Position numbers and translations under genes: made by a program. The notes below the pieces were generated by a model, which had not been told where the DNA came from, did no database searches, and was given only the letters and a program-made list of their open reading frames with translations. This document shows, one piece after another, positions 1 through 64,000 of a DNA stretch of 64,000 nt (position 1 is its first letter; each line of letters begins with the position of its first letter). Where the stretch lies: contig MGPB01000033.1 of NCBI GenBank assembly GCA_001795455.1, positions 124,001 to 188,000 of the forward strand, read 5' to 3'. This stretch comes from Curvibacter sp. GWA2_63_95 (GTDB lineage: Bacteria; Pseudomonadota; Gammaproteobacteria; Burkholderiales; Burkholderiaceae_C).

Positions 1-1
1 C

Positions 2-895
2 CCCGGCGTGATCGCCTTCACCGGTGGCTACCACGGTCGTACCAATTTCACACTGGGCCTCACCGGCAAAGTGGCGCCCTACAAGCTGGGCTTCGGCCCC
101 TTCCCCGGCGAAGTGTTCCACGCCCTGTTCCCCAATGAACTGCATGGTGTAAGCGTGGCAGATGCCCTGCACTCGGTGGAACTGATTTTCAAGAACGATG
201 TGGAACCGGAACGGGTCGCTGCCTTCATTGTGGAACCGGTGCAGGGCGAAGGCGGTTTCTACGTGGCCCCTCCCGAGTTCATCTCCGGCCTCAAGGCAAT
301 GGCCGACAAGTACGGCATTTTGTTGATTGCCGACGAAGTGCAAACCGGCGCGGGCCGCACCGGTACCTGGTTTGCCTGCGAGCAATGGCCTGTGGCTCCT
401 GATTTGATTACCACCGCCAAGTCCCTGGCCGGTGGCTTCCCACTCTCCGGTGTGGTCGGCCGTGCTGACGTGATTGACGCGCCAGCCGCAGGTGGTTTGG
501 GCGGCACCTATGCCGGCAGCCCCGTGGCTTGCGCCGCTGCACTGGCGGTGATCAAGGCCTTTGAAGAAGAAAAACTCCTGCAGCGCAGCAAAGACATGGG
601 CACCTTCCTGGTGGAGAAGCTCAAGGCGATTGCCACCAAGGTGCCCGCTATCGGCGACGTGCGCGGCTTGGGCGCCATGGTCGCCATCGAGTTGTTTGAA
701 GGTGGCGATGTACACCGCCCTGACGCCGTATTGACCAAGAAGGTGGTCACAGAGGCTGCACGCCGCGGGCTGATCCTGCTGTCCTGCGGCACCTACGGCA
801 ACGTCATCCGCATCCTGGTGCCCCTGACCGCGCCGGACGCCCTGCTCGAAGAAGGTCTGGCCATTCTGGCCGACAGCTTTGCTGCCATGGCCTGA
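2..895 (+). CDS. gabT: 4-aminobutyrate aminotransferase (class III PLP aminotransferase), 5' truncated by window edge
   Basis: ORF open to the window start; motifs EPVQGEGGF, IADEVQTGAGRTG, LAGGFPLSGVVG, GGTYAGSPVACAAALAV. Confidence 0.9.
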   Translation, partial: PGVIAFTGGYHGRTNFTLGLTGKVAPYKLGFGPFPGEVFHALFPNELHGVSVADALHSVELIFKNDVEPERVAAFIVEPVQGEGGFYVAPPEFISGLKAMADKYGILLIADEVQTGAGRTGTWFACEQWPVAPDLITTAKSLAGGFPLSGVVGRADVIDAPAAGGLGGTYAGSPVACAAALAVIKAFEEEKLLQRSKDMGTFLVEKLKAIATKVPAIGDVRGLGAMVAIELFEGGDVHRPDAVLTKKVVTEAARRGLILLSCGTYGNVIRILVPLTAPDALLEEGLAILADSFAAMA

Positions 896-928
896 TCGCC
901 TCTTTTGAATCTGCTCCTCAAAAAACAC

Positions 929-2023
929 ATGTCCTCTACTGAACCCTTGGTGCGCTTTAGCGGCGTACAAAAAACGTACGACGGCGAGCAGCTGGTGGTG
1001 CGGGAGCTGAACCTCGATATCCAGCGCGGTGAATTCCTCAGCCTGCTCGGACCCTCGGGCTCCGGCAAGACCACCACCCTGATGATGCTGGCCGGGTTCG
1101 AGTCCCCCACAGCAGGCGACATCCTGCTCGACGGCAAGCAGATCACCCGCACCCCGCCGCACAAGCGCAACTTCGGCATGGTGTTCCAAAACTACGCGCT
1201 GTTCCCCCACATGACCGTGGCACAGAACGTGGCTTATCCGCTCACCGTGCGCAAAGTACCCAAAGACGAGCAAACCAAGCGGGTGCAAAAGGCACTGGAC
1301 ATGGTGCGCCTGACCGGCATGGGCGAGCGCCTGCCCGCCCGCCTCTCGGGCGGTCAACAGCAGCGCGTGGCTTTGGCACGGGCGCTGGTGTTCGAGCCCC
1401 AACTGGTGCTGATGGACGAGCCCTTGGGCGCGCTGGACAAGCAGTTGCGCGAACACATGCAGCTGGAACTCAAAGAGCTGCACCGCCAGCTGGGTGTGAC
1501 CTTTGTGTATGTGACTCATGACCAGGGTGAAGCCCTGACCATGAGCGACCGGGTGGCGGTGTTCAACGAAGGCGTGATCCAGCAGCTGGCCGATGCCCAG
1601 AGCCTGTACGAAACTCCCAGCAACCGCTTTGTGGCCGGCTTTGTAGGCGACAGCACGGTGCTACGCGGCACCTTGGGTGGTACTGCAGACGCTCCTTGCA
1701 TCGTTCTCGGCCAAGGCCAGACGCTGCCGGGCATCAATGTCAACAATGCAGCTACAGGCGCCGCAGTGGAAGCCTGTGTGCGGCCCGAGCGGATTGCACT
1801 GCACGTGCAAGCTCCGGCCGCTCTCAATACGGTGGCAGCACAGGTGGCCGGCATCGTGTACTACGGCGACCACGTGCGCTTGCAATGCGAACTGGGTACC
1901 GGTCAAGCACAAGCCACCGTGAAGCTGCCGCTCACCCACGCATGCGCCCTTACACCGCCCGCCATGGGCAGCACGGTGCACCTCGAGTTCCCGACTCCGT
2001 TTACGCGCCTCTACGCGCTCTGA
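929..2023 (+). CDS. ABC transporter ATP-binding protein, polyamine type (PotA-like)
   Basis: Walker A GPSGSGKTT, signature LSGGQQQRVALARAL, Walker B LVLMDEPLGALD, C-terminal TOBE-like domain; ATG at 929 preferred over TTG at 905. Confidence 0.9.
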   Translation: MSSTEPLVRFSGVQKTYDGEQLVVRELNLDIQRGEFLSLLGPSGSGKTTTLMMLAGFESPTAGDILLDGKQITRTPPHKRNFGMVFQNYALFPHMTVAQNVAYPLTVRKVPKDEQTKRVQKALDMVRLTGMGERLPARLSGGQQQRVALARALVFEPQLVLMDEPLGALDKQLREHMQLELKELHRQLGVTFVYVTHDQGEALTMSDRVAVFNEGVIQQLADAQSLYETPSNRFVAGFVGDSTVLRGTLGGTADAPCIVLGQGQTLPGINVNNAATGAAVEACVRPERIALHVQAPAALNTVAAQVAGIVYYGDHVRLQCELGTGQAQATVKLPLTHACALTPPAMGSTVHLEFPTPFTRLYAL

Positions 2024-2069
2024 AGTTTTTCTCCCTGTCCCTTCCTCAACCTCCAAAGGAAATTGCTCC

Positions 2070-3101
2070 ATGAAAAAAAGCCTGATCGCATTGGCATCTG
2101 TTGCTGCCTGCTTCGCGATGAATGTCCATGCCCAAGACGCCATTACCGTGGTGAACTTCGGTGGTGCTAACGCCAACGCCCAAAAGGCCGCGTACTACGA
2201 GCCAGTTGCCAAAGATGGCATCAAGGTCACTGCAGTGGAATACAACGGTGAACAAGCCAAAATCAAGGCCATGGTGGAAACCAAGAACGTGACTTGGGAC
2301 TTGGTGGAAGTGGAATCCCCCGACGTGGCCCGCGGCTGCGACGAAGGCCTGTTCGAAAAACTCGACTACAGCAAAATCGCCCCCAAGGCCGACCTGCTGC
2401 CCTCTGCTGTGACCGAATGTGGCGTGGGCATTTTTGTCTGGTCCACCGTGATGGCCTATAACGGCGACAAGCTCAAGAAAGCCCCTACCAGCTGGGCTGA
2501 CTTCTTCGACACCACCAAGATCCCCGGCAAGCGCGGCATGCGCAAAGGCGCCCGCTACAACCTCGAATTCGCCTTGCTGGCCGATGGTGTGAAGCCTGCT
2601 GACGTCTACAAGGTGCTGGCCACCAAAGACGGCGCAGAGCGCGCCTTCAAAAAACTGACCGCCCTCAAGCCCAACATCCAATGGTGGGAAGCCGGCGCCC
2701 AAGCGCCCCAGTTCCTGGTGGCTGGCGATGTGGTCTTGTCCACCGTGTACAACGGCCGCATTGATGCTGCCAACCGCGAAGGCCGCAACCTGCAGATTTA
2801 CTGGCCCGGTGGCATTTATGACCTGGACTATTGGGTCATCCCCAAAGGCACTGCCAAGAAAGACGCTGCCTACAAGTTCCTGAACTTCGCCATGAAGCCT
2901 GAGAACCAAGCCGTCTACGCCCAAAACATCGCTTACGGCCCGACCAACAAGAAGGCTTTGTCCAAGCTCAGCGCCAAGGTGTTGGGTGACCTGCCGACTT
3001 CCGAGAAGAACGCCAAGGAAGCCTTGCAGTTCAACACCACCTTCTGGGCTGACCAGGGCGAAGCTCTGGAAAAGCGTTTTGCTGCCTGGGCCACCCAGTA
3101 A
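2070..3101 (+). CDS. Extracellular solute-binding protein, spermidine/putrescine-like
   Basis: Signal peptide MKKSLIALASVAACFAMNVHA; PotD/PotF-like sequence; lies between the ATPase and permease genes. Confidence 0.88.
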   Translation: MKKSLIALASVAACFAMNVHAQDAITVVNFGGANANAQKAAYYEPVAKDGIKVTAVEYNGEQAKIKAMVETKNVTWDLVEVESPDVARGCDEGLFEKLDYSKIAPKADLLPSAVTECGVGIFVWSTVMAYNGDKLKKAPTSWADFFDTTKIPGKRGMRKGARYNLEFALLADGVKPADVYKVLATKDGAERAFKKLTALKPNIQWWEAGAQAPQFLVAGDVVLSTVYNGRIDAANREGRNLQIYWPGGIYDLDYWVIPKGTAKKDAAYKFLNFAMKPENQAVYAQNIAYGPTNKKALSKLSAKVLGDLPTSEKNAKEALQFNTTFWADQGEALEKRFAAWATQ

Positions 3102-3128
3102 TCCGTAGACCGTCAGGAGCCTGAACCC

Positions 3129-4370
3129 ATGTCCATGCAAGCCAGTGCCATCCAGCCCCCGGGCGATCTCCGTGCGGCACTCTCCCGTGCGGAGTCCCGC
3201 CGCAAATGGCGGGCTTTCAGCCTGACACTGCCCTTGCTGGTGTTTTTGCTCCTGACCCTGCTGGTTCCCATTGCCGCTCTGTTGATGCGCGCGGTGGAAA
3301 ACCCCGAAGTCGCCAAGGCCCTGCCCACTACGGTAGAAGCCTTGGCCGGCTGGGACCGCACGTCCCAACCCCAAGCCGCCGCCTATGCCGCCTTGGTTCA
3401 AGATTTATCGCACCTGCCGGACACGGCAGATGCAGGCGCCTTGGCGCGCCGCCTGAATACCGAAGCCCCCGGCGCCCGCTCGCTGATCATGGGTGCCTAC
3501 AAGGCCTTGCCCATCGAAGGGGATGCTGCATCCGTCCGCCAGCAGTTGCTGGACAAAGACGCCCGCTGGGCCGAGCCTGAGTTCTGGCAGGCCATTGCCA
3601 AAAACGGCGCCCGCTGGACACCCGACTACCTGCTGGCCTCGGTGGACCTGAAACGCGACGCCAACGGCCATATCGAACGCATGCCCGAAGACCAGCGCGC
3701 CTACGGTGGCATTCTGGTGCGCACCTTCCAGATCAGCTTTATCGTCACCCTGCTGTGCCTGGTGCTGGCTTATCCACTGGCCTACTGGCTCTCCACCTTG
3801 CCGGAGCGCAAAGCCAACGTGCTGATGATTCTGGTGCTGGTACCTTTCTGGACCTCCATCCTGGTGCGGGTGGCGGCGTGGATCGTGTTGCTGCAATCAG
3901 AAGGTCTGGTCAACGGTGCGCTGCTGGGCATCGGTGTGATCAGCGAGCCACTGGCGCTGCTGTTCAACCGCACCGGCGTGATCATTTCCATGGTGCACAT
4001 CCTGCTGCCGTTCATGATCCTGCCGCTGTACAGCGTGATGAAGAGCGTGCCGCCCACCTATGTGCGCGCTGCCGTATCGCTGGGCAGTGCTCCGCTGGCC
4101 GCCTTCGTGCGGGTCTACGTGCCGCAAACCTTCCCTGGTGTGGGTGCCGGTGCGCTGCTGGTGTTCATTCTGGCCATTGGTTACTACATCACGCCGGCCC
4201 TGCTGGGTGGCGCGGATGACCAGATGCTGAGCTACTACATCGCCCGCTATACCAACGTCGAAGTCAACTGGGGCATGGCCTGCGCCTTGGGTGCCTTGCT
4301 GCTCGCCACCACCCTGGTGTTGTATGCCGTGTACCGCCGCATCGGCAAATCCGACTTGGCCTTGGCATAA
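3129..4370 (+). CDS. ABC transporter permease (PotB-like) with a long periplasmic insertion after TM1
   Basis: Hydrophobic segments; EAA-loop-like region AAVSLGSAPLAAFVRVYVPQTFPGVGAGALLVF. Confidence 0.85.
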   Translation: MSMQASAIQPPGDLRAALSRAESRRKWRAFSLTLPLLVFLLLTLLVPIAALLMRAVENPEVAKALPTTVEALAGWDRTSQPQAAAYAALVQDLSHLPDTADAGALARRLNTEAPGARSLIMGAYKALPIEGDAASVRQQLLDKDARWAEPEFWQAIAKNGARWTPDYLLASVDLKRDANGHIERMPEDQRAYGGILVRTFQISFIVTLLCLVLAYPLAYWLSTLPERKANVLMILVLVPFWTSILVRVAAWIVLLQSEGLVNGALLGIGVISEPLALLFNRTGVIISMVHILLPFMILPLYSVMKSVPPTYVRAAVSLGSAPLAAFVRVYVPQTFPGVGAGALLVFILAIGYYITPALLGGADDQMLSYYIARYTNVEVNWGMACALGALLLATTLVLYAVYRRIGKSDLALA

Positions 4371-4381
4371 GAAAGACACCC

Positions 4382-5200
4382 ATGTTCAAACTGCCTGAAT
4401 TCCCCCTCTATTTCACGCTGGCCGACAAGGCCGGTTGGTGGCTGCTGCGCATTGTGTGTGTGCTGGTGCTGGGCTACTTGCTGGCGCCCATCCTGGCCAT
4501 CATTCCGCTGTCGTTTTCCAGCAGCTCATTCTTGACCTACCCCATCCCAGGCTGGTCTACCAAGTGGTACAGCCACCTGTTCACCGCGCCCGAGTGGTCC
4601 AACGCCATGCGCAACAGCTTCATCGTGGCGCCTGCCGCCACTGTGATTGCCACCGTACTGGGTACCTTGGCCGCTGTGGGTCTGACCCGCACCGAGTTCC
4701 GTTTCAAGGGCTTGTTGATGGCCTTCCTGATCGCCCCCATGGTCGTCCCGGTGATCGTGATCGGCGTGGCGACCTACCTGTACTTCGCCCCCTTGGGCCT
4801 GAGCGACAGCTATGTGGGCCTGATTGCAGTGCACGCGGCCATGGGTGCGCCCTTTGTGCTGACCACCGTGCTGGCCACACTGGCCAACTTCAACCACAAC
4901 CTGGTGCGTGCCTCGCTGAGCCTGGGCGAAACACCGTTCAACACCTTCATGCGCGTTACCCTGCCGGTGATTGCCCCGGGCGTGATTTCCGGCGCACTGT
5001 TCGCCTTTGCCACCTCGTTTGACGAAGTGGTGGTCACCCTGTTCCTCGCGGGTGCGGAGCAAACTACCCTGCCGCGCCAGATGTTTACCGGTATCCGCGA
5101 AAACATCTCGCCCACGATTGCGGCCGTGGCCACCTTGCTGATCCTGTTCACCACCACCATGTTGCTGGTGCTGGAGTGGCTGCGCGGCCGCAAAGCCTGA
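4382..5200 (+). CDS. ABC transporter permease (PotC-like)
   Basis: TM segments; EAA loop RASLSLGETPFNTFMRVTLPVIAPGVISG. Confidence 0.88.
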   Translation: MFKLPEFPLYFTLADKAGWWLLRIVCVLVLGYLLAPILAIIPLSFSSSSFLTYPIPGWSTKWYSHLFTAPEWSNAMRNSFIVAPAATVIATVLGTLAAVGLTRTEFRFKGLLMAFLIAPMVVPVIVIGVATYLYFAPLGLSDSYVGLIAVHAAMGAPFVLTTVLATLANFNHNLVRASLSLGETPFNTFMRVTLPVIAPGVISGALFAFATSFDEVVVTLFLAGAEQTTLPRQMFTGIRENISPTIAAVATLLILFTTTMLLVLEWLRGRKA

Positions 5201-5217
5201 CCCTGAACCCTGTCCCT

Positions 5218-6162
5218 ATGGATTTGAACCAACCGCTCTCCGGCAATGCCATGCCGCGCTTCGGCGGCATCGCCAGCATGATGCGCCTGCCGGTCGCCAC
5301 ATCCGCCCAAGGGTTGGATGCCGCCTTCATCGGTGTACCACTGGACATAGGCACCAGCCACCGCCCGGGTGCGCGCTTCGGCCCGCGCCAGATCCGTGCC
5401 GAGTCCTGTCTGCTGCGCCCCTACAACATGGCCACCGGCGCCGCTCCATTTGATGTCCTGCAGGTGGCGGATCTGGGCGATGTGCCCATCAACACTTACT
5501 CTTTGCTCAAGTCGGTAGACATCATCACCGCCTACTACGCCGATGTGCTGGGCCATGGCTGCATACCGCTCACCCTGGGCGGTGACCACACCATTGCATT
5601 GCCTATTTTGCGGGCCATGGCCGCCAAGCACGGCCCGGTGGCGATGGTGCATGTGGATGCGCATGCGGACGTGAATGAAGACATGTTCGGCGAGCGTATC
5701 GCGCATGGCACACCGTTCCGCCGCGCGGTGGAAGAAGGCCTACTGGACTGCAACAAGGTCACCCAAATCGGATTGCGCGGCACCGGTTATGCGGCCGACG
5801 ACTTCGACTGGCCGCGCCGCCAGGGCTTTACGCTGGTGCCTGCCCACGAGGTGTGGCACCAGTCGTTGGCACCGGTGATGGAGCAAGTGCGCCAGCGCGT
5901 GGGCAACACTCCGTGCTACCTGAGCTTTGACATTGACGGTATCGACCCGGCCTACGCCGGCGGCACCGGAACGCCGGAGATCGGCGGGCTGACCGTGCCA
6001 CAGGCGCTTGAAATCATCCGGGGTTGCCGTGGGCTTACTATCGTTGGGGCAGACTTGGTGGAGGTATCACCGCCCTACGACACCACGGGCAACACCGCCC
6101 TGCTGGGGGCCAACCTGTTGTACGAGATGCTGTGTGTGCTGCCCGGAGTGCCGGTGCGCTGA
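5218..6162 (+). CDS. Arginase/agmatinase-family ureohydrolase, probable guanidinobutyrase or agmatinase
   Basis: GGDHTIALPILR, VHVDAHADVNEDM, SFDIDGIDPAYAGGTGTPEIGGLT; ATG at 5218. Confidence 0.88.
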   Translation: MDLNQPLSGNAMPRFGGIASMMRLPVATSAQGLDAAFIGVPLDIGTSHRPGARFGPRQIRAESCLLRPYNMATGAAPFDVLQVADLGDVPINTYSLLKSVDIITAYYADVLGHGCIPLTLGGDHTIALPILRAMAAKHGPVAMVHVDAHADVNEDMFGERIAHGTPFRRAVEEGLLDCNKVTQIGLRGTGYAADDFDWPRRQGFTLVPAHEVWHQSLAPVMEQVRQRVGNTPCYLSFDIDGIDPAYAGGTGTPEIGGLTVPQALEIIRGCRGLTIVGADLVEVSPPYDTTGNTALLGANLLYEMLCVLPGVPVR

Positions 6163-6181
6163 GTGCAGATGCCGCAGCCGT

Positions 6182-6241
6182 AATTGCTACGTTTTTCATA
6201 GCTGCTTGCGCATATTCCATGGGCGCCAGCAGCCAGTTTTG
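6182..6241 (+). repeat. 60-bp dispersed repeat, copy A (intergenic, upstream of gabD)
   Basis: AATTGCTACGTTTTTCATAGCTGCTTGCGCATATTCCATGGGCGCCAGCAGCCAGTTTTG. Confidence 0.85.
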
Positions 6242-6262
6242 TTTAAATATCGAGGAGACACC

Positions 6263-7735
6263 ATGTCCACATCGCCGCTTTCCCTGCTCAAAGACCCCAG
6301 CCTGCTCAAGACCGACGCCCTGATCAACGGCCAATGGGTCAAAGGCGCCAGCCGCTTTGCGGTGACCGATCCGTCCAACGGCCAGCACCTGGCCGATGTG
6401 GCCAACCTCGGACCCAAAGAGACCGACGCCGCCATTGCCGCCGCCAACGCCGCCTGGCCTGCCTGGAAAGGCAAAACCGCCAAGGAGCGCAGCATCATCC
6501 TGCGCAAGTGGTTTGACTTGCTCATGGCCAACCAGGAAGACCTGGCCCGCATCATGACCGCCGAGCAAGGCAAACCCTTTGCCGAAGCCAAGGGCGAGAT
6601 TGCCTATGGCGCCAGCTTTGTGGAGTGGTTTGCCGAAGAAGCCAAGCGCGTCAACGGCGAGACCCTGCCCCAGTTCGACAACAACCGCCGTCTGATGGTG
6701 ATCAAACAGCCCATTGGCGTGTGCGCGGCCATCACGCCTTGGAACTTCCCGCTGGCCATGATCACCCGCAAGGTGGCGCCTGCCTTGGCAGCCGGTTGCC
6801 CGGTCATCATCAAACCCGCGGAACTCACACCCCTGACTGCTTTGGCAGCCGCCGAACTGGCCATCCGCGCCGGCATCCCGGCCGGTGTGCTCAACATGAT
6901 CACCGCCGACAGCGACCAATCCATTGCCGTGGGCAAGGTCATCTGCGCCAGCGATGTGGTGCGCCACCTGAGCTTCACCGGTTCCACTGAAGTCGGCCGC
7001 ATCCTGATGGCGCAAAGCGCGCCCACGGTCAAAAAACTGTCGCTGGAGTTGGGCGGCAATGCCCCCTTCATCGTGTTCGACGACGCCGATGTGGACTCCG
7101 CCGTGGAAGGCGCCTTGGCCAGCAAATACCGCAACGCCGGCCAGACCTGCGTCTGCGCCAACCGCTTCTACGTGCAGGCCGGTGTGTACGACCAGTTCGT
7201 GGCCAAGTTCGCTGCCCGGGTGAAAGCCATGAAGGTGGGCAACGGCTTTGAAGACGGCGTGCTGCAGGGCCCGCTGATCGAGGACGCCGCTGTGGCCAAG
7301 GTGAAGCGCCATGTGGCCGACGCCGTGGCCAAAGGCGGCAAGGTGGAAACCGGCGGCAACGCCCTGCAAGGCCAGTTCTTCGAGCCCACCGTGGTGTCCG
7401 GCGCCACCGCCGACATGCTGTGCGCCCGTGAAGAGACCTTTGGCCCCTTCGCGCCAGTGTTCAAGTTCACCACCGAGCAGGAAGCCATTGACGCGGCCAA
7501 CGCCACCGAGTTCGGCCTGGCCAGCTACTTCTACAGCCGCGACATCGGCCGCATCTACCGCGTGGGCGAAGCGCTGGAGTACGGCATGGTGGGCGTGAAC
7601 GTGGGCATTCTGGCCACCGAACACGTGCCCTTCGGCGGGGTCAAGCAATCCGGCTTGGGCCGCGAAGGCTCGCACTTCGGCATGGACGACTACATCGAGG
7701 TGAAGTACCTCTGCTTGGGCGACATCCTGAAATAA
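6263..7735 (+). CDS. gabD: NAD(P)-dependent succinate-semialdehyde dehydrogenase
   Basis: Aldehyde dehydrogenase motifs SLELGGNAPFIVF and NAGQTCVCANRF; ends GVKQSGLGREGSHFGMDDYIEVKYLCLG; RBS gaggag upstream. Confidence 0.92.
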   Translation: MSTSPLSLLKDPSLLKTDALINGQWVKGASRFAVTDPSNGQHLADVANLGPKETDAAIAAANAAWPAWKGKTAKERSIILRKWFDLLMANQEDLARIMTAEQGKPFAEAKGEIAYGASFVEWFAEEAKRVNGETLPQFDNNRRLMVIKQPIGVCAAITPWNFPLAMITRKVAPALAAGCPVIIKPAELTPLTALAAAELAIRAGIPAGVLNMITADSDQSIAVGKVICASDVVRHLSFTGSTEVGRILMAQSAPTVKKLSLELGGNAPFIVFDDADVDSAVEGALASKYRNAGQTCVCANRFYVQAGVYDQFVAKFAARVKAMKVGNGFEDGVLQGPLIEDAAVAKVKRHVADAVAKGGKVETGGNALQGQFFEPTVVSGATADMLCAREETFGPFAPVFKFTTEQEAIDAANATEFGLASYFYSRDIGRIYRVGEALEYGMVGVNVGILATEHVPFGGVKQSGLGREGSHFGMDDYIEVKYLCLGDILK

Positions 7736-7756
7736 AGCCACACAGCACCCCACATC

Positions 7757-7779
7757 AGCCCGCTTCGGCGGGCTTTTTT
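7757..7779 (+). terminator. Rho-independent terminator after gabD
   Basis: AGCCCGC-TTCG-GCGGGCT followed by T-tract. Confidence 0.9.
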
Positions 7780-7831
7780 GCGTCCAAGCCTTTGCCGAAA
7801 CAATAACAGCCTATGCAATATCAGCCTTGAC

Positions 7832-7859
7832 AATATTTGCTTAGGCAATTAATATTTGC
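7832..7859. promoter_or_regulatory. Candidate MarR-family operator upstream of the regulator gene
   Basis: TTGC-TTAG-GCAA interrupted palindrome (7837-7848) flanked by direct repeats of AATATTTGC (7832-7840, 7851-7859). Confidence 0.5.
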
Positions 7860-7862
7860 GCC

Positions 7863-8387
7863 ATGTCCAAACCAACGACTCCGTTTTACAGCCCCGACAA
7901 CTACCAGCCGGAGGCCAGCGTGGGGTACTTGATGCGCAGCATCCTCAATCACGTGGCCCAGGCCGTTGACCGGGAACTCGCCCACACCGAGCTCACCAAT
8001 GCGCAGTGGATTCCGCTCTTCAAGCTCTACACCAAGAAGGCCTCTACAGTGGCCGAACTCGCCCGCGCCTGCGAGATCGACAACGGCGCGACCACCCGCC
8101 TGCTCGACCGCATGGAGGCCAAAGGCCTGTGCCAACGGGTGCGCTCCGAACAAGACCGCCGCGTCGTCAACCTCGAACTCACCGCGGCTGGCAAGACCGC
8201 TGCAGGCGATATCCCGCGCATCTTGAGCGACGTACAAAACGCCCATCTTGAGGGCTTTAGTCGCGCAGAGTTTGAAGCACTCCAAGGCTTTCTGAGCCGC
8301 ATTCTTGACAACGCCCAACGCATCAAGGCTGCCAGCCAGGCCGCCCCCGCGATCCCCGACACAGAAACCGAAACGCCCCATGTTTAA
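7863..8387 (+). CDS. MarR-family transcriptional regulator (EmrR-like)
   Basis: Winged-helix sequence VAELARACEIDNGATTRLLDRMEAKGLCQRVRSEQDRRVVNLELTAAG; heads an efflux operon. Confidence 0.88.
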   Translation: MSKPTTPFYSPDNYQPEASVGYLMRSILNHVAQAVDRELAHTELTNAQWIPLFKLYTKKASTVAELARACEIDNGATTRLLDRMEAKGLCQRVRSEQDRRVVNLELTAAGKTAAGDIPRILSDVQNAHLEGFSRAEFEALQGFLSRILDNAQRIKAASQAAPAIPDTETETPHV

Positions 8388-9873
8388 TTCCACCACCGCC
8401 TCATCCCGGGCACTGCGCTGGAGCCGCTTTGCCCTGAGTGCGGCTGCACTCGCCTCACTGAGCGCCTGCGCCAATTTTTCCGGCATCTTTTCCCAGGCCA
8501 AGCCCGTTGCAGCCCAGCAAGCCGGCCTGTCCACCCAAGCCATTCCGGCCGACAGCGTCGCCCTGAACAGCCAATGGTGGAAAGTCTACGGCGATGAACA
8601 ACTGAACCAACTGGTGGACAAGGCCTTGGCCAACAACCCCAGCCTGCGCGTGGCCCAGGCCCGCGTGCAGCGCGTGATGGCGTCCATCGACAACGCGGAC
8701 GCTGCAGGCGCCCCCCAACTGAATGCCAGCCTGGATGCCACCCGCCAGCTCTACACCCGCAACGGCCTGGTGCCCGCCCCGATTGCAGGCAGCGAGCGCG
8801 ACATTGCCACCCTGCAAGCCTCCGGCAATTGGGAACTGGACCTGTTCGGCAAGAACCGTGCAGCGCTCGATGCGGCCATCGGCCAAAGCCGTGCCGCCCA
8901 GGCCGATGCCCAGGCTGCCCGCATGCTGCTGGCCAGCAATGTGGCGCGCAGCTACTTTCAATGGATGCGGGTACAAGCCCAACTTGAAGTCGCACAGCGC
9001 ACCCTGACCCAACGCGAACAAACCAAGCAGTTGGTACAGGACCGCCTGCAAGCCGGCCTTGATACCCAGCTTGAACTCCAGCAAAGCGAGAGTGGTTTGC
9101 CGGATGCCCGCTTCCAGATCGAGGTCCTCAGAGAGCAGGAAGCCTTGTTGCTCAACACGCTCAGCGCCTTGACTTCACAACAAAACAGCCCGCTAGCGCT
9201 TTTAAAACCTGCGCAAGCAGCTATCAATTCCATAGCAAATGCGCAGACCAAAGTGCAAACCGTGCCGCTGGACCTGCTGGGCCGCCGCGCCGATGTGGTG
9301 GCTGCCCGTTGGCGTGTGGAAGCGGCCACCCGCGACGTGGACAACGCCAAGACCCTGTTCTACCCCAACATCAACCTGACCGCCTTCGCCGGGTTTTCGA
9401 GCATCGGTTTTGACAAGCTGGTGCAAAGCAGCAGCGCGCAATGGGGCGTGGGCCCGGCCATTCGCCTGCCCCTGTTTGAAGGTGGCCGCTTGCGCGCCAA
9501 CCTCAAGGGCAAGACCGCCGACCTGGACGCCGCTATCGAGACCTACAACGCCGCCGTCGTCGACGCGGTGCGGGACGTGGCCGACCAGCTCGCCTCCACC
9601 CAAGCCATCTCCCGCCAGCAGCGGGAGCAGAAAGCGGCGCAACAGTCTGCCGAATCGGCCTACGCCATTGCCGTGCAACGCTTTGAGGCCGGCTTGGGCA
9701 ACTACCTCAACGTGCTCACCGCAGAAACCGCCGTCCTGACCCAGCGCAAATTGGGCGTGGACCTGGCGGCCCGCAGTGTGGACACGCAAATCCAACTCAT
9801 CCGCGCGCTGGGTGGTGGCTTCAACGAGACAGACATCAGCACCGCGCAGGCCGGCAACACCGCCGCCCACTAA
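8380..9873 (+). CDS. Efflux outer membrane lipoprotein, NodT/OprM family
   Basis: Lipobox LSAC; NSQWWKVYGDEQLNQLVDKALANNPSLRVAQARV; LLGRRADVVAARWRVEAATRDVDNAKTLFYPNINL. Confidence 0.9.
   Translation: MFNSTTASSRALRWSRFALSAAALASLSACANFSGIFSQAKPVAAQQAGLSTQAIPADSVALNSQWWKVYGDEQLNQLVDKALANNPSLRVAQARVQRVMASIDNADAAGAPQLNASLDATRQLYTRNGLVPAPIAGSERDIATLQASGNWELDLFGKNRAALDAAIGQSRAAQADAQAARMLLASNVARSYFQWMRVQAQLEVAQRTLTQREQTKQLVQDRLQAGLDTQLELQQSESGLPDARFQIEVLREQEALLLNTLSALTSQQNSPLALLKPAQAAINSIANAQTKVQTVPLDLLGRRADVVAARWRVEAATRDVDNAKTLFYPNINLTAFAGFSSIGFDKLVQSSSAQWGVGPAIRLPLFEGGRLRANLKGKTADLDAAIETYNAAVVDAVRDVADQLASTQAISRQQREQKAAQQSAESAYAIAVQRFEAGLGNYLNVLTAETAVLTQRKLGVDLAARSVDTQIQLIRALGGGFNETDISTAQAGNTAAH
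9181..9240 (-). repeat. 60-bp dispersed repeat, copy B (inside NodT lipoprotein CDS)
   Basis: Minus strand ATTTGCTATGGAATTGATAGCTGCTTGCGCAGGTTTTAAAAGCGCTAGCGGGCTGTTTTG. Confidence 0.88.
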
Positions 9874-9914
9874 GCCCCTCAGACACCGACCGAACCTGAT
9901 TGAAAGACAGCACC

Positions 9915-11168
9915 ATGAGCACACCTTCCACCTCCGTCGCTACCCCTGCCGGCAACCCCGCACGCAAAAAAGCCCTGACCGCCCTCTCCATCGTCGTCCT
10001 GCTGGGCCTGGTCTACGGGGGCTTTGAGTACTACGGCGCGCGCCACTCCGAAGAAACCGACAACGCTTATGTGCAGGGCAACGTCATCCAGATCACCCCC
10101 CAGGTCGGTGGCACCGTCACCGCCATCATGGCCGACGACACCGACTTCGTGAAAGCCGGTCAGGCGCTGGTGAAGCTGGACCCGGCCGACGCCAGGGTTG
10201 CCCTCGACCAGGCCGAAGCCAACCTGGCCCAAGCCGTGCGCCAGGTGCGCACGCTGTACGCCAACAATGGCAGCCTCTCGGCCCAGGTAACCCTGCGCGA
10301 ATCCGACATTGCCAAGGCCCAGACCGAGATTGCCCGTGCCACCGACGACCTGAACCGTCGCCAGGCTCTGGCCGGCAACGGTGCGGTGTCCAAGGAGGAA
10401 CTCAACCACGCCAAGTCGCAGCTCAGCACCGCCCAGAACGCCCTGGCCGCGGCCCAGGCTGGCGTGGCGGCCGCGCGCGAACAGCTCTCCAGCAACCAGA
10501 CGCTAACCGACGGCACCAGTGTGGAAGGCCACCCTAGCGTGGTGGCCGCATCGGCCAAGGTGCGTGAAGCCTTTTTGGCCCTGCACCGCGCCGAACTGCC
10601 GGCCCCCGTCGATGGCTATGTGGCCAAACGCACAGTGCAACTCGGCCAGCGCGTGGCCGCGGGTGCTCCGCTGATGTCCATCATCCCGCTGAACCAGGTG
10701 TGGGTGGATGCCAACTTCAAGGAAGTGCAACTGCGCAACATCCGCATCGGCCAGCCCGTCACACTCACCGCCGACCTTTATGGCAAGAAGATGGAATACA
10801 AGGGCACGGTGGCCGGCCTGGGCGTCGGTACCGGCGCAGCGTTCTCGCTGCTGCCCGCACAAAACGCCACGGGCAACTGGATCAAGGTGGTGCAACGTGT
10901 GCCGGTGCGTGTGACGCTGGACGCCGAGCAATTGGCCCAAAACCCGCTGCGCGTGGGACTGTCCATGGAAGCCACGGTGGACGTGACCGACCAGAGCGGC
11001 AAGTCGCTGGCCGATGCCCCGCGCACCGCCTCTGTCACACAGACCGATGTGTACACCGTGCTGGACCAACAGGCCAACGCGGAGGTGCGCAAGGTCATTG
11101 CCTCCAACCTGGGCCGGGGCGTCAAAGCCAATGTCCATGCGGCGGCCAAACCCGGTACCGGCGTGTAA
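9915..11168 (+). CDS. emrA: HlyD/EmrA-family membrane fusion protein
   Basis: Single N-terminal TM; TDNAYVQGNVIQITPQVGGTV; APVDGYVAKRTVQLGQRVAAGAPLMSIIPL. Confidence 0.9.
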   Translation: MSTPSTSVATPAGNPARKKALTALSIVVLLGLVYGGFEYYGARHSEETDNAYVQGNVIQITPQVGGTVTAIMADDTDFVKAGQALVKLDPADARVALDQAEANLAQAVRQVRTLYANNGSLSAQVTLRESDIAKAQTEIARATDDLNRRQALAGNGAVSKEELNHAKSQLSTAQNALAAAQAGVAAAREQLSSNQTLTDGTSVEGHPSVVAASAKVREAFLALHRAELPAPVDGYVAKRTVQLGQRVAAGAPLMSIIPLNQVWVDANFKEVQLRNIRIGQPVTLTADLYGKKMEYKGTVAGLGVGTGAAFSLLPAQNATGNWIKVVQRVPVRVTLDAEQLAQNPLRVGLSMEATVDVTDQSGKSLADAPRTASVTQTDVYTVLDQQANAEVRKVIASNLGRGVKANVHAAAKPGTGV

Positions 11169-11173
11169 ACCCC

Positions 11174-12745
11174 ATGAGCACCCCTGCCGCCTACGTTGCG
11201 CCCGCGCCCTTGCAGGGTTCGGCGCGCCTGTGGGGCACGATTGCCCTGTCCGCCGCCACCTTCATGAACGTGCTGGACTCGTCGATTGCCAACGTGTCCC
11301 TGCCGGCCATTGCCGGCGATCTCGGTGTCAGCTCCAACCAGGGCACCTGGGTCATCACCAGCTTCGGTGTGGCCAACGCCATTGCCCTTCCCCTGACCGG
11401 CTGGCTGTCGCAACGCTTCGGCCAAGTGCGTCTGTTCATCACCAGCGTGCTGCTGTTTGTGCTGTCCAGCTGGCTGTGTGGCATTGCCCCCAACATGCCC
11501 TTTCTGATCGGTGCGCGCGCGCTGCAAGGCTTTGTGGCCGGCCCCATGATGCCGCTGGCCCAGACGCTGCTGCTCTCCAGCTACCCGCCGGCCCTGGCCG
11601 GATTGGCCATGGCGCTCTGGGCCATGACCACGCTGGTCGCACCGGTGATGGGCCCATTGCTGGGCGGCTGGATCACTGACAACGCCCACTGGGGATGGAT
11701 CTTCTTCATCAACGTGCCTATCGGCCTGGTCGCAGGTTTCATCACCTGGAGCATCTTCCACAAACGCGAAACGCCCACCCGCAAACTGCCCATTGACACC
11801 GTAGGCCTGGCCCTGCTGGTGATTGCAGTGACTGCCATCCAGATGATGCTGGACCGAGGCAAAGAGCTGGACTGGTTTCACTCCAACGAAATCATTGCCC
11901 TGACGGTACTGTCCGTGGTGGCCTTTGCCTTTCTGATCGCGTGGGAGCTGACGGACAAGCATCCGGTGGTGGACCTCAAGCTGTTCAAGGTGCGCAACTT
12001 CCTGACCGGCACCGTGGCCATGTCGATCGCCTACGGCCTGTTCATGGGCAACATCGTGCTGCTGCCGCTATGGCTCCAGAGCTTCATGGGTTACACCGCC
12101 ACGCAGGCGGGCATGCTGATGGCCCCCGTGGGGATCTTTGCCATCATCCTGTCCCCGGTGATTGGCAAGAACATCACCAAGTTCGACACCCGCCGACTTG
12201 CGACCATTGCCTTTTTGGTGTTTGCCCTGGTGCTTTGGATGCGCTCGCATTTCAGCACGCTGTCGGATTTCAACACCATGATGATCCCCACGCTGATCCA
12301 GGGCATTGCGCTGGCGCTGTTCTTCATCCCGCTGACCAGCATCATTCTGGGTGGACTGCCGGGCGAGAAGATTGCCTCGGCCTCGGGCCTGAGCAGCTTC
12401 TGCCGGGTGCTATTTGGTTCTTTCGGAACTTCGATCTCCGTCACCCTGTGGCAGGACCGTACCACCCTGCACCATGCCCAGCTGACAGAGTTGGTCAACC
12501 GCGGCAGCACTGCCTCCAACAGCGCACTGGCCGGCCTGAACGCATCAGGGCTGAGCACGGAACAAGCCCTCAGCCAGATCAACCGGATGATCGACCAGCA
12601 AGCCGCCACGCTGGCCGCCAACGATGTGTTTTACGCCTCGGCTCTGATTTTTGTGGCGCTAATTCCGCTAGTGTGGCTGTCACGCCCCCAACGTGCCGGC
12701 GCCGGAGGTGGCGCAGCGGCCGACGCGGCAGCGGCTGCGCATTGA
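11174..12745 (+). CDS. emrB: DHA2-family MFS drug efflux permease
   Basis: LDSSIANVSLPAIAGDLGVSSNQGTWVITSFGVANAIALPLTGWL; multiple TM segments. Confidence 0.93.
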   Translation: MSTPAAYVAPAPLQGSARLWGTIALSAATFMNVLDSSIANVSLPAIAGDLGVSSNQGTWVITSFGVANAIALPLTGWLSQRFGQVRLFITSVLLFVLSSWLCGIAPNMPFLIGARALQGFVAGPMMPLAQTLLLSSYPPALAGLAMALWAMTTLVAPVMGPLLGGWITDNAHWGWIFFINVPIGLVAGFITWSIFHKRETPTRKLPIDTVGLALLVIAVTAIQMMLDRGKELDWFHSNEIIALTVLSVVAFAFLIAWELTDKHPVVDLKLFKVRNFLTGTVAMSIAYGLFMGNIVLLPLWLQSFMGYTATQAGMLMAPVGIFAIILSPVIGKNITKFDTRRLATIAFLVFALVLWMRSHFSTLSDFNTMMIPTLIQGIALALFFIPLTSIILGGLPGEKIASASGLSSFCRVLFGSFGTSISVTLWQDRTTLHHAQLTELVNRGSTASNSALAGLNASGLSTEQALSQINRMIDQQAATLAANDVFYASALIFVALIPLVWLSRPQRAGAGGGAAADAAAAAH

Positions 12746-12770
12746 GACCGGGGCTGGCAAGCGGCCATAA

Positions 12771-12798
12771 AAAATCGGGGCCTGGGCCCCGATTTTTT
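12771..12798. terminator. Bidirectional rho-independent terminator
   Basis: AAAAAATCGGGGCC-TG-GGCCCCGATTTTTTT between convergent genes. Confidence 0.88.
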
Positions 12799-12816
12799 TA
12801 TTTGCTCAAACTCCAA

Positions 12817-13308
12817 TCAGCCCAGTTCCGGACCATTGGACGTTGCCGCCATACGGTTGGTGCGGTTGGCACCGTTGTTCACCGACCAGGGAATGCTGGC
12901 CGGCTTGTCCAGAGGAGCCACTTTGGCCAACAAGGCCTGCCAGAAGAACCCACTCTGGATGGCAATCACCGCAAACAGCATATAGCTTTGCGAGCTGGAG
13001 GCCAGCCACAGGTTGTAGGTGGGCATGAACACAAAAGGCGATACCAGCAATGGCAGCACAATGCGCAGCGGTTGCATGGACTCGATGCCCTTGCCCATGT
13101 TGAACAGGTCCCAGTAGTAGTTGGTGAACATGCCCAAAATCATCCAGCACACCAGATGCCATGCATACACGATGCTGTGGTTGCGCACCAGCAAGGTGAT
13201 CCAGGGCTGCGAGCTCTCATCTGCGTTGACGATCAGCACCATAAAGGCCCCCGTGGTGAAGAACACCACGAAGTAAATGAACATCAGGAATTTGAGAGCT
13301 CTGGACAT
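12817..13308 (-). CDS. Hypothetical multi-pass membrane protein
   Basis: 163 aa ORF with about four hydrophobic segments; lies between a terminator and scoB. Confidence 0.7.
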   Translation of the reverse strand: MSRALKFLMFIYFVVFFTTGAFMVLIVNADESSQPWITLLVRNHSIVYAWHLVCWMILGMFTNYYWDLFNMGKGIESMQPLRIVLPLLVSPFVFMPTYNLWLASSSQSYMLFAVIAIQSGFFWQALLAKVAPLDKPASIPWSVNNGANRTNRMAATSNGPELG

Positions 13309-13361
13309 GTTTTCCCCGGGTTTGAAATGGCGAAAGTATCTTACCCGCTGTCAGGCGCTGC

Positions 13362-14000
<639 letters not shown>

Positions 14001-14002
14001 GG

Positions 14003-14710
14003 TTACACCCCTCCCTTTTCAGTGATGGTTCGTTTTTCGATGCGTTTTTCCGGTGTGGCGTTCAGCACGATGCGGTGCACATAAATGCCGGGCAGGTGCA
14101 CCTGGTCGGGTGCAATCTCGCCGGTCTCCACAATCTCTTCCACCTCCACCACAGTGATCTTGCCGGCCATGGCCACCGCAGGGTTGAAGTTACGCGCGGT
14201 AAAGCGGAACTGCAGGTTGCCGGACTTGTCGGCCCGGTGTGCCTTCACCAGTGCCACGTCGGGCACCAGGGCGCGCTCCATCACATAGGTCTCCCCGTCA
14301 AATTCGCGCAGCTCTTTTCCCTCGGCCACGATGGTGCCCACACCAGTCTTGGTGAAAAAAGCCGGAATGCCGGCACCACCAGCGCGCAGCTTCTCGGCCA
14401 GCGTGCCTTGGGGGGTGAATTCCAGTTCCAGTTCGCTCGCCAGGTACTGGCGCTCAAACTCCTTGTTCTCGCCCACATAGGAAGAAATCATCTTCTTGAT
14501 CTGGCGTGTCTCCAAAAGCTTGCCCAGGCCGAAACCGTCTACACCGGCATTGTTGGAAATGGCGGTCAAGTTCTTGGCGCCACTGTCTTTCAGCGCATCA
14601 ATCAGCGCCTCGGGAATGCCACACAGGCCAAAGCCGCCCACGGCCAGCAGCTGGCCGTCTTTCACGATGCCTTCAAGTGCCTTGGCAGCACTAGGGTAGA
14701 TTTTGTTCAC
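14003..14710 (-). CDS. scoA: 3-oxoacid CoA-transferase subunit A
   Basis: [42 protein letters not shown]. Confidence 0.92.
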
Positions 14711-14748
14711 AGCAGGGTCTCCATAAAAAGAAGCGACTGCCGTACGAT

Positions 14749-14770
14749 ACTACGTATGACCCTACGTAGT
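14749..14770. promoter_or_regulatory. Candidate LuxR-type operator in the scoA / PAS-LuxR divergent region
   Basis: ACTACGTA-TGACCC-TACGTAGT, perfect 8-bp inverted arms with 6-nt spacer. Confidence 0.65.
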
Positions 14771-14790
14771 TCCCCGTAAAGCCCAACCCT

Positions 14791-15348
14791 ATGGACTTCG
14801 ACTACCGACTCGCTTTCGATCTGGCTCCTGTGGGCCTGGCTTTGTCACGCAACCGCACCATGGTGGACTGCAACCAACGCTTATGCGAGATGTTCGGGGC
14901 TGACCGGACCCAACTCATCGGACAGTCGTTCCAGGTGCTCTACCCCAGCGCCGATGAATACGAACGCACCGGCGCCCGCATCAGCCCCATCCTCAACCGC
15001 AGTGGCACCTATGCCGACGACCGCATCATGAAACGGCTGGACGGCCGCTTCAAGGGCGAGACTTTTTGGTGCCACGTCACCGGACGTGCGTTGAACCGCG
15101 ATGCGCCGCACGAAGCCGGCATTTGGAGTTTTGAGGACCTGAGCGCACGCCGCCCGGTGAAAGCAGAACTCACGCCACGCGAGCGCGAGGTGGCGGCCCA
15201 CCTGATGCAGGGCCTGACCTCCAAACACATTGGAAAAACGCTGGAGATCAGCCACCGCACGGTGGAGATCTACCGTGCCCGGCTCATGCGCAAGTACAAG
15301 GCCTCCACCACCGCCGACCTCGTACACAAGCTCATGGCCGGCGGCTGA
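14791..15348 (+). CDS. PAS domain-containing LuxR-family transcriptional regulator
   Basis: N-terminal PAS-like region; C-terminal LTPREREVAAHLMQGLTSKHIGKTLEISHRTVEIYRARLMRKY HTH. Confidence 0.88.
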   Translation: MDFDYRLAFDLAPVGLALSRNRTMVDCNQRLCEMFGADRTQLIGQSFQVLYPSADEYERTGARISPILNRSGTYADDRIMKRLDGRFKGETFWCHVTGRALNRDAPHEAGIWSFEDLSARRPVKAELTPREREVAAHLMQGLTSKHIGKTLEISHRTVEIYRARLMRKYKASTTADLVHKLMAGG

Positions 15349-15352
15349 GACA

Positions 15353-16000
15353 TCACAGATGCAGGCTGCGCACCAGCAGCCCGGCGGCAATGCTCCACAT
15401 CATGCCCGCCACCAGCAGGTCCAGCAGGCGCCAAGCCAGGGGCTTGGCAAACAAGGGGGTGAGCATGCGGGCACCAAAGCCCAGCGCCACAAACCACAGC
15501 ACGCTCCCGCCCCCCGCCCCCAGCAAGAAGGCACCGTGCGTCCCCACAGGCTGCTGCGCCCCCACGGCCCCCACCAGTACCACCGTATCCAGGTACACAT
15601 GGGGGTTGAGCAAGCTCAGGGACAAGGTCTGCGCCACCATGCGACCCACTGGCACCGCAACGCCGCTGGCTGTGGCTTGCAGGGTACCGGGCCGCACCGC
15701 CCGGCGCAGGGCCTGCGCGCCATACACGGCCAACACCAGCGCCCCCACGAGCCCCAGGGCGTCCAACACCCGCGGGTACTGCCCCAGGGAGGCTGCCAGC
15801 CCACTGACGCCCACGGCCATCAAGGCAATGTCCAACAGCGCACACACGGCCACCACGGCAGCCACATGCTCACGCCGCAGCCCCTGGCGCAACACATGCA
15901 TGTTTTGCGCCCCAATGGCCATGATGAGGGACAGGCTGAGCGTGAAGCCGGTCAGAAAAACAGGAGGACTGAATGAAGAAAACATGCCCAGAGTATCCAC
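15353..16000 (-). CDS. argO: LysE/ArgO-family amino acid exporter
   Basis: GFTLSLSLIMAIGAQNMHVLRQGL; LNPHVYLDTVVLVG; divergent from an ArgP-like regulator. Confidence 0.88.
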   Translation of the reverse strand: MDTLGMFSSFSPPVFLTGFTLSLSLIMAIGAQNMHVLRQGLRREHVAAVVAVCALLDIALMAVGVSGLAASLGQYPRVLDALGLVGALVLAVYGAQALRRAVRPGTLQATASGVAVPVGRMVAQTLSLSLLNPHVYLDTVVLVGAVGAQQPVGTHGAFLLGAGGGSVLWFVALGFGARMLTPLFAKPLAWRLLDLLVAGMMWSIAAGLLVRSLHL

Positions 16001-16065
16001 ACCAAACAGTGCTTTAGCTACTGAAATCTGCTAATGTAGAAACAGTAACGCTTAACCAAAGACCC

Positions 16066-16965
16066 ATGCTTGATACTGCTTTGCTGGCCACCGTGGCTGC
16101 CGTTGTACGCGAAGGCAGCTTCGAGCGCGCGGCACGTGCGCTGCACCTCACCCCCTCTGCCGTGTCCCAGCGTATCCGCCTGGCCGAAGAGCGGGTGGGC
16201 ACGGTACTGGTGGTGCGCGGCCAGCCCTGCACCCCCACCGAAGCCGGTGTGCACCTGTGCCGCCATGCCGACACGGTGGCACTGCTGGAGAGCGAGCTGC
16301 ACCGCACCATGCCAGCCCTGCGCCATGACATGGTGACCACACCCGTAGCCACCATCCGAATCGCCATCAATGCCGACAGCATGGCCACCTGGTTTGTGCA
16401 CGCCATGCAGGCGTTTTGCTCCGACAGTGCCACCCTGTTGGACGTGACGCTGGACGACCAGGACAAGACCAGCGAGTGGCTGCGCCGCGGCCAGGTGCTG
16501 GCCGCCGTCACCTCGCTGGCCAAGGCAGTGCAGGGCTGCCGCAGCCGCAAACTAGGCACCCTGCGTTATTGCGCCACCGCGTCCCCCGCCTTTATGCAGC
16601 GGTGGTTTCCCACAGGCGTGAGTGCCGACACCCTGGCCCACGCGCCCAGCCTGGTGTTTGACCGCAACGACCGCCTGCAGGAGCAATGGGTGCGCCGCCT
16701 GACCCGCAAGGACATGGTGCTGCCCGCCCACCGCCTACCTTCGTCGCAGGCGTTTATCGACGTGGCACTGGCAGGCATTGGTTGGGGCATGAATCCGTTG
16801 GCGCTGGTGCAGGAACACCTGGCCACGGGCCGCCTGGTGGAGCTGCTACCAGACCGCCCCCTGGACATCCCGCTGTACTGGCAAGTAGCCAAGCTGCCCC
16901 TGCCGGAACTGGCGCGGCTGAGCCAATGTGTGCAGGGGACTGCGGGAAAGGTGTTGGTGGGGTGA
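16066..16965 (+). CDS. argP: LysR-family regulator, ArgP/LysG type
   Basis: MLDTALLATVAAVVREGSFERAARALHLTPSAVSQRIRLAEERVGTVLVVR; adjacent divergent argO. Confidence 0.88.
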   Translation: MLDTALLATVAAVVREGSFERAARALHLTPSAVSQRIRLAEERVGTVLVVRGQPCTPTEAGVHLCRHADTVALLESELHRTMPALRHDMVTTPVATIRIAINADSMATWFVHAMQAFCSDSATLLDVTLDDQDKTSEWLRRGQVLAAVTSLAKAVQGCRSRKLGTLRYCATASPAFMQRWFPTGVSADTLAHAPSLVFDRNDRLQEQWVRRLTRKDMVLPAHRLPSSQAFIDVALAGIGWGMNPLALVQEHLATGRLVELLPDRPLDIPLYWQVAKLPLPELARLSQCVQGTAGKVLVG

Positions 16966-17038
16966 GGCTGGGTGGCCCCTTGCTCCTTGGCTGGGGGGGG
17001 AGTGGGTGTTAAAAAAACGGCCCAGGCCCAAAAAAGAA

Positions 17039-17344
17039 TCAGCCCGGCTGAGGTCCGTCGTACCCCTCAATCACAATCACATCCGCCGTAGCCGCACCCA
17101 CCCGGCAATCACGCGCCGCCTGGTACTCGGCCGAATTCCAGCAATTCTGCGCCGCTTGGTAACTGGGAAACTCAATCACCACATTGCGGCTGCGTGCCGT
17201 GCCCTCCACGGCCTCAAACGCCCCCGAGCGCACCAGAAAACGCGCCCCGTATTTGGCAAATGCCACCGCATTGGCGGTGATATAGGTTTTGTACTGCTCC
17301 GTGTCGGTCACATCCACACGTGCCACCCAATAGCCTTTGCTCAT
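17039..17344 (-). CDS. DUF1330 family protein
   Basis: MSKGYWVARVDVTDTEQYKTYITANAVAFAKYGARFLVRSG...RNVVIEFPSYQAAQNCWNSAEYQAA. Confidence 0.85.
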   Translation of the reverse strand: MSKGYWVARVDVTDTEQYKTYITANAVAFAKYGARFLVRSGAFEAVEGTARSRNVVIEFPSYQAAQNCWNSAEYQAARDCRVGAATADVIVIEGYDGPQPG

Positions 17345-17361
17345 TCGTTGGTCTCCTTGCT

Positions 17362-18168
17362 TCAAATCAGATTGCGCATGGCGCGCGCGGTTTCCTGCAA
17401 CACAGGCAGTACGCGGGCCACGGCGTCGTCGGTGGACTCATTTCCCATGGGCATGGTCACATTCAGCGCCCCCACCAGCACACTGTGCCGGTCCATCAGC
17501 GGCACCGCCACACCGCGGTGGTTCAGCTCCAGCTGTTGCTCCGAGATGGCCCAGCCCTGCTGGCGGATGCGCGCCAACTCTACGCGCAAGCGGTCTTTGC
17601 TGGCAATGGTGTGCGAGGTATAGGCGCGCAGGTCCCGGGTGGTGAGCCAACGCTCCAGCCACTCCGGCTCGCGCATGGACAGCAGCAGCATGCCCGCCGC
17701 CGTCACCTGCGCGGGCACCCGTGCACCCAGCACGTAGCCCGTATTCATGCTGCGGTTGGTGCCGTTGCGGGCGATATACACAATGTCATCGCCGTCCATC
17801 ACACACACGTAGGCAATCTCCTGCGTGCCCGCCGTCACGCGTTGCAAAAACGGCTGCACGATGCGCGGCAGCCGTGCCGATTCCAGGTAGGACTGGCCCA
17901 GCCGCAGCACGCGGGGCGTCAGCCAGAACAACTTGCCGTCGGTGGCCACATAACCGAGGTATTGCAGGGTCAGCAGGTAACGCCGCGCAGCGGTGCGTGT
18001 CATGCCACAGCGCTCACCGGCCTGGCTGGCGGTCATGCGGGGGTGGGCGTCGTCAAAGGTCTCAATGATGGACAGCCCTTTTTCCAGACCCGCGATCCAG
18101 TCTTTTTTGTCCAGCCCCGGTGTTTCAGGTTCGGTCTGGGCGGCAGGTGGGGTGGCAGTGCGTGGCAT
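17362..18168 (-). CDS. IclR-family transcriptional regulator (PcaR/PobR-like)
   Basis: WIAGLEKGLSIIETFDDAHPRMTASQAGERCGMTRTAARRYLLTLQYLGYV; divergent from an aromatic-catabolic cluster. Confidence 0.9.
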   Translation of the reverse strand: MPRTATPPAAQTEPETPGLDKKDWIAGLEKGLSIIETFDDAHPRMTASQAGERCGMTRTAARRYLLTLQYLGYVATDGKLFWLTPRVLRLGQSYLESARLPRIVQPFLQRVTAGTQEIAYVCVMDGDDIVYIARNGTNRSMNTGYVLGARVPAQVTAAGMLLLSMREPEWLERWLTTRDLRAYTSHTIASKDRLRVELARIRQQGWAISEQQLELNHRGVAVPLMDRHSVLVGALNVTMPMGNESTDDAVARVLPVLQETARAMRNLI

Positions 18169-18219
18169 GGGCAAATTCTGGCGGCAAGGAATGGCGAAAG
18201 GCCTAGTAATAACCCGCAT

Positions 18220-18258
18220 TACGATCGATCATCGTACAAATACGTTCGATGATCGAAC
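18220..18258. promoter_or_regulatory. Candidate IclR-type operators in the divergent promoter region
   Basis: Two palindromes: TACGAT-CGATC-ATCGTA (18220-18236) and GTTCGAT-G-ATCGAAC (18244-18258). Confidence 0.7.
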
Positions 18259-18346
18259 ATATTTACGAGATTATCCTTTTGATACGCGAGATGCTTGGCT
18301 AAAGTTCGCTGCGAAATCGCGATATTGATCGACAAACGAACAAACC

Positions 18347-19282
18347 ATGCACTCCGCCGCCTTCCCCACGCTTTCAGGCACCACTGACGTTTACCTGATC
18401 GTCGGCTACCCGGTGGCCCAGGTGCAGGCGCCAGCCCTGTTCAATGCCGTGTTTGCCCGCGCAGGGCTGAACGCCGTGATGGTGCCCGTGGAAATTGCCC
18501 CCCTACACCTGCTGGCGTTTGTGAAGTCTGCGTTCCTGGCTCCCAACGTGCGGGGCCTGTGTGCCACCATTCCCCACAAGAGTGCGCTGGCCGACGCGAT
18601 GCACCGCAGCAGCCCCAGCGCCCACATGGCCGGCGCAGTGAATGCTGTGCGCCGCCATGCGGACGGACATTTGGAAGGTGAGCTGTTTGACGGCCAGGGC
18701 CTGCGCGCCGCGCTGGATTACTTTGGCATGGCCTACAGCGGTCGGCGCGTGCTGGTGCTGGGCGCCGGAGGGGCCGCCGCGGCCATCGCCACGGAACTGG
18801 CCAGCGCTGCGCCTCATGCAGCCGCCCAGGTCTGCCTCTATGACCCTGCACCCGGCAAAGCCCTGGCGTTGGCCAGGCGCATTGCCGCCGCTACCCCTGC
18901 GCCGGTTGCGGCCGTAACCACCAACGACCCTGCCGGGTTTGACCTGGTGATCAATGCCAGCCCGCTGGGCTTGCACCCCGACGATGCTCTGCCCTGCGAC
19001 GTGCAGCGCATGGAGCCCCATGCGGCTGTGATGGACATTGTGATGAAGCACCAGCCCAGCCGCTGGGTGCGCGCAGCGCGGGCCCGTGGCCTGCAGGCAC
19101 AACCCGGGTTTGAGATGCTGATCCAGCAAACCGTGCCGTATCTGGAGTTTTTTGGCCTGCACCAGGCTGCCCAGCTGGTGCGCGACGATGCCACCTTTCT
19201 GCGCGAGCAGATCTACCCCCACACGCTGCGCAGCGAGATCCGCGGGCGCGAGCCACACCGGCTGATCCCCGCGCTGCTCTGA
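18347..19282 (+). CDS. Shikimate/quinate dehydrogenase family protein (catabolic AroE paralog)
   Basis: GYPVAQVQAPALFNAVF, CATIPHKSALAD, GAVNAVRRHADG, VLVLGAGGAAAAIA; second AroE homolog in the window. Confidence 0.85.
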   Translation: MHSAAFPTLSGTTDVYLIVGYPVAQVQAPALFNAVFARAGLNAVMVPVEIAPLHLLAFVKSAFLAPNVRGLCATIPHKSALADAMHRSSPSAHMAGAVNAVRRHADGHLEGELFDGQGLRAALDYFGMAYSGRRVLVLGAGGAAAAIATELASAAPHAAAQVCLYDPAPGKALALARRIAAATPAPVAAVTTNDPAGFDLVINASPLGLHPDDALPCDVQRMEPHAAVMDIVMKHQPSRWVRAARARGLQAQPGFEMLIQQTVPYLEFFGLHQAAQLVRDDATFLREQIYPHTLRSEIRGREPHRLIPALL

Positions 19283-19341
19283 CCTGTTCACCCCGCCCCT
19301 TCACCCTGGCCTTTTATTGATTCAAACGAGGAGACAACGAC

Positions 19342-20547
19342 ATGCAAAAACGAAACACTCTCAAATTGATAGCTGCTTGCGCAGCATTGGTGTGCTCTAC
19401 AGCCACTTTTGCCCAAGAAACCATCAAGATCGCCAACATTGTGGAGCTCTCCGGTGGTGGCGCCACCGCCGGCACCAACTTCAAGAACGGCGTGGAACTG
19501 GCCGTGAAGGAAATCAACGCCGCAGGCGGCATCTTGGGCAAGAAGATCCAGACCATCACCTCCGACACCCAGTCCAACCCTGGCGTGGCCAAGGGCCTGA
19601 CCCAGAAGGCCGTGGACGACGAGGTGTTTGCCATCTTCGGCCCCGTGTTCTCGGGCTCCATCATGGTGTCCATGGCGGAAAGCCGCAAAGCCGAAATCCC
19701 CAACTTCACGGGCGGTGAGGCGGCCAGCATCACCCTGCAGGGCAACCCCTACATCTTCCGCACCAGCTTCACCCAGGCCACTGCCATGCCCAAGGTGGGC
19801 CGCTACATCAGCGACACCGCCAAGCTCAAGACCTTGGCCGTGGTCTACGTGAACAACGACTTCGGCAAGGGCGGCCTGGACATGATCAAGAAGGCGCTGG
19901 ACAAGTCGTCCACCAAGGTGGTGGCCGAGATCTCCACCGACTCGGGCCAGGTGGACTTTTCTGCCGCCGTGCTCAAGGCCAAGCAAAGCGGCGCCGACGG
20001 CGTGTTCGTCTACTCCAACGAAGAAGAGTCTGCCCGCATGCTGCGCGAGCTGCGCAAGCAGGGCTGGAACAAACCCGTCATTGGAGAAACGACCCTCACC
20101 GGCCAAAAGGTGATTGAGCTGGCCGGCGAAGCCGCCAACGGCGCCGTGGCCCACGTGGGCCTGACGGTAGACGCCCCCCTACCCGCGATCCGCGCCTTCC
20201 GCGCCAAGTTCGAGCGTGACTACAAATACGTGTCCGACCACAACGGCATGAAGGGTTACTCCGGCGTCTACGTGCTCAAGGCCGCCATCGAAAAGGTGGG
20301 CAAGCTGGACCGCAAGGCCGTGGCCAACGCGCTGCACAGCCTGGTGGTGACCACCGACAAGGAGCCCGGCATCCTGATGAACGTGGCCTTTGACCAAAAC
20401 GGTGACCTGGACCGCGAGAGCTTTCTGGTGGAGGTGAAGAACGGCCAGCAAGTGGTGGTGGCCACCCTACCCCCGCTCAACCCGATTGCGGTGAACAAGC
20501 CCGCTGCAGCCCCTGCGGCCAAGCCAGCGGCGCCTGCCAAGAAGTAA
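19342..20547 (+). CDS. ABC transporter substrate-binding protein (Leu/Ile/Val-type, Peripla_BP_6)
   Basis: Signal peptide; IKIANIVELSGGGATAGTNFKNGVELAVKEINAAGGILGKKIQ; upstream of livHMGF-like genes. Confidence 0.9.
   Translation: MQKRNTLKLIAACAALVCSTATFAQETIKIANIVELSGGGATAGTNFKNGVELAVKEINAAGGILGKKIQTITSDTQSNPGVAKGLTQKAVDDEVFAIFGPVFSGSIMVSMAESRKAEIPNFTGGEAASITLQGNPYIFRTSFTQATAMPKVGRYISDTAKLKTLAVVYVNNDFGKGGLDMIKKALDKSSTKVVAEISTDSGQVDFSAAVLKAKQSGADGVFVYSNEEESARMLRELRKQGWNKPVIGETTLTGQKVIELAGEAANGAVAHVGLTVDAPLPAIRAFRAKFERDYKYVSDHNGMKGYSGVYVLKAAIEKVGKLDRKAVANALHSLVVTTDKEPGILMNVAFDQNGDLDRESFLVEVKNGQQVVVATLPPLNPIAVNKPAAAPAAKPAAPAKK
19357..19411 (+). repeat. Dispersed repeat, copy C (encodes signal peptide of the Liv-type binding protein)
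   Basis: CTCTCAAATTGATAGCTGCTTGCGCAGCATTGGTGTGCTCTACAGCCACTTTTG. Confidence 0.78.
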
Positions 20548-20617
20548 ACCTGCCCGGCCCGGCCGCCATGCACCGCTGCCGGGCCTGCGTTTTCCACGTC
20601 ACACCGCGGGACCTCCC

Positions 20618-21493
20618 ATGACCGACTTCCTCCAACTGCTCTTCAGTGGCATGGCCACCGGGGCCATCTACGGCCTGGCCGCGCTGGGTTTTACCTTGCT
20701 GTGGCAGGCCAGCGGCACCATCAACTTCGCCCAGGGCGAGTTTGTAATGCTGCCGGCTTTCATGATGCTGGGCTTTTTGAGCCTGGGCGCACCCATGGCA
20801 GTGAGCTTTTCCATGTCCGTGGTGCTGGCGGTGTTTCTGCTGGGTTGGGTGTTCAAGCGCGGTCTGGTGGACCCGCTGTTCAAGTACGGCATGATGCCCA
20901 TCGTCGTGGCCACCATCGGCCTGTCGATTGCCATGCGCAACGGCTTGCGCGCCGGTTACAGCGCCGAGGCCCACCCCTTCCCCAGCCTGTTTGCCGACAA
21001 GCTGTTCAACATCGCCGGCGTGACCATCACCCTGGCCGATGTGGGCACCTTCAGCATTGCGCTGGTGCTGGTGTTTGCCACCCAGGCCTTCATGACCAAA
21101 ACCGTGACCGGCCGCGCCATGCAGGCCGTGGCGCAAAACACCGAGAGCGCCTCGGTGCTGGGCATCAACGTGCCGCGCATGATCTTCTACGCCTTTGCCA
21201 TCAACGCCGTGCTGGCGGTGGCAGCAGCCCTCCTGGTCACGCCCACGTATCTGGCCAAGTTCGACATGGGCGAGTCGCTGGGCAACAAGGCCTTCTTCGC
21301 GGCCATCATCGGCGGCTTCAACAACTCGCGCGGAGCGCTCTTGGGCGGGCTGATTGTGGGCGTGTGCGAGAACCTGGCCGCGGCCTATATCTCCCCGGCC
21401 TACAAGGACGCAGTCGCGCTGGTGATCTTCATGGTCGTGATTTTGTTCAAGCCGCAAGGCCTGCTGGGCAAAAAAGTGGAGCGCAAAGTCTGA
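20618..21493 (+). CDS. Branched-chain-type ABC transporter permease LivH
   Basis: FSGMATGAIYGLAALGFTLLWQASGTINFAQGEFVML; GGFNNSRGALLGGLIVGVCENLAAAYI. Confidence 0.92.
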   Translation: MTDFLQLLFSGMATGAIYGLAALGFTLLWQASGTINFAQGEFVMLPAFMMLGFLSLGAPMAVSFSMSVVLAVFLLGWVFKRGLVDPLFKYGMMPIVVATIGLSIAMRNGLRAGYSAEAHPFPSLFADKLFNIAGVTITLADVGTFSIALVLVFATQAFMTKTVTGRAMQAVAQNTESASVLGINVPRMIFYAFAINAVLAVAAALLVTPTYLAKFDMGESLGNKAFFAAIIGGFNNSRGALLGGLIVGVCENLAAAYISPAYKDAVALVIFMVVILFKPQGLLGKKVERKV

Positions 21494-21511
21494 GTACCGC
21501 TGGACACCACC

Positions 21512-22495
21512 ATGAAAAAAATCACTCTCATTTTGATAGCTGCTTGCGCAGTACTGCTGCTGTCTGCACCGCCTTTTCTCAAGAATTACGGCATCTACCT
21601 GCTGTCCTACTGGCTGGTGTTTGTCATCGCCACCATGGGCCTGAACCTCACCGTGGGTTACGCCGGGCAAAAGTCCCTGGGCCATGCGGCCTTCTTCGGT
21701 ATCGGGGCCTACACCGTGGCCATCCTGATGAAAGCCGGCATCAGCTTCTGGCTGGGCCTGCCAGCCGCCGCATTCATCTGCTTTTTTGTCGGCATTGCGC
21801 TGGGATTTCCGGCGCTGCGGGTGCAGACCATTTACCTGGCCTTTGCCACCCTGGGCTTCAACACCGCGGTGTGGCTGGTCATGCGCAATGAAGAGTGGCT
21901 GACCGGGGGCACCTTCGGCATCAACAACATTGCCCGCCCCAGCCTGTTGGGCTTCTCGCTCGAAGGCAACCTCGCCTACTACTACTTTGTGCTGGCCACG
22001 GCGCTGCTGCTGGGCGCGCTGCAGTGGGGCCTGCTGCGCAGCCCCTGGGGCAAGGCGTTTACCGCGCTGCGCGACAACCCGATCCGTGCCGAGAGCCTGG
22101 GCATCAACACCCGCAGCTACACCTTGCTGAGCTTTGCGATTGGTGCGGTGTATGCGGGCATTGCCGGTGCGCTGTTTGCCTCGCTGGTGCAGTTCATCGA
22201 GCCCGCACCCTTCACCGTGGGTGCGTCCATCATGATGTACCTGATGGTCGTCGTCGGTGGCCCGGGTTACTTTTTGGGTCCGCTGCTGGGCTCCGCGGTG
22301 GGCGTGATCCTGCCGGAGTGGTTGCGCTTTGCGCAGGCCTGGTACCTGTTTGTCTTTGGCGCTGCCGTGGTGCTGTTGATGATCTGGCTGCCCGATGGAC
22401 TGCTGAGCATTCCCGACCGCATCAAGGCCAAGCGCCAGGCGCGCGAAGCCAGCGCCGCACGCGCGGCCGCCGCCCAACAACAGGGAGCCAAGTGA
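21512..22495 (+). CDS. Branched-chain-type ABC transporter permease LivM
   Basis: MGLNLTVGYAGQKSLGHAAFFGIGAYTVAIL; RDNPIRAESLGINTRSYTLLSFAIGAVYAGIAGAL. Confidence 0.92.
   Translation: MKKITLILIAACAVLLLSAPPFLKNYGIYLLSYWLVFVIATMGLNLTVGYAGQKSLGHAAFFGIGAYTVAILMKAGISFWLGLPAAAFICFFVGIALGFPALRVQTIYLAFATLGFNTAVWLVMRNEEWLTGGTFGINNIARPSLLGFSLEGNLAYYYFVLATALLLGALQWGLLRSPWGKAFTALRDNPIRAESLGINTRSYTLLSFAIGAVYAGIAGALFASLVQFIEPAPFTVGASIMMYLMVVVGGPGYFLGPLLGSAVGVILPEWLRFAQAWYLFVFGAAVVLLMIWLPDGLLSIPDRIKAKRQAREASAARAAAAQQQGAK
21521..21580 (+). repeat. Dispersed repeat, copy D (encodes N-terminus of LivM)
   Basis: ATCACTCTCATTTTGATAGCTGCTTGCGCAGTACTGCTGCTGTCTGCACCGCCTTTTCTC. Confidence 0.78.
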
Positions 22496-23253
22496 TGAGC
22501 CAGCCTGTCCTCAAAGTCAGCAATATCAAAAAGGCCTATGGCGCCATCCAGGCGGTAGGCGGTGTGTCCTTCGAAGTCATGCCCGGAGAAATCTTCGGCG
22601 TGATCGGGCCCAACGGCTCGGGCAAGACCACGCTGTTCAACAGCATGCTGGGCCAGATCACGCCGGACGCCGGAAAAATCGAACTCAAGGGCAAAGACGT
22701 GACCCACGCCGGTCCACTGGAGCTCAACCGCCTGGGTGTGGGCCGCACCTTCCAAACCCTGCAGGTGTTTGGCAAGATGACCGTGCGCGACAACCTCATC
22801 GTGGCCGCGCAGGAACACCAAGGCAGCATGCTGAGCCGCATGTTTGCCCCCAGCGATTCGGGCCTGGGCGCCAAGGCCGATGCGCTGATCGACCAGTTCC
22901 GCATCCGCCATGTGGCCGACAAAAAGGCTGGCGAGCTGAGCTATGGCCAGCAAAAGCTGGTGGACATTGCCATGGCCTTCATGAGCGAGCCCGACCTGGT
23001 GTTGCTGGACGAACCCTGCGCAGGTGTGAACCCCAGTCTGGTGGGTGGCATCAGCACTTTGCTGAAGGAGCTCAACCGCAACCCGAAGTTCGGCAAGAAG
23101 AGCTCCTTCGTCGTCATCGAGCACAACATGGACTTTGTGATGGACCTGTGCCACCGCATCATGGTGATGGTGGAAGGCCAGGTGCTGGCCATCGGTACAC
23201 CGGAAGAAATCCGCAGCAACAAACAGGTGCTGGACGCCTACCTCGGGAGCTGA
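22495..23253 (+). CDS. ABC transporter ATP-binding protein LivG
   Basis: GPNGSGKTTLFNSMLGQITPDAGKIELKGKDVT; LSYGQQKLVDIAMAFMSEPDLVLLDEPCAGVNP; ATG overlaps livM stop. Confidence 0.93.
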   Translation: MSQPVLKVSNIKKAYGAIQAVGGVSFEVMPGEIFGVIGPNGSGKTTLFNSMLGQITPDAGKIELKGKDVTHAGPLELNRLGVGRTFQTLQVFGKMTVRDNLIVAAQEHQGSMLSRMFAPSDSGLGAKADALIDQFRIRHVADKKAGELSYGQQKLVDIAMAFMSEPDLVLLDEPCAGVNPSLVGGISTLLKELNRNPKFGKKSSFVVIEHNMDFVMDLCHRIMVMVEGQVLAIGTPEEIRSNKQVLDAYLGS

Positions 23254-23256
23254 AGC

Positions 23257-24000
23257 ATGACCACAGACACCTGCATTGAATTCAAGGACGTGGTGGCGGG
23301 CTACAAGGATTTCATGATCCTGAACAACCTGTCGTTCAAAGCCAAGCGTGGCACCATCACCCTGCTGCTGGGCCCCAATGGCGCGGGCAAGTCCACGGTG
23401 CTCAAAACTTTGTTTGGCCTGCTCAAACCACGCCAGGGCGACATATTGCTGGACGGCGTGAGCGTGGCCGGCGCCAGCCAGAAGGCGCTGCTGGCCCAGG
23501 GCATTGCCTTTGTGCCGCAGGGGCGCAACCTGTTTGGCCAACTCAGCGTGTGGGAGAACCTGGAGCTGGGCGGCATTACGCTGGGCATGAAGACCACCCA
23601 CGAGCGCATTCCCGAGGTGCTGGAGTTCTTTCCGCGCGTGAAGGAGCGCCTGCACTCGGCGGCATCAGCCTTGTCGGGTGGCGAGCAAAAGCAGCTGGAG
23701 ATTGGCCGCGCACTGCTGCTGCGCCCCAAGGTCATCCTGATCGACGAGCCCTCCATCGGCCTCTCGCCCATGGTGGTGGCCGATGTGTTCAAACTCTTGC
23801 GCAAACTGGCCGACCAGGGAACGACGGTGCTCATGGTGGAGCAGAACGTGAAGAGCGCGCTGAAGATTTCGGACGAAGCCATTGCGTTGGAGTCGGGCCG
23901 CCTGGTGCTGCAAAAGCCGGCATCGGAATTGCTGGCAGACCCCAACATCGAGCGCTTGTTTTTGGGTGGCGCGCACACCACGGCTGCGACCACTGTTTAA
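23257..24000 (+). CDS. ABC transporter ATP-binding protein LivF
   Basis: GPNGAGKSTVLKTLFGLLKPRQGDILLDG; LSGGEQKQLEIGRALLLRPKVILIDEPSIGLSP. Confidence 0.93.
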   Translation: MTTDTCIEFKDVVAGYKDFMILNNLSFKAKRGTITLLLGPNGAGKSTVLKTLFGLLKPRQGDILLDGVSVAGASQKALLAQGIAFVPQGRNLFGQLSVWENLELGGITLGMKTTHERIPEVLEFFPRVKERLHSAASALSGGEQKQLEIGRALLLRPKVILIDEPSIGLSPMVVADVFKLLRKLADQGTTVLMVEQNVKSALKISDEAIALESGRLVLQKPASELLADPNIERLFLGGAHTTAATTV

Positions 24001-24024
24001 TTTTTTTTGTCCACGGGAGACTTT

Positions 24025-24912
24025 ATGGCCGACACCTCCACACGCCCCAGCGGCGCTGACCGCGAACACATCGACGAAGGCCCCAACCCCCTGGGGCTGG
24101 AAGGCATCGAATTCATCGAGTACACCACCTCCAAGCCACAGGCCCTGGGTCAGGTGCTGGAGGCCATGGGTTTTCGCCCGATTGCGCGCCATCGCTCGCG
24201 CGAGGTGCTGTTGTACCGCCAGGGCGACATCAACGTCATCGTCAACGCCCACGGCCGCGGCGCGGCGCTGACCGAGAAACCGGTGATTGCCGCCATCGCC
24301 TTGCGCGTGCAGGACGCCACCGCCGCCTACCGCCGCGCGCTGGAGCGTGGTGCCTGGGCCGTGCCGGTGCAGGTAGAGGTGATGGAGCTGCACATCCCGG
24401 CCGTGCATGGCGTGGGCAACAGCCGCATCTACTTTGTCGACCGCCACCGCGAGTTCTCCATCTACGACGTGGACTTCACCCCCGTGCCCGCGGTAGAAAA
24501 AAACCCGCCCGCCATCACCGGCCTGCACTTCTTTGGGGTGGTGCAGTACATCGGCAACGACCGCGTGGACGACTGGACCGAGTTTTATGGTGCCCTGTTT
24601 GGCTTTACTGCGCTGGAGCCCGAAACCCGCTTTGGCATCTTGCCCAAGGGGCGTATTCTGCAAAGCCCCTGCAAGACCTTCTATCTGCAGCTCATCGAGC
24701 CCGAACCCGGCGTGCTGGATGTGGAGGACGATGAATGTTTCCAGCGCGTGGGCCTGGGCACCCCCGATGTGAAAGCCACCGTCGCCGCACTGCGCGCGCG
24801 CGGCGTGGACTTTGTGCCGTCCAAAGACCCGACGCAGGACGACAAGGGCGCGCTCACCCGCCCCACCATGGGCAACGCCATGTTCGAGCTGGTTCACCAC
24901 GTGCGGAGCTAG
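24025..24912 (+). CDS. 4-hydroxyphenylpyruvate dioxygenase-like (vicinal oxygen chelate) protein
   Basis: GLEGIEFIEYTTSKPQALGQVLEAMGF; GLHFFGVVQYIGNDRVDDWTEFYGALFGFT; FYLQLIEP; 3' of liv genes and directly before a TIM-barrel dehydratase-like gene. Confidence 0.85.
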   Translation: MADTSTRPSGADREHIDEGPNPLGLEGIEFIEYTTSKPQALGQVLEAMGFRPIARHRSREVLLYRQGDINVIVNAHGRGAALTEKPVIAAIALRVQDATAAYRRALERGAWAVPVQVEVMELHIPAVHGVGNSRIYFVDRHREFSIYDVDFTPVPAVEKNPPAITGLHFFGVVQYIGNDRVDDWTEFYGALFGFTALEPETRFGILPKGRILQSPCKTFYLQLIEPEPGVLDVEDDECFQRVGLGTPDVKATVAALRARGVDFVPSKDPTQDDKGALTRPTMGNAMFELVHHVRS

Positions 24913-24918
24913 ACCACC

Positions 24919-25821
24919 ATGAGCCAATTCGAAGGCAAATTTGACGACTTCGGGATGGACACCATCTCGCTGGCGGGTCCACTCAAGGCCAAGCTCTCCG
25001 CCATGAAGGCCGCCGGCTTCACCCAGGTGATGCTGCTGGCGCGTGATCTGGTGGGCCACCCCGATGGCTGGCAAGCCGCCGTGCAGGAAGTGAAAGACAG
25101 CGGCCTGCGCGTCACCGGTTTTCAGGTGCTGCGCGACTTTGAGGGCCTGAGTGGCCACCTGCACGCGTACAAGATGGACATCGCCAAGAGCATGATGGAG
25201 ATGTGCGCCGCACTGGACTGCCGTGTCATGCTGGCCTGCTCCAGCACGTCCACCCACGCCACCGGCGACACCGACGCCTTGGTCAAAGACCTGCGCAAGC
25301 TGGCGATGCTGGCCATCCCCATGAACATCAAGATCGCGTTTGAGGCGCTGTCCTGGGGCCGCACCATCAACGAGTTTCCGCAGGCCTGGGACCTCATCAT
25401 GCAGGCCGACATGCCCAACCTGGGCCTGGGCTTTGACTCCTTCCATATGTTCGCCACCAAGACGCCGCTGGAGGATCTGGAGATTCTGGACCCCAGCAAG
25501 ATCTTCCTGGTGCAGCTGGCCGATTTCATGTGGAACGAAATCAAGACCGTGGAAGAGCGCATCACCACAGCACGCACCTTCCGCGTGTTCCCCGGCGAAG
25601 GCGTGCACAGCGAGGCCCTGGCCGAGCTGGTACTCAAGCTGCACCAGCTGGGCTACCGCGGCGACTACAGCTTTGAAGTGTTCAACGACGACTACCAGCA
25701 GATGCCGCTGGAGACCGTGGCCGCACGCGCACGCCGTGCTGCGCTGTGGCTGGGTGAAGACGTGCTGCGCCGTTCCGTGCCCCTGCCCAACCAGCTGCGC
25801 CTGAAACAAGCCGTGCGCTGA
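24919..25821 (+). CDS. Sugar-phosphate isomerase/epimerase-family TIM barrel, putative 3-dehydroshikimate dehydratase
   Basis: AP endonuclease 2-like: GLRVTGFQVLRDFEG, IAFEALSWGRTINEFPQAWDLI, LGLGFDSFH, YSFEVFNDDY. Confidence 0.8.
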   Translation: MSQFEGKFDDFGMDTISLAGPLKAKLSAMKAAGFTQVMLLARDLVGHPDGWQAAVQEVKDSGLRVTGFQVLRDFEGLSGHLHAYKMDIAKSMMEMCAALDCRVMLACSSTSTHATGDTDALVKDLRKLAMLAIPMNIKIAFEALSWGRTINEFPQAWDLIMQADMPNLGLGFDSFHMFATKTPLEDLEILDPSKIFLVQLADFMWNEIKTVEERITTARTFRVFPGEGVHSEALAELVLKLHQLGYRGDYSFEVFNDDYQQMPLETVAARARRAALWLGEDVLRRSVPLPNQLRLKQAVR

Positions 25822-25826
25822 ATGCC

Positions 25827-26747
25827 ATGAGCAGTGTGTTTGACGACTTCTTGCACCCGCCCGAGGTGCTGGATGCCTTTGGCGCCCAGCGCTTTGTGGC
25901 GGCCATGCTGCGCGTGGAATCCGCGCTGGCCCAAGCGCAGGCCCATTGCGGCATGATTCCGGCCTCGGCCGCACAGTCTATCGTTGGCACCTGCAAGGTC
26001 GACCTGTTTGATGCGCCCCGCATCGTGCGCGACAGCGGCCGTGCGGGCAGCCTGGCCATACCCCTGGTCAAAAGCCTCAAGGAAACGGTAGGCCTGTTCA
26101 ACCCCGAGGCGGTGCCCTATGTGCACTTTGCCTGCACCAAACAAGACTTGGTGGACACGGCCACGGTGCTCATCACGCGCGATGTGCTGGAGCGGCTGCG
26201 CGGCGATGTGCAACGCTGCGCGCACATCCTGCAGACGCTGGGCGCCTCAGATGCAGCTGCCCCCCTGTTGCGGGGGCTGCAACGGCTGGCGCATAGCGCG
26301 ACGGATGCGCTGGCAGTGCAACTGGGTGGCACGCTGGCGCAAAGCCCAGAACACGGGGCCGATGTGGTGCGTGATGTCGCCCAGCGCCTGGATCTGGCTG
26401 TGCCCGCAGCTCCCTGGCACACCCAGCGCGACGCCTGGGTGGCGCTGGGTTGCGATGTGGGCCTGCTGATTGGCAGCCTGGGCACCCTGGCCAAAGGCAT
26501 TGCACGTGATGCCGGCCCGGAGCAAGTGCCCGCTGGCTGCCTGGTCGCCCTGGCCATGGCCAAACGTGCGCCACAGCGGGTGGCCAGCCTGTTAGCCTCG
26601 ATGCCCGAGGCCTACGAGCGCGGCCTGGGCGTGTGGCAGGCCGAACAGGCAGACTGGGCACAGCTGCTCATGTCCGCCCACGCCAGCGCCAGCGGTGTGT
26701 GCCATGCATTACAAACCGACACCAAGGTACGAACTGAGCAGGTGTGA
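25827..26747 (+). CDS. pcaB: 3-carboxy-cis,cis-muconate cycloisomerase family protein
   Basis: Fumarase/adenylosuccinate lyase fold; FVAAMLRVESALAQAQAHCGMIPASAAQSI; GRAGSLAIPLVKSLKETV; protocatechuate context. Confidence 0.82.
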   Translation: MSSVFDDFLHPPEVLDAFGAQRFVAAMLRVESALAQAQAHCGMIPASAAQSIVGTCKVDLFDAPRIVRDSGRAGSLAIPLVKSLKETVGLFNPEAVPYVHFACTKQDLVDTATVLITRDVLERLRGDVQRCAHILQTLGASDAAAPLLRGLQRLAHSATDALAVQLGGTLAQSPEHGADVVRDVAQRLDLAVPAAPWHTQRDAWVALGCDVGLLIGSLGTLAKGIARDAGPEQVPAGCLVALAMAKRAPQRVASLLASMPEAYERGLGVWQAEQADWAQLLMSAHASASGVCHALQTDTKVRTEQV

Positions 26748-26897
26748 GCTGGGTTGATCAGGTCGGCAGGGCTGGCCACTGAGGCGGTGTCATTTGTTGA
26801 AATTCGGCAGTGGGCCAGGAGCCGGCGTTGCCCAACGTCTACTATCGGGTGGTAGATTCGGACTACAACCAATCGGTTGCACCATCACGTTCGAGGC

Positions 26898-27137
26898 ATG
26901 GAACTTCACATCATTTACACAGAAACGGAAATGCTCCTTTCGAAGGAGAGCTTCCCAACGTGGCGTGAGATACAAGACCGATATGCGGAGTACAAGGCTT
27001 CACTCGGTCCATGGGAGCATGATGCTGTGATTGACTATCTCGCTTTTGACTACCCCGGACTAGAACCTTCGGCAGCGACACAGGTTGAGTCGCTGCTTGC
27101 AGCTGAAAGCCAGACATGCGTACTCACATTTAAGTGA
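26898..27137 (+). CDS. Small hypothetical protein
   Basis: 79 aa ORF MELHIIYTETEMLLSKESFPTWREIQDRYAEYK...; no family recognised. Confidence 0.45.
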   Translation: MELHIIYTETEMLLSKESFPTWREIQDRYAEYKASLGPWEHDAVIDYLAFDYPGLEPSAATQVESLLAAESQTCVLTFK

Positions 27138-27285
27138 CGCAATGGGCCAGTTGCCGGCGTTGGTGAGTGACTGCTTTCTGGTCTCGACAATGTTTCAAAA
27201 TGTCAATTTGAACCGGGTCGATTCAAATCAAGCCCCAAATTGGAAGTTGTCACAAGCATCAGGCTGAGGTGGCCATTGGCAGTTT

Positions 27286-27987
27286 CTACACCCAAGGCAG
27301 CGGCAACTCCTCTTTGTCAAATGCTCGCTGTACTGCCGGACGAGCCAGAACGCGCGCTAACCATGGACCAATGTGCGAAAAATCCCTTGCCTTGCGTCCT
27401 TCAAAATTGCGGGTCCAACGACACAGCATCATCCCGTACACGTCTAGTACGCTGAACGTCGTGCCCAACATCCAAGGTGCCGCTGTTGTAGCAAGGTGCA
27501 TTTCAATTTGTTCCAACAAGAACAGAACACGCTGCTGTGCATGTGATTTGATCTGCTCAATGGCATGAACGGAATCGGCCCAGCGCTCTGGGTAAAAGTA
27601 CACGATTAGCGCTTGCTGCAAAGTAGTCGAAAACCAACTGAGCCACTTATATGCATGTGCACGCTCTACGCTTCCCATTCTGGGCATCAATCCCGCATCT
27701 GGGTGAGTGTCGGCCAGATGCAAGCAGATCGCAGCAGTCTCGTACAACACCAGATCGCCTTCCACCAGCACCGGAATAAGTCCGTTAGGGTTGAGTGCGC
27801 GGTACGCTTCAGAATCAAGGCCGCCGCCGTCTTTGTCAATTTTTATCAACTCGAACGGGATTTCCAACTCCTCCAAAAGAATATGCGGCGCCATGCTGGC
27901 GGCACTGGGAAAGTAATGCAATTGAATGGCAGAACTTCTTGTTGTATTTGCAGTTTGGGACGAATGGTCGTGCATATTGCTTTGCAT
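27286..27987 (-). CDS. Glutathione S-transferase family protein
   Basis: QLHYFPSAASMAPHILLEELEIPFELIKID; LNPNGLIPVLVEGDLVLYETAAICLHLAD. Confidence 0.85.
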   Translation of the reverse strand: MQSNMHDHSSQTANTTRSSAIQLHYFPSAASMAPHILLEELEIPFELIKIDKDGGGLDSEAYRALNPNGLIPVLVEGDLVLYETAAICLHLADTHPDAGLMPRMGSVERAHAYKWLSWFSTTLQQALIVYFYPERWADSVHAIEQIKSHAQQRVLFLLEQIEMHLATTAAPWMLGTTFSVLDVYGMMLCRWTRNFEGRKARDFSHIGPWLARVLARPAVQRAFDKEELPLPWV

Positions 27988-28015
27988 AATACCTGCGCGA
28001 CCATTGAAAATAGAT

Positions 28016-28879
28016 ATGCAAAATTCCAACATTCATGCAAAAAGGCATCCAAGTAAACCGGCATCTCTGACCATGTTCTTGGGGCGGGTGGGTGACCGCA
28101 ACCCATTGGGCATGCTTGGTTCAAAGCATTTAGGAGAGGCTTTGGCGCTGCGAATTGGATTGACGCCAAATACGCTGGGGACTCCCGCGCCACCGTTGTC
28201 TGCCAAATGGGATATTGAGCTGGAAGCTGCACGCCCCGGACTGACTGCGCTATCGTCTTCACTGGCGCAGACTTTCGAGCGCGGTGAAATTCCTGTAACA
28301 ACACTGGGACGGTGCGCCGCATCCTTGGGCACGCTACCCGTGGTGTCGCGATATCGTCCGGATGCGGTCGTTGTGTGGTTTGACGCACATGCGGACAGCA
28401 ACCTGCCAAGCACCTCGGAATCTGGTTATCTCGGCGGTCTAGTGCTGACTGGCGCCGCCGGTCTTTGGCATACCGGTTTACCCGGAGGTTTGAAGCTCCA
28501 CAACGTCGTACTGGTCGGGGCGCGTGACATTGATGCTGGTGAACAATTACTGATTGATAGCAAACAACTAATGCTGGTGAAAGCAGGCAGCGATTTGGCC
28601 CAGCGACTAGCTGAGGCCATCGGGGACAGACCGGTGTATGTGCACATTGACTGCGATGTTCTGGAGCCCGGCACTGTGCCAACAGAATATCTAGTACCTG
28701 GTGGTCTGACGGTGGCCGATTTGCAGCAAGCAGCGACAGTTTTAGCAAAGAACGAACTCGTCGGACTTGAAATTTCTGAATTTCAGGCTTGTTGGTCTAC
28801 AAATGGAATGGTTGCATCACCAGAACCTCTGATTGATGCGCTGCAGCCACTCTTGTCCAAATTTTTGGCTGATGAATAG
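28016..28879 (+). CDS. Arginase-family protein with noncanonical first metal motif
   Basis: VVVWFDAHADSNLPSTSESGYLGG; VYVHIDCDVLEPGTVPTEYLVPGGLT; region of GGDHS reads LGRCAAS; alternative start at 28073. Confidence 0.78.
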   Translation: MQNSNIHAKRHPSKPASLTMFLGRVGDRNPLGMLGSKHLGEALALRIGLTPNTLGTPAPPLSAKWDIELEAARPGLTALSSSLAQTFERGEIPVTTLGRCAASLGTLPVVSRYRPDAVVVWFDAHADSNLPSTSESGYLGGLVLTGAAGLWHTGLPGGLKLHNVVLVGARDIDAGEQLLIDSKQLMLVKAGSDLAQRLAEAIGDRPVYVHIDCDVLEPGTVPTEYLVPGGLTVADLQQAATVLAKNELVGLEISEFQACWSTNGMVASPEPLIDALQPLLSKFLADE

Positions 28880-29269
28880 CACTGGCTCAGTCCTTTTACA
28901 GACCATTGCCTCCCAAGTTGCAGTGCCGCTCGGGTTTTAGAGGTGTTTCGGTTCAGATTTATACCGATTTGTCAGCTTCAAAATATCCCCTAAACGGGTG
29001 ATTTTTAAAGGTCTGCTTCCACCCCAGAGCAGAGGCGCCTGCAGACTGAATGCTGTCCTAGCCATTGTTACCCGGCCAGCGCCAGAACGGACATTGGCAT
29101 CCACGTTCTAGGGGTTGCTTCGTGGCAAGTTGTTCATCTTAGTGAGCTGCAGTCATGGGCTAATTGCTGGCTTTTCCACCACTTCGAAGTGGGAATTAAA
29201 TGGCAGGTCAACGTACAAGATGTTGGGCGGCAAAGCCGTCCCACACGAATGCGAGGTTGGGCCATTTAA

Positions 29270-29692
29270 TCATTCGCATTCACCCTCGAAAACTAGCCGA
29301 CCAAGCAGAACTGTCAATGGCTTCTTGGTGGCCGAAACGTTCGGAAAAATGTTGACGCTCAGGACCGGGACGATACCGTCAATGGCTTCCGCATAGTAGA
29401 CAAAGAAGATCTTGTCTCTGCTGGCTGTTTCCATGAAGACCGGCTTCGAGAAGGTGCCAAGATGACTGTTAAAGCCAGCGATTTCGCCTGTTATCCGGTT
29501 TACCGTGAACTGAGTTCCAGGCCTACCCGGCAGAGTGCCGTTTGGCCCGTCGATCAACGTAGGGTCGTCAGCGCGATAGTGCTGCTTTTTCGTAATAACG
29601 CAGACAAAGTGCGAGCTGTCTGCCGAAGCGGCGTGGACGGTCAGTCCCAGCAGCGCATAGATTGTCAATTTGAGCTTCAGTAGATGCCGCAT
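29270..29692 (-). CDS. Hypothetical secreted protein
   Basis: 140 aa ORF with signal peptide-like N-terminus MRHLLKLKLTIYALLGLTVHAASA. Confidence 0.55.
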   Translation of the reverse strand: MRHLLKLKLTIYALLGLTVHAASADSSHFVCVITKKQHYRADDPTLIDGPNGTLPGRPGTQFTVNRITGEIAGFNSHLGTFSKPVFMETASRDKIFFVYYAEAIDGIVPVLSVNIFPNVSATKKPLTVLLGRLVFEGECE

Positions 29693-29712
29693 TCGAGGCC
29701 TAACTATTGATA

Positions 29713-29734
29713 TATCCCGCAGATTTGCGGGATA
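29713..29734. repeat. Perfect inverted repeat (9-bp arms, 4-nt loop)
   Basis: TATCCCGCA-GATT-TGCGGGATA in a low-coding region. Confidence 0.75.
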
Positions 29735-30250
29735 ACACGGGAGCCAGTCAGATTACGTGGCACCGAAATTTTGGAATTCATCATGAGAATCAGTCGCCTG
29801 CGAAAAGAAACTAGATAGATGTACAGGTATGGTGAAAACGACAAAGTCGACGGCTAGCTTAGCTCAGTTTGGCTAGGCTCCGTTCAAACCGAAAGATCAC
29901 CTCGAACGGCAGCTTCCGCGGCAAACTTGAAGTCTACGATTGCCCACTTACTGGCACACAGACTGACTACCCGTAAGCTGACTTTCACCAAAGACTGGTA
30001 ACGCCGCATATCGGCTGTCCATCGTACCTGCTTGGCATGCCAGTCCTAAATGTCTCCTATCGAGCAACGAGTCTGAGCTTGTCGATTTCCGCTTTGGGTC
30101 GACATCTGCCGAAGACATACATGGGCGCATTGCTAAACCCTGGGGGCAGGCAATGCTGTGACTTTCGTACCCGGCCTTTGCCGCTGGGCCATTCCCACCC
30201 CAGAGATGCCGATGAACGCCCTGCAGCCCCGGCTGCTGCCGGGGGCGGTC

Positions 30251-30670
30251 TCAGACCTGCCCGCCCACGACCTCGTTGGCAGTGCGAAACGCTTCCACCG
30301 ATGCGGGCACGCCGCAGTACACCGCGGCGTGCAGCAGCACCTCTTGAATCTCTGCCGCCGTAGCGCCATTATTGAGCGCGCCGCGCACGTGTCCCTTGAG
30401 TTCGTTCTGTTTGCCCAGCGCCGTGAGCATGGCCACGGTGATGAGGCTGCGGGTTTTCAGATCCAGCCCCGGGCGCTGCCACACGTCGCCCCAGGCGGCA
30501 CGTGTGATGTGCTCTTGGATGGGGGCGGTGAATGGTGTGGCGTTGGCAAAGGCTGCCTCCACAAAGGCCTCGCCCATCACCTGCGTGCGCATGGCCAGGC
30601 CTTTGTCGAAGGCTTCAGCTTGGTTCGAAGGGGGCAAGCGGTTGGGGTCCAGGGGCATGCGAGGCTCCAT
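30251..30670 (-). CDS. pcaC: 4-carboxymuconolactone decarboxylase family protein
   Basis: FITRAAWGDVWQRPGLDLKTRSLITVAMLTALGKQNELKGHVRGALNNGATAAEIQEVLLHAAVYCGVPA-type sequence (see ORF track). Confidence 0.87.
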   Translation of the reverse strand: MEPRMPLDPNRLPPSNQAEAFDKGLAMRTQVMGEAFVEAAFANATPFTAPIQEHITRAAWGDVWQRPGLDLKTRSLITVAMLTALGKQNELKGHVRGALNNGATAAEIQEVLLHAAVYCGVPASVEAFRTANEVVGGQV

Positions 30671-30912
30671 CAGGGCAAGGTGGCGATGCCCTGGATGTTA
30701 GCCGCCATGCCATTGCGCCAAGTTGGCCAGGGTGACGACGAGGCCACTGCTCCAGATAGAGAGGCCCAGAGTTTTTTGAAGTTGTGCCATGGTGTGTGCT
30801 CCGGTGGTGGAAGGGGGTTCGCAGTAGGATGAATGGTAGGAATGTGCACCCCATATGTACATTCGATTAATCACATTGCCGCAATAGCTTTTACAAAAAC
30901 AGGAGACACCCC

Positions 30913-31491
30913 ATGGCCAGCACGCGTTACCCCTTGCCCGATCTGAACACCCTGCCAGAGGACATCCGCGCCAAGATTTTGGAGGTACAGGAGAAGTCGG
31001 GATTTGTGCCCAACGTGTTTCTGGCCTTTGCCCGCCGCCCGGCCGAATGGCGCGCCTTCTTTGCCTACCACGATGCCCTGATGCTGCGTGAGGACAGCAG
31101 CCTCACCAAGGGCGAGCGCGAGATGATCATCACCACCACCAGCGCGGCCAACCACTGCCTCTATTGCGTGGTGGCGCACGGCGCGATTTTGCGCATCTAT
31201 GAGAAGAAACCGCTGGTGGCCGACCAGGTGGCAGTGAACTACCGCAAGGCCGACATCACACCCCGCCAACGCGCCATGCTGGACTTTGCGATGAAGGTCT
31301 GCCTGGAGAGCCACACCGTGGAAGACGCCGACTTTGCGGCGCTGCACGCCCACGGCTTTGATGACGAGGACATCTGGGACATTACCGGTATCACCGCGTT
31401 TTTTGGCCTGAGTAACCGCATGGCCAATGTCACCAGCATGATGCCCAACCCCGAGTTTTATCTGCTGGGCCGGGTGCCCAAGGCCAAGTAA
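30913..31491 (+). CDS. Peroxidase-related / AhpD-like carboxymuconolactone decarboxylase-domain protein
   Basis: EREMIITTTSAANHCLYCVVAHGAILR CxxC motif. Confidence 0.85.
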   Translation: MASTRYPLPDLNTLPEDIRAKILEVQEKSGFVPNVFLAFARRPAEWRAFFAYHDALMLREDSSLTKGEREMIITTTSAANHCLYCVVAHGAILRIYEKKPLVADQVAVNYRKADITPRQRAMLDFAMKVCLESHTVEDADFAALHAHGFDDEDIWDITGITAFFGLSNRMANVTSMMPNPEFYLLGRVPKAK

Positions 31492-31496
31492 GCGCT

Positions 31497-33332
31497 ATGT
31501 TGCGCGCACGCCCAAACACCCGTGTCGGCCTTGCTCTTCTGGTTGCCGCCCTGGCGGGCTGCACCAGCGCACCCACGGCCTGGCAGTACGCAGTGCCCGT
31601 ACAGCCCGAAGGCGCCAGTGGCAGCACTGCCAAACCCGGCTGGGCCACCCGCAGCTACGCCGTGGCCGCCGCCAACCCGCTGGCAACTGACGCCGGCCAT
31701 CAAGTGCTGCGCGCCGGTGGCAGCGCGGTGGACGCGGCCATTGCAGTGCAAATGGTGCTGGCCCTGGTGGAGCCACAAAGCAGTGGCATTGGTGGCGGCG
31801 CATTTCTGCTGCACTTCGATGGCCAGACAACGCAGGCCTTTGACGGCCGCGAGACCGCCCCCGCCGGTGCCACACCGAGGCTGTTTCTGGACGACAGTGG
31901 CCAAGCCCTCAAGTTTGCAGATGCGGTGGTGGGCGGTCGTTCTGTTGGCGTGCCGGGTGCGGTGGCCATGTTGGCCCGGGCTCACCAGCAGCACGGGCGC
32001 CTGCCCTGGGCCCAGCTCTTCACCCCGGCCATCACACTGGCCACGCAAGGCTTTGCCATCAGCCCGCGCATGGCCACGCTGCTGGCCAGCGAGCCACACT
32101 TGAAGAAAGACCCGGTGGCCGCCGCCTATTTTTACGACACGGCTGGCAAGCCCTGGCCTGCCGGCCACGTGCTGCGCAACCCGGAGCTGGCTGCGGTGCT
32201 GCAACGCATCGCCAACGAGGGGCCTGCGGCTTTGCTGCAAGGCGAGGTGGCCCAGGCTATCGCCCGCAAGGTGCAAGGCCACCCCAGCAACCCCGGCACC
32301 TTGAATACCCAAGACCTGGCTGGCTACCAGCCGCTGGTGCGCGAGCCGCTGTGTTTTGACTACGCCGTGAACGCCGCTGCCCGGGACTACCGCATCTGCG
32401 GCATGCCACCGCCCAGCTCGGGCGCCATTGCCATCGGCCAAATCCTCAGGTTGCTGGACAACACCCCGGCCGACCGCCTGCCCCTGGCCCAAGGCCAGCC
32501 CACCGCCGACTGGTTGCACCTGTACACCGAGGCCTCGCGTCTCGCCTTTGCCGACCGCGCACAGTTTGTGGCCGACCCGGCCTTTGTGCAGGCGCCTGCG
32601 GGCAGTTGGCTGAGCCTGCTGGATCCGGCCTACCTGGCCCGCCGCGCTCAGGCCATCGACACGGGACCAGCTGGCAAAAGCATGCAAACGGCCCCACCCG
32701 GCAACCCGGGCGCCACACCCGTGGCCTATGCGCCCATGCCCCACCAACTGGAGTACGGCACTTCGCACATCTCGGTGGTGGACGCCTATGGCAACGCACT
32801 GGCCATGACCACCACCATTGAAGACGCCTGGGGTTCGCGCCAGATGGTGAACCGCGGCGTGGGCCTGGCCGGTGGCTTTTTGCTGAACAACCAGCTCACC
32901 GACTTCAGCTTCAGCCCCACAGGCACCGACGGCCGACCCGTAGCGAACCGAGTGGAGCCGGGTAAGCGGCCACGCTCCAGCATGTCGCCCACGCTGGTGT
33001 TCAACAAGGCTACCGGGCAACTGGTCATGAGCGGTGGCAGCCCGGGCGGCGCGCTCATCATCCACTTCACGGCCAAGACGCTGTACGGCGTGCTGCACTG
33101 GGGCCTGAGCACCCAGCAGGCGATTGACCTGCCCAACTTCGCCTCGCTGAACGGGCCCACGCTGCTGGAGGAGAAGCGCTTTGATGCCGCCACCCTCAAT
33201 GCCCTACAGGCACGTGGCCACACGGTGGTGGAAATTCCCATGCCTAGCGGGCTGCAAGCCATCCAGCGCACGCCGGGCGGTTATTTCGGTGGTGCCGATC
33301 CGCGGCGTGAGGGTGTGGTGCTGGGGGATTGA
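31497..33332 (+). CDS. ggt: Gamma-glutamyltransferase, lipoprotein-like N-terminus
   Basis: LAGC lipobox; ANPLATDAGHQVLRAGGSAVDAAIAVQMVLALVEPQSSGIGGGAFLLH; YGTSHISVVDAYGNALAMTTTIEDAWGSR. Confidence 0.92.
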   Translation: MLRARPNTRVGLALLVAALAGCTSAPTAWQYAVPVQPEGASGSTAKPGWATRSYAVAAANPLATDAGHQVLRAGGSAVDAAIAVQMVLALVEPQSSGIGGGAFLLHFDGQTTQAFDGRETAPAGATPRLFLDDSGQALKFADAVVGGRSVGVPGAVAMLARAHQQHGRLPWAQLFTPAITLATQGFAISPRMATLLASEPHLKKDPVAAAYFYDTAGKPWPAGHVLRNPELAAVLQRIANEGPAALLQGEVAQAIARKVQGHPSNPGTLNTQDLAGYQPLVREPLCFDYAVNAAARDYRICGMPPPSSGAIAIGQILRLLDNTPADRLPLAQGQPTADWLHLYTEASRLAFADRAQFVADPAFVQAPAGSWLSLLDPAYLARRAQAIDTGPAGKSMQTAPPGNPGATPVAYAPMPHQLEYGTSHISVVDAYGNALAMTTTIEDAWGSRQMVNRGVGLAGGFLLNNQLTDFSFSPTGTDGRPVANRVEPGKRPRSSMSPTLVFNKATGQLVMSGGSPGGALIIHFTAKTLYGVLHWGLSTQQAIDLPNFASLNGPTLLEEKRFDAATLNALQARGHTVVEIPMPSGLQAIQRTPGGYFGGADPRREGVVLGD

Positions 33333-33342
33333 TTTTTACAAG

Positions 33343-33402
33343 CCAAATTGGCACCTAGCCCCCACAGATATTGCGCAAGCAGCTATATAAACCATAGCAA
33401 AT
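33343..33402 (-). repeat. 60-bp dispersed repeat, copy E (intergenic ggt-dnaG)
   Basis: Minus strand ATTTGCTATGGTTTATATAGCTGCTTGCGCAATATCTGTGGGGGCTAGGTGCCAATTTGG. Confidence 0.88.
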
Positions 33403-33549
33403 TCAGAACCGAGCCTGCGATTCCGCGCCGGGCCGCCCCCAGCGGTTCTGGACCGCTTGGCGGCCAGCGCCGCTAGGCAATTAGCCTCTTTAGGGGGCAA
33501 CGACCCGCGTAGCGGCGGAACGTGGGGGCCACGTTCCTACAATCACCCC

Positions 33550-35565
33550 ATGGCCATCCCCCAAACCTTCATCCAGGAACTGCTTGCGCGCACGGACGTG
33601 GTGGAGATCGTGGGGCGTTATGTGCAGCTCAAAAAGGGCGGCGCCAATTTCATGGGCCTGTGCCCCTTCCATGGCGAGAAATCGCCCTCGTTCTCGGTCA
33701 GCCCCGCCAAACAGTTCTACCACTGCTTTGGCTGCGGCAAAAACGGCAACGCCATCAGCTTTCTGATGGACCACGCCGGTATGACTTTTATTGAAGCGGT
33801 GAAGGACCTGGCCGGCCAGTACGGCATGGTGATCCCGGAAGAAGAAGGCAGCCCGCAAGACCGCGCCCGCGCCCAGGAGCAGCGCCAAAAACAAAACACC
33901 CTGACCAGCGTGCTGGAGAAAGCCGGCGACGCCTACAAGCGTGGACTGAAGGAGTCGCCGCGCGCTATTGATTACCTGAAGGGTCGCGGCCTCTCGGGCG
34001 AGATCGCCAAGCAGTTTGGCCTGGGCTACGCCCCCGAGGGCTGGCGCAGCCTGGCCAGCATCTTCCCGCAGTACGACGACCCGCTGCTGGTGGAAAGCGG
34101 CCTGGTCATCCTGCACGAGGCCGAAAACGGTGGTGAAGAAAAGCGCTACGACCGCTTCCGCGACCGCGTGATGTTCCCCATCCGCAACATCAAAGGTGAG
34201 TGCATTGGTTTTGGCGGCCGCGTGCTGGGCGACGAAAAGCCCAAGTACCTCAATTCACCGGAAACCCCGGTTTTCAGCAAGGGCCGCGAGCTCTATGGCC
34301 TGTTCGAGGCCCGCAGCTCACTGCGCGAGTTTGGCTACGTGCTGGTCACCGAAGGGTATATGGACGTGGTGGCGCTGGCGCAGCTGGGTTTTCCCAACGC
34401 GGTGGCCACGCTGGGCACGGCCTGTACCAACGAGCATGTGCAAAAGCTGTTCCGCTTCACCGATGCGGTGGTCTTCAGCTTTGACGGTGACGCCGCAGGG
34501 CGCCGCGCCGCACGCAAGGCGCTGGACGGCGCCCTGCCCTTTGCCACCGATGTGCGCAGCATCAAGTTTCTGTTCCTGCCCGCTGAGCACGACCCCGACA
34601 GCTTCATCCGCGCCCATGGCAATGAGGCGTTTGCCGACTACGTGTCCAAGGCCACGCCGCTGAGCCGGTTTCTGGTGGAGGCGGCCCAAGAGGGTTGCGA
34701 CCTCACGACCGCCGAAGGCCGCGCCCATATGTCCAGCAACGCCAAGCCACTGTGGACGCAGTTGCCCGACGGCGCACTCAAGCTGCAGCTGCTGGCCGAA
34801 ATCGCGCACTTGGTACAACTCAACAGCGCCGAACTGGGCGCACTGTGGGCCAGCAGCGCTACCGGAAAACCGGCCGCCGAGCCCCAGCGCCGCAAGAGTG
34901 CACCGCCCCCGCAGTACGACGGTGCGCCGGATGACGGCCACTTTGCCTACGAAGAGCCGGCCGAGCCCTGGATTCCGCAGGAAGAGTGGAAGAAGAAAAC
35001 CGACTGGAAAAAGGACGGCTGGACGCCACGCAGCGGCAAATGGGAGGGAAAGTGGGAAGGCAAAGGCGGCAGCCGCTTTGGCGCCCGCGAGCCCCGCCCC
35101 AGTGGCCCGCGCGCCAAACTGGACAGCCGCGCCGACCACGCCGCGCGCATTTTGCTAAGCCACAGCGAACTGTGGGAGGTGTTGACCAGCGAAGACCACG
35201 GCCTGCTGTGCGAGCTGCCCTCGCCACACGGCGATCTGTTCATCTGGCTGGAGGGCCAATTGCACGAACACGGGCCGGTGTCGCGCGGCACTCTGCGCGA
35301 TGCCATCGTGGGCCACCAGGCCGAGGACTTGGCGCTGCGCCTCATGGCGGGCCCCACACTGGCTAGCGAGCCGCTGGCGGAATCGGGCCCCGAGCTGCGT
35401 GACCTGCTCAACCGCATGCTGATTGACCGCATCAAAGAGCTGGAAACCGAGGCCATTGCCGCCGCCAGCCATGACACCAGCGCCCTGCAGCGCTACCGGG
35501 AGCTGCAACTGCGCCGCAAGCAACTGGAGCTGGCCGTGCAGCCCAACGCGGCGGCCGCAGGCTAA
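33550..35565 (+). CDS. dnaG: DNA primase
   Basis: MAIPQTFIQELLARTDVVEIVGRYVQLKKGGANFMGLCPFHGEKSPSFSVSPAKQFYHCFGCGKNGNAISF; TOPRIM VTEGYMDVVAL; ATG at 33550. Confidence 0.97.
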   Translation: MAIPQTFIQELLARTDVVEIVGRYVQLKKGGANFMGLCPFHGEKSPSFSVSPAKQFYHCFGCGKNGNAISFLMDHAGMTFIEAVKDLAGQYGMVIPEEEGSPQDRARAQEQRQKQNTLTSVLEKAGDAYKRGLKESPRAIDYLKGRGLSGEIAKQFGLGYAPEGWRSLASIFPQYDDPLLVESGLVILHEAENGGEEKRYDRFRDRVMFPIRNIKGECIGFGGRVLGDEKPKYLNSPETPVFSKGRELYGLFEARSSLREFGYVLVTEGYMDVVALAQLGFPNAVATLGTACTNEHVQKLFRFTDAVVFSFDGDAAGRRAARKALDGALPFATDVRSIKFLFLPAEHDPDSFIRAHGNEAFADYVSKATPLSRFLVEAAQEGCDLTTAEGRAHMSSNAKPLWTQLPDGALKLQLLAEIAHLVQLNSAELGALWASSATGKPAAEPQRRKSAPPPQYDGAPDDGHFAYEEPAEPWIPQEEWKKKTDWKKDGWTPRSGKWEGKWEGKGGSRFGAREPRPSGPRAKLDSRADHAARILLSHSELWEVLTSEDHGLLCELPSPHGDLFIWLEGQLHEHGPVSRGTLRDAIVGHQAEDLALRLMAGPTLASEPLAESGPELRDLLNRMLIDRIKELETEAIAAASHDTSALQRYRELQLRRKQLELAVQPNAAAAG

Positions 35566-35594
35566 ACGCCGCCAGCGCACCAGCAGCCGTGGGG

Positions 35595-36380
35595 CTATTT
35601 GGCGGCCTTGAGCAGGTACTTTTGCCGCAACTGGGTGTAGCGTCCGTCGTTGCGCAGCTTCTGCAAGGCCGCATTCAGACGCTTGGCGACGTCCGGGTCT
35701 ACCGACAGGTTCAGTCCGTACCAGTAATTGAGGCTGTCATCCAGCACCAGCGCGGGCACCAGGTCCGCGGGGTCAATGCCGACATTTTTGGCGTTGTAGG
35801 CAGCGGCCCAGTCCAGCGACACCAGCAGGTCAAAACGCTTGGCGATGAACTTGCGCATGTTCTGCTCGTCGTTCACGCCCTGCTCCAGCCCCGAGACGGC
35901 GCCGTCCATGGGCATGGGCACAAAGCCCTGCTTGATGAGGTTTTTGGTCGCTGCCGACTCCAGCGTGGTACCGATGCGGTAGGCCCGGGCATCGTCCAGC
36001 GACTTGAGCTGGATGTCGCTGCGGTCTGCCCATTTGTAGAACAGGATGCGCCGCGGCCCGATGGGCCCCACCCATCGGAACAGGGACTCCCGCTCCGGCG
36101 TACGCACCAATGAGTACAACACCGTGTCACCGGGTTTGGTGGCGCGGTCATAGGCCCGTACCCAGGGAAGCAGCTGCTTTTGCAGGGGGATGCCAGCCTC
36201 GGCAGCCATCAGGTCCAGCAACTCGCTGGCAAAACCGGTGATCTTGCCCTCGTGTTCGTAGTTCAGCGGGGGGAGCGACTCCGTCAGCGCCTGCAAAGTG
36301 GGCGCCTGGGGCTGTGCAGAAGCCCATGGGCCGCCCGCGAGCAGGGTAGCCAGAAGCAGAACACCATTGAATAAATACAT
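35595..36380 (-). CDS. Periplasmic solute-binding protein, SBP_bac_3-like
   Basis: Signal peptide; EGKITGFASELLDLMAAEAGIPLQKQLLPWVRAYDRA. Confidence 0.82.
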   Translation of the reverse strand: MYLFNGVLLLATLLAGGPWASAQPQAPTLQALTESLPPLNYEHEGKITGFASELLDLMAAEAGIPLQKQLLPWVRAYDRATKPGDTVLYSLVRTPERESLFRWVGPIGPRRILFYKWADRSDIQLKSLDDARAYRIGTTLESAATKNLIKQGFVPMPMDGAVSGLEQGVNDEQNMRKFIAKRFDLLVSLDWAAAYNAKNVGIDPADLVPALVLDDSLNYWYGLNLSVDPDVAKRLNAALQKLRNDGRYTQLRQKYLLKAAK

Positions 36381-36620
36381 TTAACAACTATAATGCTGGA
36401 TTATTTCGGCAAGAGCGACAGCAGCACCTCCGGGCTAGGCCACACGTTGACACCAAGTCACAACCGGCCACCTCACCGCAAGGACTGCACCCCAAATGAT
36501 CGCCCTCCCATCTTGCCACAGGGGTATTACCGCCCCGTCTTGCCACCTACTTCGCCCACCGCGTGACGTAGCTGGCGCCTGATCTGTTTGCCTGTTTTTT
36601 TGTTGACCTGAGGTTTTTGC

Positions 36621-38921
36621 ATGCCCGCTTCAAAATCTGCCAAGCCTGTCCAGTCCGCCAGCAAGTCCGCCCCGAAGACCGATAAGAAAGCCTCCTCCGT
36701 GCCCGCACCAAAATCCAAAGCCGCCCAGTTAAAAGAGGCTGCCGACGCGCTCCTGGCCGCCGCAGATACGCCCGCCAAGAAAAAAGCTGGCCGTCCAGCC
36801 AAGGCCGCAGCGGCAGAATCCAGCGCCCCAGCCAAGGCCACCACTGGCGCCAAGCGCGGCCGCAAACCCAAGGCTGCCACCGAGTCCAGTGGTGATGACA
36901 TGGACATGTCGGACATCGAAGCCGATTTGGCCGGAGAGCCCGAAGTCGCCGCCGCACCGGGGGAAAAGGTCAAGCCTCTGCGCATGAAGATCAGCAAGGC
37001 AAAAGAACGCGCCTTGATGAAGGAATTCGGCCTGGATGAAACCGTCCTCTCCGAAGAAGACATGGCCAAGCGCCGCGCGCGCCTCAAGGCCCTGATCACA
37101 CTGGGCAAGACCCGCGGCTACCTGACCCACGGCGAAATCTCCGACCACTTGCCCGACAAGCTGGTCGATGCGGAAACGCTGGAAGTGGTGATCTCCATGT
37201 TGAACGACATGGGCGTGGCGGTGTACGAGCAAACGCCGGACGCAGAGACCCTGCTGCTGAACAACAACGTGTCCACCGCAGCCACGGTGGAAGAAGCCGA
37301 AGAGGAAGCGGAAGCTGCCCTGTCTACGGTGGACAGCGAATTCGGCCGCACCACCGACCCCGTGCGCATGTACATGCGCGAAATGGGCACGGTTGAGCTG
37401 CTGACACGCGAAGGCGAAATTGAAATTGCCAAGCGCATCGAAGGCGGCCTGATGGCGATGATGGAAGCGATCTCCGCCTCCCCCGCCACCATCGCGGAAA
37501 TCCTGCGCCTGGGTGAAGACATCCGCGAAGGCAAGGTCGTCATCACCACTATCGTGGACGGCTTCTCCAACCCCAACGAAGCCGACGACTATGTGGCCGA
37601 AGAAGACTTCGACGAATTCGACGAAGCCGACGATGACGACGGCAAGGGCGGCTCCAAGGCACTGACCAAGAAGCTCGAAGAGTTGAAGAAGCAAGCGCTG
37701 GAGCGCTTCGACAAGATGCGCGAGCTCTTTGAGAAGGTGCACAAGGTATACGACAAGGAAGGCTACGGCACTCCCGCCTACGTAAAGGCGCAAACGGCCC
37801 TGAGCGAAGAGCTCATGACCATCCGTTTCACCGCCAAGGCGATTGAAAAGCTGTGCGACATGGTGCGCAGCCAGGTCGACGATGTGCGCAAGAAGGAACG
37901 CGAGCTGCGTCGCATCATTGTGGACAAGTGCGGCTACCCGCAAGAACACTTCATTGCCGATTTCAGCGGTCGCGACAAAGCGGGCAACAAGGTGGCTTCC
38001 AACTTGCTGAACCTCAAGTGGATCGAGAAGCAGGCCGCCTCTGGCAAGCCCTGGGCAGCCGTCATGGGCCGCAACATTCCGCCGGTGCAAGACCTGCAGC
38101 AAAAGCTGATGGATCTGCAAGCCCAGGTGGTGGTGCCCTTGGACCAGCTGAAAGACATCAACAAGCGCATGAACGAAGGCGAGTACTCGTCGCGTGCAGC
38201 CAAGAAGGAAATGATCGAGGCCAACTTGCGCCTCGTGATCTCCATTGCAAAGAAGTACACCAACCGCGGCCTGCAGTTCCTGGACCTGATCCAGGAAGGC
38301 AACATCGGCCTGATGAAGGCAGTGGACAAGTTTGAATACCGCCGCGGCTACAAGTTCTCGACCTACGCCACTTGGTGGATCCGCCAGGCCATCACGCGCT
38401 CCATCGCGGACCAGGCACGCACCATCCGGATTCCGGTGCACATGATCGAAACCATCAACAAGATGAACCGCATCAGCCGTCAGCACCTGCAGGAGTTTGG
38501 CTTTGAGCCCGATGCCTCGGTATTGGCCGCAAAGATGGAAATTCCGGAAGACAAGATCCGCAAGATCATGAAGATCGCCAAAGAGCCGATCTCCATGGAA
38601 ACGCCGATCGGTGACGATGACGACAGCCACTTGGGCGACTTCATCGAGGACAGCGCCAACACCGCGCCCATGGAAGCCGCCATGCAAGCCGGCTTGCGTG
38701 ATGTGGTCAAGGACATCCTCGACAGCTTGACGCCGCGCGAAGCCAAGGTGCTGCGCATGCGCTTCGGTATCGAAATGACCTCTGACCACACGCTGGAGGA
38801 GGTGGGCAAGCAGTTCGACGTGACCCGCGAACGCATCCGCCAAATCGAAGCCAAGGCGCTGCGCAAGCTCAAGCACCCCAGCCGCTCGGACAAGCTGCGC
38901 AGCTTCACCGACACGCTGTAA
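36621..38921 (+). CDS. rpoD: RNA polymerase sigma-70 factor RpoD with Lys/Ala-rich N-terminal extension
   Basis: [106 protein letters not shown]. Confidence 0.98.
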
Positions 38922-38947
38922 AGCCATCCGGCTTTTGCAAGCCATTT

Positions 38948-38991
38948 AGCGCCCCAGCCCACATGGAATGTGCGCGGGGCGCTATTTTTTT
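38948..38991 (+). terminator. Rho-independent terminator after rpoD, formed by a diverged copy of the dispersed repeat
   Basis: AGCGCCCC...GGGGCGCT with inner CACAT-GGA-ATGTG, followed by ATTTTTTTT. Confidence 0.82.
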
Positions 38992-39018
38992 GATAGTAGA
39001 TAAATCTGTATTGCTCCC

Positions 39019-39861
39019 ATGGCCAACGAACAAGCGTACCGACTCGCCGGTGTGATGGGATGGCCCGTCGCCCACTCCCGCTCGCCCCTCCTGCACAACC
39101 ACTGGATTGCCGAGCACGGCCTGCGCGGCGCCTACGTGCTGCTGCCGGTGCAACCCGAGAAGATTGAACAGGCCCTGCGTGCCCTGCCCGTGCTGGGCTT
39201 TGCCGGTTGCAACCTGACGATCCCGCACAAGGTGGCCGCCATGGCCATCGTAGACCATCTGGAACCGCTGGCGCAGCGCATTGGTGCGGCCAACACCATC
39301 GTCGTCGGGGCAGACGGAGCGCTCACCGGCCGCAACACTGACGCCTATGGCTTTATCCAGAGTCTGCGCGATGCGCAACCCGGCTGGCGCGCCGATGCGG
39401 GCCCTGCCTGCGTAGTGGGTGCCGGTGGCGCGGCGCGCGCCGTTATGGCGGGACTGCTGGACGAAGGGGCTAGCGAAATTCGCCTGAGCAACCGCAGTGA
39501 TGCCAAGGCGATGGACATGGCCCAGGAGTTTGGCCCACGGGTGCGTGCAGTACCCTGGGCAGAACGCCATGCAGCGCTGGAAGGCGTTGCCCTGCTGGTG
39601 AACACCACCAACCAGGGAATGCACGGTCAAGAGGCACTGGATTTGCGACTGGACGTACTACCCGCCACCGCGCTGGTGTCGGACATCGTTTATGTTCCCT
39701 TGGAAACGCCGTTGCTGGTGGCAGCCAAAGCCCGGGGGAACGCCACCGTCAACGGTCTGGGCATGCTACTCAACCAGGCACGCCCGGCGTTTGAAGCATG
39801 GTTTGGTCCGCTACCAGCCATCTCCCCCACCCTGATGGAGAAGGTACTGGCCAGCTTTTAG
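39019..39861 (+). CDS. aroE: Shikimate dehydrogenase (biosynthetic)
   Basis: YRLAGVMGWPVAHSRSPLLHNHWIAEHGL; GCNLTIPHKVAA; GAANTIVVGADGALTGRNTDAYGF; VVGAGGAARAV. Confidence 0.94.
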   Translation: MANEQAYRLAGVMGWPVAHSRSPLLHNHWIAEHGLRGAYVLLPVQPEKIEQALRALPVLGFAGCNLTIPHKVAAMAIVDHLEPLAQRIGAANTIVVGADGALTGRNTDAYGFIQSLRDAQPGWRADAGPACVVGAGGAARAVMAGLLDEGASEIRLSNRSDAKAMDMAQEFGPRVRAVPWAERHAALEGVALLVNTTNQGMHGQEALDLRLDVLPATALVSDIVYVPLETPLLVAAKARGNATVNGLGMLLNQARPAFEAWFGPLPAISPTLMEKVLASF

Positions 39862-39864
39862 GGC

Positions 39865-40146
39865 CTAGCGGGGGGACTTGGGAGCGCGTTCCTGTACAAA
39901 ACCAAAGGCGAACTGCAACACTTCTTCGAGCGAGAGCTCAATGGCATGGCGCTCCTGCTCCGTCAGGTAGAACATCATGTCCACATCGTGGCGTACATAG
40001 CGCGCGGGCAGGCGGTTCAGCGCCACGCACGCCACATCGGCCAGCATGTCGTTGCTGAAATCGGGAAACGCCTGGGCCCGGCGTACCACCTCCTCGAACA
40101 CCAGGCGTTCGTAATAGTTGTGGACTTGTTCGAAATTGAAATTCAT
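39865..40146 (-). CDS. ComFB-family (late competence development) protein
   Basis: MNFNFEQVHNYYERLVFEEVVRRAQAFPDFSNDMLADVACVALNRLPARYVRHDVDMMFYLTEQER. Confidence 0.8.
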   Translation of the reverse strand: MNFNFEQVHNYYERLVFEEVVRRAQAFPDFSNDMLADVACVALNRLPARYVRHDVDMMFYLTEQERHAIELSLEEVLQFAFGFVQERAPKSPR

Positions 40147-40403
40147 GACGGTCTCCGCAAGATGCTCACCCCAGAGGGGGTCTTGCCAAGAACGTTAGCA
40201 CCTCCCCTGCGCACTGGCAAGGGCTGCAAGACTGCCCGGACGGCACAACAATAGTGGCGTTTTTAGGAGGGATTGCCCGAAAAACATGCGTCACCAGCTA
40301 TGAAACTTGTAGCAGCCGAAAATCTGCGCTATAGTTTCCGCTCATTTCAGCGGTTGCGGCCCCACGGGCGCAATCTGTTACGGTACAGACAAAGGGCAAG
40401 GTA

Positions 40404-40715
40404 ATGAGTGCAAAAGAATCGATCGCAGTGGGACAACTGTTGGGATTGCTGGAATCCCGGTATGCGATTCGCGTTTTGTGGGCCTTGCGCGACGGCCATG
40501 CACAAACCTTCCGCCTGCTGCAGGACAGCGTGGGCGGTATCACCCCCAACACCCTGAACACCCGGATCAAGGAATTGCGCGAAGCCGGCCTGCTGACGCA
40601 CGGCAGTGACGGCTATGTAGTCACCGCCGCCGGCGCCGACCTGCTCAAACGCCTGGGCGACCTGCAGGCGTTTGCCGTCAAGTGGTCCACCAGCCTGGCC
40701 AAAAAGGCCAAGTAA
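40404..40715 (+). CDS. Winged-helix HxlR-like transcriptional regulator
   Basis: LLESRYAIRVLWALRDGHAQTFRLLQDSVGGITPNTLNTRIKELREAGLL. Confidence 0.78.
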   Translation: MSAKESIAVGQLLGLLESRYAIRVLWALRDGHAQTFRLLQDSVGGITPNTLNTRIKELREAGLLTHGSDGYVVTAAGADLLKRLGDLQAFAVKWSTSLAKKAK

Positions 40716-40751
40716 ACCGGGTCGGCAGAAGCCGACGGCAAGTACCCACCA

Positions 40752-40777
40752 GACAGGCTTGGCCTGTCTTTTTTTCG
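40752..40777 (+). terminator. Rho-independent terminator
   Basis: AGACAGGC-TTG-GCCTGTCT followed by T-tract. Confidence 0.9.
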
Positions 40778-40795
40778 TCTGCGGCATAATTTAGG

Positions 40796-40856
40796 GCTTT
40801 TCTGCCCTCCAGCGCACGTCCCATGTGCGCCAGCAGCTACTCTTTTTATAGCAAAC
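40796..40856 (-). repeat. Dispersed repeat, diverged copy H (intergenic, upstream of FKBP gene)
   Basis: Minus strand TTTGCTATAAAAAGAGTAGCTGCTGGCGCACATGGGACGTGCGCTGGAGGGCAGA. Confidence 0.65.
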
Positions 40857-40868
40857 AAGGAACTCCCC

Positions 40869-41222
40869 ATGCAAACCACCGCCAGCGGCCTGCAATTTGA
40901 AGACACCACCGAAGGCACCGGTGCTGTGGCCACCAAAGGCCAGAGCGTGACCGTGCATTACACCGGTTGGCTCTACAACGACGGCGTCCAGGGCGCCAAG
41001 TTCGACTCCAGCAAAGACCGCAATGACCCCTTTGTGTTCAGCTTGGGCGCCGGTATGGTGATCCGCGGCTGGGACGAAGGCGTAGCCGGTATGAAAGTGG
41101 GCGGTGCCCGCACCCTGATCATCCCCGCCGCACTGGGCTACGGCGCCCGCGGCGCCGGTGGTGTGATTCCGCCCAATGCCACACTCAAGTTTGATGTGGA
41201 ATTGCTCGGCGTATCGGGCTAA
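40869..41222 (+). CDS. FKBP-type peptidyl-prolyl cis-trans isomerase
   Basis: GQSVTVHYTGWLYNDGVQGAKFDSSKDRNDPFVFSLGAGMVIRGWDEGVAGMKVGGARTLIIPAALGYG. Confidence 0.95.
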   Translation: MQTTASGLQFEDTTEGTGAVATKGQSVTVHYTGWLYNDGVQGAKFDSSKDRNDPFVFSLGAGMVIRGWDEGVAGMKVGGARTLIIPAALGYGARGAGGVIPPNATLKFDVELLGVSG

Positions 41223-41289
41223 AGCCCCTTGAAACTGCGCCCCGGGACACCAACTGGGGCGCAAACCCGCCTAACTTCGATCCAAACGC

Positions 41290-41853
41290 ATGTCTGACAC
41301 TTCCTCCTCCCCTACCCCCAACCCCACGGCCGCCAACTACCAGAGCACCGAGGAGATGGTTGCAGCCCAGGCCGCCAACGAGGCGGATGCCCTGACCCAG
41401 GCGCAAGCCGAACTGGCCACCTTGCAAGCCAAGAGCAGCGAGCTGGCCGACCAATTCCTGCGCGCCAAGGCCGAGGCCGAAAACGCCCGCCGCCGCGCCG
41501 AAGACGAAATCTCCAAAGCCCGCAAGTTTGCCGTCGAGTCGTTCGCCGAAAGCTTGCTGCCCGTGGCGGACAGCCTGGAAGCCGGACTGGTGATCAAGGA
41601 CGCCACGCCCGAGCAAATCCGCGAAGGCGCCCAAGCCACCCTGCGCCAGTTGGTGGCTGCGCTGGAGCGCAACAAGGTGATTGCCATTGCACCCGCTGCG
41701 GGCACCAAGTTTGACCCACACCAGCACCAGGCGATCAGCGTGGTACCTGCAGACCAGGAAGCCAACACCGTGGTCAGCGTACTGCAAAAAGGCTATTCGA
41801 TCGCCGACCGCGTGCTGCGCCCGGCACTGGTGACCGTGGCCGCTGCGAAATAA
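41290..41853 (+). CDS. grpE: Nucleotide exchange factor GrpE
   Basis: [44 protein letters not shown]; upstream of dnaK/dnaJ. Confidence 0.94.
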
Positions 41854-41886
41854 AGCAAGCACCCTAAAAAATACCACTTTAAGGAA

Positions 41887-41930
41887 TGTGGGCTCTTGAA
41901 AGCCAGACAGTAGCCCACACCTTATCCACA
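41887..41930 (+). promoter_or_regulatory. Candidate heat-shock (sigma-32-like) promoter for dnaK within an inverted repeat
   Basis: CTTGAAA (41895-41901), 12-nt spacer, CCCACACCTTA; flanked by TGTGGGCT (41887-41894) and AGCCCACA (41912-41919). Confidence 0.5.
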
Positions 41931-41960
41931 TCTGAATTTTTAAGTTAGCAGGAGTAAATC

Positions 41961-43904
<1,944 letters not shown>

Positions 43905-43931
43905 TTGCGCTGACACGCGCAGCTGAAAGAT

Positions 43932-43970
43932 GCCGCGTTGAACGCCAGTTGGGGTTCAACGCGGCTTTTC
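43932..43970 (+). terminator. Rho-independent terminator or attenuator between dnaK and dnaJ
   Basis: GCCGCGTTGAAC...GTTCAACGCGGC followed by TTTTCTGTT. Confidence 0.85.
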
Positions 43971-43996
43971 TGTTGTAAACGGGCACAGAGACACAC

Positions 43997-45133
43997 ATGG
44001 CCAAACGAGACTATTACGAAATTCTGGGCGTTTCCAAAACCGCTTCGGAAGAAGAGATCAAAAAGGCCTATCGCAAGCTGGCGATGAAGCACCACCCTGA
44101 CCGCAACCAGGGTGATGCGGCCAAGGCCGCCGAAGAGAAGTTCAAGGAAGGCAAAGAAGCCTACGAGATGCTGTCGGACGCGCAGAAACGCGCCGCCTAC
44201 GACCAGTACGGCCACGCCGGCGTGGATCCCAACCGCGGTGGCGGTGGGGGCGGCGAAGGCTACGGCGGGTTTGCCGAGGCCTTTGGCGACATTTTCGGCG
44301 ACATGTTCGGCCAGCAGCGTGGCGGCGGTGCGCGCGGAGGTCGCCAGGTCTACCGTGGCAGCGACCTGAGCTACGCCATGGAAGTGACACTGGAAGAAGC
44401 CGCCCGCGGCAAAGATGCGCAAATCCGAATTCCCAGCTGGGACAGCTGCGACACCTGCAAAGGCAGTGGTGCCAAGCCCGGCACCCAGGTCAAAACCTGC
44501 GGCACCTGCAATGGCGCTGGCACCGTGCAAATGCGCCAGGGCTTCTTCAGCGTGCAGCAAAACTGCCCCACCTGCCGCGGCAATGGCAAGGTCATCCCCG
44601 AACCCTGCACTGCCTGCAGCGGCCAGGGCAAGATCAAACGCCAGAAGACGCTGGAAGTCAAAATCCCCGCAGGTATCGACGGTGGCATGCGCATCCGCAG
44701 CGCGGGCAATGGTGAACCGGGCACCAATGGTGGTCCCCCTGGCGACCTGTACATCGAGATTCGCCTGAAGAAACACGACATCTTTGAGCGCGATGGTGAC
44801 GACCTGCATTGCTCGGTGCCCATCAGCATCGTCACAGCCTCGCTGGGCGGTGAAATTGATGTGCCCACGCTGGCCGGCAAAGCTGCCATCGACATTCCCG
44901 AAGGCACCCAGACCGGCAAACAGTTCCGCCTGCGCGGCAAAGGCATCAAGGGCGTGCGCTCCAGCTACCCCGGCGACCTGTACTGCCACATTGCGGTGGA
45001 AACCCCGGTCAAACTCAGCGAGCACCAGCGAAAGTTGCTCAAGGAGCTGGACGAGTCCTTCAAGAAAGGCGGCAGCAAACACTCACCCTCGGGTGACAGC
45101 TGGACCGATCGCTTGAAGAGCTTCTTTAGCTGA
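43997..45133 (+). CDS. dnaJ: Chaperone DnaJ (Hsp40)
   Basis: J-domain [17 protein letters not shown]-rich linker; four CxxCxGxG-like zinc motifs. Confidence 0.98.
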
Positions 45134-45173
45134 TACAGGTCAAGAAAATCGGGACATCTCCGTCCCTTCTGCA

Positions 45174-45210
45174 AGCCGCTCGGTCTATAAACGACCCAGC
45201 GGCTTTTTTT
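45174..45210 (+). terminator. Rho-independent terminator after dnaJ
   Basis: AGCCGCT...AGCGGCT followed by TTTTTT. Confidence 0.8.
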
Positions 45211-45222
45211 CTGGAGGACTCC

Positions 45223-46587
45223 ATGGGCGTTTCCATCACCTTTCTCGGCGCAGCGGGCACGGTCACCGGCTCCAAATACCTGGTACGGCACGGCGACCAG
45301 TGCCTGCTGGTGGACTGCGGCCTATTCCAGGGCTACAAGCCGCTGCGCCTGCGCAACTGGGCGCCCTTGCCCATCGTCCCCGACCAAGTGGATGCGGTAT
45401 TGCTTACCCATGCCCACCTGGACCACAGTGGCTACCTGCCGCTGCTGGCCAAAGAAGGCTACCGCGGGCCAATTTACGCCTCAACCGGCACGCGTGATTT
45501 GTGCCGGGTGCTGCTGCCCGATAGCGGCCATATCCAGGAAGAAGATGCCGCCTTTGCCAACCGCCATGGCTTCTCCAAACACTCGCCCGCGCTGCCGCTC
45601 TACACCCGTCAGGATGCGTTGGACTGCCTGCCACTGATCAAGACCGTACACCACGGAAGTACGTTCCAGCCGCTTCCCAACTGGCGCGCCACCTTCCAGC
45701 CTGCCGGCCATATCCTGGGCGCCTCCAGCATCCTGCTGGAGGTAGCGGGCCGCCGCATTCTGTTCTCGGGTGATCTGGGCCGACCCGATGACTCCCTGAT
45801 GAATCCACCGGCCCCCGCACCGCAGGCGGACACGGTGCTGATCGAATCCACCTACGGAGACCGCACCCACCCCCAGGACAATCTGCTGGCCGAACTGGGG
45901 CCTGCGCTACAGCGCCTGGCGGCGCGCGGGGGTGTGGCTGTGGTACCCGTCTTTGCGGTCGGTCGCGCACAGGCCCTGCTGCATGCCATTGCCCAGCTCA
46001 AGGCCCAAGGCACCTTGCCCCACGGGCTGCCGGTATTTCTGGACAGCCCCATGGCGGTGCACACCACCCATCTGTTTGAACAGCATCCCGGAGAGCACCG
46101 CCTGAGCCGCGACGCGGTGCATGCCATGACCCATGCGGCCACCATGGTCAACAGCACCGACGAGTCCAAAGCGCTGGCCGCACGCCACGGCCCCATGGTG
46201 ATTCTGTCGGCCAGTGGCATGGCCACCGGAGGTCGGGTGTTGCACCACTTGGCCCACCACGCGGGCAACCACCGCAACATGGTCATCCTCACGGGCTACC
46301 AATCGCCCGGCACGCGCGGCGCCACGCTGGCCAGCGGTGCCCACAGCGTGCGCATCCATGGCCGCGAGGTGGAGGTGCACGCCGAAATCGTGCAGCTGGA
46401 ATCGGCTTCGGCCCACGCCGATGCCAACCAGCTGCTGGACTGGCTGCGTAGCAGCCCGAGTCGGCCAGACCAGGTCTATGTGGTGCATGGCGACATGGAA
46501 GCTGCAGACACTTTGCGCGGACGCATCGAACACGAACTGCACTGGCGCGCGCTCGTGCCTGAGCATGGCTCTACCTGGCCCTGCTGA
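45223..46587 (+). CDS. Metallo-beta-lactamase fold RNA exonuclease (beta-CASP family)
   Basis: LLTHAHLDHSGYLPLL; IESTYGDRTH; VFAVGRAQALLHAI; GMATGGRVLHHLAHH; ESASAHADANQLLDW. Confidence 0.9.
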   Translation: MGVSITFLGAAGTVTGSKYLVRHGDQCLLVDCGLFQGYKPLRLRNWAPLPIVPDQVDAVLLTHAHLDHSGYLPLLAKEGYRGPIYASTGTRDLCRVLLPDSGHIQEEDAAFANRHGFSKHSPALPLYTRQDALDCLPLIKTVHHGSTFQPLPNWRATFQPAGHILGASSILLEVAGRRILFSGDLGRPDDSLMNPPAPAPQADTVLIESTYGDRTHPQDNLLAELGPALQRLAARGGVAVVPVFAVGRAQALLHAIAQLKAQGTLPHGLPVFLDSPMAVHTTHLFEQHPGEHRLSRDAVHAMTHAATMVNSTDESKALAARHGPMVILSASGMATGGRVLHHLAHHAGNHRNMVILTGYQSPGTRGATLASGAHSVRIHGREVEVHAEIVQLESASAHADANQLLDWLRSSPSRPDQVYVVHGDMEAADTLRGRIEHELHWRALVPEHGSTWPC

Positions 46588-46625
46588 AGCCCACACACCG
46601 CCCTGCCCCAAGGCACAATTGCACG

Positions 46626-47576
46626 ATGTCTCCCACCCGCTACCTGACCGCTGCGTTTTACAAATTTGTCGACCTGCCCGACTACGCCGAGCGCAAGCCA
46701 GCGCTGCTGGCATTGTGCGAGGCGCACAAGGTCAAGGGCCTGATTTTGCTGGCCCGTGAGGGTATCAACAGCACCATCGCCGGGGCGCCCGACGATGTAC
46801 ATGCCGTCCTCGCCTACTTGCGGGCTGACCCGCTGCTGGCCGATTTGCAGCACAAGGAATCGTTTGCCAGCAAGGCGCCGTTCTACCGCATGAAAGTACG
46901 CCTCAAGAAGGAAATCGTCACCATGCAGGTGGATGGCATCAGCCCCACGCAGATGGCGGGCACCTACGTCAAACCCGAAGACTGGAATGCGCTGATCTCC
47001 GATCCCGAGGTGGTGGTGGTGGACACCCGCAACGACTACGAGGTGGACATTGGCACCTTCAGCGGTGCCATCAATCCCCACATCAAGACGTTTGCCGAAC
47101 TGCCCGGATGGGTGCAGCAATCCGAGCGGCTACGTCCTCAAGATGGCAAAAAACCGAAAGTCGCGATGTTTTGCACCGGCGGCATCCGCTGCGAAAAATC
47201 CACCGCCTACATGCGGGCACAGGGCTACGACGAGGTCTACCACCTCGAAGGCGGCATCCTCAAGTATCTGGAAACCGTCCCCCCGGCAAAGAGTTTGTGG
47301 CAAGGTGAGTGCTTTGTCTTTGATGAGCGCGTGTCCGTGGGGCACGGCCTGGTGCCCGGCCAGCACGGCTTGTGCCGGGCCTGCCGCCAGCCGCTGGAAG
47401 ATGGCGCCACCGCATCGCCCCTGTTTGAGGCCGGCGTCAGCTGCCCGCGCTGCCACGCCACCACCAGCGACACCCAGAAAGCCAGTGCCCGCGAACGCCA
47501 ACGCCAGTGGGAGTTGGCCAAAACGCGCCAGCAGGTGCACATAGGCGCCGTGCTGCCCAAGCCAGTGACCGGCTGA
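46626..47576 (+). CDS. trhO: Rhodanese-related tRNA uridine hydroxylase TrhO (YceA family)
   Basis: AREGINSTIAG; VVDTRNDYEVDIGTFSGAINP; VAMFCTGGIRCEKSTAYM. Confidence 0.92.
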   Translation: MSPTRYLTAAFYKFVDLPDYAERKPALLALCEAHKVKGLILLAREGINSTIAGAPDDVHAVLAYLRADPLLADLQHKESFASKAPFYRMKVRLKKEIVTMQVDGISPTQMAGTYVKPEDWNALISDPEVVVVDTRNDYEVDIGTFSGAINPHIKTFAELPGWVQQSERLRPQDGKKPKVAMFCTGGIRCEKSTAYMRAQGYDEVYHLEGGILKYLETVPPAKSLWQGECFVFDERVSVGHGLVPGQHGLCRACRQPLEDGATASPLFEAGVSCPRCHATTSDTQKASARERQRQWELAKTRQQVHIGAVLPKPVTG

Positions 47577-47583
47577 GGTCCGC

Positions 47584-48234
47584 ATGCCACTGCCGGTGCT
47601 GTATTCGTTCCGGCGTTGCCCCTACGCCATGCGGGCCCGCATGGCGGTGGCAGTGAGCCAGCAACCCTGTGAGCTGCGCGAGGTGGTGTTGGCCCACAAA
47701 CCGGCAGAACTGCTGCTGGCATCCCCCAAAGGCACGGTACCGGTCCTGGTGCTGGTTGATGGCACGGTCATCGACCAAAGCCTGGACATCATGCGCTGGG
47801 CCTTGCAGGCCCGTGATCCGGAACACTGGCTGCCCCGCACCGAGACCCAGTGGGAGCGCACGCACGCCTGGATTGCCGAAAACGACGGTCCTTTCAAACA
47901 CGCGCTGGACCGTTACAAATACCCCCACCGCTACGCCCTGCCCGACGGACGGGCCCACCGGGCTGCAGGTGCCGTGTTTTTGCAAACCCTCAACGCGACA
48001 TTGGTGGCACAAGCCTTTCTCTCGGGCCCGCACTTTGGTTTGGCCGATGCTGCCTTGGCCCCCTTTGTGCGCCAGTTTTCGCACACTGATGCGCTGTGGT
48101 TTGCCCAGCAGGACTGGCCCGCATTGCAAGCCTGGCTGGTGCAGTTCGAGCAATCCACAAGCTACCTGAGCACCATGGACAAACAACCCGCGTGGGCACC
48201 TGGGCAGGCCACAGTGATTTTTCCACCCCCTTGA
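47584..48234 (+). CDS. Glutathione S-transferase-like protein
   Basis: MPLPVLYSFRRCPYAMRARMAV CPYA motif; ASPKGTVPVLVLVDGTVIDQSLDIMRWAL. Confidence 0.85.
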   Translation: MPLPVLYSFRRCPYAMRARMAVAVSQQPCELREVVLAHKPAELLLASPKGTVPVLVLVDGTVIDQSLDIMRWALQARDPEHWLPRTETQWERTHAWIAENDGPFKHALDRYKYPHRYALPDGRAHRAAGAVFLQTLNATLVAQAFLSGPHFGLADAALAPFVRQFSHTDALWFAQQDWPALQAWLVQFEQSTSYLSTMDKQPAWAPGQATVIFPPP

Positions 48235-48409
48235 GGGAAATTTACAACTCGTTACGAGAAACTGTGTATCAAGTGGGTAAATCTGGGCACCCGGTCCTGT
48301 CAAGGGCTAGGGATGGCCCACGGTCCATGCGATCATTCCGCATCACAAATTCAGTCGATGGACGAAGGGGCCGCCAGCCTCACGGGGCGGCGGCACCTTT
48401 CAGCGGTAC

Positions 48410-50827
48410 ATGAGCGCATTTCAGCCCTTTTCCACCAGCAATAGCACCCCGGAGTCGCGCGCGCAAGCGCTGCGGCTGGTGCGCGCGATGATGGGGAAAA
48501 CGCTAGGCTATTTTGAAGACCGCGAAGACGCCCAGCTCAAACAAATCCGGGCCCACCTCCTGGACTTGGCCGACGGCAAGCTGCCACTGTTGCAATCCCA
48601 AAACCTGCGCACCGCAGCCGTGCTGCTGGACCGCCAAGCCGATAAATTCAAGCGCCTGTACCGCGATGCCCTGCAGCAAAGTTTGCAGGAAGACATCCAG
48701 ACCGTTTGGCCCGAAATGGAAAAACTGGGCGCCAAACCCGCCCCGGCCAACGACCACGCACTGGACGGCATGACGCTGAGCCTGATCGACGTGGACGAGG
48801 TCCACCGCATCCTTCTGCTGGACCGCGTGGCCCAACAGTTCAACACCCGTTACGAAAACAGCCTCACCCCTCTCACGCAAAAGCTGGGCACCCTGTTTGG
48901 CAACGAGTCCCCGTCCCTCTCGTCCAATCCCTTCCGTCCCGTAGTGCTGCTGGGGGCCTTCATGCGGGCCTGGGACAAGGGCGAATTTGAACCCCAGGCC
49001 ACCGAACACCTGCTGCAAGCGCTGGAGCCAGGTCACACCATCGACCTGGCACCGCTCTACACCGACCTGAGCGCGACACTCACCCAAGCCGGCATCCAGG
49101 CCCACGCCGTACACCGCATCCGCAAATCGGTGTCCTCGGCCTACGCACCGCTGTCCGGTGCAGCCCCTTTGGGTGATGCGGGCCAGAGCAGCCAGGCCCC
49201 CCTGCAATCCGCACCGGCCCCGCTCACACCACACGCAACACCCGCCCCAGATGCAGAGCCCGCTCGCAGCGCCTGGAGCGGCCTTGCGCCCGCGGGTCAG
49301 CACATCGCCACCCAGGTCAAGGCTTTTTTGCAGCGCCTAGGTGTAGGGGCCGGACCGGGCCCCACGGGTGCCACAAGTTCTGGCGCCCCCAACCCGACTG
49401 CAGGCACCGCCCGGCACGACGACGGCGACGCGGAGAGCAGCGACCGCGGCTACGCCCTGCAGCCCGCAGGCCATAGGGCGCCGGCCGACCCTGCCCTGCT
49501 CAATTACCTGGGGCAAATGCAGGCAGACGCCGGGCCCAACGCCTCACGGTTTCAGTTCTTGCAGCCGCAAGACAGCCCGCACGGCCACCAGAACGTGTTG
49601 CGCCAGATCCGCGAGCAGGACGCCATCCGCCAAGCCCCCGAGCTGGACCGTGGCACGGTGGACGCACTGGCCGAGGTGTTTGACTACGTGTTTGCCGACC
49701 AGGCCATTCCCATGCAAATGAAGGTGGTGATTGGCCGCCTGCAGATCCCGGTGCTGCGCGCCGCCATGATGGACCGCGACTTCTTCCTGAGCAGCGAGCA
49801 CCCGGCACGCAAGCTGGTGGACACACTGGCCTCATCCTCCGTGGCGTGGACACCGGAAAAGGGCGAAGAAGACCCGCTCTACCGGCGCATCGAACACACG
49901 GTGCAGCGTGTGCTGCACGAGTTTGAAGACGACCTCACCCTGTTCAGCCTGCTACTGGCCGAATTCACCGAATTCCTGTTCGAGAGCGAACAGCAGGCGC
50001 AGCAACAGATCGAACCTGTCGCCAATCAGGAGCGCGACCAGGAGGCCCTGAACGCCGCGCTGGCCCATGCCGACGAGATCGTGCATGCCCGCATCAGCGC
50101 CCTGCCCGACAAGCTGCCGCTGGTGCCCTTCCTCAAGCCGTTTCTGACAACCCAGTGGCGCCAGGTCATTGCTGCGGCGTGGATGCGGGAAGACGACGAG
50201 CCCGGCCGCTGGAATGCCGCCCTGCAGACCATGGACCAATTGATTTGGAGCACCCAGCCCAAGACCACCCCGGAAGACCGCAAGGCGCTGGTCGCGGTAT
50301 TGCCCGAACTGGTGCGTACGCTGAACGTAGAGCTGGACGCTATGGAGTGGTACGGTGATCCGCGCGCCACCTTCACGCGCCGCCTGATCGGCACCCACAT
50401 GCTGGCCATCCGCATGAAGGCGCCGCCCCCCATCGATACCCAAAGCGCAGCACTGGAAGAAAGCGCGGGCGACGCCGCCATGGAAGCCCTGGACCAGCGA
50501 CGTGCCACGCAGCTCACGGTGCAGGATCCCTCGGCTATGGACGATTTCGATGCGAGCGCCCAGCTGTTGACGCGCGGCGTCTGGTTTGAAGTGGCCGAGC
50601 CCGGCACCGCGCCACACCGCTGCCGCCTGAGCTGGGTCAGCCCCATGCGCACACGCTTTTTATTCACCAACCGGGAAGGCTTTGACGCCTTTGTGCGCTC
50701 CGAACGCGAAGTGGCCAACATGTTGCGCCTGGGCCACCTGCAACTGCTGGAGCAGGCACCCATTGTGGAGCGTGCGCTGAACCGGCTCATGGCCGACAAC
50801 GACGACGGGTTGCGCCTGCAAGCCTGA
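48410..50827 (+). CDS. DUF1631 family protein
   Basis: 805 aa; helical N-terminal domain, Pro/Ala-rich linker, C-terminal WFEVAEPGTAPHRCRLSWVSPMRTRFLFTNREGFDAFVRS. Confidence 0.75.
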   Translation: MSAFQPFSTSNSTPESRAQALRLVRAMMGKTLGYFEDREDAQLKQIRAHLLDLADGKLPLLQSQNLRTAAVLLDRQADKFKRLYRDALQQSLQEDIQTVWPEMEKLGAKPAPANDHALDGMTLSLIDVDEVHRILLLDRVAQQFNTRYENSLTPLTQKLGTLFGNESPSLSSNPFRPVVLLGAFMRAWDKGEFEPQATEHLLQALEPGHTIDLAPLYTDLSATLTQAGIQAHAVHRIRKSVSSAYAPLSGAAPLGDAGQSSQAPLQSAPAPLTPHATPAPDAEPARSAWSGLAPAGQHIATQVKAFLQRLGVGAGPGPTGATSSGAPNPTAGTARHDDGDAESSDRGYALQPAGHRAPADPALLNYLGQMQADAGPNASRFQFLQPQDSPHGHQNVLRQIREQDAIRQAPELDRGTVDALAEVFDYVFADQAIPMQMKVVIGRLQIPVLRAAMMDRDFFLSSEHPARKLVDTLASSSVAWTPEKGEEDPLYRRIEHTVQRVLHEFEDDLTLFSLLLAEFTEFLFESEQQAQQQIEPVANQERDQEALNAALAHADEIVHARISALPDKLPLVPFLKPFLTTQWRQVIAAAWMREDDEPGRWNAALQTMDQLIWSTQPKTTPEDRKALVAVLPELVRTLNVELDAMEWYGDPRATFTRRLIGTHMLAIRMKAPPPIDTQSAALEESAGDAAMEALDQRRATQLTVQDPSAMDDFDASAQLLTRGVWFEVAEPGTAPHRCRLSWVSPMRTRFLFTNREGFDAFVRSEREVANMLRLGHLQLLEQAPIVERALNRLMADNDDGLRLQA

Positions 50828-50840
50828 GGCGCAACAGGCG

Positions 50841-50876
50841 CTCTCAAAAAAATAGCGCCTCGCGCAGATGGCGCGG
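50841..50876 (-). terminator. Rho-independent terminator for the minus-strand nitronate monooxygenase gene, formed by a diverged repeat copy
   Basis: Minus strand: TAGCGCC-CGCGC-CATCT-GCGCG-A-GGCGCTA followed by TTTTTTT. Confidence 0.75.
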
Positions 50877-50903
50877 GCGCTACAGGCTTAAACCCCTTGC
50901 AAT

Positions 50904-51869
50904 TTACGCGTAGTTGCGGGCCAGCAGTTCGGCCTTGGCAGCGGCGTACTCCCGTTTGAGTTGGGCCACATACTCGCCCGCCGGCTGCACTTTGGTCACG
51001 GCGCCAATGCCCTGGCCGCAGCCCCAGATGTCCTTCCAGGCCTTGGCCGATGCACCGCCAAAGTTCATCTTGCTGGGGTCGCTCTCGGGCAGGTTGGCCG
51101 GATCCAGGCCCGCAGCTCGGATGCTGGGTGCCAGGTAGTTGCCGTGCACGCCGGTGAACAGGTTGCTGTAGACGATCTCATCGGAGTCATTCGCCACGAT
51201 GGCGTCCTTGTACTCCTGGGCAGCGCGTGCCTCTTCGGTGGCGATGAAGGCCGAGCCGATGTAGGCAAAGTCCGCCCCCATGGCCTGGGCCGACAGCACA
51301 GCGGCGCCAGTGGAAATGGAGCCGCTGAGTGCGACCGGACCGTCAAACCACTGGCGGATTTCCTGGATCAGTGCGAACGGGCTCTTCACGCCCGCATGGC
51401 CACCAGCCCCTGCAGCCACGGCGATCAGACCGTCCGCGCCCTTCTCGATCGCCTTGTGTGCATGCTTGTTGTTGATGATGTCGTGCAGCACCACGCCACC
51501 GTAGCTGTGGGCCGCGGCGTTGATCTCTTCGCGCGCGCCCAAGGACGTGATGATGATGGGCACCTTGTACTTCACGCACAGCGCCATGTCGTGCTCCAGC
51601 CGGTCGTTGCTCTTGTGCACGATCTGGTTGATGGCAAAGGGCGCAGCAGGCTTGTCGGGGTGGGCGGCGTTATACGCAGCCAGCGTTTCGGTAATTTCCT
51701 TGAGCCAGTCTTCCAGCAGCTCGGCCGGGCGGGCGTTCAGCGCAGGCATGGAACCCACCACACCGGCAATGCACTGGGCGATCACCAGCTTGGGGTTGCT
51801 GATGATGAACAGCGGCGAGCCGATCACGGGGAAAGGCAAGCGGTCTAGCGGTGCAGGCAGTCTGGACAT
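50904..51869 (-). CDS. Nitronate monooxygenase / 2-nitropropane dioxygenase family
   Basis: LPFPVIGSPLFIISNPKLVIAQCIAGVVGSMPALNAR; GADGLIAVAAGAGGHAG; ALSGSISTGAAVLSAQAMGADFAYIGSAFIAT. Confidence 0.92.
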   Translation of the reverse strand: MSRLPAPLDRLPFPVIGSPLFIISNPKLVIAQCIAGVVGSMPALNARPAELLEDWLKEITETLAAYNAAHPDKPAAPFAINQIVHKSNDRLEHDMALCVKYKVPIIITSLGAREEINAAAHSYGGVVLHDIINNKHAHKAIEKGADGLIAVAAGAGGHAGVKSPFALIQEIRQWFDGPVALSGSISTGAAVLSAQAMGADFAYIGSAFIATEEARAAQEYKDAIVANDSDEIVYSNLFTGVHGNYLAPSIRAAGLDPANLPESDPSKMNFGGASAKAWKDIWGCGQGIGAVTKVQPAGEYVAQLKREYAAAKAELLARNYA

Positions 51870-51895
51870 GGAGTCTCCTCGGGTCAATTTTTATA

Positions 51896-51955
51896 TGAAA
51901 TCAGGCGCTAGCCCCCGTGGATACTGCGCGAGCAGCTAGCAATTCAGTAGCAAAT
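51896..51955 (-). repeat. 60-bp dispersed repeat, copy F (intergenic between nitronate monooxygenase and acyl-CoA dehydrogenase)
   Basis: Minus strand ATTTGCTACTGAATTGCTAGCTGCTCGCGCAGTATCCACGGGGGCTAGCGCCTGATTTCA. Confidence 0.87.
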
Positions 51956-51971
51956 AAAGCGCGAACTCCGC

Positions 51972-53762
51972 TCAGAACGCGTCCAGTGACAACGCCGTCA
52001 CGCTGTCAGCACCTTCCACAATGCTGTCGCGCAGGCCGCCGGCCTTGCTCAGCAGGTGGTCGGCATAAAAGCGCGCGGTGGTGATCTTGGCTTGCATGAA
52101 AGGCACATCGGTACCGGCAGCAATCTGTTGCTCGGCCACCAGCAGCGATCGGGCCAGTTGCCAGCCTGCCATCAGGTTGCCGGCCAGCATCAGGTAGGGA
52201 ACGCTGCCCGCAAACACGGCGTTGGGGCTGGTTTTGGTGTTGCCGGCCACAAAGTCCACCACGTCGATGAATGCCAGGCGTGCGGCCTTCAGGCGCTGGG
52301 CCACAGCCAATGCGTGGGCCGAGCCGCTGGCAGCCAGTTCGGCTTCGGTCTTCTCGATCTGCGCGGCAATACCCTTGGCAGTTTGGCCACCATCACGCGC
52401 TGTCTTGCGGCCCACCAGGTCATTGGCCTGGATGGCGGTCGTGCCTTCGTAGATGGTCAGAATCTTGGCGTCGCGGTAGTACTGGGCCGCACCGGTTTCT
52501 TCGATGAAACCCATGCCACCATGCACCTGCACGCCCAGGGATGTGACTTCCAGACTCATCTCGGTGCTGTAGCCCTTGATCAGCGGCACCAGGTACTCAT
52601 AGAAGGCCTGGTTCTGCTTGCGCGTATCCGCATCGGGGTGGTGGTGGGCCGCGTCGTAGGCGCTGGCGCCTACGCTGGCCAGGGCACGGCAGCCTTCGGT
52701 GTAGGCGCGCATGGTCATCAGCATGCGGCGCACATCGGGGTGGTGAATGATGGGTGCAGCGGCAGGCATGGAGCCATCCACCGGGCGGCTTTGCACGCGG
52801 TCTTTGGAGAACTGCACGGCCTTTTGGTAGGCGCGCTCGGCAATCGCAATGCCCTGCACACCCACGCCGTAGCGCGCGGCGTTCATCATGATGAACATGT
52901 ACTCCAGACCGCGGTTTTCCTGGCCCACCAGGTAGCCAATGGCGCCACCATGGTCGCCGTACTGCAGCACGGCGGTCGGGCTGGCCTTGATGCCCATCTT
53001 GTGTTCGATGGAGACACAGTGCACATCGTTGCGCGCACCCAGGCTTCCGTCCTTGTTCACCATGAACTTCGGCACCACAAACAGGCTGATGCCCTTCACG
53101 CCTTCGGGCGCGCCGGTCACGCGGGCCAACACCAGATGGACGATGTTCTCGGCCATATCGTGCTCACCCCAGGTGATGAAAATCTTGGTGCCGAACACCT
53201 TGTAGCTGCCATCGGCCTGCGGCTCGGCGCGGCTGCGCACCGCAGCCAGATCGCTGCCAGCTTGTGGCTCGGTCAGGTTCATGGTGCCGGTCCATTTGCC
53301 GCTGACCAGGTTTTCGAGATATGTCGCCTTGAGTTCGTCAGAGCCCGCGGTCAGCAATGCCTCAATCGCACCGTCAGACAGCAACGGGCACAGCGCAAAG
53401 CTCATGTTGGCGCTGTTGACCATTTCCCCGCAGGCGGCGCCAATCGTCTTGGGCAGGCCCTGGCCACCGAAGTCGGTGGGGTGCTGCAGGCCTTGCCAGC
53501 CGCCGTCGGTGAATTGCTTGAAGGCTTCCTTGAAGCCCGGGGTGGCCGTGACCACGCCGTCTTTCCAGCTCGACGGGTTCTTGTCACCTTCCCAATTCAG
53601 CGGAGCGAGCACGCCTTCGGTGAACTTGGCAGACTCTTCCAACACCGCTTGGGCAGTGTCCAGGCCCGCATCTTCAAAACCGGGGAGTTGCGCGATCTGT
53701 TCAATATTGGCCAGGTGCTGGATGTTGAACAGCATGTCCTTGACGGGGGCGACGTAGCTCAT
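51972..53762 (-). CDS. Acyl-CoA dehydrogenase
   Basis: [80 protein letters not shown]. Confidence 0.94.
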
Positions 53763-53816
53763 GGGAGTCTCCAAAAATTCTAGTTACAAGCGGGTTACGC
53801 AGGCCTGCAGGCCAAA

Positions 53817-53846
53817 AAAAAGGGCATCGCACGCGATGCCCTTTTT
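53817..53846. terminator. Bidirectional-looking rho-independent terminator downstream of etfA
   Basis: AAAAAGGGCATCGC-AC-GCGATGCCCTTTTT. Confidence 0.85.
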
Positions 53847-53856
53847 CACACGGACA

Positions 53857-54789
53857 TCAGAGCGCCGCAATCAGTTCGGGCACCGCCACAAACAGGTCGG
53901 CTTCCAGGCCAAAGTCGGCCACGCTGAAGATCGGTGCTTCGGGGTCCTTGTTGATCGCCACGATGACCTTGCTGTCCTTCATGCCGGCCAAGTGCTGGAT
54001 GGCACCGCTGATACCGCAGGCCACATACAGCTGGGGCGCGACGATCTTGCCGGTCTGGCCCACTTGCCAATCGTTGGGGGCGTAGCCCGCATCCACCGCA
54101 GCGCGCGAAGCACCCAAGGCGGCACCCAGCTTGTCGGCCAAGGGCGTCATGACTTCCATGAATTTTTCGCTGGAACCCAACGCGCGGCCACCCGACACGA
54201 TGATCTTGGCAGCGGTCAGCTCGGGGCGGTCGTTCTTGGCGATCTCGGAACCCACAAAGGCCACACCAGCACTGGCAGCAGCGGCGGCCATGGTTTCCAC
54301 TGCGGCGGAACCACCGGTCGCGGCAGCAGGGTCAAAACCGGTGGTGCGCACGGTCAGCACTTTCACGGCATCGGTGGCCTGCACGGTGGCAATGGCGTTG
54401 CCAGCGTAGATGGGGCGCTCAAACGTGTCGGCGCTGAGGACCTTGGTGATGTCGGACACCTGGCCTACGTCCAGCTTGGCAGCCACACGGGGGGCGATGT
54501 TCTTGCCCGATGCGGTGGCAGGGAACACGATGTGGCTGTAGTTGCCAGCGATGGCCAGCACCTGGGCTGCCACGTTTTCGGCCAGGCCGTGAGCCAGATC
54601 GGCGCTGTCGGCATGGATGACCTTGGACACACCGGCAATTTGCGCAGCGGCGGCAGCGGCAGCGGCGGCATTGCTGCCAGCCACCAGCACATGCACGTCA
54701 CCACCGGCTTGGGCCGCTGCAGTGACGGTGTTCAGGGTGGCGCCCTTGATGGAGGCGTTGTCGTGTTCGGCGATTACGAGTGCGGTCAT
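53857..54789 (-). CDS. etfA: Electron transfer flavoprotein alpha subunit
   Basis: [93 protein letters not shown]. Confidence 0.96.
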
Positions 54790-54791
54790 GG

Positions 54792-55541
54792 TCAGATTAC
54801 CTTTGCAACGTTCTTCAGTTTGTCCACCAGCGTGGCGACATCGGGCACCTTGATACCCGCGCTGCGCTTGGCGGGTTCGGCCACGCTCAAAGTCTTGATG
54901 CGCGGGGCCACGTTCACGCCGAGGTCTTCGGGCTTGAAGGTGTCGAGCTGCTTCTTCTTGGCCTTCATGATGTTGGGCAAGGTCACGTAGCGGGGTTCGT
55001 TCAAACGCAGGTCCGTGGTGATGATGGCGGGCAGGGTCACGGCCAGGGTTTCCAGGCCACCGTCCACTTCACGCGTCACATGGGCCTTGCCGTCCACCAC
55101 TTCCACCTTGGAGGCGAAGGTGGCTTGGGGCAAATCGGCCAGGGCCGCTAGCATCTGGCCGGTCTGGTTGCAATCATCGTCAATGGCTTGTTTGCCCAAA
55201 ATCACCAGGCCGGGCTGCTCTTTGTCCACCAGGGCCTTGAGCAGCTTGGCCACGGCCAGGGGCTGCAGTTCTTCGGTGGTTTCCACCAGGATGCCGCGGT
55301 CGGCGCCGATGGCCATGGCGGTACGCAAGGTTTCCTGGCACTGGGCCACACCGCAGGACACGGCGATCACCTCGGTGACCACGCCTTTTTCCTTCAAACG
55401 CACGGCTTCTTCCACCGCAATTTCGTCAAAGGGGTTCATGCTCATCTTGACGTTGGCGATGTCTACACCCGTGCCATCCGACTTCACTCGGACCTTCACG
55501 TTGTAGTCCACCACACGTTTGACGGGTACCAGGACTTTCAT
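54792..55541 (-). CDS. etfB: Electron transfer flavoprotein beta subunit
   Basis: [77 protein letters not shown]. Confidence 0.96.
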
Positions 55542-55756
55542 TGCTGCCACTCCAGATGGTTAAAAAATGCTCAGTTTTAGTTGACGTGCACGTCAATTGG
55601 TCGATTCTATGCGGGACGGCGAGTTGCCCCTGACTATCGCTTGCGCTCTGCCATCCCCATCACAAAATAGAACGATCGTGCTTTTTTTCGATTATAGCGG
55701 CGCCAGCCTCGCCATTTGGCGCTTTGGTGACTTAACTTAGAGGCAACTCATCAAAT

Positions 55757-57046
55757 TCACGGTGCTGTGCGTGTATGCACTACCCGTTGCGGGTAGGGAA
55801 TGTCGATGCCATGCGTACGCAGGGCGCGCAAGATGGCCAGGTTGATGTCGGAACGCAGATTGCCCTGGCCGTTCTCCAGGTCATTGATCCAGTAGCCCAC
55901 CGTGAACTCCAGCCCGTCAGCGCCAAAATTGGCCAGGCTGATGGCGGGCGCCGGCTCCCGCAACACGCGCGGCTGGCTCAGCGCGGCCTGCAGCAGCAAG
56001 GCCATGACCTGCTCCACATCGCTCTCGTAGCCCACCGCAATGTTGATGACCTGGTTCACCCGGCTGTCGGCCAGCGACATGTTTTCCACGCGCTGGGTGA
56101 TCAGCATCTCGTTGGGCACGATGGACTCGCGCCCGGTCTGGGAACGCACCACGGTGTAACGCGCGTTGATCTCGGTGATCGTGCCTTCGAAGTTGTCCAC
56201 CCGCACGACATCGCCAATGCGCATGCTGCGCTCGGCCAGGATCACAAACCCGCTCACATAGTTGGCCGCCAACTTCTGCAAGCCAAAACCGATACCCACG
56301 CCGACGGCACCGCCCAACACCGACAAGGCAGTCAGGTCGATGCCCACAGCAGACAGTGCCAGCATCAGGCCGACAAACATCAGCAGCGCACGCGCCGCGT
56401 TGCTCACTGCCTTGCGCAGCGACAACTCCCCACCCGTGGCGGAACGCAACAAGCGCGCTTCAATACCGGCCGATATCCACAGGGTGATGATCAGCACAGC
56501 GCCTGCGGTAATCAGACCCTCAATCAGCGTACGCACCGATAACGTGGTGCCCCCTACCTTCCAGGTGATGAGGTCCAACTCGTTCAGGATGACCGGCAGC
56601 AAGCCACTGACCCACAGCACCATGGCCAGCCAGGCGACCCAGGAAATGGTTTGCTCCAGCGGCTTGACCCAGCGCGACTCGGCAAACGTGGCCTGCAGCA
56701 CCTTGACGCCCACACGGATCACGACCAGAGACATCAGCACCGGAATGGCAATACGCAACACCGCCACCGGCACAAAATTGCCCAACAGCTCCAGCGACAC
56801 ATAGCCCAGGCACAGCAAGGCCAACGGAAAGAGCACACCGTCCACCACCCGCTTGCCAAACCAAATGGACCGCTCCTCGTGCATGCCCAGGGTACGGCGC
56901 AGCGCCGCCACCAGCCCCCAGGCCATTGCCACGCTGAGCGCCAGCGCCAAGAGCTCCAGCAGCACCGTGGGCTGCGTGAAGGTGCTCAACCAGGCTTCGA
57001 AATCATCAATGGGTTTGGGAGCAGGAAGGTTTTTCAGAGAGTTCAT
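55757..57046 (-). CDS. Mechanosensitive ion channel family protein (MscS)
   Basis: LTALSVLGGAVGVGIGFGLQKLAANYVSGFVILAERSMRIGDVVRVDNFEGTITEINARYTVVRSQTGRESIVPNEMLI. Confidence 0.92.
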   Translation of the reverse strand: MNSLKNLPAPKPIDDFEAWLSTFTQPTVLLELLALALSVAMAWGLVAALRRTLGMHEERSIWFGKRVVDGVLFPLALLCLGYVSLELLGNFVPVAVLRIAIPVLMSLVVIRVGVKVLQATFAESRWVKPLEQTISWVAWLAMVLWVSGLLPVILNELDLITWKVGGTTLSVRTLIEGLITAGAVLIITLWISAGIEARLLRSATGGELSLRKAVSNAARALLMFVGLMLALSAVGIDLTALSVLGGAVGVGIGFGLQKLAANYVSGFVILAERSMRIGDVVRVDNFEGTITEINARYTVVRSQTGRESIVPNEMLITQRVENMSLADSRVNQVINIAVGYESDVEQVMALLLQAALSQPRVLREPAPAISLANFGADGLEFTVGYWINDLENGQGNLRSDINLAILRALRTHGIDIPYPQRVVHTRTAP

Positions 57047-58014
57047 TGCAAATCTGCCAGTACGCGCACATGCGCCTCTACGCTGCGGGCCAGGGCCTCC
57101 AGGTGGTAGCCGCCTTCCAGGCAGGAGACGATGCGCCCCTGCGCATGGCGATCAGCCACCGCCTTGATCTGCGCCGTGATCCACGCGTAATCATTTTCTA
57201 CCAGACCCATCTGGGCCATCTCATCGTCGCGGTGGGCATCAAAACCCGCGCTGATAAATACCATCTCGGGACGGTAGGCCTCCAGCCGCGGCAACCAGTG
57301 CTGAGCGACCAGCTCGCGCACCGCGGCCCCTTTGGTGTAGGCCGGCACCGGCACATTCACTAGGTTGCTGGCGTGCGAGCGCGAGCCGCCCTCAGGGTAA
57401 AACGGGTGCTGAAAAAAGCTCACCATCAGAATGCGCTGGTCACCGGTCACGATGTTTTCGGTGCCATTGCCGTGGTGCACATCAAAGTCGACGATGGCTA
57501 CACGTTTAAGGCCATGCCGCTCCAGCGCATGGCGCGCGGCTACCGCCACGTTGTTGATGAAACAAAAGCCCATGGCCTTGTCTTTGCAGGCATGGTGGCC
57601 GGGCGGCCGGGTGGCGCAAAAGGCATTGGCCAGTTCACCGGCCATCACGGCATCGGTGGCGGCCACGGCAGCACCGGCGGCGCGCAAGGCGGCATCCCAG
57701 GTGTGCACATTGAGGCTGGTATCGGGGTCCATCTGCGCATGGGTGGGGCCACCGGCGGCCATCTCTTCGCGCAAGCTGTCGGTCAGGCCGCGCAACGAGG
57801 CCACATACATGCGGCCATGGGCCAGTTCAAGGTCGGTGATGGAGGCCTGGGGAGCTTCGCGCGAGTCCAGCGCATCGGCCACGCCGCTCAGCAGCAGGCG
57901 GTCGTCAATGGCATCCAGTCTTTGGGGGCATTCGGGGTGGCCCTCGCCCATCTCATGCTTGCGGCAATCGCGGTGCGAAAAGTATCCGGTCTTGTTTGCC
58001 AGTGCGCTCGTCAT
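57043..58014 (-). CDS. Histone deacetylase / acetylpolyamine amidohydrolase family protein
   Basis: FCATRPPGHHACKDKAMGFCFINNVAVAARHAL; VAIVDFDVHHGNGTENI; FISAGFDAHRDD. Confidence 0.93.
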   Translation of the reverse strand: MTSALANKTGYFSHRDCRKHEMGEGHPECPQRLDAIDDRLLLSGVADALDSREAPQASITDLELAHGRMYVASLRGLTDSLREEMAAGGPTHAQMDPDTSLNVHTWDAALRAAGAAVAATDAVMAGELANAFCATRPPGHHACKDKAMGFCFINNVAVAARHALERHGLKRVAIVDFDVHHGNGTENIVTGDQRILMVSFFQHPFYPEGGSRSHASNLVNVPVPAYTKGAAVRELVAQHWLPRLEAYRPEMVFISAGFDAHRDDEMAQMGLVENDYAWITAQIKAVADRHAQGRIVSCLEGGYHLEALARSVEAHVRVLADLQ

Positions 58015-58040
58015 TCAGGATTTTCGGGTAACGTCGTGCC

Positions 58041-58961
58041 ATGGACGCACAACACAAGCTTAAATCATTGCTGGCCCAGCTTAACATGGTGATTGTGGGA
58101 AAACCCGCGCAAATCCAGGACTGCGTCGCCTGCCTTCTGGCCGGTGGCCACCTGTTGATTGACGATGTCCCGGGCGTGGGCAAAACCACGCTGGCGCACG
58201 CGCTGGCACGCAGTTTTGGCCTGCAGTTTTCGCGCGTGCAGTTCACCTCGGACCTGATGCCCAGCGACCTGTCAGGCGTGTCAATTTACGAGCGCGCCAA
58301 AGAGGCCTTTGTGTTCCACCCCGGCCCCATCTTTGCGCAGGTACTGTTGGCCGACGAGATCAACCGCGCCAGCCCCAAGACGCAAAGTGCGCTGCTGGAA
58401 GCCATGGAGGAAAAGCAGGTCACCGTGGAAGGCGAAACCCGCCCCCTGCCCCAGCCCTTCTTTGTGATTGCCACCCAAAACCCGCTGGACCAGTTAGGCA
58501 CCTACGCGCTGCCCGAATCACAACTGGACCGCTTTTTGATGCGCATCTCGCTGGGCTACCCCGATCGGGCTTCCGAGCGCGCGCTGCTGGCCGGTGCCGA
58601 CCGGCGCGCCATGGTCGACGAGTTGCCCAGCCTGCTGGCCGACGGCGAGCTGGCCCAATTGCAAGCCACTGTGCTGGCCGTGCATGCCGCAGGCCCTTTG
58701 CTGGACTATGTGCAGGACCTGATTGCCGCCACCCGCTCGGGCCAGTGGTTTTTGCAGGGCCTGTCGCCACGCGCCGGCATTGCCGTAGTGCGCGCCGCCA
58801 AAGCCCAGGCCCTGCTCAGCGGACGCGACTATGTAGCGCCCGACGATGTGCAGGCGGTGCTGCCACAGACCATTGCCCACCGCCTGATTCCCGTGGGAGA
58901 TTCGGGCCGTGGCGCGGTGGAGCAAGTGCAAGCCATGCTGCAAGCCGTTCCTCTCCCCTGA
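58041..58961 (+). CDS. MoxR-family AAA+ ATPase
   Basis: LIDDVPGVGKTTLAHALARSFGLQFSRVQFTSDLMPSDLSGVSIY; LLADEINRASPKTQSALLEAMEEKQVTVEG. Confidence 0.95.
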   Translation: MDAQHKLKSLLAQLNMVIVGKPAQIQDCVACLLAGGHLLIDDVPGVGKTTLAHALARSFGLQFSRVQFTSDLMPSDLSGVSIYERAKEAFVFHPGPIFAQVLLADEINRASPKTQSALLEAMEEKQVTVEGETRPLPQPFFVIATQNPLDQLGTYALPESQLDRFLMRISLGYPDRASERALLAGADRRAMVDELPSLLADGELAQLQATVLAVHAAGPLLDYVQDLIAATRSGQWFLQGLSPRAGIAVVRAAKAQALLSGRDYVAPDDVQAVLPQTIAHRLIPVGDSGRGAVEQVQAMLQAVPLP

Positions 58962-59050
58962 TGACGCCCCCCCGAAGCGCCTCCGGCGCCTCCCCCCCAG
59001 GGGGGCGCACCCTGTGGCCCGGCACAGCCGGCTCCACGGGTGCCCTGGTG
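58962..59050 (+). repeat. GC-rich palindromic intergenic element between moxR and DUF58 gene
   Basis: GACGCCCCCCCGAAGCGCCTCCGGCGCCTCCCCCCCAGGGGGGCG then CACCCTGTGGCCCGGCACAGCCGGCTCCACGGGTG (nested inverted repeats). Confidence 0.6.
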
Positions 59051-59065
59051 TGGAACCCCCTCACC

Positions 59066-60013
59066 ATGTTGCGCCGCAGGTTCCGCGCCTGGTTCGAGTC
59101 GCGCCTGCCGCTCAAGGACAGCACCACGCTGACGCAGCGCAACGTCTACATCCTGCCCACACGCCCCGGCCTCATGCTGGGCCTCACGCTCTTGGTGCTG
59201 CTGGTGGCCAGCATCAACTACCAGCTCAACCTGGGCTATGTGCTGACCTTTTTGCTGACCGGCAGCGCCGTCATTGGCATGCATGTGTGCCATGGCACCC
59301 TGCGCGGACTCACTATGCATTTGATAGCGCCTGACGCACAGTTCATGGGGGCTAGCGTGCCAATTGGCATACAACTGCAAAGCGACAGCCGACGCGTGCG
59401 CTACGGCATTGGCCTGGCCGTGCTGGGCACCCAGCATTGGAGCTGGACCGATGTGCCGGCCCAGGGCAGTGCCAAGGTGCAGGTGGCCTTCACCCCCACC
59501 CAGCGCGGCCTGCACCGCCTGCCGGCGCTGACGGCTGAGACCCGTTTCCCGCTGGGCACCTTCCGCGTGTGGACGGTGTGGCGCCCGGCCGCGCAGGTGC
59601 TGGTCTACCCGGCCCCCGAGGCCCACCCGCCGCCCCTGCCTCCGGGCGAACCGAAGGCTGGTGGCGCGGCCAATAGCCACAAACAACACACCGGCGAATT
59701 TGACGGCGTGCGTGCCTACCGGCGTGGCGACCCGCTCAAGCTGGTGGTCTGGAAAAAAGTCGCCAAGGCCGACGAACTGGTGAGCCGCGACGCCCAGCAG
59801 TCGCAGCGCTTTGAGCTGTGGTTAGACCTGGCCCACGCCGGCCAGGGTGCGGGCGCCTCGCGCGAGCACGCCCTCTCGCGCCTGTGCGCCTGGGTGCTGC
59901 TGGCCGAGAAACAAGGCATGCGTTATGGCCTGCGCCTGGGCAGCCAGCAGATCGCACCCGACAGCGGCCCCGCCCACCAGAAGAACTGCCTGCAGGCGCT
60001 GGCCTTGGCCTGA
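59066..60013 (+). CDS. DUF58 domain-containing protein
   Basis: NVYILPTRPGLMLGLTLLVLLVASINYQLNLGYVLTFLLTG; FDGVRAYRRGDPLKLVVWKKVAKADELVSRD; ATG 59066 preferred over longer ORF. Confidence 0.88.
   Translation: MLRRRFRAWFESRLPLKDSTTLTQRNVYILPTRPGLMLGLTLLVLLVASINYQLNLGYVLTFLLTGSAVIGMHVCHGTLRGLTMHLIAPDAQFMGASVPIGIQLQSDSRRVRYGIGLAVLGTQHWSWTDVPAQGSAKVQVAFTPTQRGLHRLPALTAETRFPLGTFRVWTVWRPAAQVLVYPAPEAHPPPLPPGEPKAGGAANSHKQHTGEFDGVRAYRRGDPLKLVVWKKVAKADELVSRDAQQSQRFELWLDLAHAGQGAGASREHALSRLCAWVLLAEKQGMRYGLRLGSQQIAPDSGPAHQKNCLQALALA
59310..59370 (+). repeat. Dispersed repeat, diverged copy I (inside DUF58 CDS)
   Basis: CTCACTATGCATTTGATAGCGCCTGACGCACAGTTCATGGGGGCTAGCGTGCCAATTGG. Confidence 0.65.
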
Positions 60014-60032
60014 ACACCCCCCATTGAGTTCC

Positions 60033-62042
60033 ATGCTGCAACGCCTCACCCACCTGCCCCGCGAAGCGCGCGACACCCTGTTTTTGCTGGCGGTGATTGC
60101 CTGGGTGATCCTGCCGCAGGTGGAGCGCCTGCCGCTGTGGTGCAGTGCCATGGCCGGCGTGGTGCTGCTGTGGCGCGGACACATCGCAGTGCAAGGCCAG
60201 TCCCTGCCCGCGCGCTGGTGGTTGCTGGGCCTGCTGGCCCTGGCCAGCGCCGCCACCTGGTGGAGCTACAAAACCCTGCTAGGGCGCGATGCGGGTGTCA
60301 CGCTCATCGTGGTGTTGCTGACGCTGAAGACGCTGGAGATGCGCGCCCGGCGCGACGCCTTTGTGATCTTCTTCCTGGGCTTCTTCACCATGCTCAGCAA
60401 CTTCTTTTTCTCGCAAAGCCTGCTCACCGCAGCGGCCATGCTGGTGGCGCTGCTGGGTCTGCTCACCGCACTGGTCAACAGCCACATGCCGGTGGGCCGC
60501 CCGCCACTGCTGCAGGCTGCCAAAACCGCAGGTTGGATGGCACTGCTGGGCGCCCCCATCATGGCGGTGTTGTTCATGCTGTTTCCGCGCATAGCGCCAC
60601 TGTGGGGCCTGCCGGGTGACGCCATGAGCGGGCGCAGCGGCCTCTCGGGCCAGATGCAGGTGGGCACCATCGCCAGCCTGGCGCTGGACGACAGCATTGC
60701 CATGCGCATTCGTTTTGACGGACCGCCGCCTGCGCAAGGCGAGCTGTATTTCCGCGGCCCGGTGTTCTCCAGCTTTGACGGGCGTGAGTGGCGCGCATTG
60801 CGCTCCACCTTCCCCAGCCGCTACCAGCTGGCGGCCGATGTGCAGGTGCAAGGTCCACCCGTGAATTACCAAGTCACGCTGGCCGCCAACAACCGCCCCT
60901 GGCTGCTGGTGCTGGATGCCACGCCCACCAAACCCGAGATCGTGGGCTACACCCCCACCATGGCAAGTGACCTGCAGTGGCTGGCCGACCAGCCCATGGC
61001 CGACCTGGTGCGTTACCGCGCCACCAGTTACCCGCAGTTCCGCCACGGCCCCACACGCTTGGCCGTGGGCCTGCAAGACTATGTGGACCTGCCCAGCGGC
61101 TTCAACCCGCGCACCCTGCAATTGGCCGCCGACATGCGCCGCAGCCCCGAACTGGCACGCGCCACTACGCCCCAGCTGGTAGACGCCGTGATGCAACGCC
61201 TGCGCACTGGTGGCTACGAGTACACGCTGGAGCCCGGCGTCTACGGCACCCACACGGCGGACGAGTTCTGGTTCGACCGCAAAGCCGGATTTTGTGAACA
61301 CATTGCGTCCAGCTTCGTGCTGCTGATGCGTGCGCTGGACGTGCCGGCCCGCGTGGTCACTGGCTACCAGGGCGGACAGGTCAACAGTGTGGATGGCTTC
61401 TGGACCGTGCGCCAGAGCGACGCCCACGCCTGGGCCGAAGTCTGGGTCGCGGGCCAGGGCTGGGTGCGGGTGGACCCCACCTCGGCCGTGGCACCGGGGC
61501 GCACCGGAACCTTCACCCGCCTGCAACCGCCACAAAACGTATTCACCCAGGCACTCAACACTGTGAGCCCCGGCTTTGCCATCAACCTGCGGGCCATGTG
61601 GGAAGCGGCCAACAACCGCTGGAACCAGTGGGTGCTGAACTACAGCCAGTCCAAGCAAATGGACCTGCTGCGCAATCTGGGCTTCGACGCGCCCAGCTGG
61701 GAAGACCTGAGCTATGTGCTGATCGCCCTGGTCGTGTTGGCCAGCAGTATGGGCGCGGTGTGGACGCTGTGGGAGCGTTACCACCAAGACCCGTGGCTGC
61801 GCCTGCTGCACCGCGCCCAGGCCCGGCTGCGCCAAGCCGGGTGGACCGTAGGCACGCAAGACACCCCGCGCCAACTGGCCGCACGGCTGCAGGCCCACGG
61901 CGCGGATCGAACGGACACCACCACCATTGCCGCCTGGCTGCTGCGGCTGGAGGCCTGGCGCTACGCGCCGCAAGCCCCCGCCAGCCTGGCTGCATTGCAG
62001 CGAGAATGCAGGCAACTGCCCTGGCCCACGCGCCTGACCTGA
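60033..62042 (+). CDS. Transglutaminase-like (TgpA-type) membrane protein
   Basis: N-terminal TM cluster; EFWFDRKAGFCEHIASSFVLLMRALDVPARVVTGYQGGQVNSVDGFWTVRQSDAHAWAEVWVAGQGWVRVDPT. Confidence 0.92.
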   Translation: MLQRLTHLPREARDTLFLLAVIAWVILPQVERLPLWCSAMAGVVLLWRGHIAVQGQSLPARWWLLGLLALASAATWWSYKTLLGRDAGVTLIVVLLTLKTLEMRARRDAFVIFFLGFFTMLSNFFFSQSLLTAAAMLVALLGLLTALVNSHMPVGRPPLLQAAKTAGWMALLGAPIMAVLFMLFPRIAPLWGLPGDAMSGRSGLSGQMQVGTIASLALDDSIAMRIRFDGPPPAQGELYFRGPVFSSFDGREWRALRSTFPSRYQLAADVQVQGPPVNYQVTLAANNRPWLLVLDATPTKPEIVGYTPTMASDLQWLADQPMADLVRYRATSYPQFRHGPTRLAVGLQDYVDLPSGFNPRTLQLAADMRRSPELARATTPQLVDAVMQRLRTGGYEYTLEPGVYGTHTADEFWFDRKAGFCEHIASSFVLLMRALDVPARVVTGYQGGQVNSVDGFWTVRQSDAHAWAEVWVAGQGWVRVDPTSAVAPGRTGTFTRLQPPQNVFTQALNTVSPGFAINLRAMWEAANNRWNQWVLNYSQSKQMDLLRNLGFDAPSWEDLSYVLIALVVLASSMGAVWTLWERYHQDPWLRLLHRAQARLRQAGWTVGTQDTPRQLAARLQAHGADRTDTTTIAAWLLRLEAWRYAPQAPASLAALQRECRQLPWPTRLT

Positions 62043-62054
62043 ACATTGGACCTT

Positions 62055-63179
62055 GTGACTTTTTCAATTCGCCTAATTGCTACGCTTTTGATAGCTGCTT
62101 GCGCAATATCCGCGGGAGCTAGCACCCAAAAACGCCATAAATCTGCAGGCAAACCGGCCCACCGGCCCAAAGCACCCGCCGCCGCCCAGGTGGCCACCAC
62201 CGGCCCGCTGTACGCCACCCGCCCCGAGATCATGCAAGTGGCCGACGATCTGGCCCAGCGCCGCAACCTGGACCCGGCCTGGGTGCGCCAGGCCATCGGC
62301 CAGGCCCGGCTGGTGCCGGCCATCCAGCGCGCCAGCACACCGCCCACGGTGGGAACCCCCAAGAACTGGGCCGTCTACCGCAGTCGTTTTATCGACCCCA
62401 TCCGCATCAAGGCCGGCGTGCAGTTCTGGCAGGACAACCGCGCCACCCTGGAACGTGCCGAACGCGAAACCGGCGTGCCCGCGCAAATCATCGTGGGCAT
62501 CATCGGGGTGGAAACCATCTACGGCCAGCAGACGGGCAACTACCGGGTCATCGACGCGCTCAGCACCCTGGCCTTTGACTTTCCTGCCGCCCACCCGCGT
62601 GCAGCGGATCGTGCCAAGTTTTTCCTCTCCGAGCTGGAGGCTTTTCTCAGCCTCACCGCCCGCACCAACACCGACCCGCTGGCCCTCAAGGGCAGCTACG
62701 CCGGTGCCATGGGCCTGCCACAGTTCATGCCGTCGAGCTGGGCCAAGTACGCGGTGGACTTTGATGGCGACAGCCGTGTCGACCTGTTCCACAGTGCGGC
62801 CGATGTGATTGGCTCGGTGGCCAATTACTTCGTCACCTTCAAGTGGCAGCCCGGCCAGCCCACGCACTACCCGGTGCAGTTCGACCTGGCCCGGCTGGAC
62901 CGTGCCACTCTGCTGGCGCCGGACATCCTGCCCACCTTCAGCGCACAGGCCATGCAAGACAAAGGCGTGCTGCTGGACACGGCAGCGGCCGCACACACGG
63001 GCAAGCTGGCGCTGGTGGAACTGCAAAACGGTGCCGACGCACCGCTGTACATCGCCGGCACCGACAACTTCTACGCCATCACCCGCTACAACTGGAGCAG
63101 CTACTACGCGCTGGCGGTGATCGAGCTGGGGCAAGAGGTGGCCGCCGCTTTGCCCGCCCCACCCGGCGTGCCAAAATAA
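62055..63179 (+). CDS. mltB: Lytic murein transglycosylase B family
   Basis: PAQIIVGIIGVETIYGQQTGNYRVIDALSTLAFDFP; GSYAGAMGLPQFMPSSWAKYAVDFDGDSRVDLF; GTG start at 62055 (or TTG at 62046). Confidence 0.92.
   Translation: MTFSIRLIATLLIAACAISAGASTQKRHKSAGKPAHRPKAPAAAQVATTGPLYATRPEIMQVADDLAQRRNLDPAWVRQAIGQARLVPAIQRASTPPTVGTPKNWAVYRSRFIDPIRIKAGVQFWQDNRATLERAERETGVPAQIIVGIIGVETIYGQQTGNYRVIDALSTLAFDFPAAHPRAADRAKFFLSELEAFLSLTARTNTDPLALKGSYAGAMGLPQFMPSSWAKYAVDFDGDSRVDLFHSAADVIGSVANYFVTFKWQPGQPTHYPVQFDLARLDRATLLAPDILPTFSAQAMQDKGVLLDTAAAAHTGKLALVELQNGADAPLYIAGTDNFYAITRYNWSSYYALAVIELGQEVAAALPAPPGVPK
62075..62134 (+). repeat. 60-bp dispersed repeat, copy G (encodes MltB signal peptide)
   Basis: AATTGCTACGCTTTTGATAGCTGCTTGCGCAATATCCGCGGGAGCTAGCACCCAAAAACG. 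Confidence 0.88.
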
Positions 63180-63182
63180 ACC

Positions 63183-64000
63183 ATGCCTACACCCGCCGAC
63201 ACCGCCCTGGACAACACGGACGAACACTCCACGACCGCGCTGTACCGTGCGGCGGTGGGCGATGTCAACAGTGCCTATTACCTGCCGCTGTTTGCACGTT
63301 TTGAAGCGGCCGACCGCCCAGGCCTGAGCTGGAACGGTGCGGCTGCGCTCTACACCCTCAACTGGCTGGCCTTTCGCCAGCTCTGGCACGCCGCGCTGGT
63401 GTATGCCGGGGTGCTGGTGAGCTTGGCACTGGGCATTTTTGGCATCGGGCGCCTGGTGTTCCAGTTTTCGGACACCACGCAGTGGGCCCTGGTGGGCGCA
63501 CTGGTGTTGCTGTCGGTCTTGCTGCCAGGTTTGGGCGGCAATGCCGTCTTGCATGCGGCCACACGCAAGCGCATGGCCGCGGCACTCAAGGCCACCCACA
63601 CCGTGGCCGAGGCCTGCACCTTCCTGAGCCGCAAGGCGCCCACCCGCCAAAGCCTGATCGCCCAGATGGTCGCCAACGCATTGGTGCTGGCCCTGCTGGC
63701 CTACGCCTGGGTGCAATTTGAAGGCTGGGCACCCGCGCCGGCCCCCACCCCCACGGCAGCCGATGCCCGCAACATTGCAGTGGGGCGCACCATTGATGTG
63801 TCGGTACCACCAGCCCCCACACCGGAAGCCACGGCCTCGGCACCAGCCCCTGCCCCCCTGGGCACAGCCTCCGCGGTTCCGCCTACCCCGCTAACGCAAG
63901 CCTCGGCCAGCGTGACCGCCCCCGCACGGGTGGAAGCCGCCTCGGCACCTCGGGCCGCTGCGTCTGCCGCCCCCCGAGCCACCGCCACGCCGCCTGCGCC
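63183..64000 (+). CDS. Hypothetical membrane protein, 3' truncated by window edge
   Basis: Open frame from ATG 63183 (MPTPADTALDNTDEHSTTALYRAAVGDVNSAYYLPLFARFEAADRPGLSWNGAAALYTLNWLAFRQLWHAAL...) to the window end; TM segments then Pro/Ala-rich tail; absent from ORF track because no stop is reached. Confidence 0.7.
   Translation, partial: MPTPADTALDNTDEHSTTALYRAAVGDVNSAYYLPLFARFEAADRPGLSWNGAAALYTLNWLAFRQLWHAALVYAGVLVSLALGIFGIGRLVFQFSDTTQWALVGALVLLSVLLPGLGGNAVLHAATRKRMAAALKATHTVAEACTFLSRKAPTRQSLIAQMVANALVLALLAYAWVQFEGWAPAPAPTPTAADARNIAVGRTIDVSVPPAPTPEATASAPAPAPLGTASAVPPTPLTQASASVTAPARVEAASAPRAAASAAPRATATPPA

Follow-up and report, generated by a model that had tools for sequence, protein, structure and literature searches.

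A motif of roughly 70 bases that recurs all over the genomes of Curvibacter sp. GWA2_63_95 and relatives looks like a tag by which these bacteria recognise their own DNA in uptake. The window, the whole 64,000-nucleotide stretch that was analysed, holds the copies given here, among them one translated within the signal peptide of an MltB-like protein.

62055..63179, + strand: MltB-like lytic transglycosylase (SLT_2), GTG start conserved in orthologues
62074..62143, + strand: motif copy J, 42.6 bits, MltB-like signal peptide, in frame as IATLLIAACAISAGASTQK
19352..19421, + strand: motif copy, 32.7 bits, LivK-type binding-protein signal peptide, in frame
21519..21588, + strand: motif copy, 22.8 bits, LivM N-terminus (first membrane segment), in frame
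59307..59376, + strand: motif copy, 24.6 bits, inside a DUF58-type gene, the best case of in-place evolution
9172..9241, - strand: motif copy, 38.0 bits, inside gene 8380-9873 on the opposite strand
51887..51956, - strand: motif copy, 48.4 bits, intergenic
6181..6250, + strand: motif copy, 43.4 bits, upstream of gene 6263
33334..33403, - strand: motif copy, 40.9 bits, intergenic
40788..40857, - strand: motif copy, 31.0 bits, upstream of gene 40869
50835..50904, + strand: motif copy, 28.4 bits, intergenic
38933..39002, - strand: motif copy, 25.5 bits, intergenic

Anatomy, number and genomic distribution

A profile seeded with the window copies was iterated over 1.664 Mb of the same genome, i.e., 80 tiles of 20 kb plus the window or 43% of 3.88 Mb, and it is from this sample that the copy statistics come. 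With a cut-off of ≥10 bits the profile detects 263 copies in these 1.66 Mb, vs 0 in reversed sequence; the genome-wide copy number is about 600, and a 14-mer search of the whole genome has 295 matches vs 0 in the control. The consensus, of ~70 bp and 60 bits, reads TTTGCTAT-nAWTT-nnTAGCTGCTYGCGCA-nATTCCACGGGGGCTAGAGGCC-nATTT-...-AAAA, and in intergenic copies the conserved stretch is likewise ~70 bp, profile positions -3 to 66. AT-rich tracts are found near positions 0, 10, 31, 54 and 63, with a weak period of ~11 bp (block-shuffle p 0.034).

Where do the copies lie? Genes were called by a codon-usage gene caller and, as this tends to set starts downstream of motif copies, N-terminal candidates were checked by hand. 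Inside genes there are 96 of the 263, with 36 further copies in open N-terminal extensions that have an upstream start codon and 131 that are intergenic or without a possible start; the density is 0.51/kb between genes vs 0.07/kb within them. An apparent error-prone DnaE2-type gene (C8:107975-111259) has two strong in-frame copies (50 and 39 bits) and two weaker matches. Separate copies are never less than 450 bp apart, where ~17 such cases were expected (P 3e-5; the count leaves out three double hits on one palindrome). Spacing overall is not even, its CV being that of random placement, and what stands is short-range exclusion and a mild under-dispersion per 20 kb. A 60-kb stretch of low GC and poor codon adaptation, C21:300001-360000, which is probably a recently acquired island, has 0 copies (P 8e-5).

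Could the motif be what a chromosome-organising or recombination protein binds across the genome (Chi-, KOPS- or nucleoid-protein-like), selected directly in place? The in-place evolution and stability described below, and the spacing, fit as well with such selection as with uptake, and a protein that bends DNA might be suited by a motif of this length with its AT tracts in phase. However, strand use is roughly equal (118 vs 145) and not strongly skewed, unlike that of KOPS or Chi, sixty bits is far beyond the need of such sites, and the avoidance of foreign DNA by the copies is left unexplained. A binding motif ranks second after uptake and is to be taken seriously, though we think it unlikely.

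Substitution over existing sequence

Ten coding sites were compared with homologues (the MltB-like and DUF58-type genes, a CCA-type nucleotidyltransferase twice, PGI, GlmU, PurL, LigA, IleRS and a variable linker), with protein-guided alignment since automatic DNA alignment of copy-bearing vs copy-free loci was too noisy, and at none of the ten was there a clean insertion of the motif's 19 codons. In the DUF58-type gene (58961-60013) some 70 orthologues, drawn from the MltB neighbourhood of named Comamonadaceae, align gap-free over the copy, and over that same stretch the motif score is 36 bits in Polaromonas, 33-16 in Rhodoferax, 1-6 in intermediates and none in Acidovorax, the partial states differing by scattered substitutions. 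Across MltB orthologues the signal-peptide window goes from 46 bits down to none, with gaps of at most a single residue. Both copies in the CCA-type nucleotidyltransferase line up colinearly with Rhodoferax-group homologues that lack the motif; one of them overlaps the universal DLTINAIA motif, just after which other families are about ten residues shorter, in an ambiguous loop. The LigA, PGI and IleRS copies have no insertion with respect to solved structures, and as against the nineteen residues that come with a full motif, GlmU is longer by seven and PurL by about eight. The copies in the variable linker C21:216477 and in a disordered stretch of C21:83323 are uninformative for insertion. 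We conclude from these comparisons that the motif arises by substitution in place, being written over existing sequence and not inserted. The first-pass annotation had the MltB-like signal peptide deriving from the repeat, a description that is not supported, as the coding copies are not insertions in homologue alignments.

The copies also keep their places. Among mappable strong copies in 400 kb, 25 of 26 are at the same site in one sister genome, and for a second sister the figure is 20 of 21. Between sister genomes, intergenic copies are not clearly more conserved than the sequence that flanks them, and it is only for in-gene copies, in two of three genome pairs, that greater conservation of motif than of flank is significant.

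Hundreds of copies, in frame in genes as are Rickettsia palindromic elements (PMC3733652), a GTAG/GGAG at positions 14-17 that recalls REPs, and a single Y1_Tnp gene flanked on one side by a copy at a distance of ~340 bp would all be in keeping with in-frame insertion of a mobile palindromic element, be it REP/RAYT, MITE or Rickettsia palindromic element. Against this are not just the coding copies compared, of which none is a clean 19-codon insertion, but also the near absence of presence/absence polymorphism at mappable sites, the lack of clusters, as copies repel one another, and the lack of a conserved hairpin, RNAalifold on 97 intergenic copies giving two pairs at -0.25 kcal/mol. At the sites compared this origin is largely refuted, and we regard it as very unlikely. 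An insertion element was rejected with alignments that have no insertions and sites that are common to sister genomes. An RNA element was also considered and rejected: an Rfam search of the window matched no family, there is no consensus structure, and both strands are used in genes.

Overwriting in place and a family consensus are also what ectopic gene conversion would yield, with repeats overwriting similar sequences by homologous recombination, a molecular drive that would need no uptake specificity, and the difference between the Acidovorax and Rhodoferax dialects is compatible with it. However, the copies are nearly like independent draws: for 112 strong intergenic copies mean nearest-neighbour identity is 0.812 vs 0.806 +/- 0.003 for independent profile draws, an excess that is tiny but formally significant (p 0.02). 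The copies do not look recently duplicated from one another: the most similar copy pairs share no flanks, there are no subfamilies, only short-range column correlation, and scattered substitutions are again what distinguishes the partial states. Gene conversion seems to us improbable.

Reading frames and signal peptides

The 60-mer quoted in the first-pass annotation is 62075-62134, in frame in the SLT_2/MltB-like gene. The motif there is longer, about 62074-62143, and so overlaps the first 30 codons counted from GTG 62055, which is supported as the start because orthologues keep it at the same column. It was presented as the third protein in the window with LIAACA at the export signal, and rightly so, as the same DNA encodes LIAACA in LivK (19342) and LivM (21512). 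Given the peptide, the probability of the codon choice under genome codon usage, in which ATA has a frequency of 1.2 per 1000 codons, is 2.5e-6, and it is on account of that improbability that the match is placed at the DNA level. Read in its one open forward frame, the motif gives LIAACA, a hydrophobic core, with the small residues STGAS after it, which may be why motif and MltB signal peptide coincide.

Is LIAAC in the MltB-like protein a lipobox, i.e., an SPII site? It was considered as such and rejected, as in orthologues the Cys is replaced by S, F, Y and others. An AxA-like site (window 62100-62130) is kept despite the Cys loss, and for these two reasons cleavage by signal peptidase I is, as judged from the alignments, likelier for the protein here than a lipoprotein. 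E. coli MltB, by contrast, is a lipoprotein.

In genes, 38 copies are in the LIAACA-sense frame and 40 in one antisense frame, so that two main frames hold 78 of the 96 vs one third expected (p 6e-22). The consensus is open (stop-free) in just two of six frames, exactly the two used in genes, and the frame bias therefore needs no signal-peptide explanation. In C34:59195-59722 an apparent signal peptide is read from the antisense open motif frame (ALMEYAQAAPDLIA), and so signal peptides may draw on either open frame.

Enrichment at the 5′ ends of genes for exported proteins was anticipated and is indeed present: 15 LIAACA-frame copies (15/60) are in signal-peptide windows, 15-fold denser than in gene interiors (p 4e-11), with GspD-, LolB-, TctC-, HupE- and M16-peptidase-like genes (named on sequence resemblance only), MltB and LivK as examples. 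Did the motif then spread as a portable signal peptide by improving export, as first suggested? That density is in favour, as is the arginine (of GARG) encoded by about half of non-coding copies and absent from nearly all signal-peptide copies. However, most copies are elsewhere, including in the opposite frame and in cytosolic enzymes, some relatives without the motif still have the signal peptide, and signal peptides and interiors do not differ significantly in frame preference (p 0.15, uncurated counts). There is no mobility, with those 25 of 26 mappable copies common to a sister genome, so ‘portable’ is not supported, and gene interiors, where the opposite open frame is used as often (40 vs 38), also speak against a signal-peptide element. 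The reuse of one frame, from which the suggestion came, is real in that the same LIAACA frame recurs, but with two of six consensus frames open it was to be expected anyway. Spread through improved export is an explanation to which we give hardly any credence. Signal peptides look instead like lenient hosts for a DNA motif kept for some other reason, their use of it being a by-product.

Range and dialects among relatives

An exact core pattern matches this genome 178 times and another genus 419 times; some others reach tens to ~150 matches, and most of 121 GTDB-family genomes have few or no matches. A looser pattern matches A. temperans 370 times (control 1) and a Polaromonas 503 times; its counts are 283 for A. 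defluvii, 233 for A. facilis and 136 for A. delafieldii, and a Variovorax has a single match. Dialects differ between Acidovorax and Rhodoferax, the Acidovorax one being ...GCGCTTAT(N)5AAGCGCTAG (35 copies, many orthologous). An unsupervised survey gives the motif pairs GCTTAT(N)5AAGCG for A. ebreus, as a potential novel motif, and ATAGCT(N)22CAAAAG for P. naphthalenivorans, and has more spaced motif pairs for R. ferrireducens T118 than for any other genome (PMC5217627). The P. naphthalenivorans pair was not found in a small Polaromonas sample. In the literature searched, with subscription papers mostly outside it, no description was found of the full motif, its in-place evolution or its function.

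A candidate uptake sequence

Natural transformation with type-IV pili and sequence specificity is known in Comamonadaceae, with no motif reported for it; uptake is sequence-specific in V. eiseniae and in A. temperans, and the latter is reported to transform only with conspecific DNA (PMC4212676). Uptake sequences are scarce in newly acquired and in constrained coding DNA, and those of Pasteurellaceae favour gene ends (PMC7811141, PMC2346458). In the genome here ComEC and DprA are present, and a search with ComEA model TIGR00426 gave nothing above cut-off. As ComEC and DprA families are found in most bacteria, their presence discriminates poorly. The ComEC/Rec2 competence gene (C33:192791-193702) is about 5 kb past the window end, and the dprA gene (C34:47162-48322) itself bears a motif copy, in frame and close to the 3′ end of the gene (48104).

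The motif evolves in place, is stable and spaced, avoids foreign DNA, favours tolerant and 5′-terminal coding positions and has dialects, all of which is seen in uptake sequences under uptake-driven molecular drive (PMC7811141, PMC2346458, PMC3630211). These traits, taken with transformation in Comamonadaceae and with ComEC and DprA, are the grounds on which an uptake sequence is rated the most likely reading, and by analogy the balance tips slightly towards the motif being a DNA-uptake sequence in the manner of DUS and USS. We propose it as the motif behind the sequence-specific uptake of Comamonadaceae. Competence dependent on type-IV pili would prefer fragments bearing the motif and, as these recombine with the chromosome, the motif would build up to hundreds of copies. 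It accumulates by substitution in tolerant DNA, be it intergenic sequence, a linker or a signal peptide, and also within enzymes that can accept the peptide it encodes.

To our knowledge the established uptake sequences come from just two bacterial families. A wider proposal, which we entertain without quite leaning to it, is that Comamonadaceae, namely Rhodoferax, Acidovorax, Polaromonas and relatives, independently evolved an uptake-sequence system of their own, the third, with dialects specific to each genus and a motif longer than any other known for uptake, and that its spread rewrote proteins including many signal peptides. If true, a third uptake-sequence family, in freshwater and soil bacteria, would be an independent case for the evolution of uptake specificity, would account for sequence specificity in the transformation of V. 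eiseniae and A. temperans, and would offer a tag for the design of transforming DNA in these two laboratory species. A DNA motif kept for other reasons can reshape proteins, above all signal peptides, and even with a different function, an in-place motif of this kind is a sizeable unannotated feature of these genomes.

Comparison with known systems

The betaproteobacterial repeat element, BRE, is also a short repeat from Comamonadaceae with some copies in genes, but its copies, at most 29 per genome, are arranged in variable tandem clusters, a description that sets the motif here apart (PMC3110155). Rickettsia palindromic elements and coding REPs are, similarly, short repeats translated in frame in many genes; those, however, are insertions and palindromes (PMC3733652), whereas the motif here has neither clean insertion nor conserved hairpin and almost no polymorphism. 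The Acidovorax pair of the unsupervised survey is present in the Acidovorax form of the motif, though what the survey gives is potential motifs and counts, and not extent, coding behaviour, in-place evolution or function (PMC5217627).

From the DUS of Neisseriaceae and the USS of Pasteurellaceae the motif differs in sequence, in the host family, Comamonadaceae, in being known from sequence alone, and in size, as it has ~70 bp and 60 bits and they have a core of 9-12 bp, ~31 bp when extended. It is also some six times sparser, at ~one per 6 kb vs ~one per kb for USS in H. influenzae. Yet there is much in common with DUS and USS (PMC3630211, PMC7811141, PMC2346458): hundreds of dispersed copies on both strands, in-place evolution in coding DNA with frame bias, scarcity in constrained coding sequence and in a foreign-looking island, enrichment towards the 5′ ends of genes, a GC core set among AT tracts, and different dialects in related genera.
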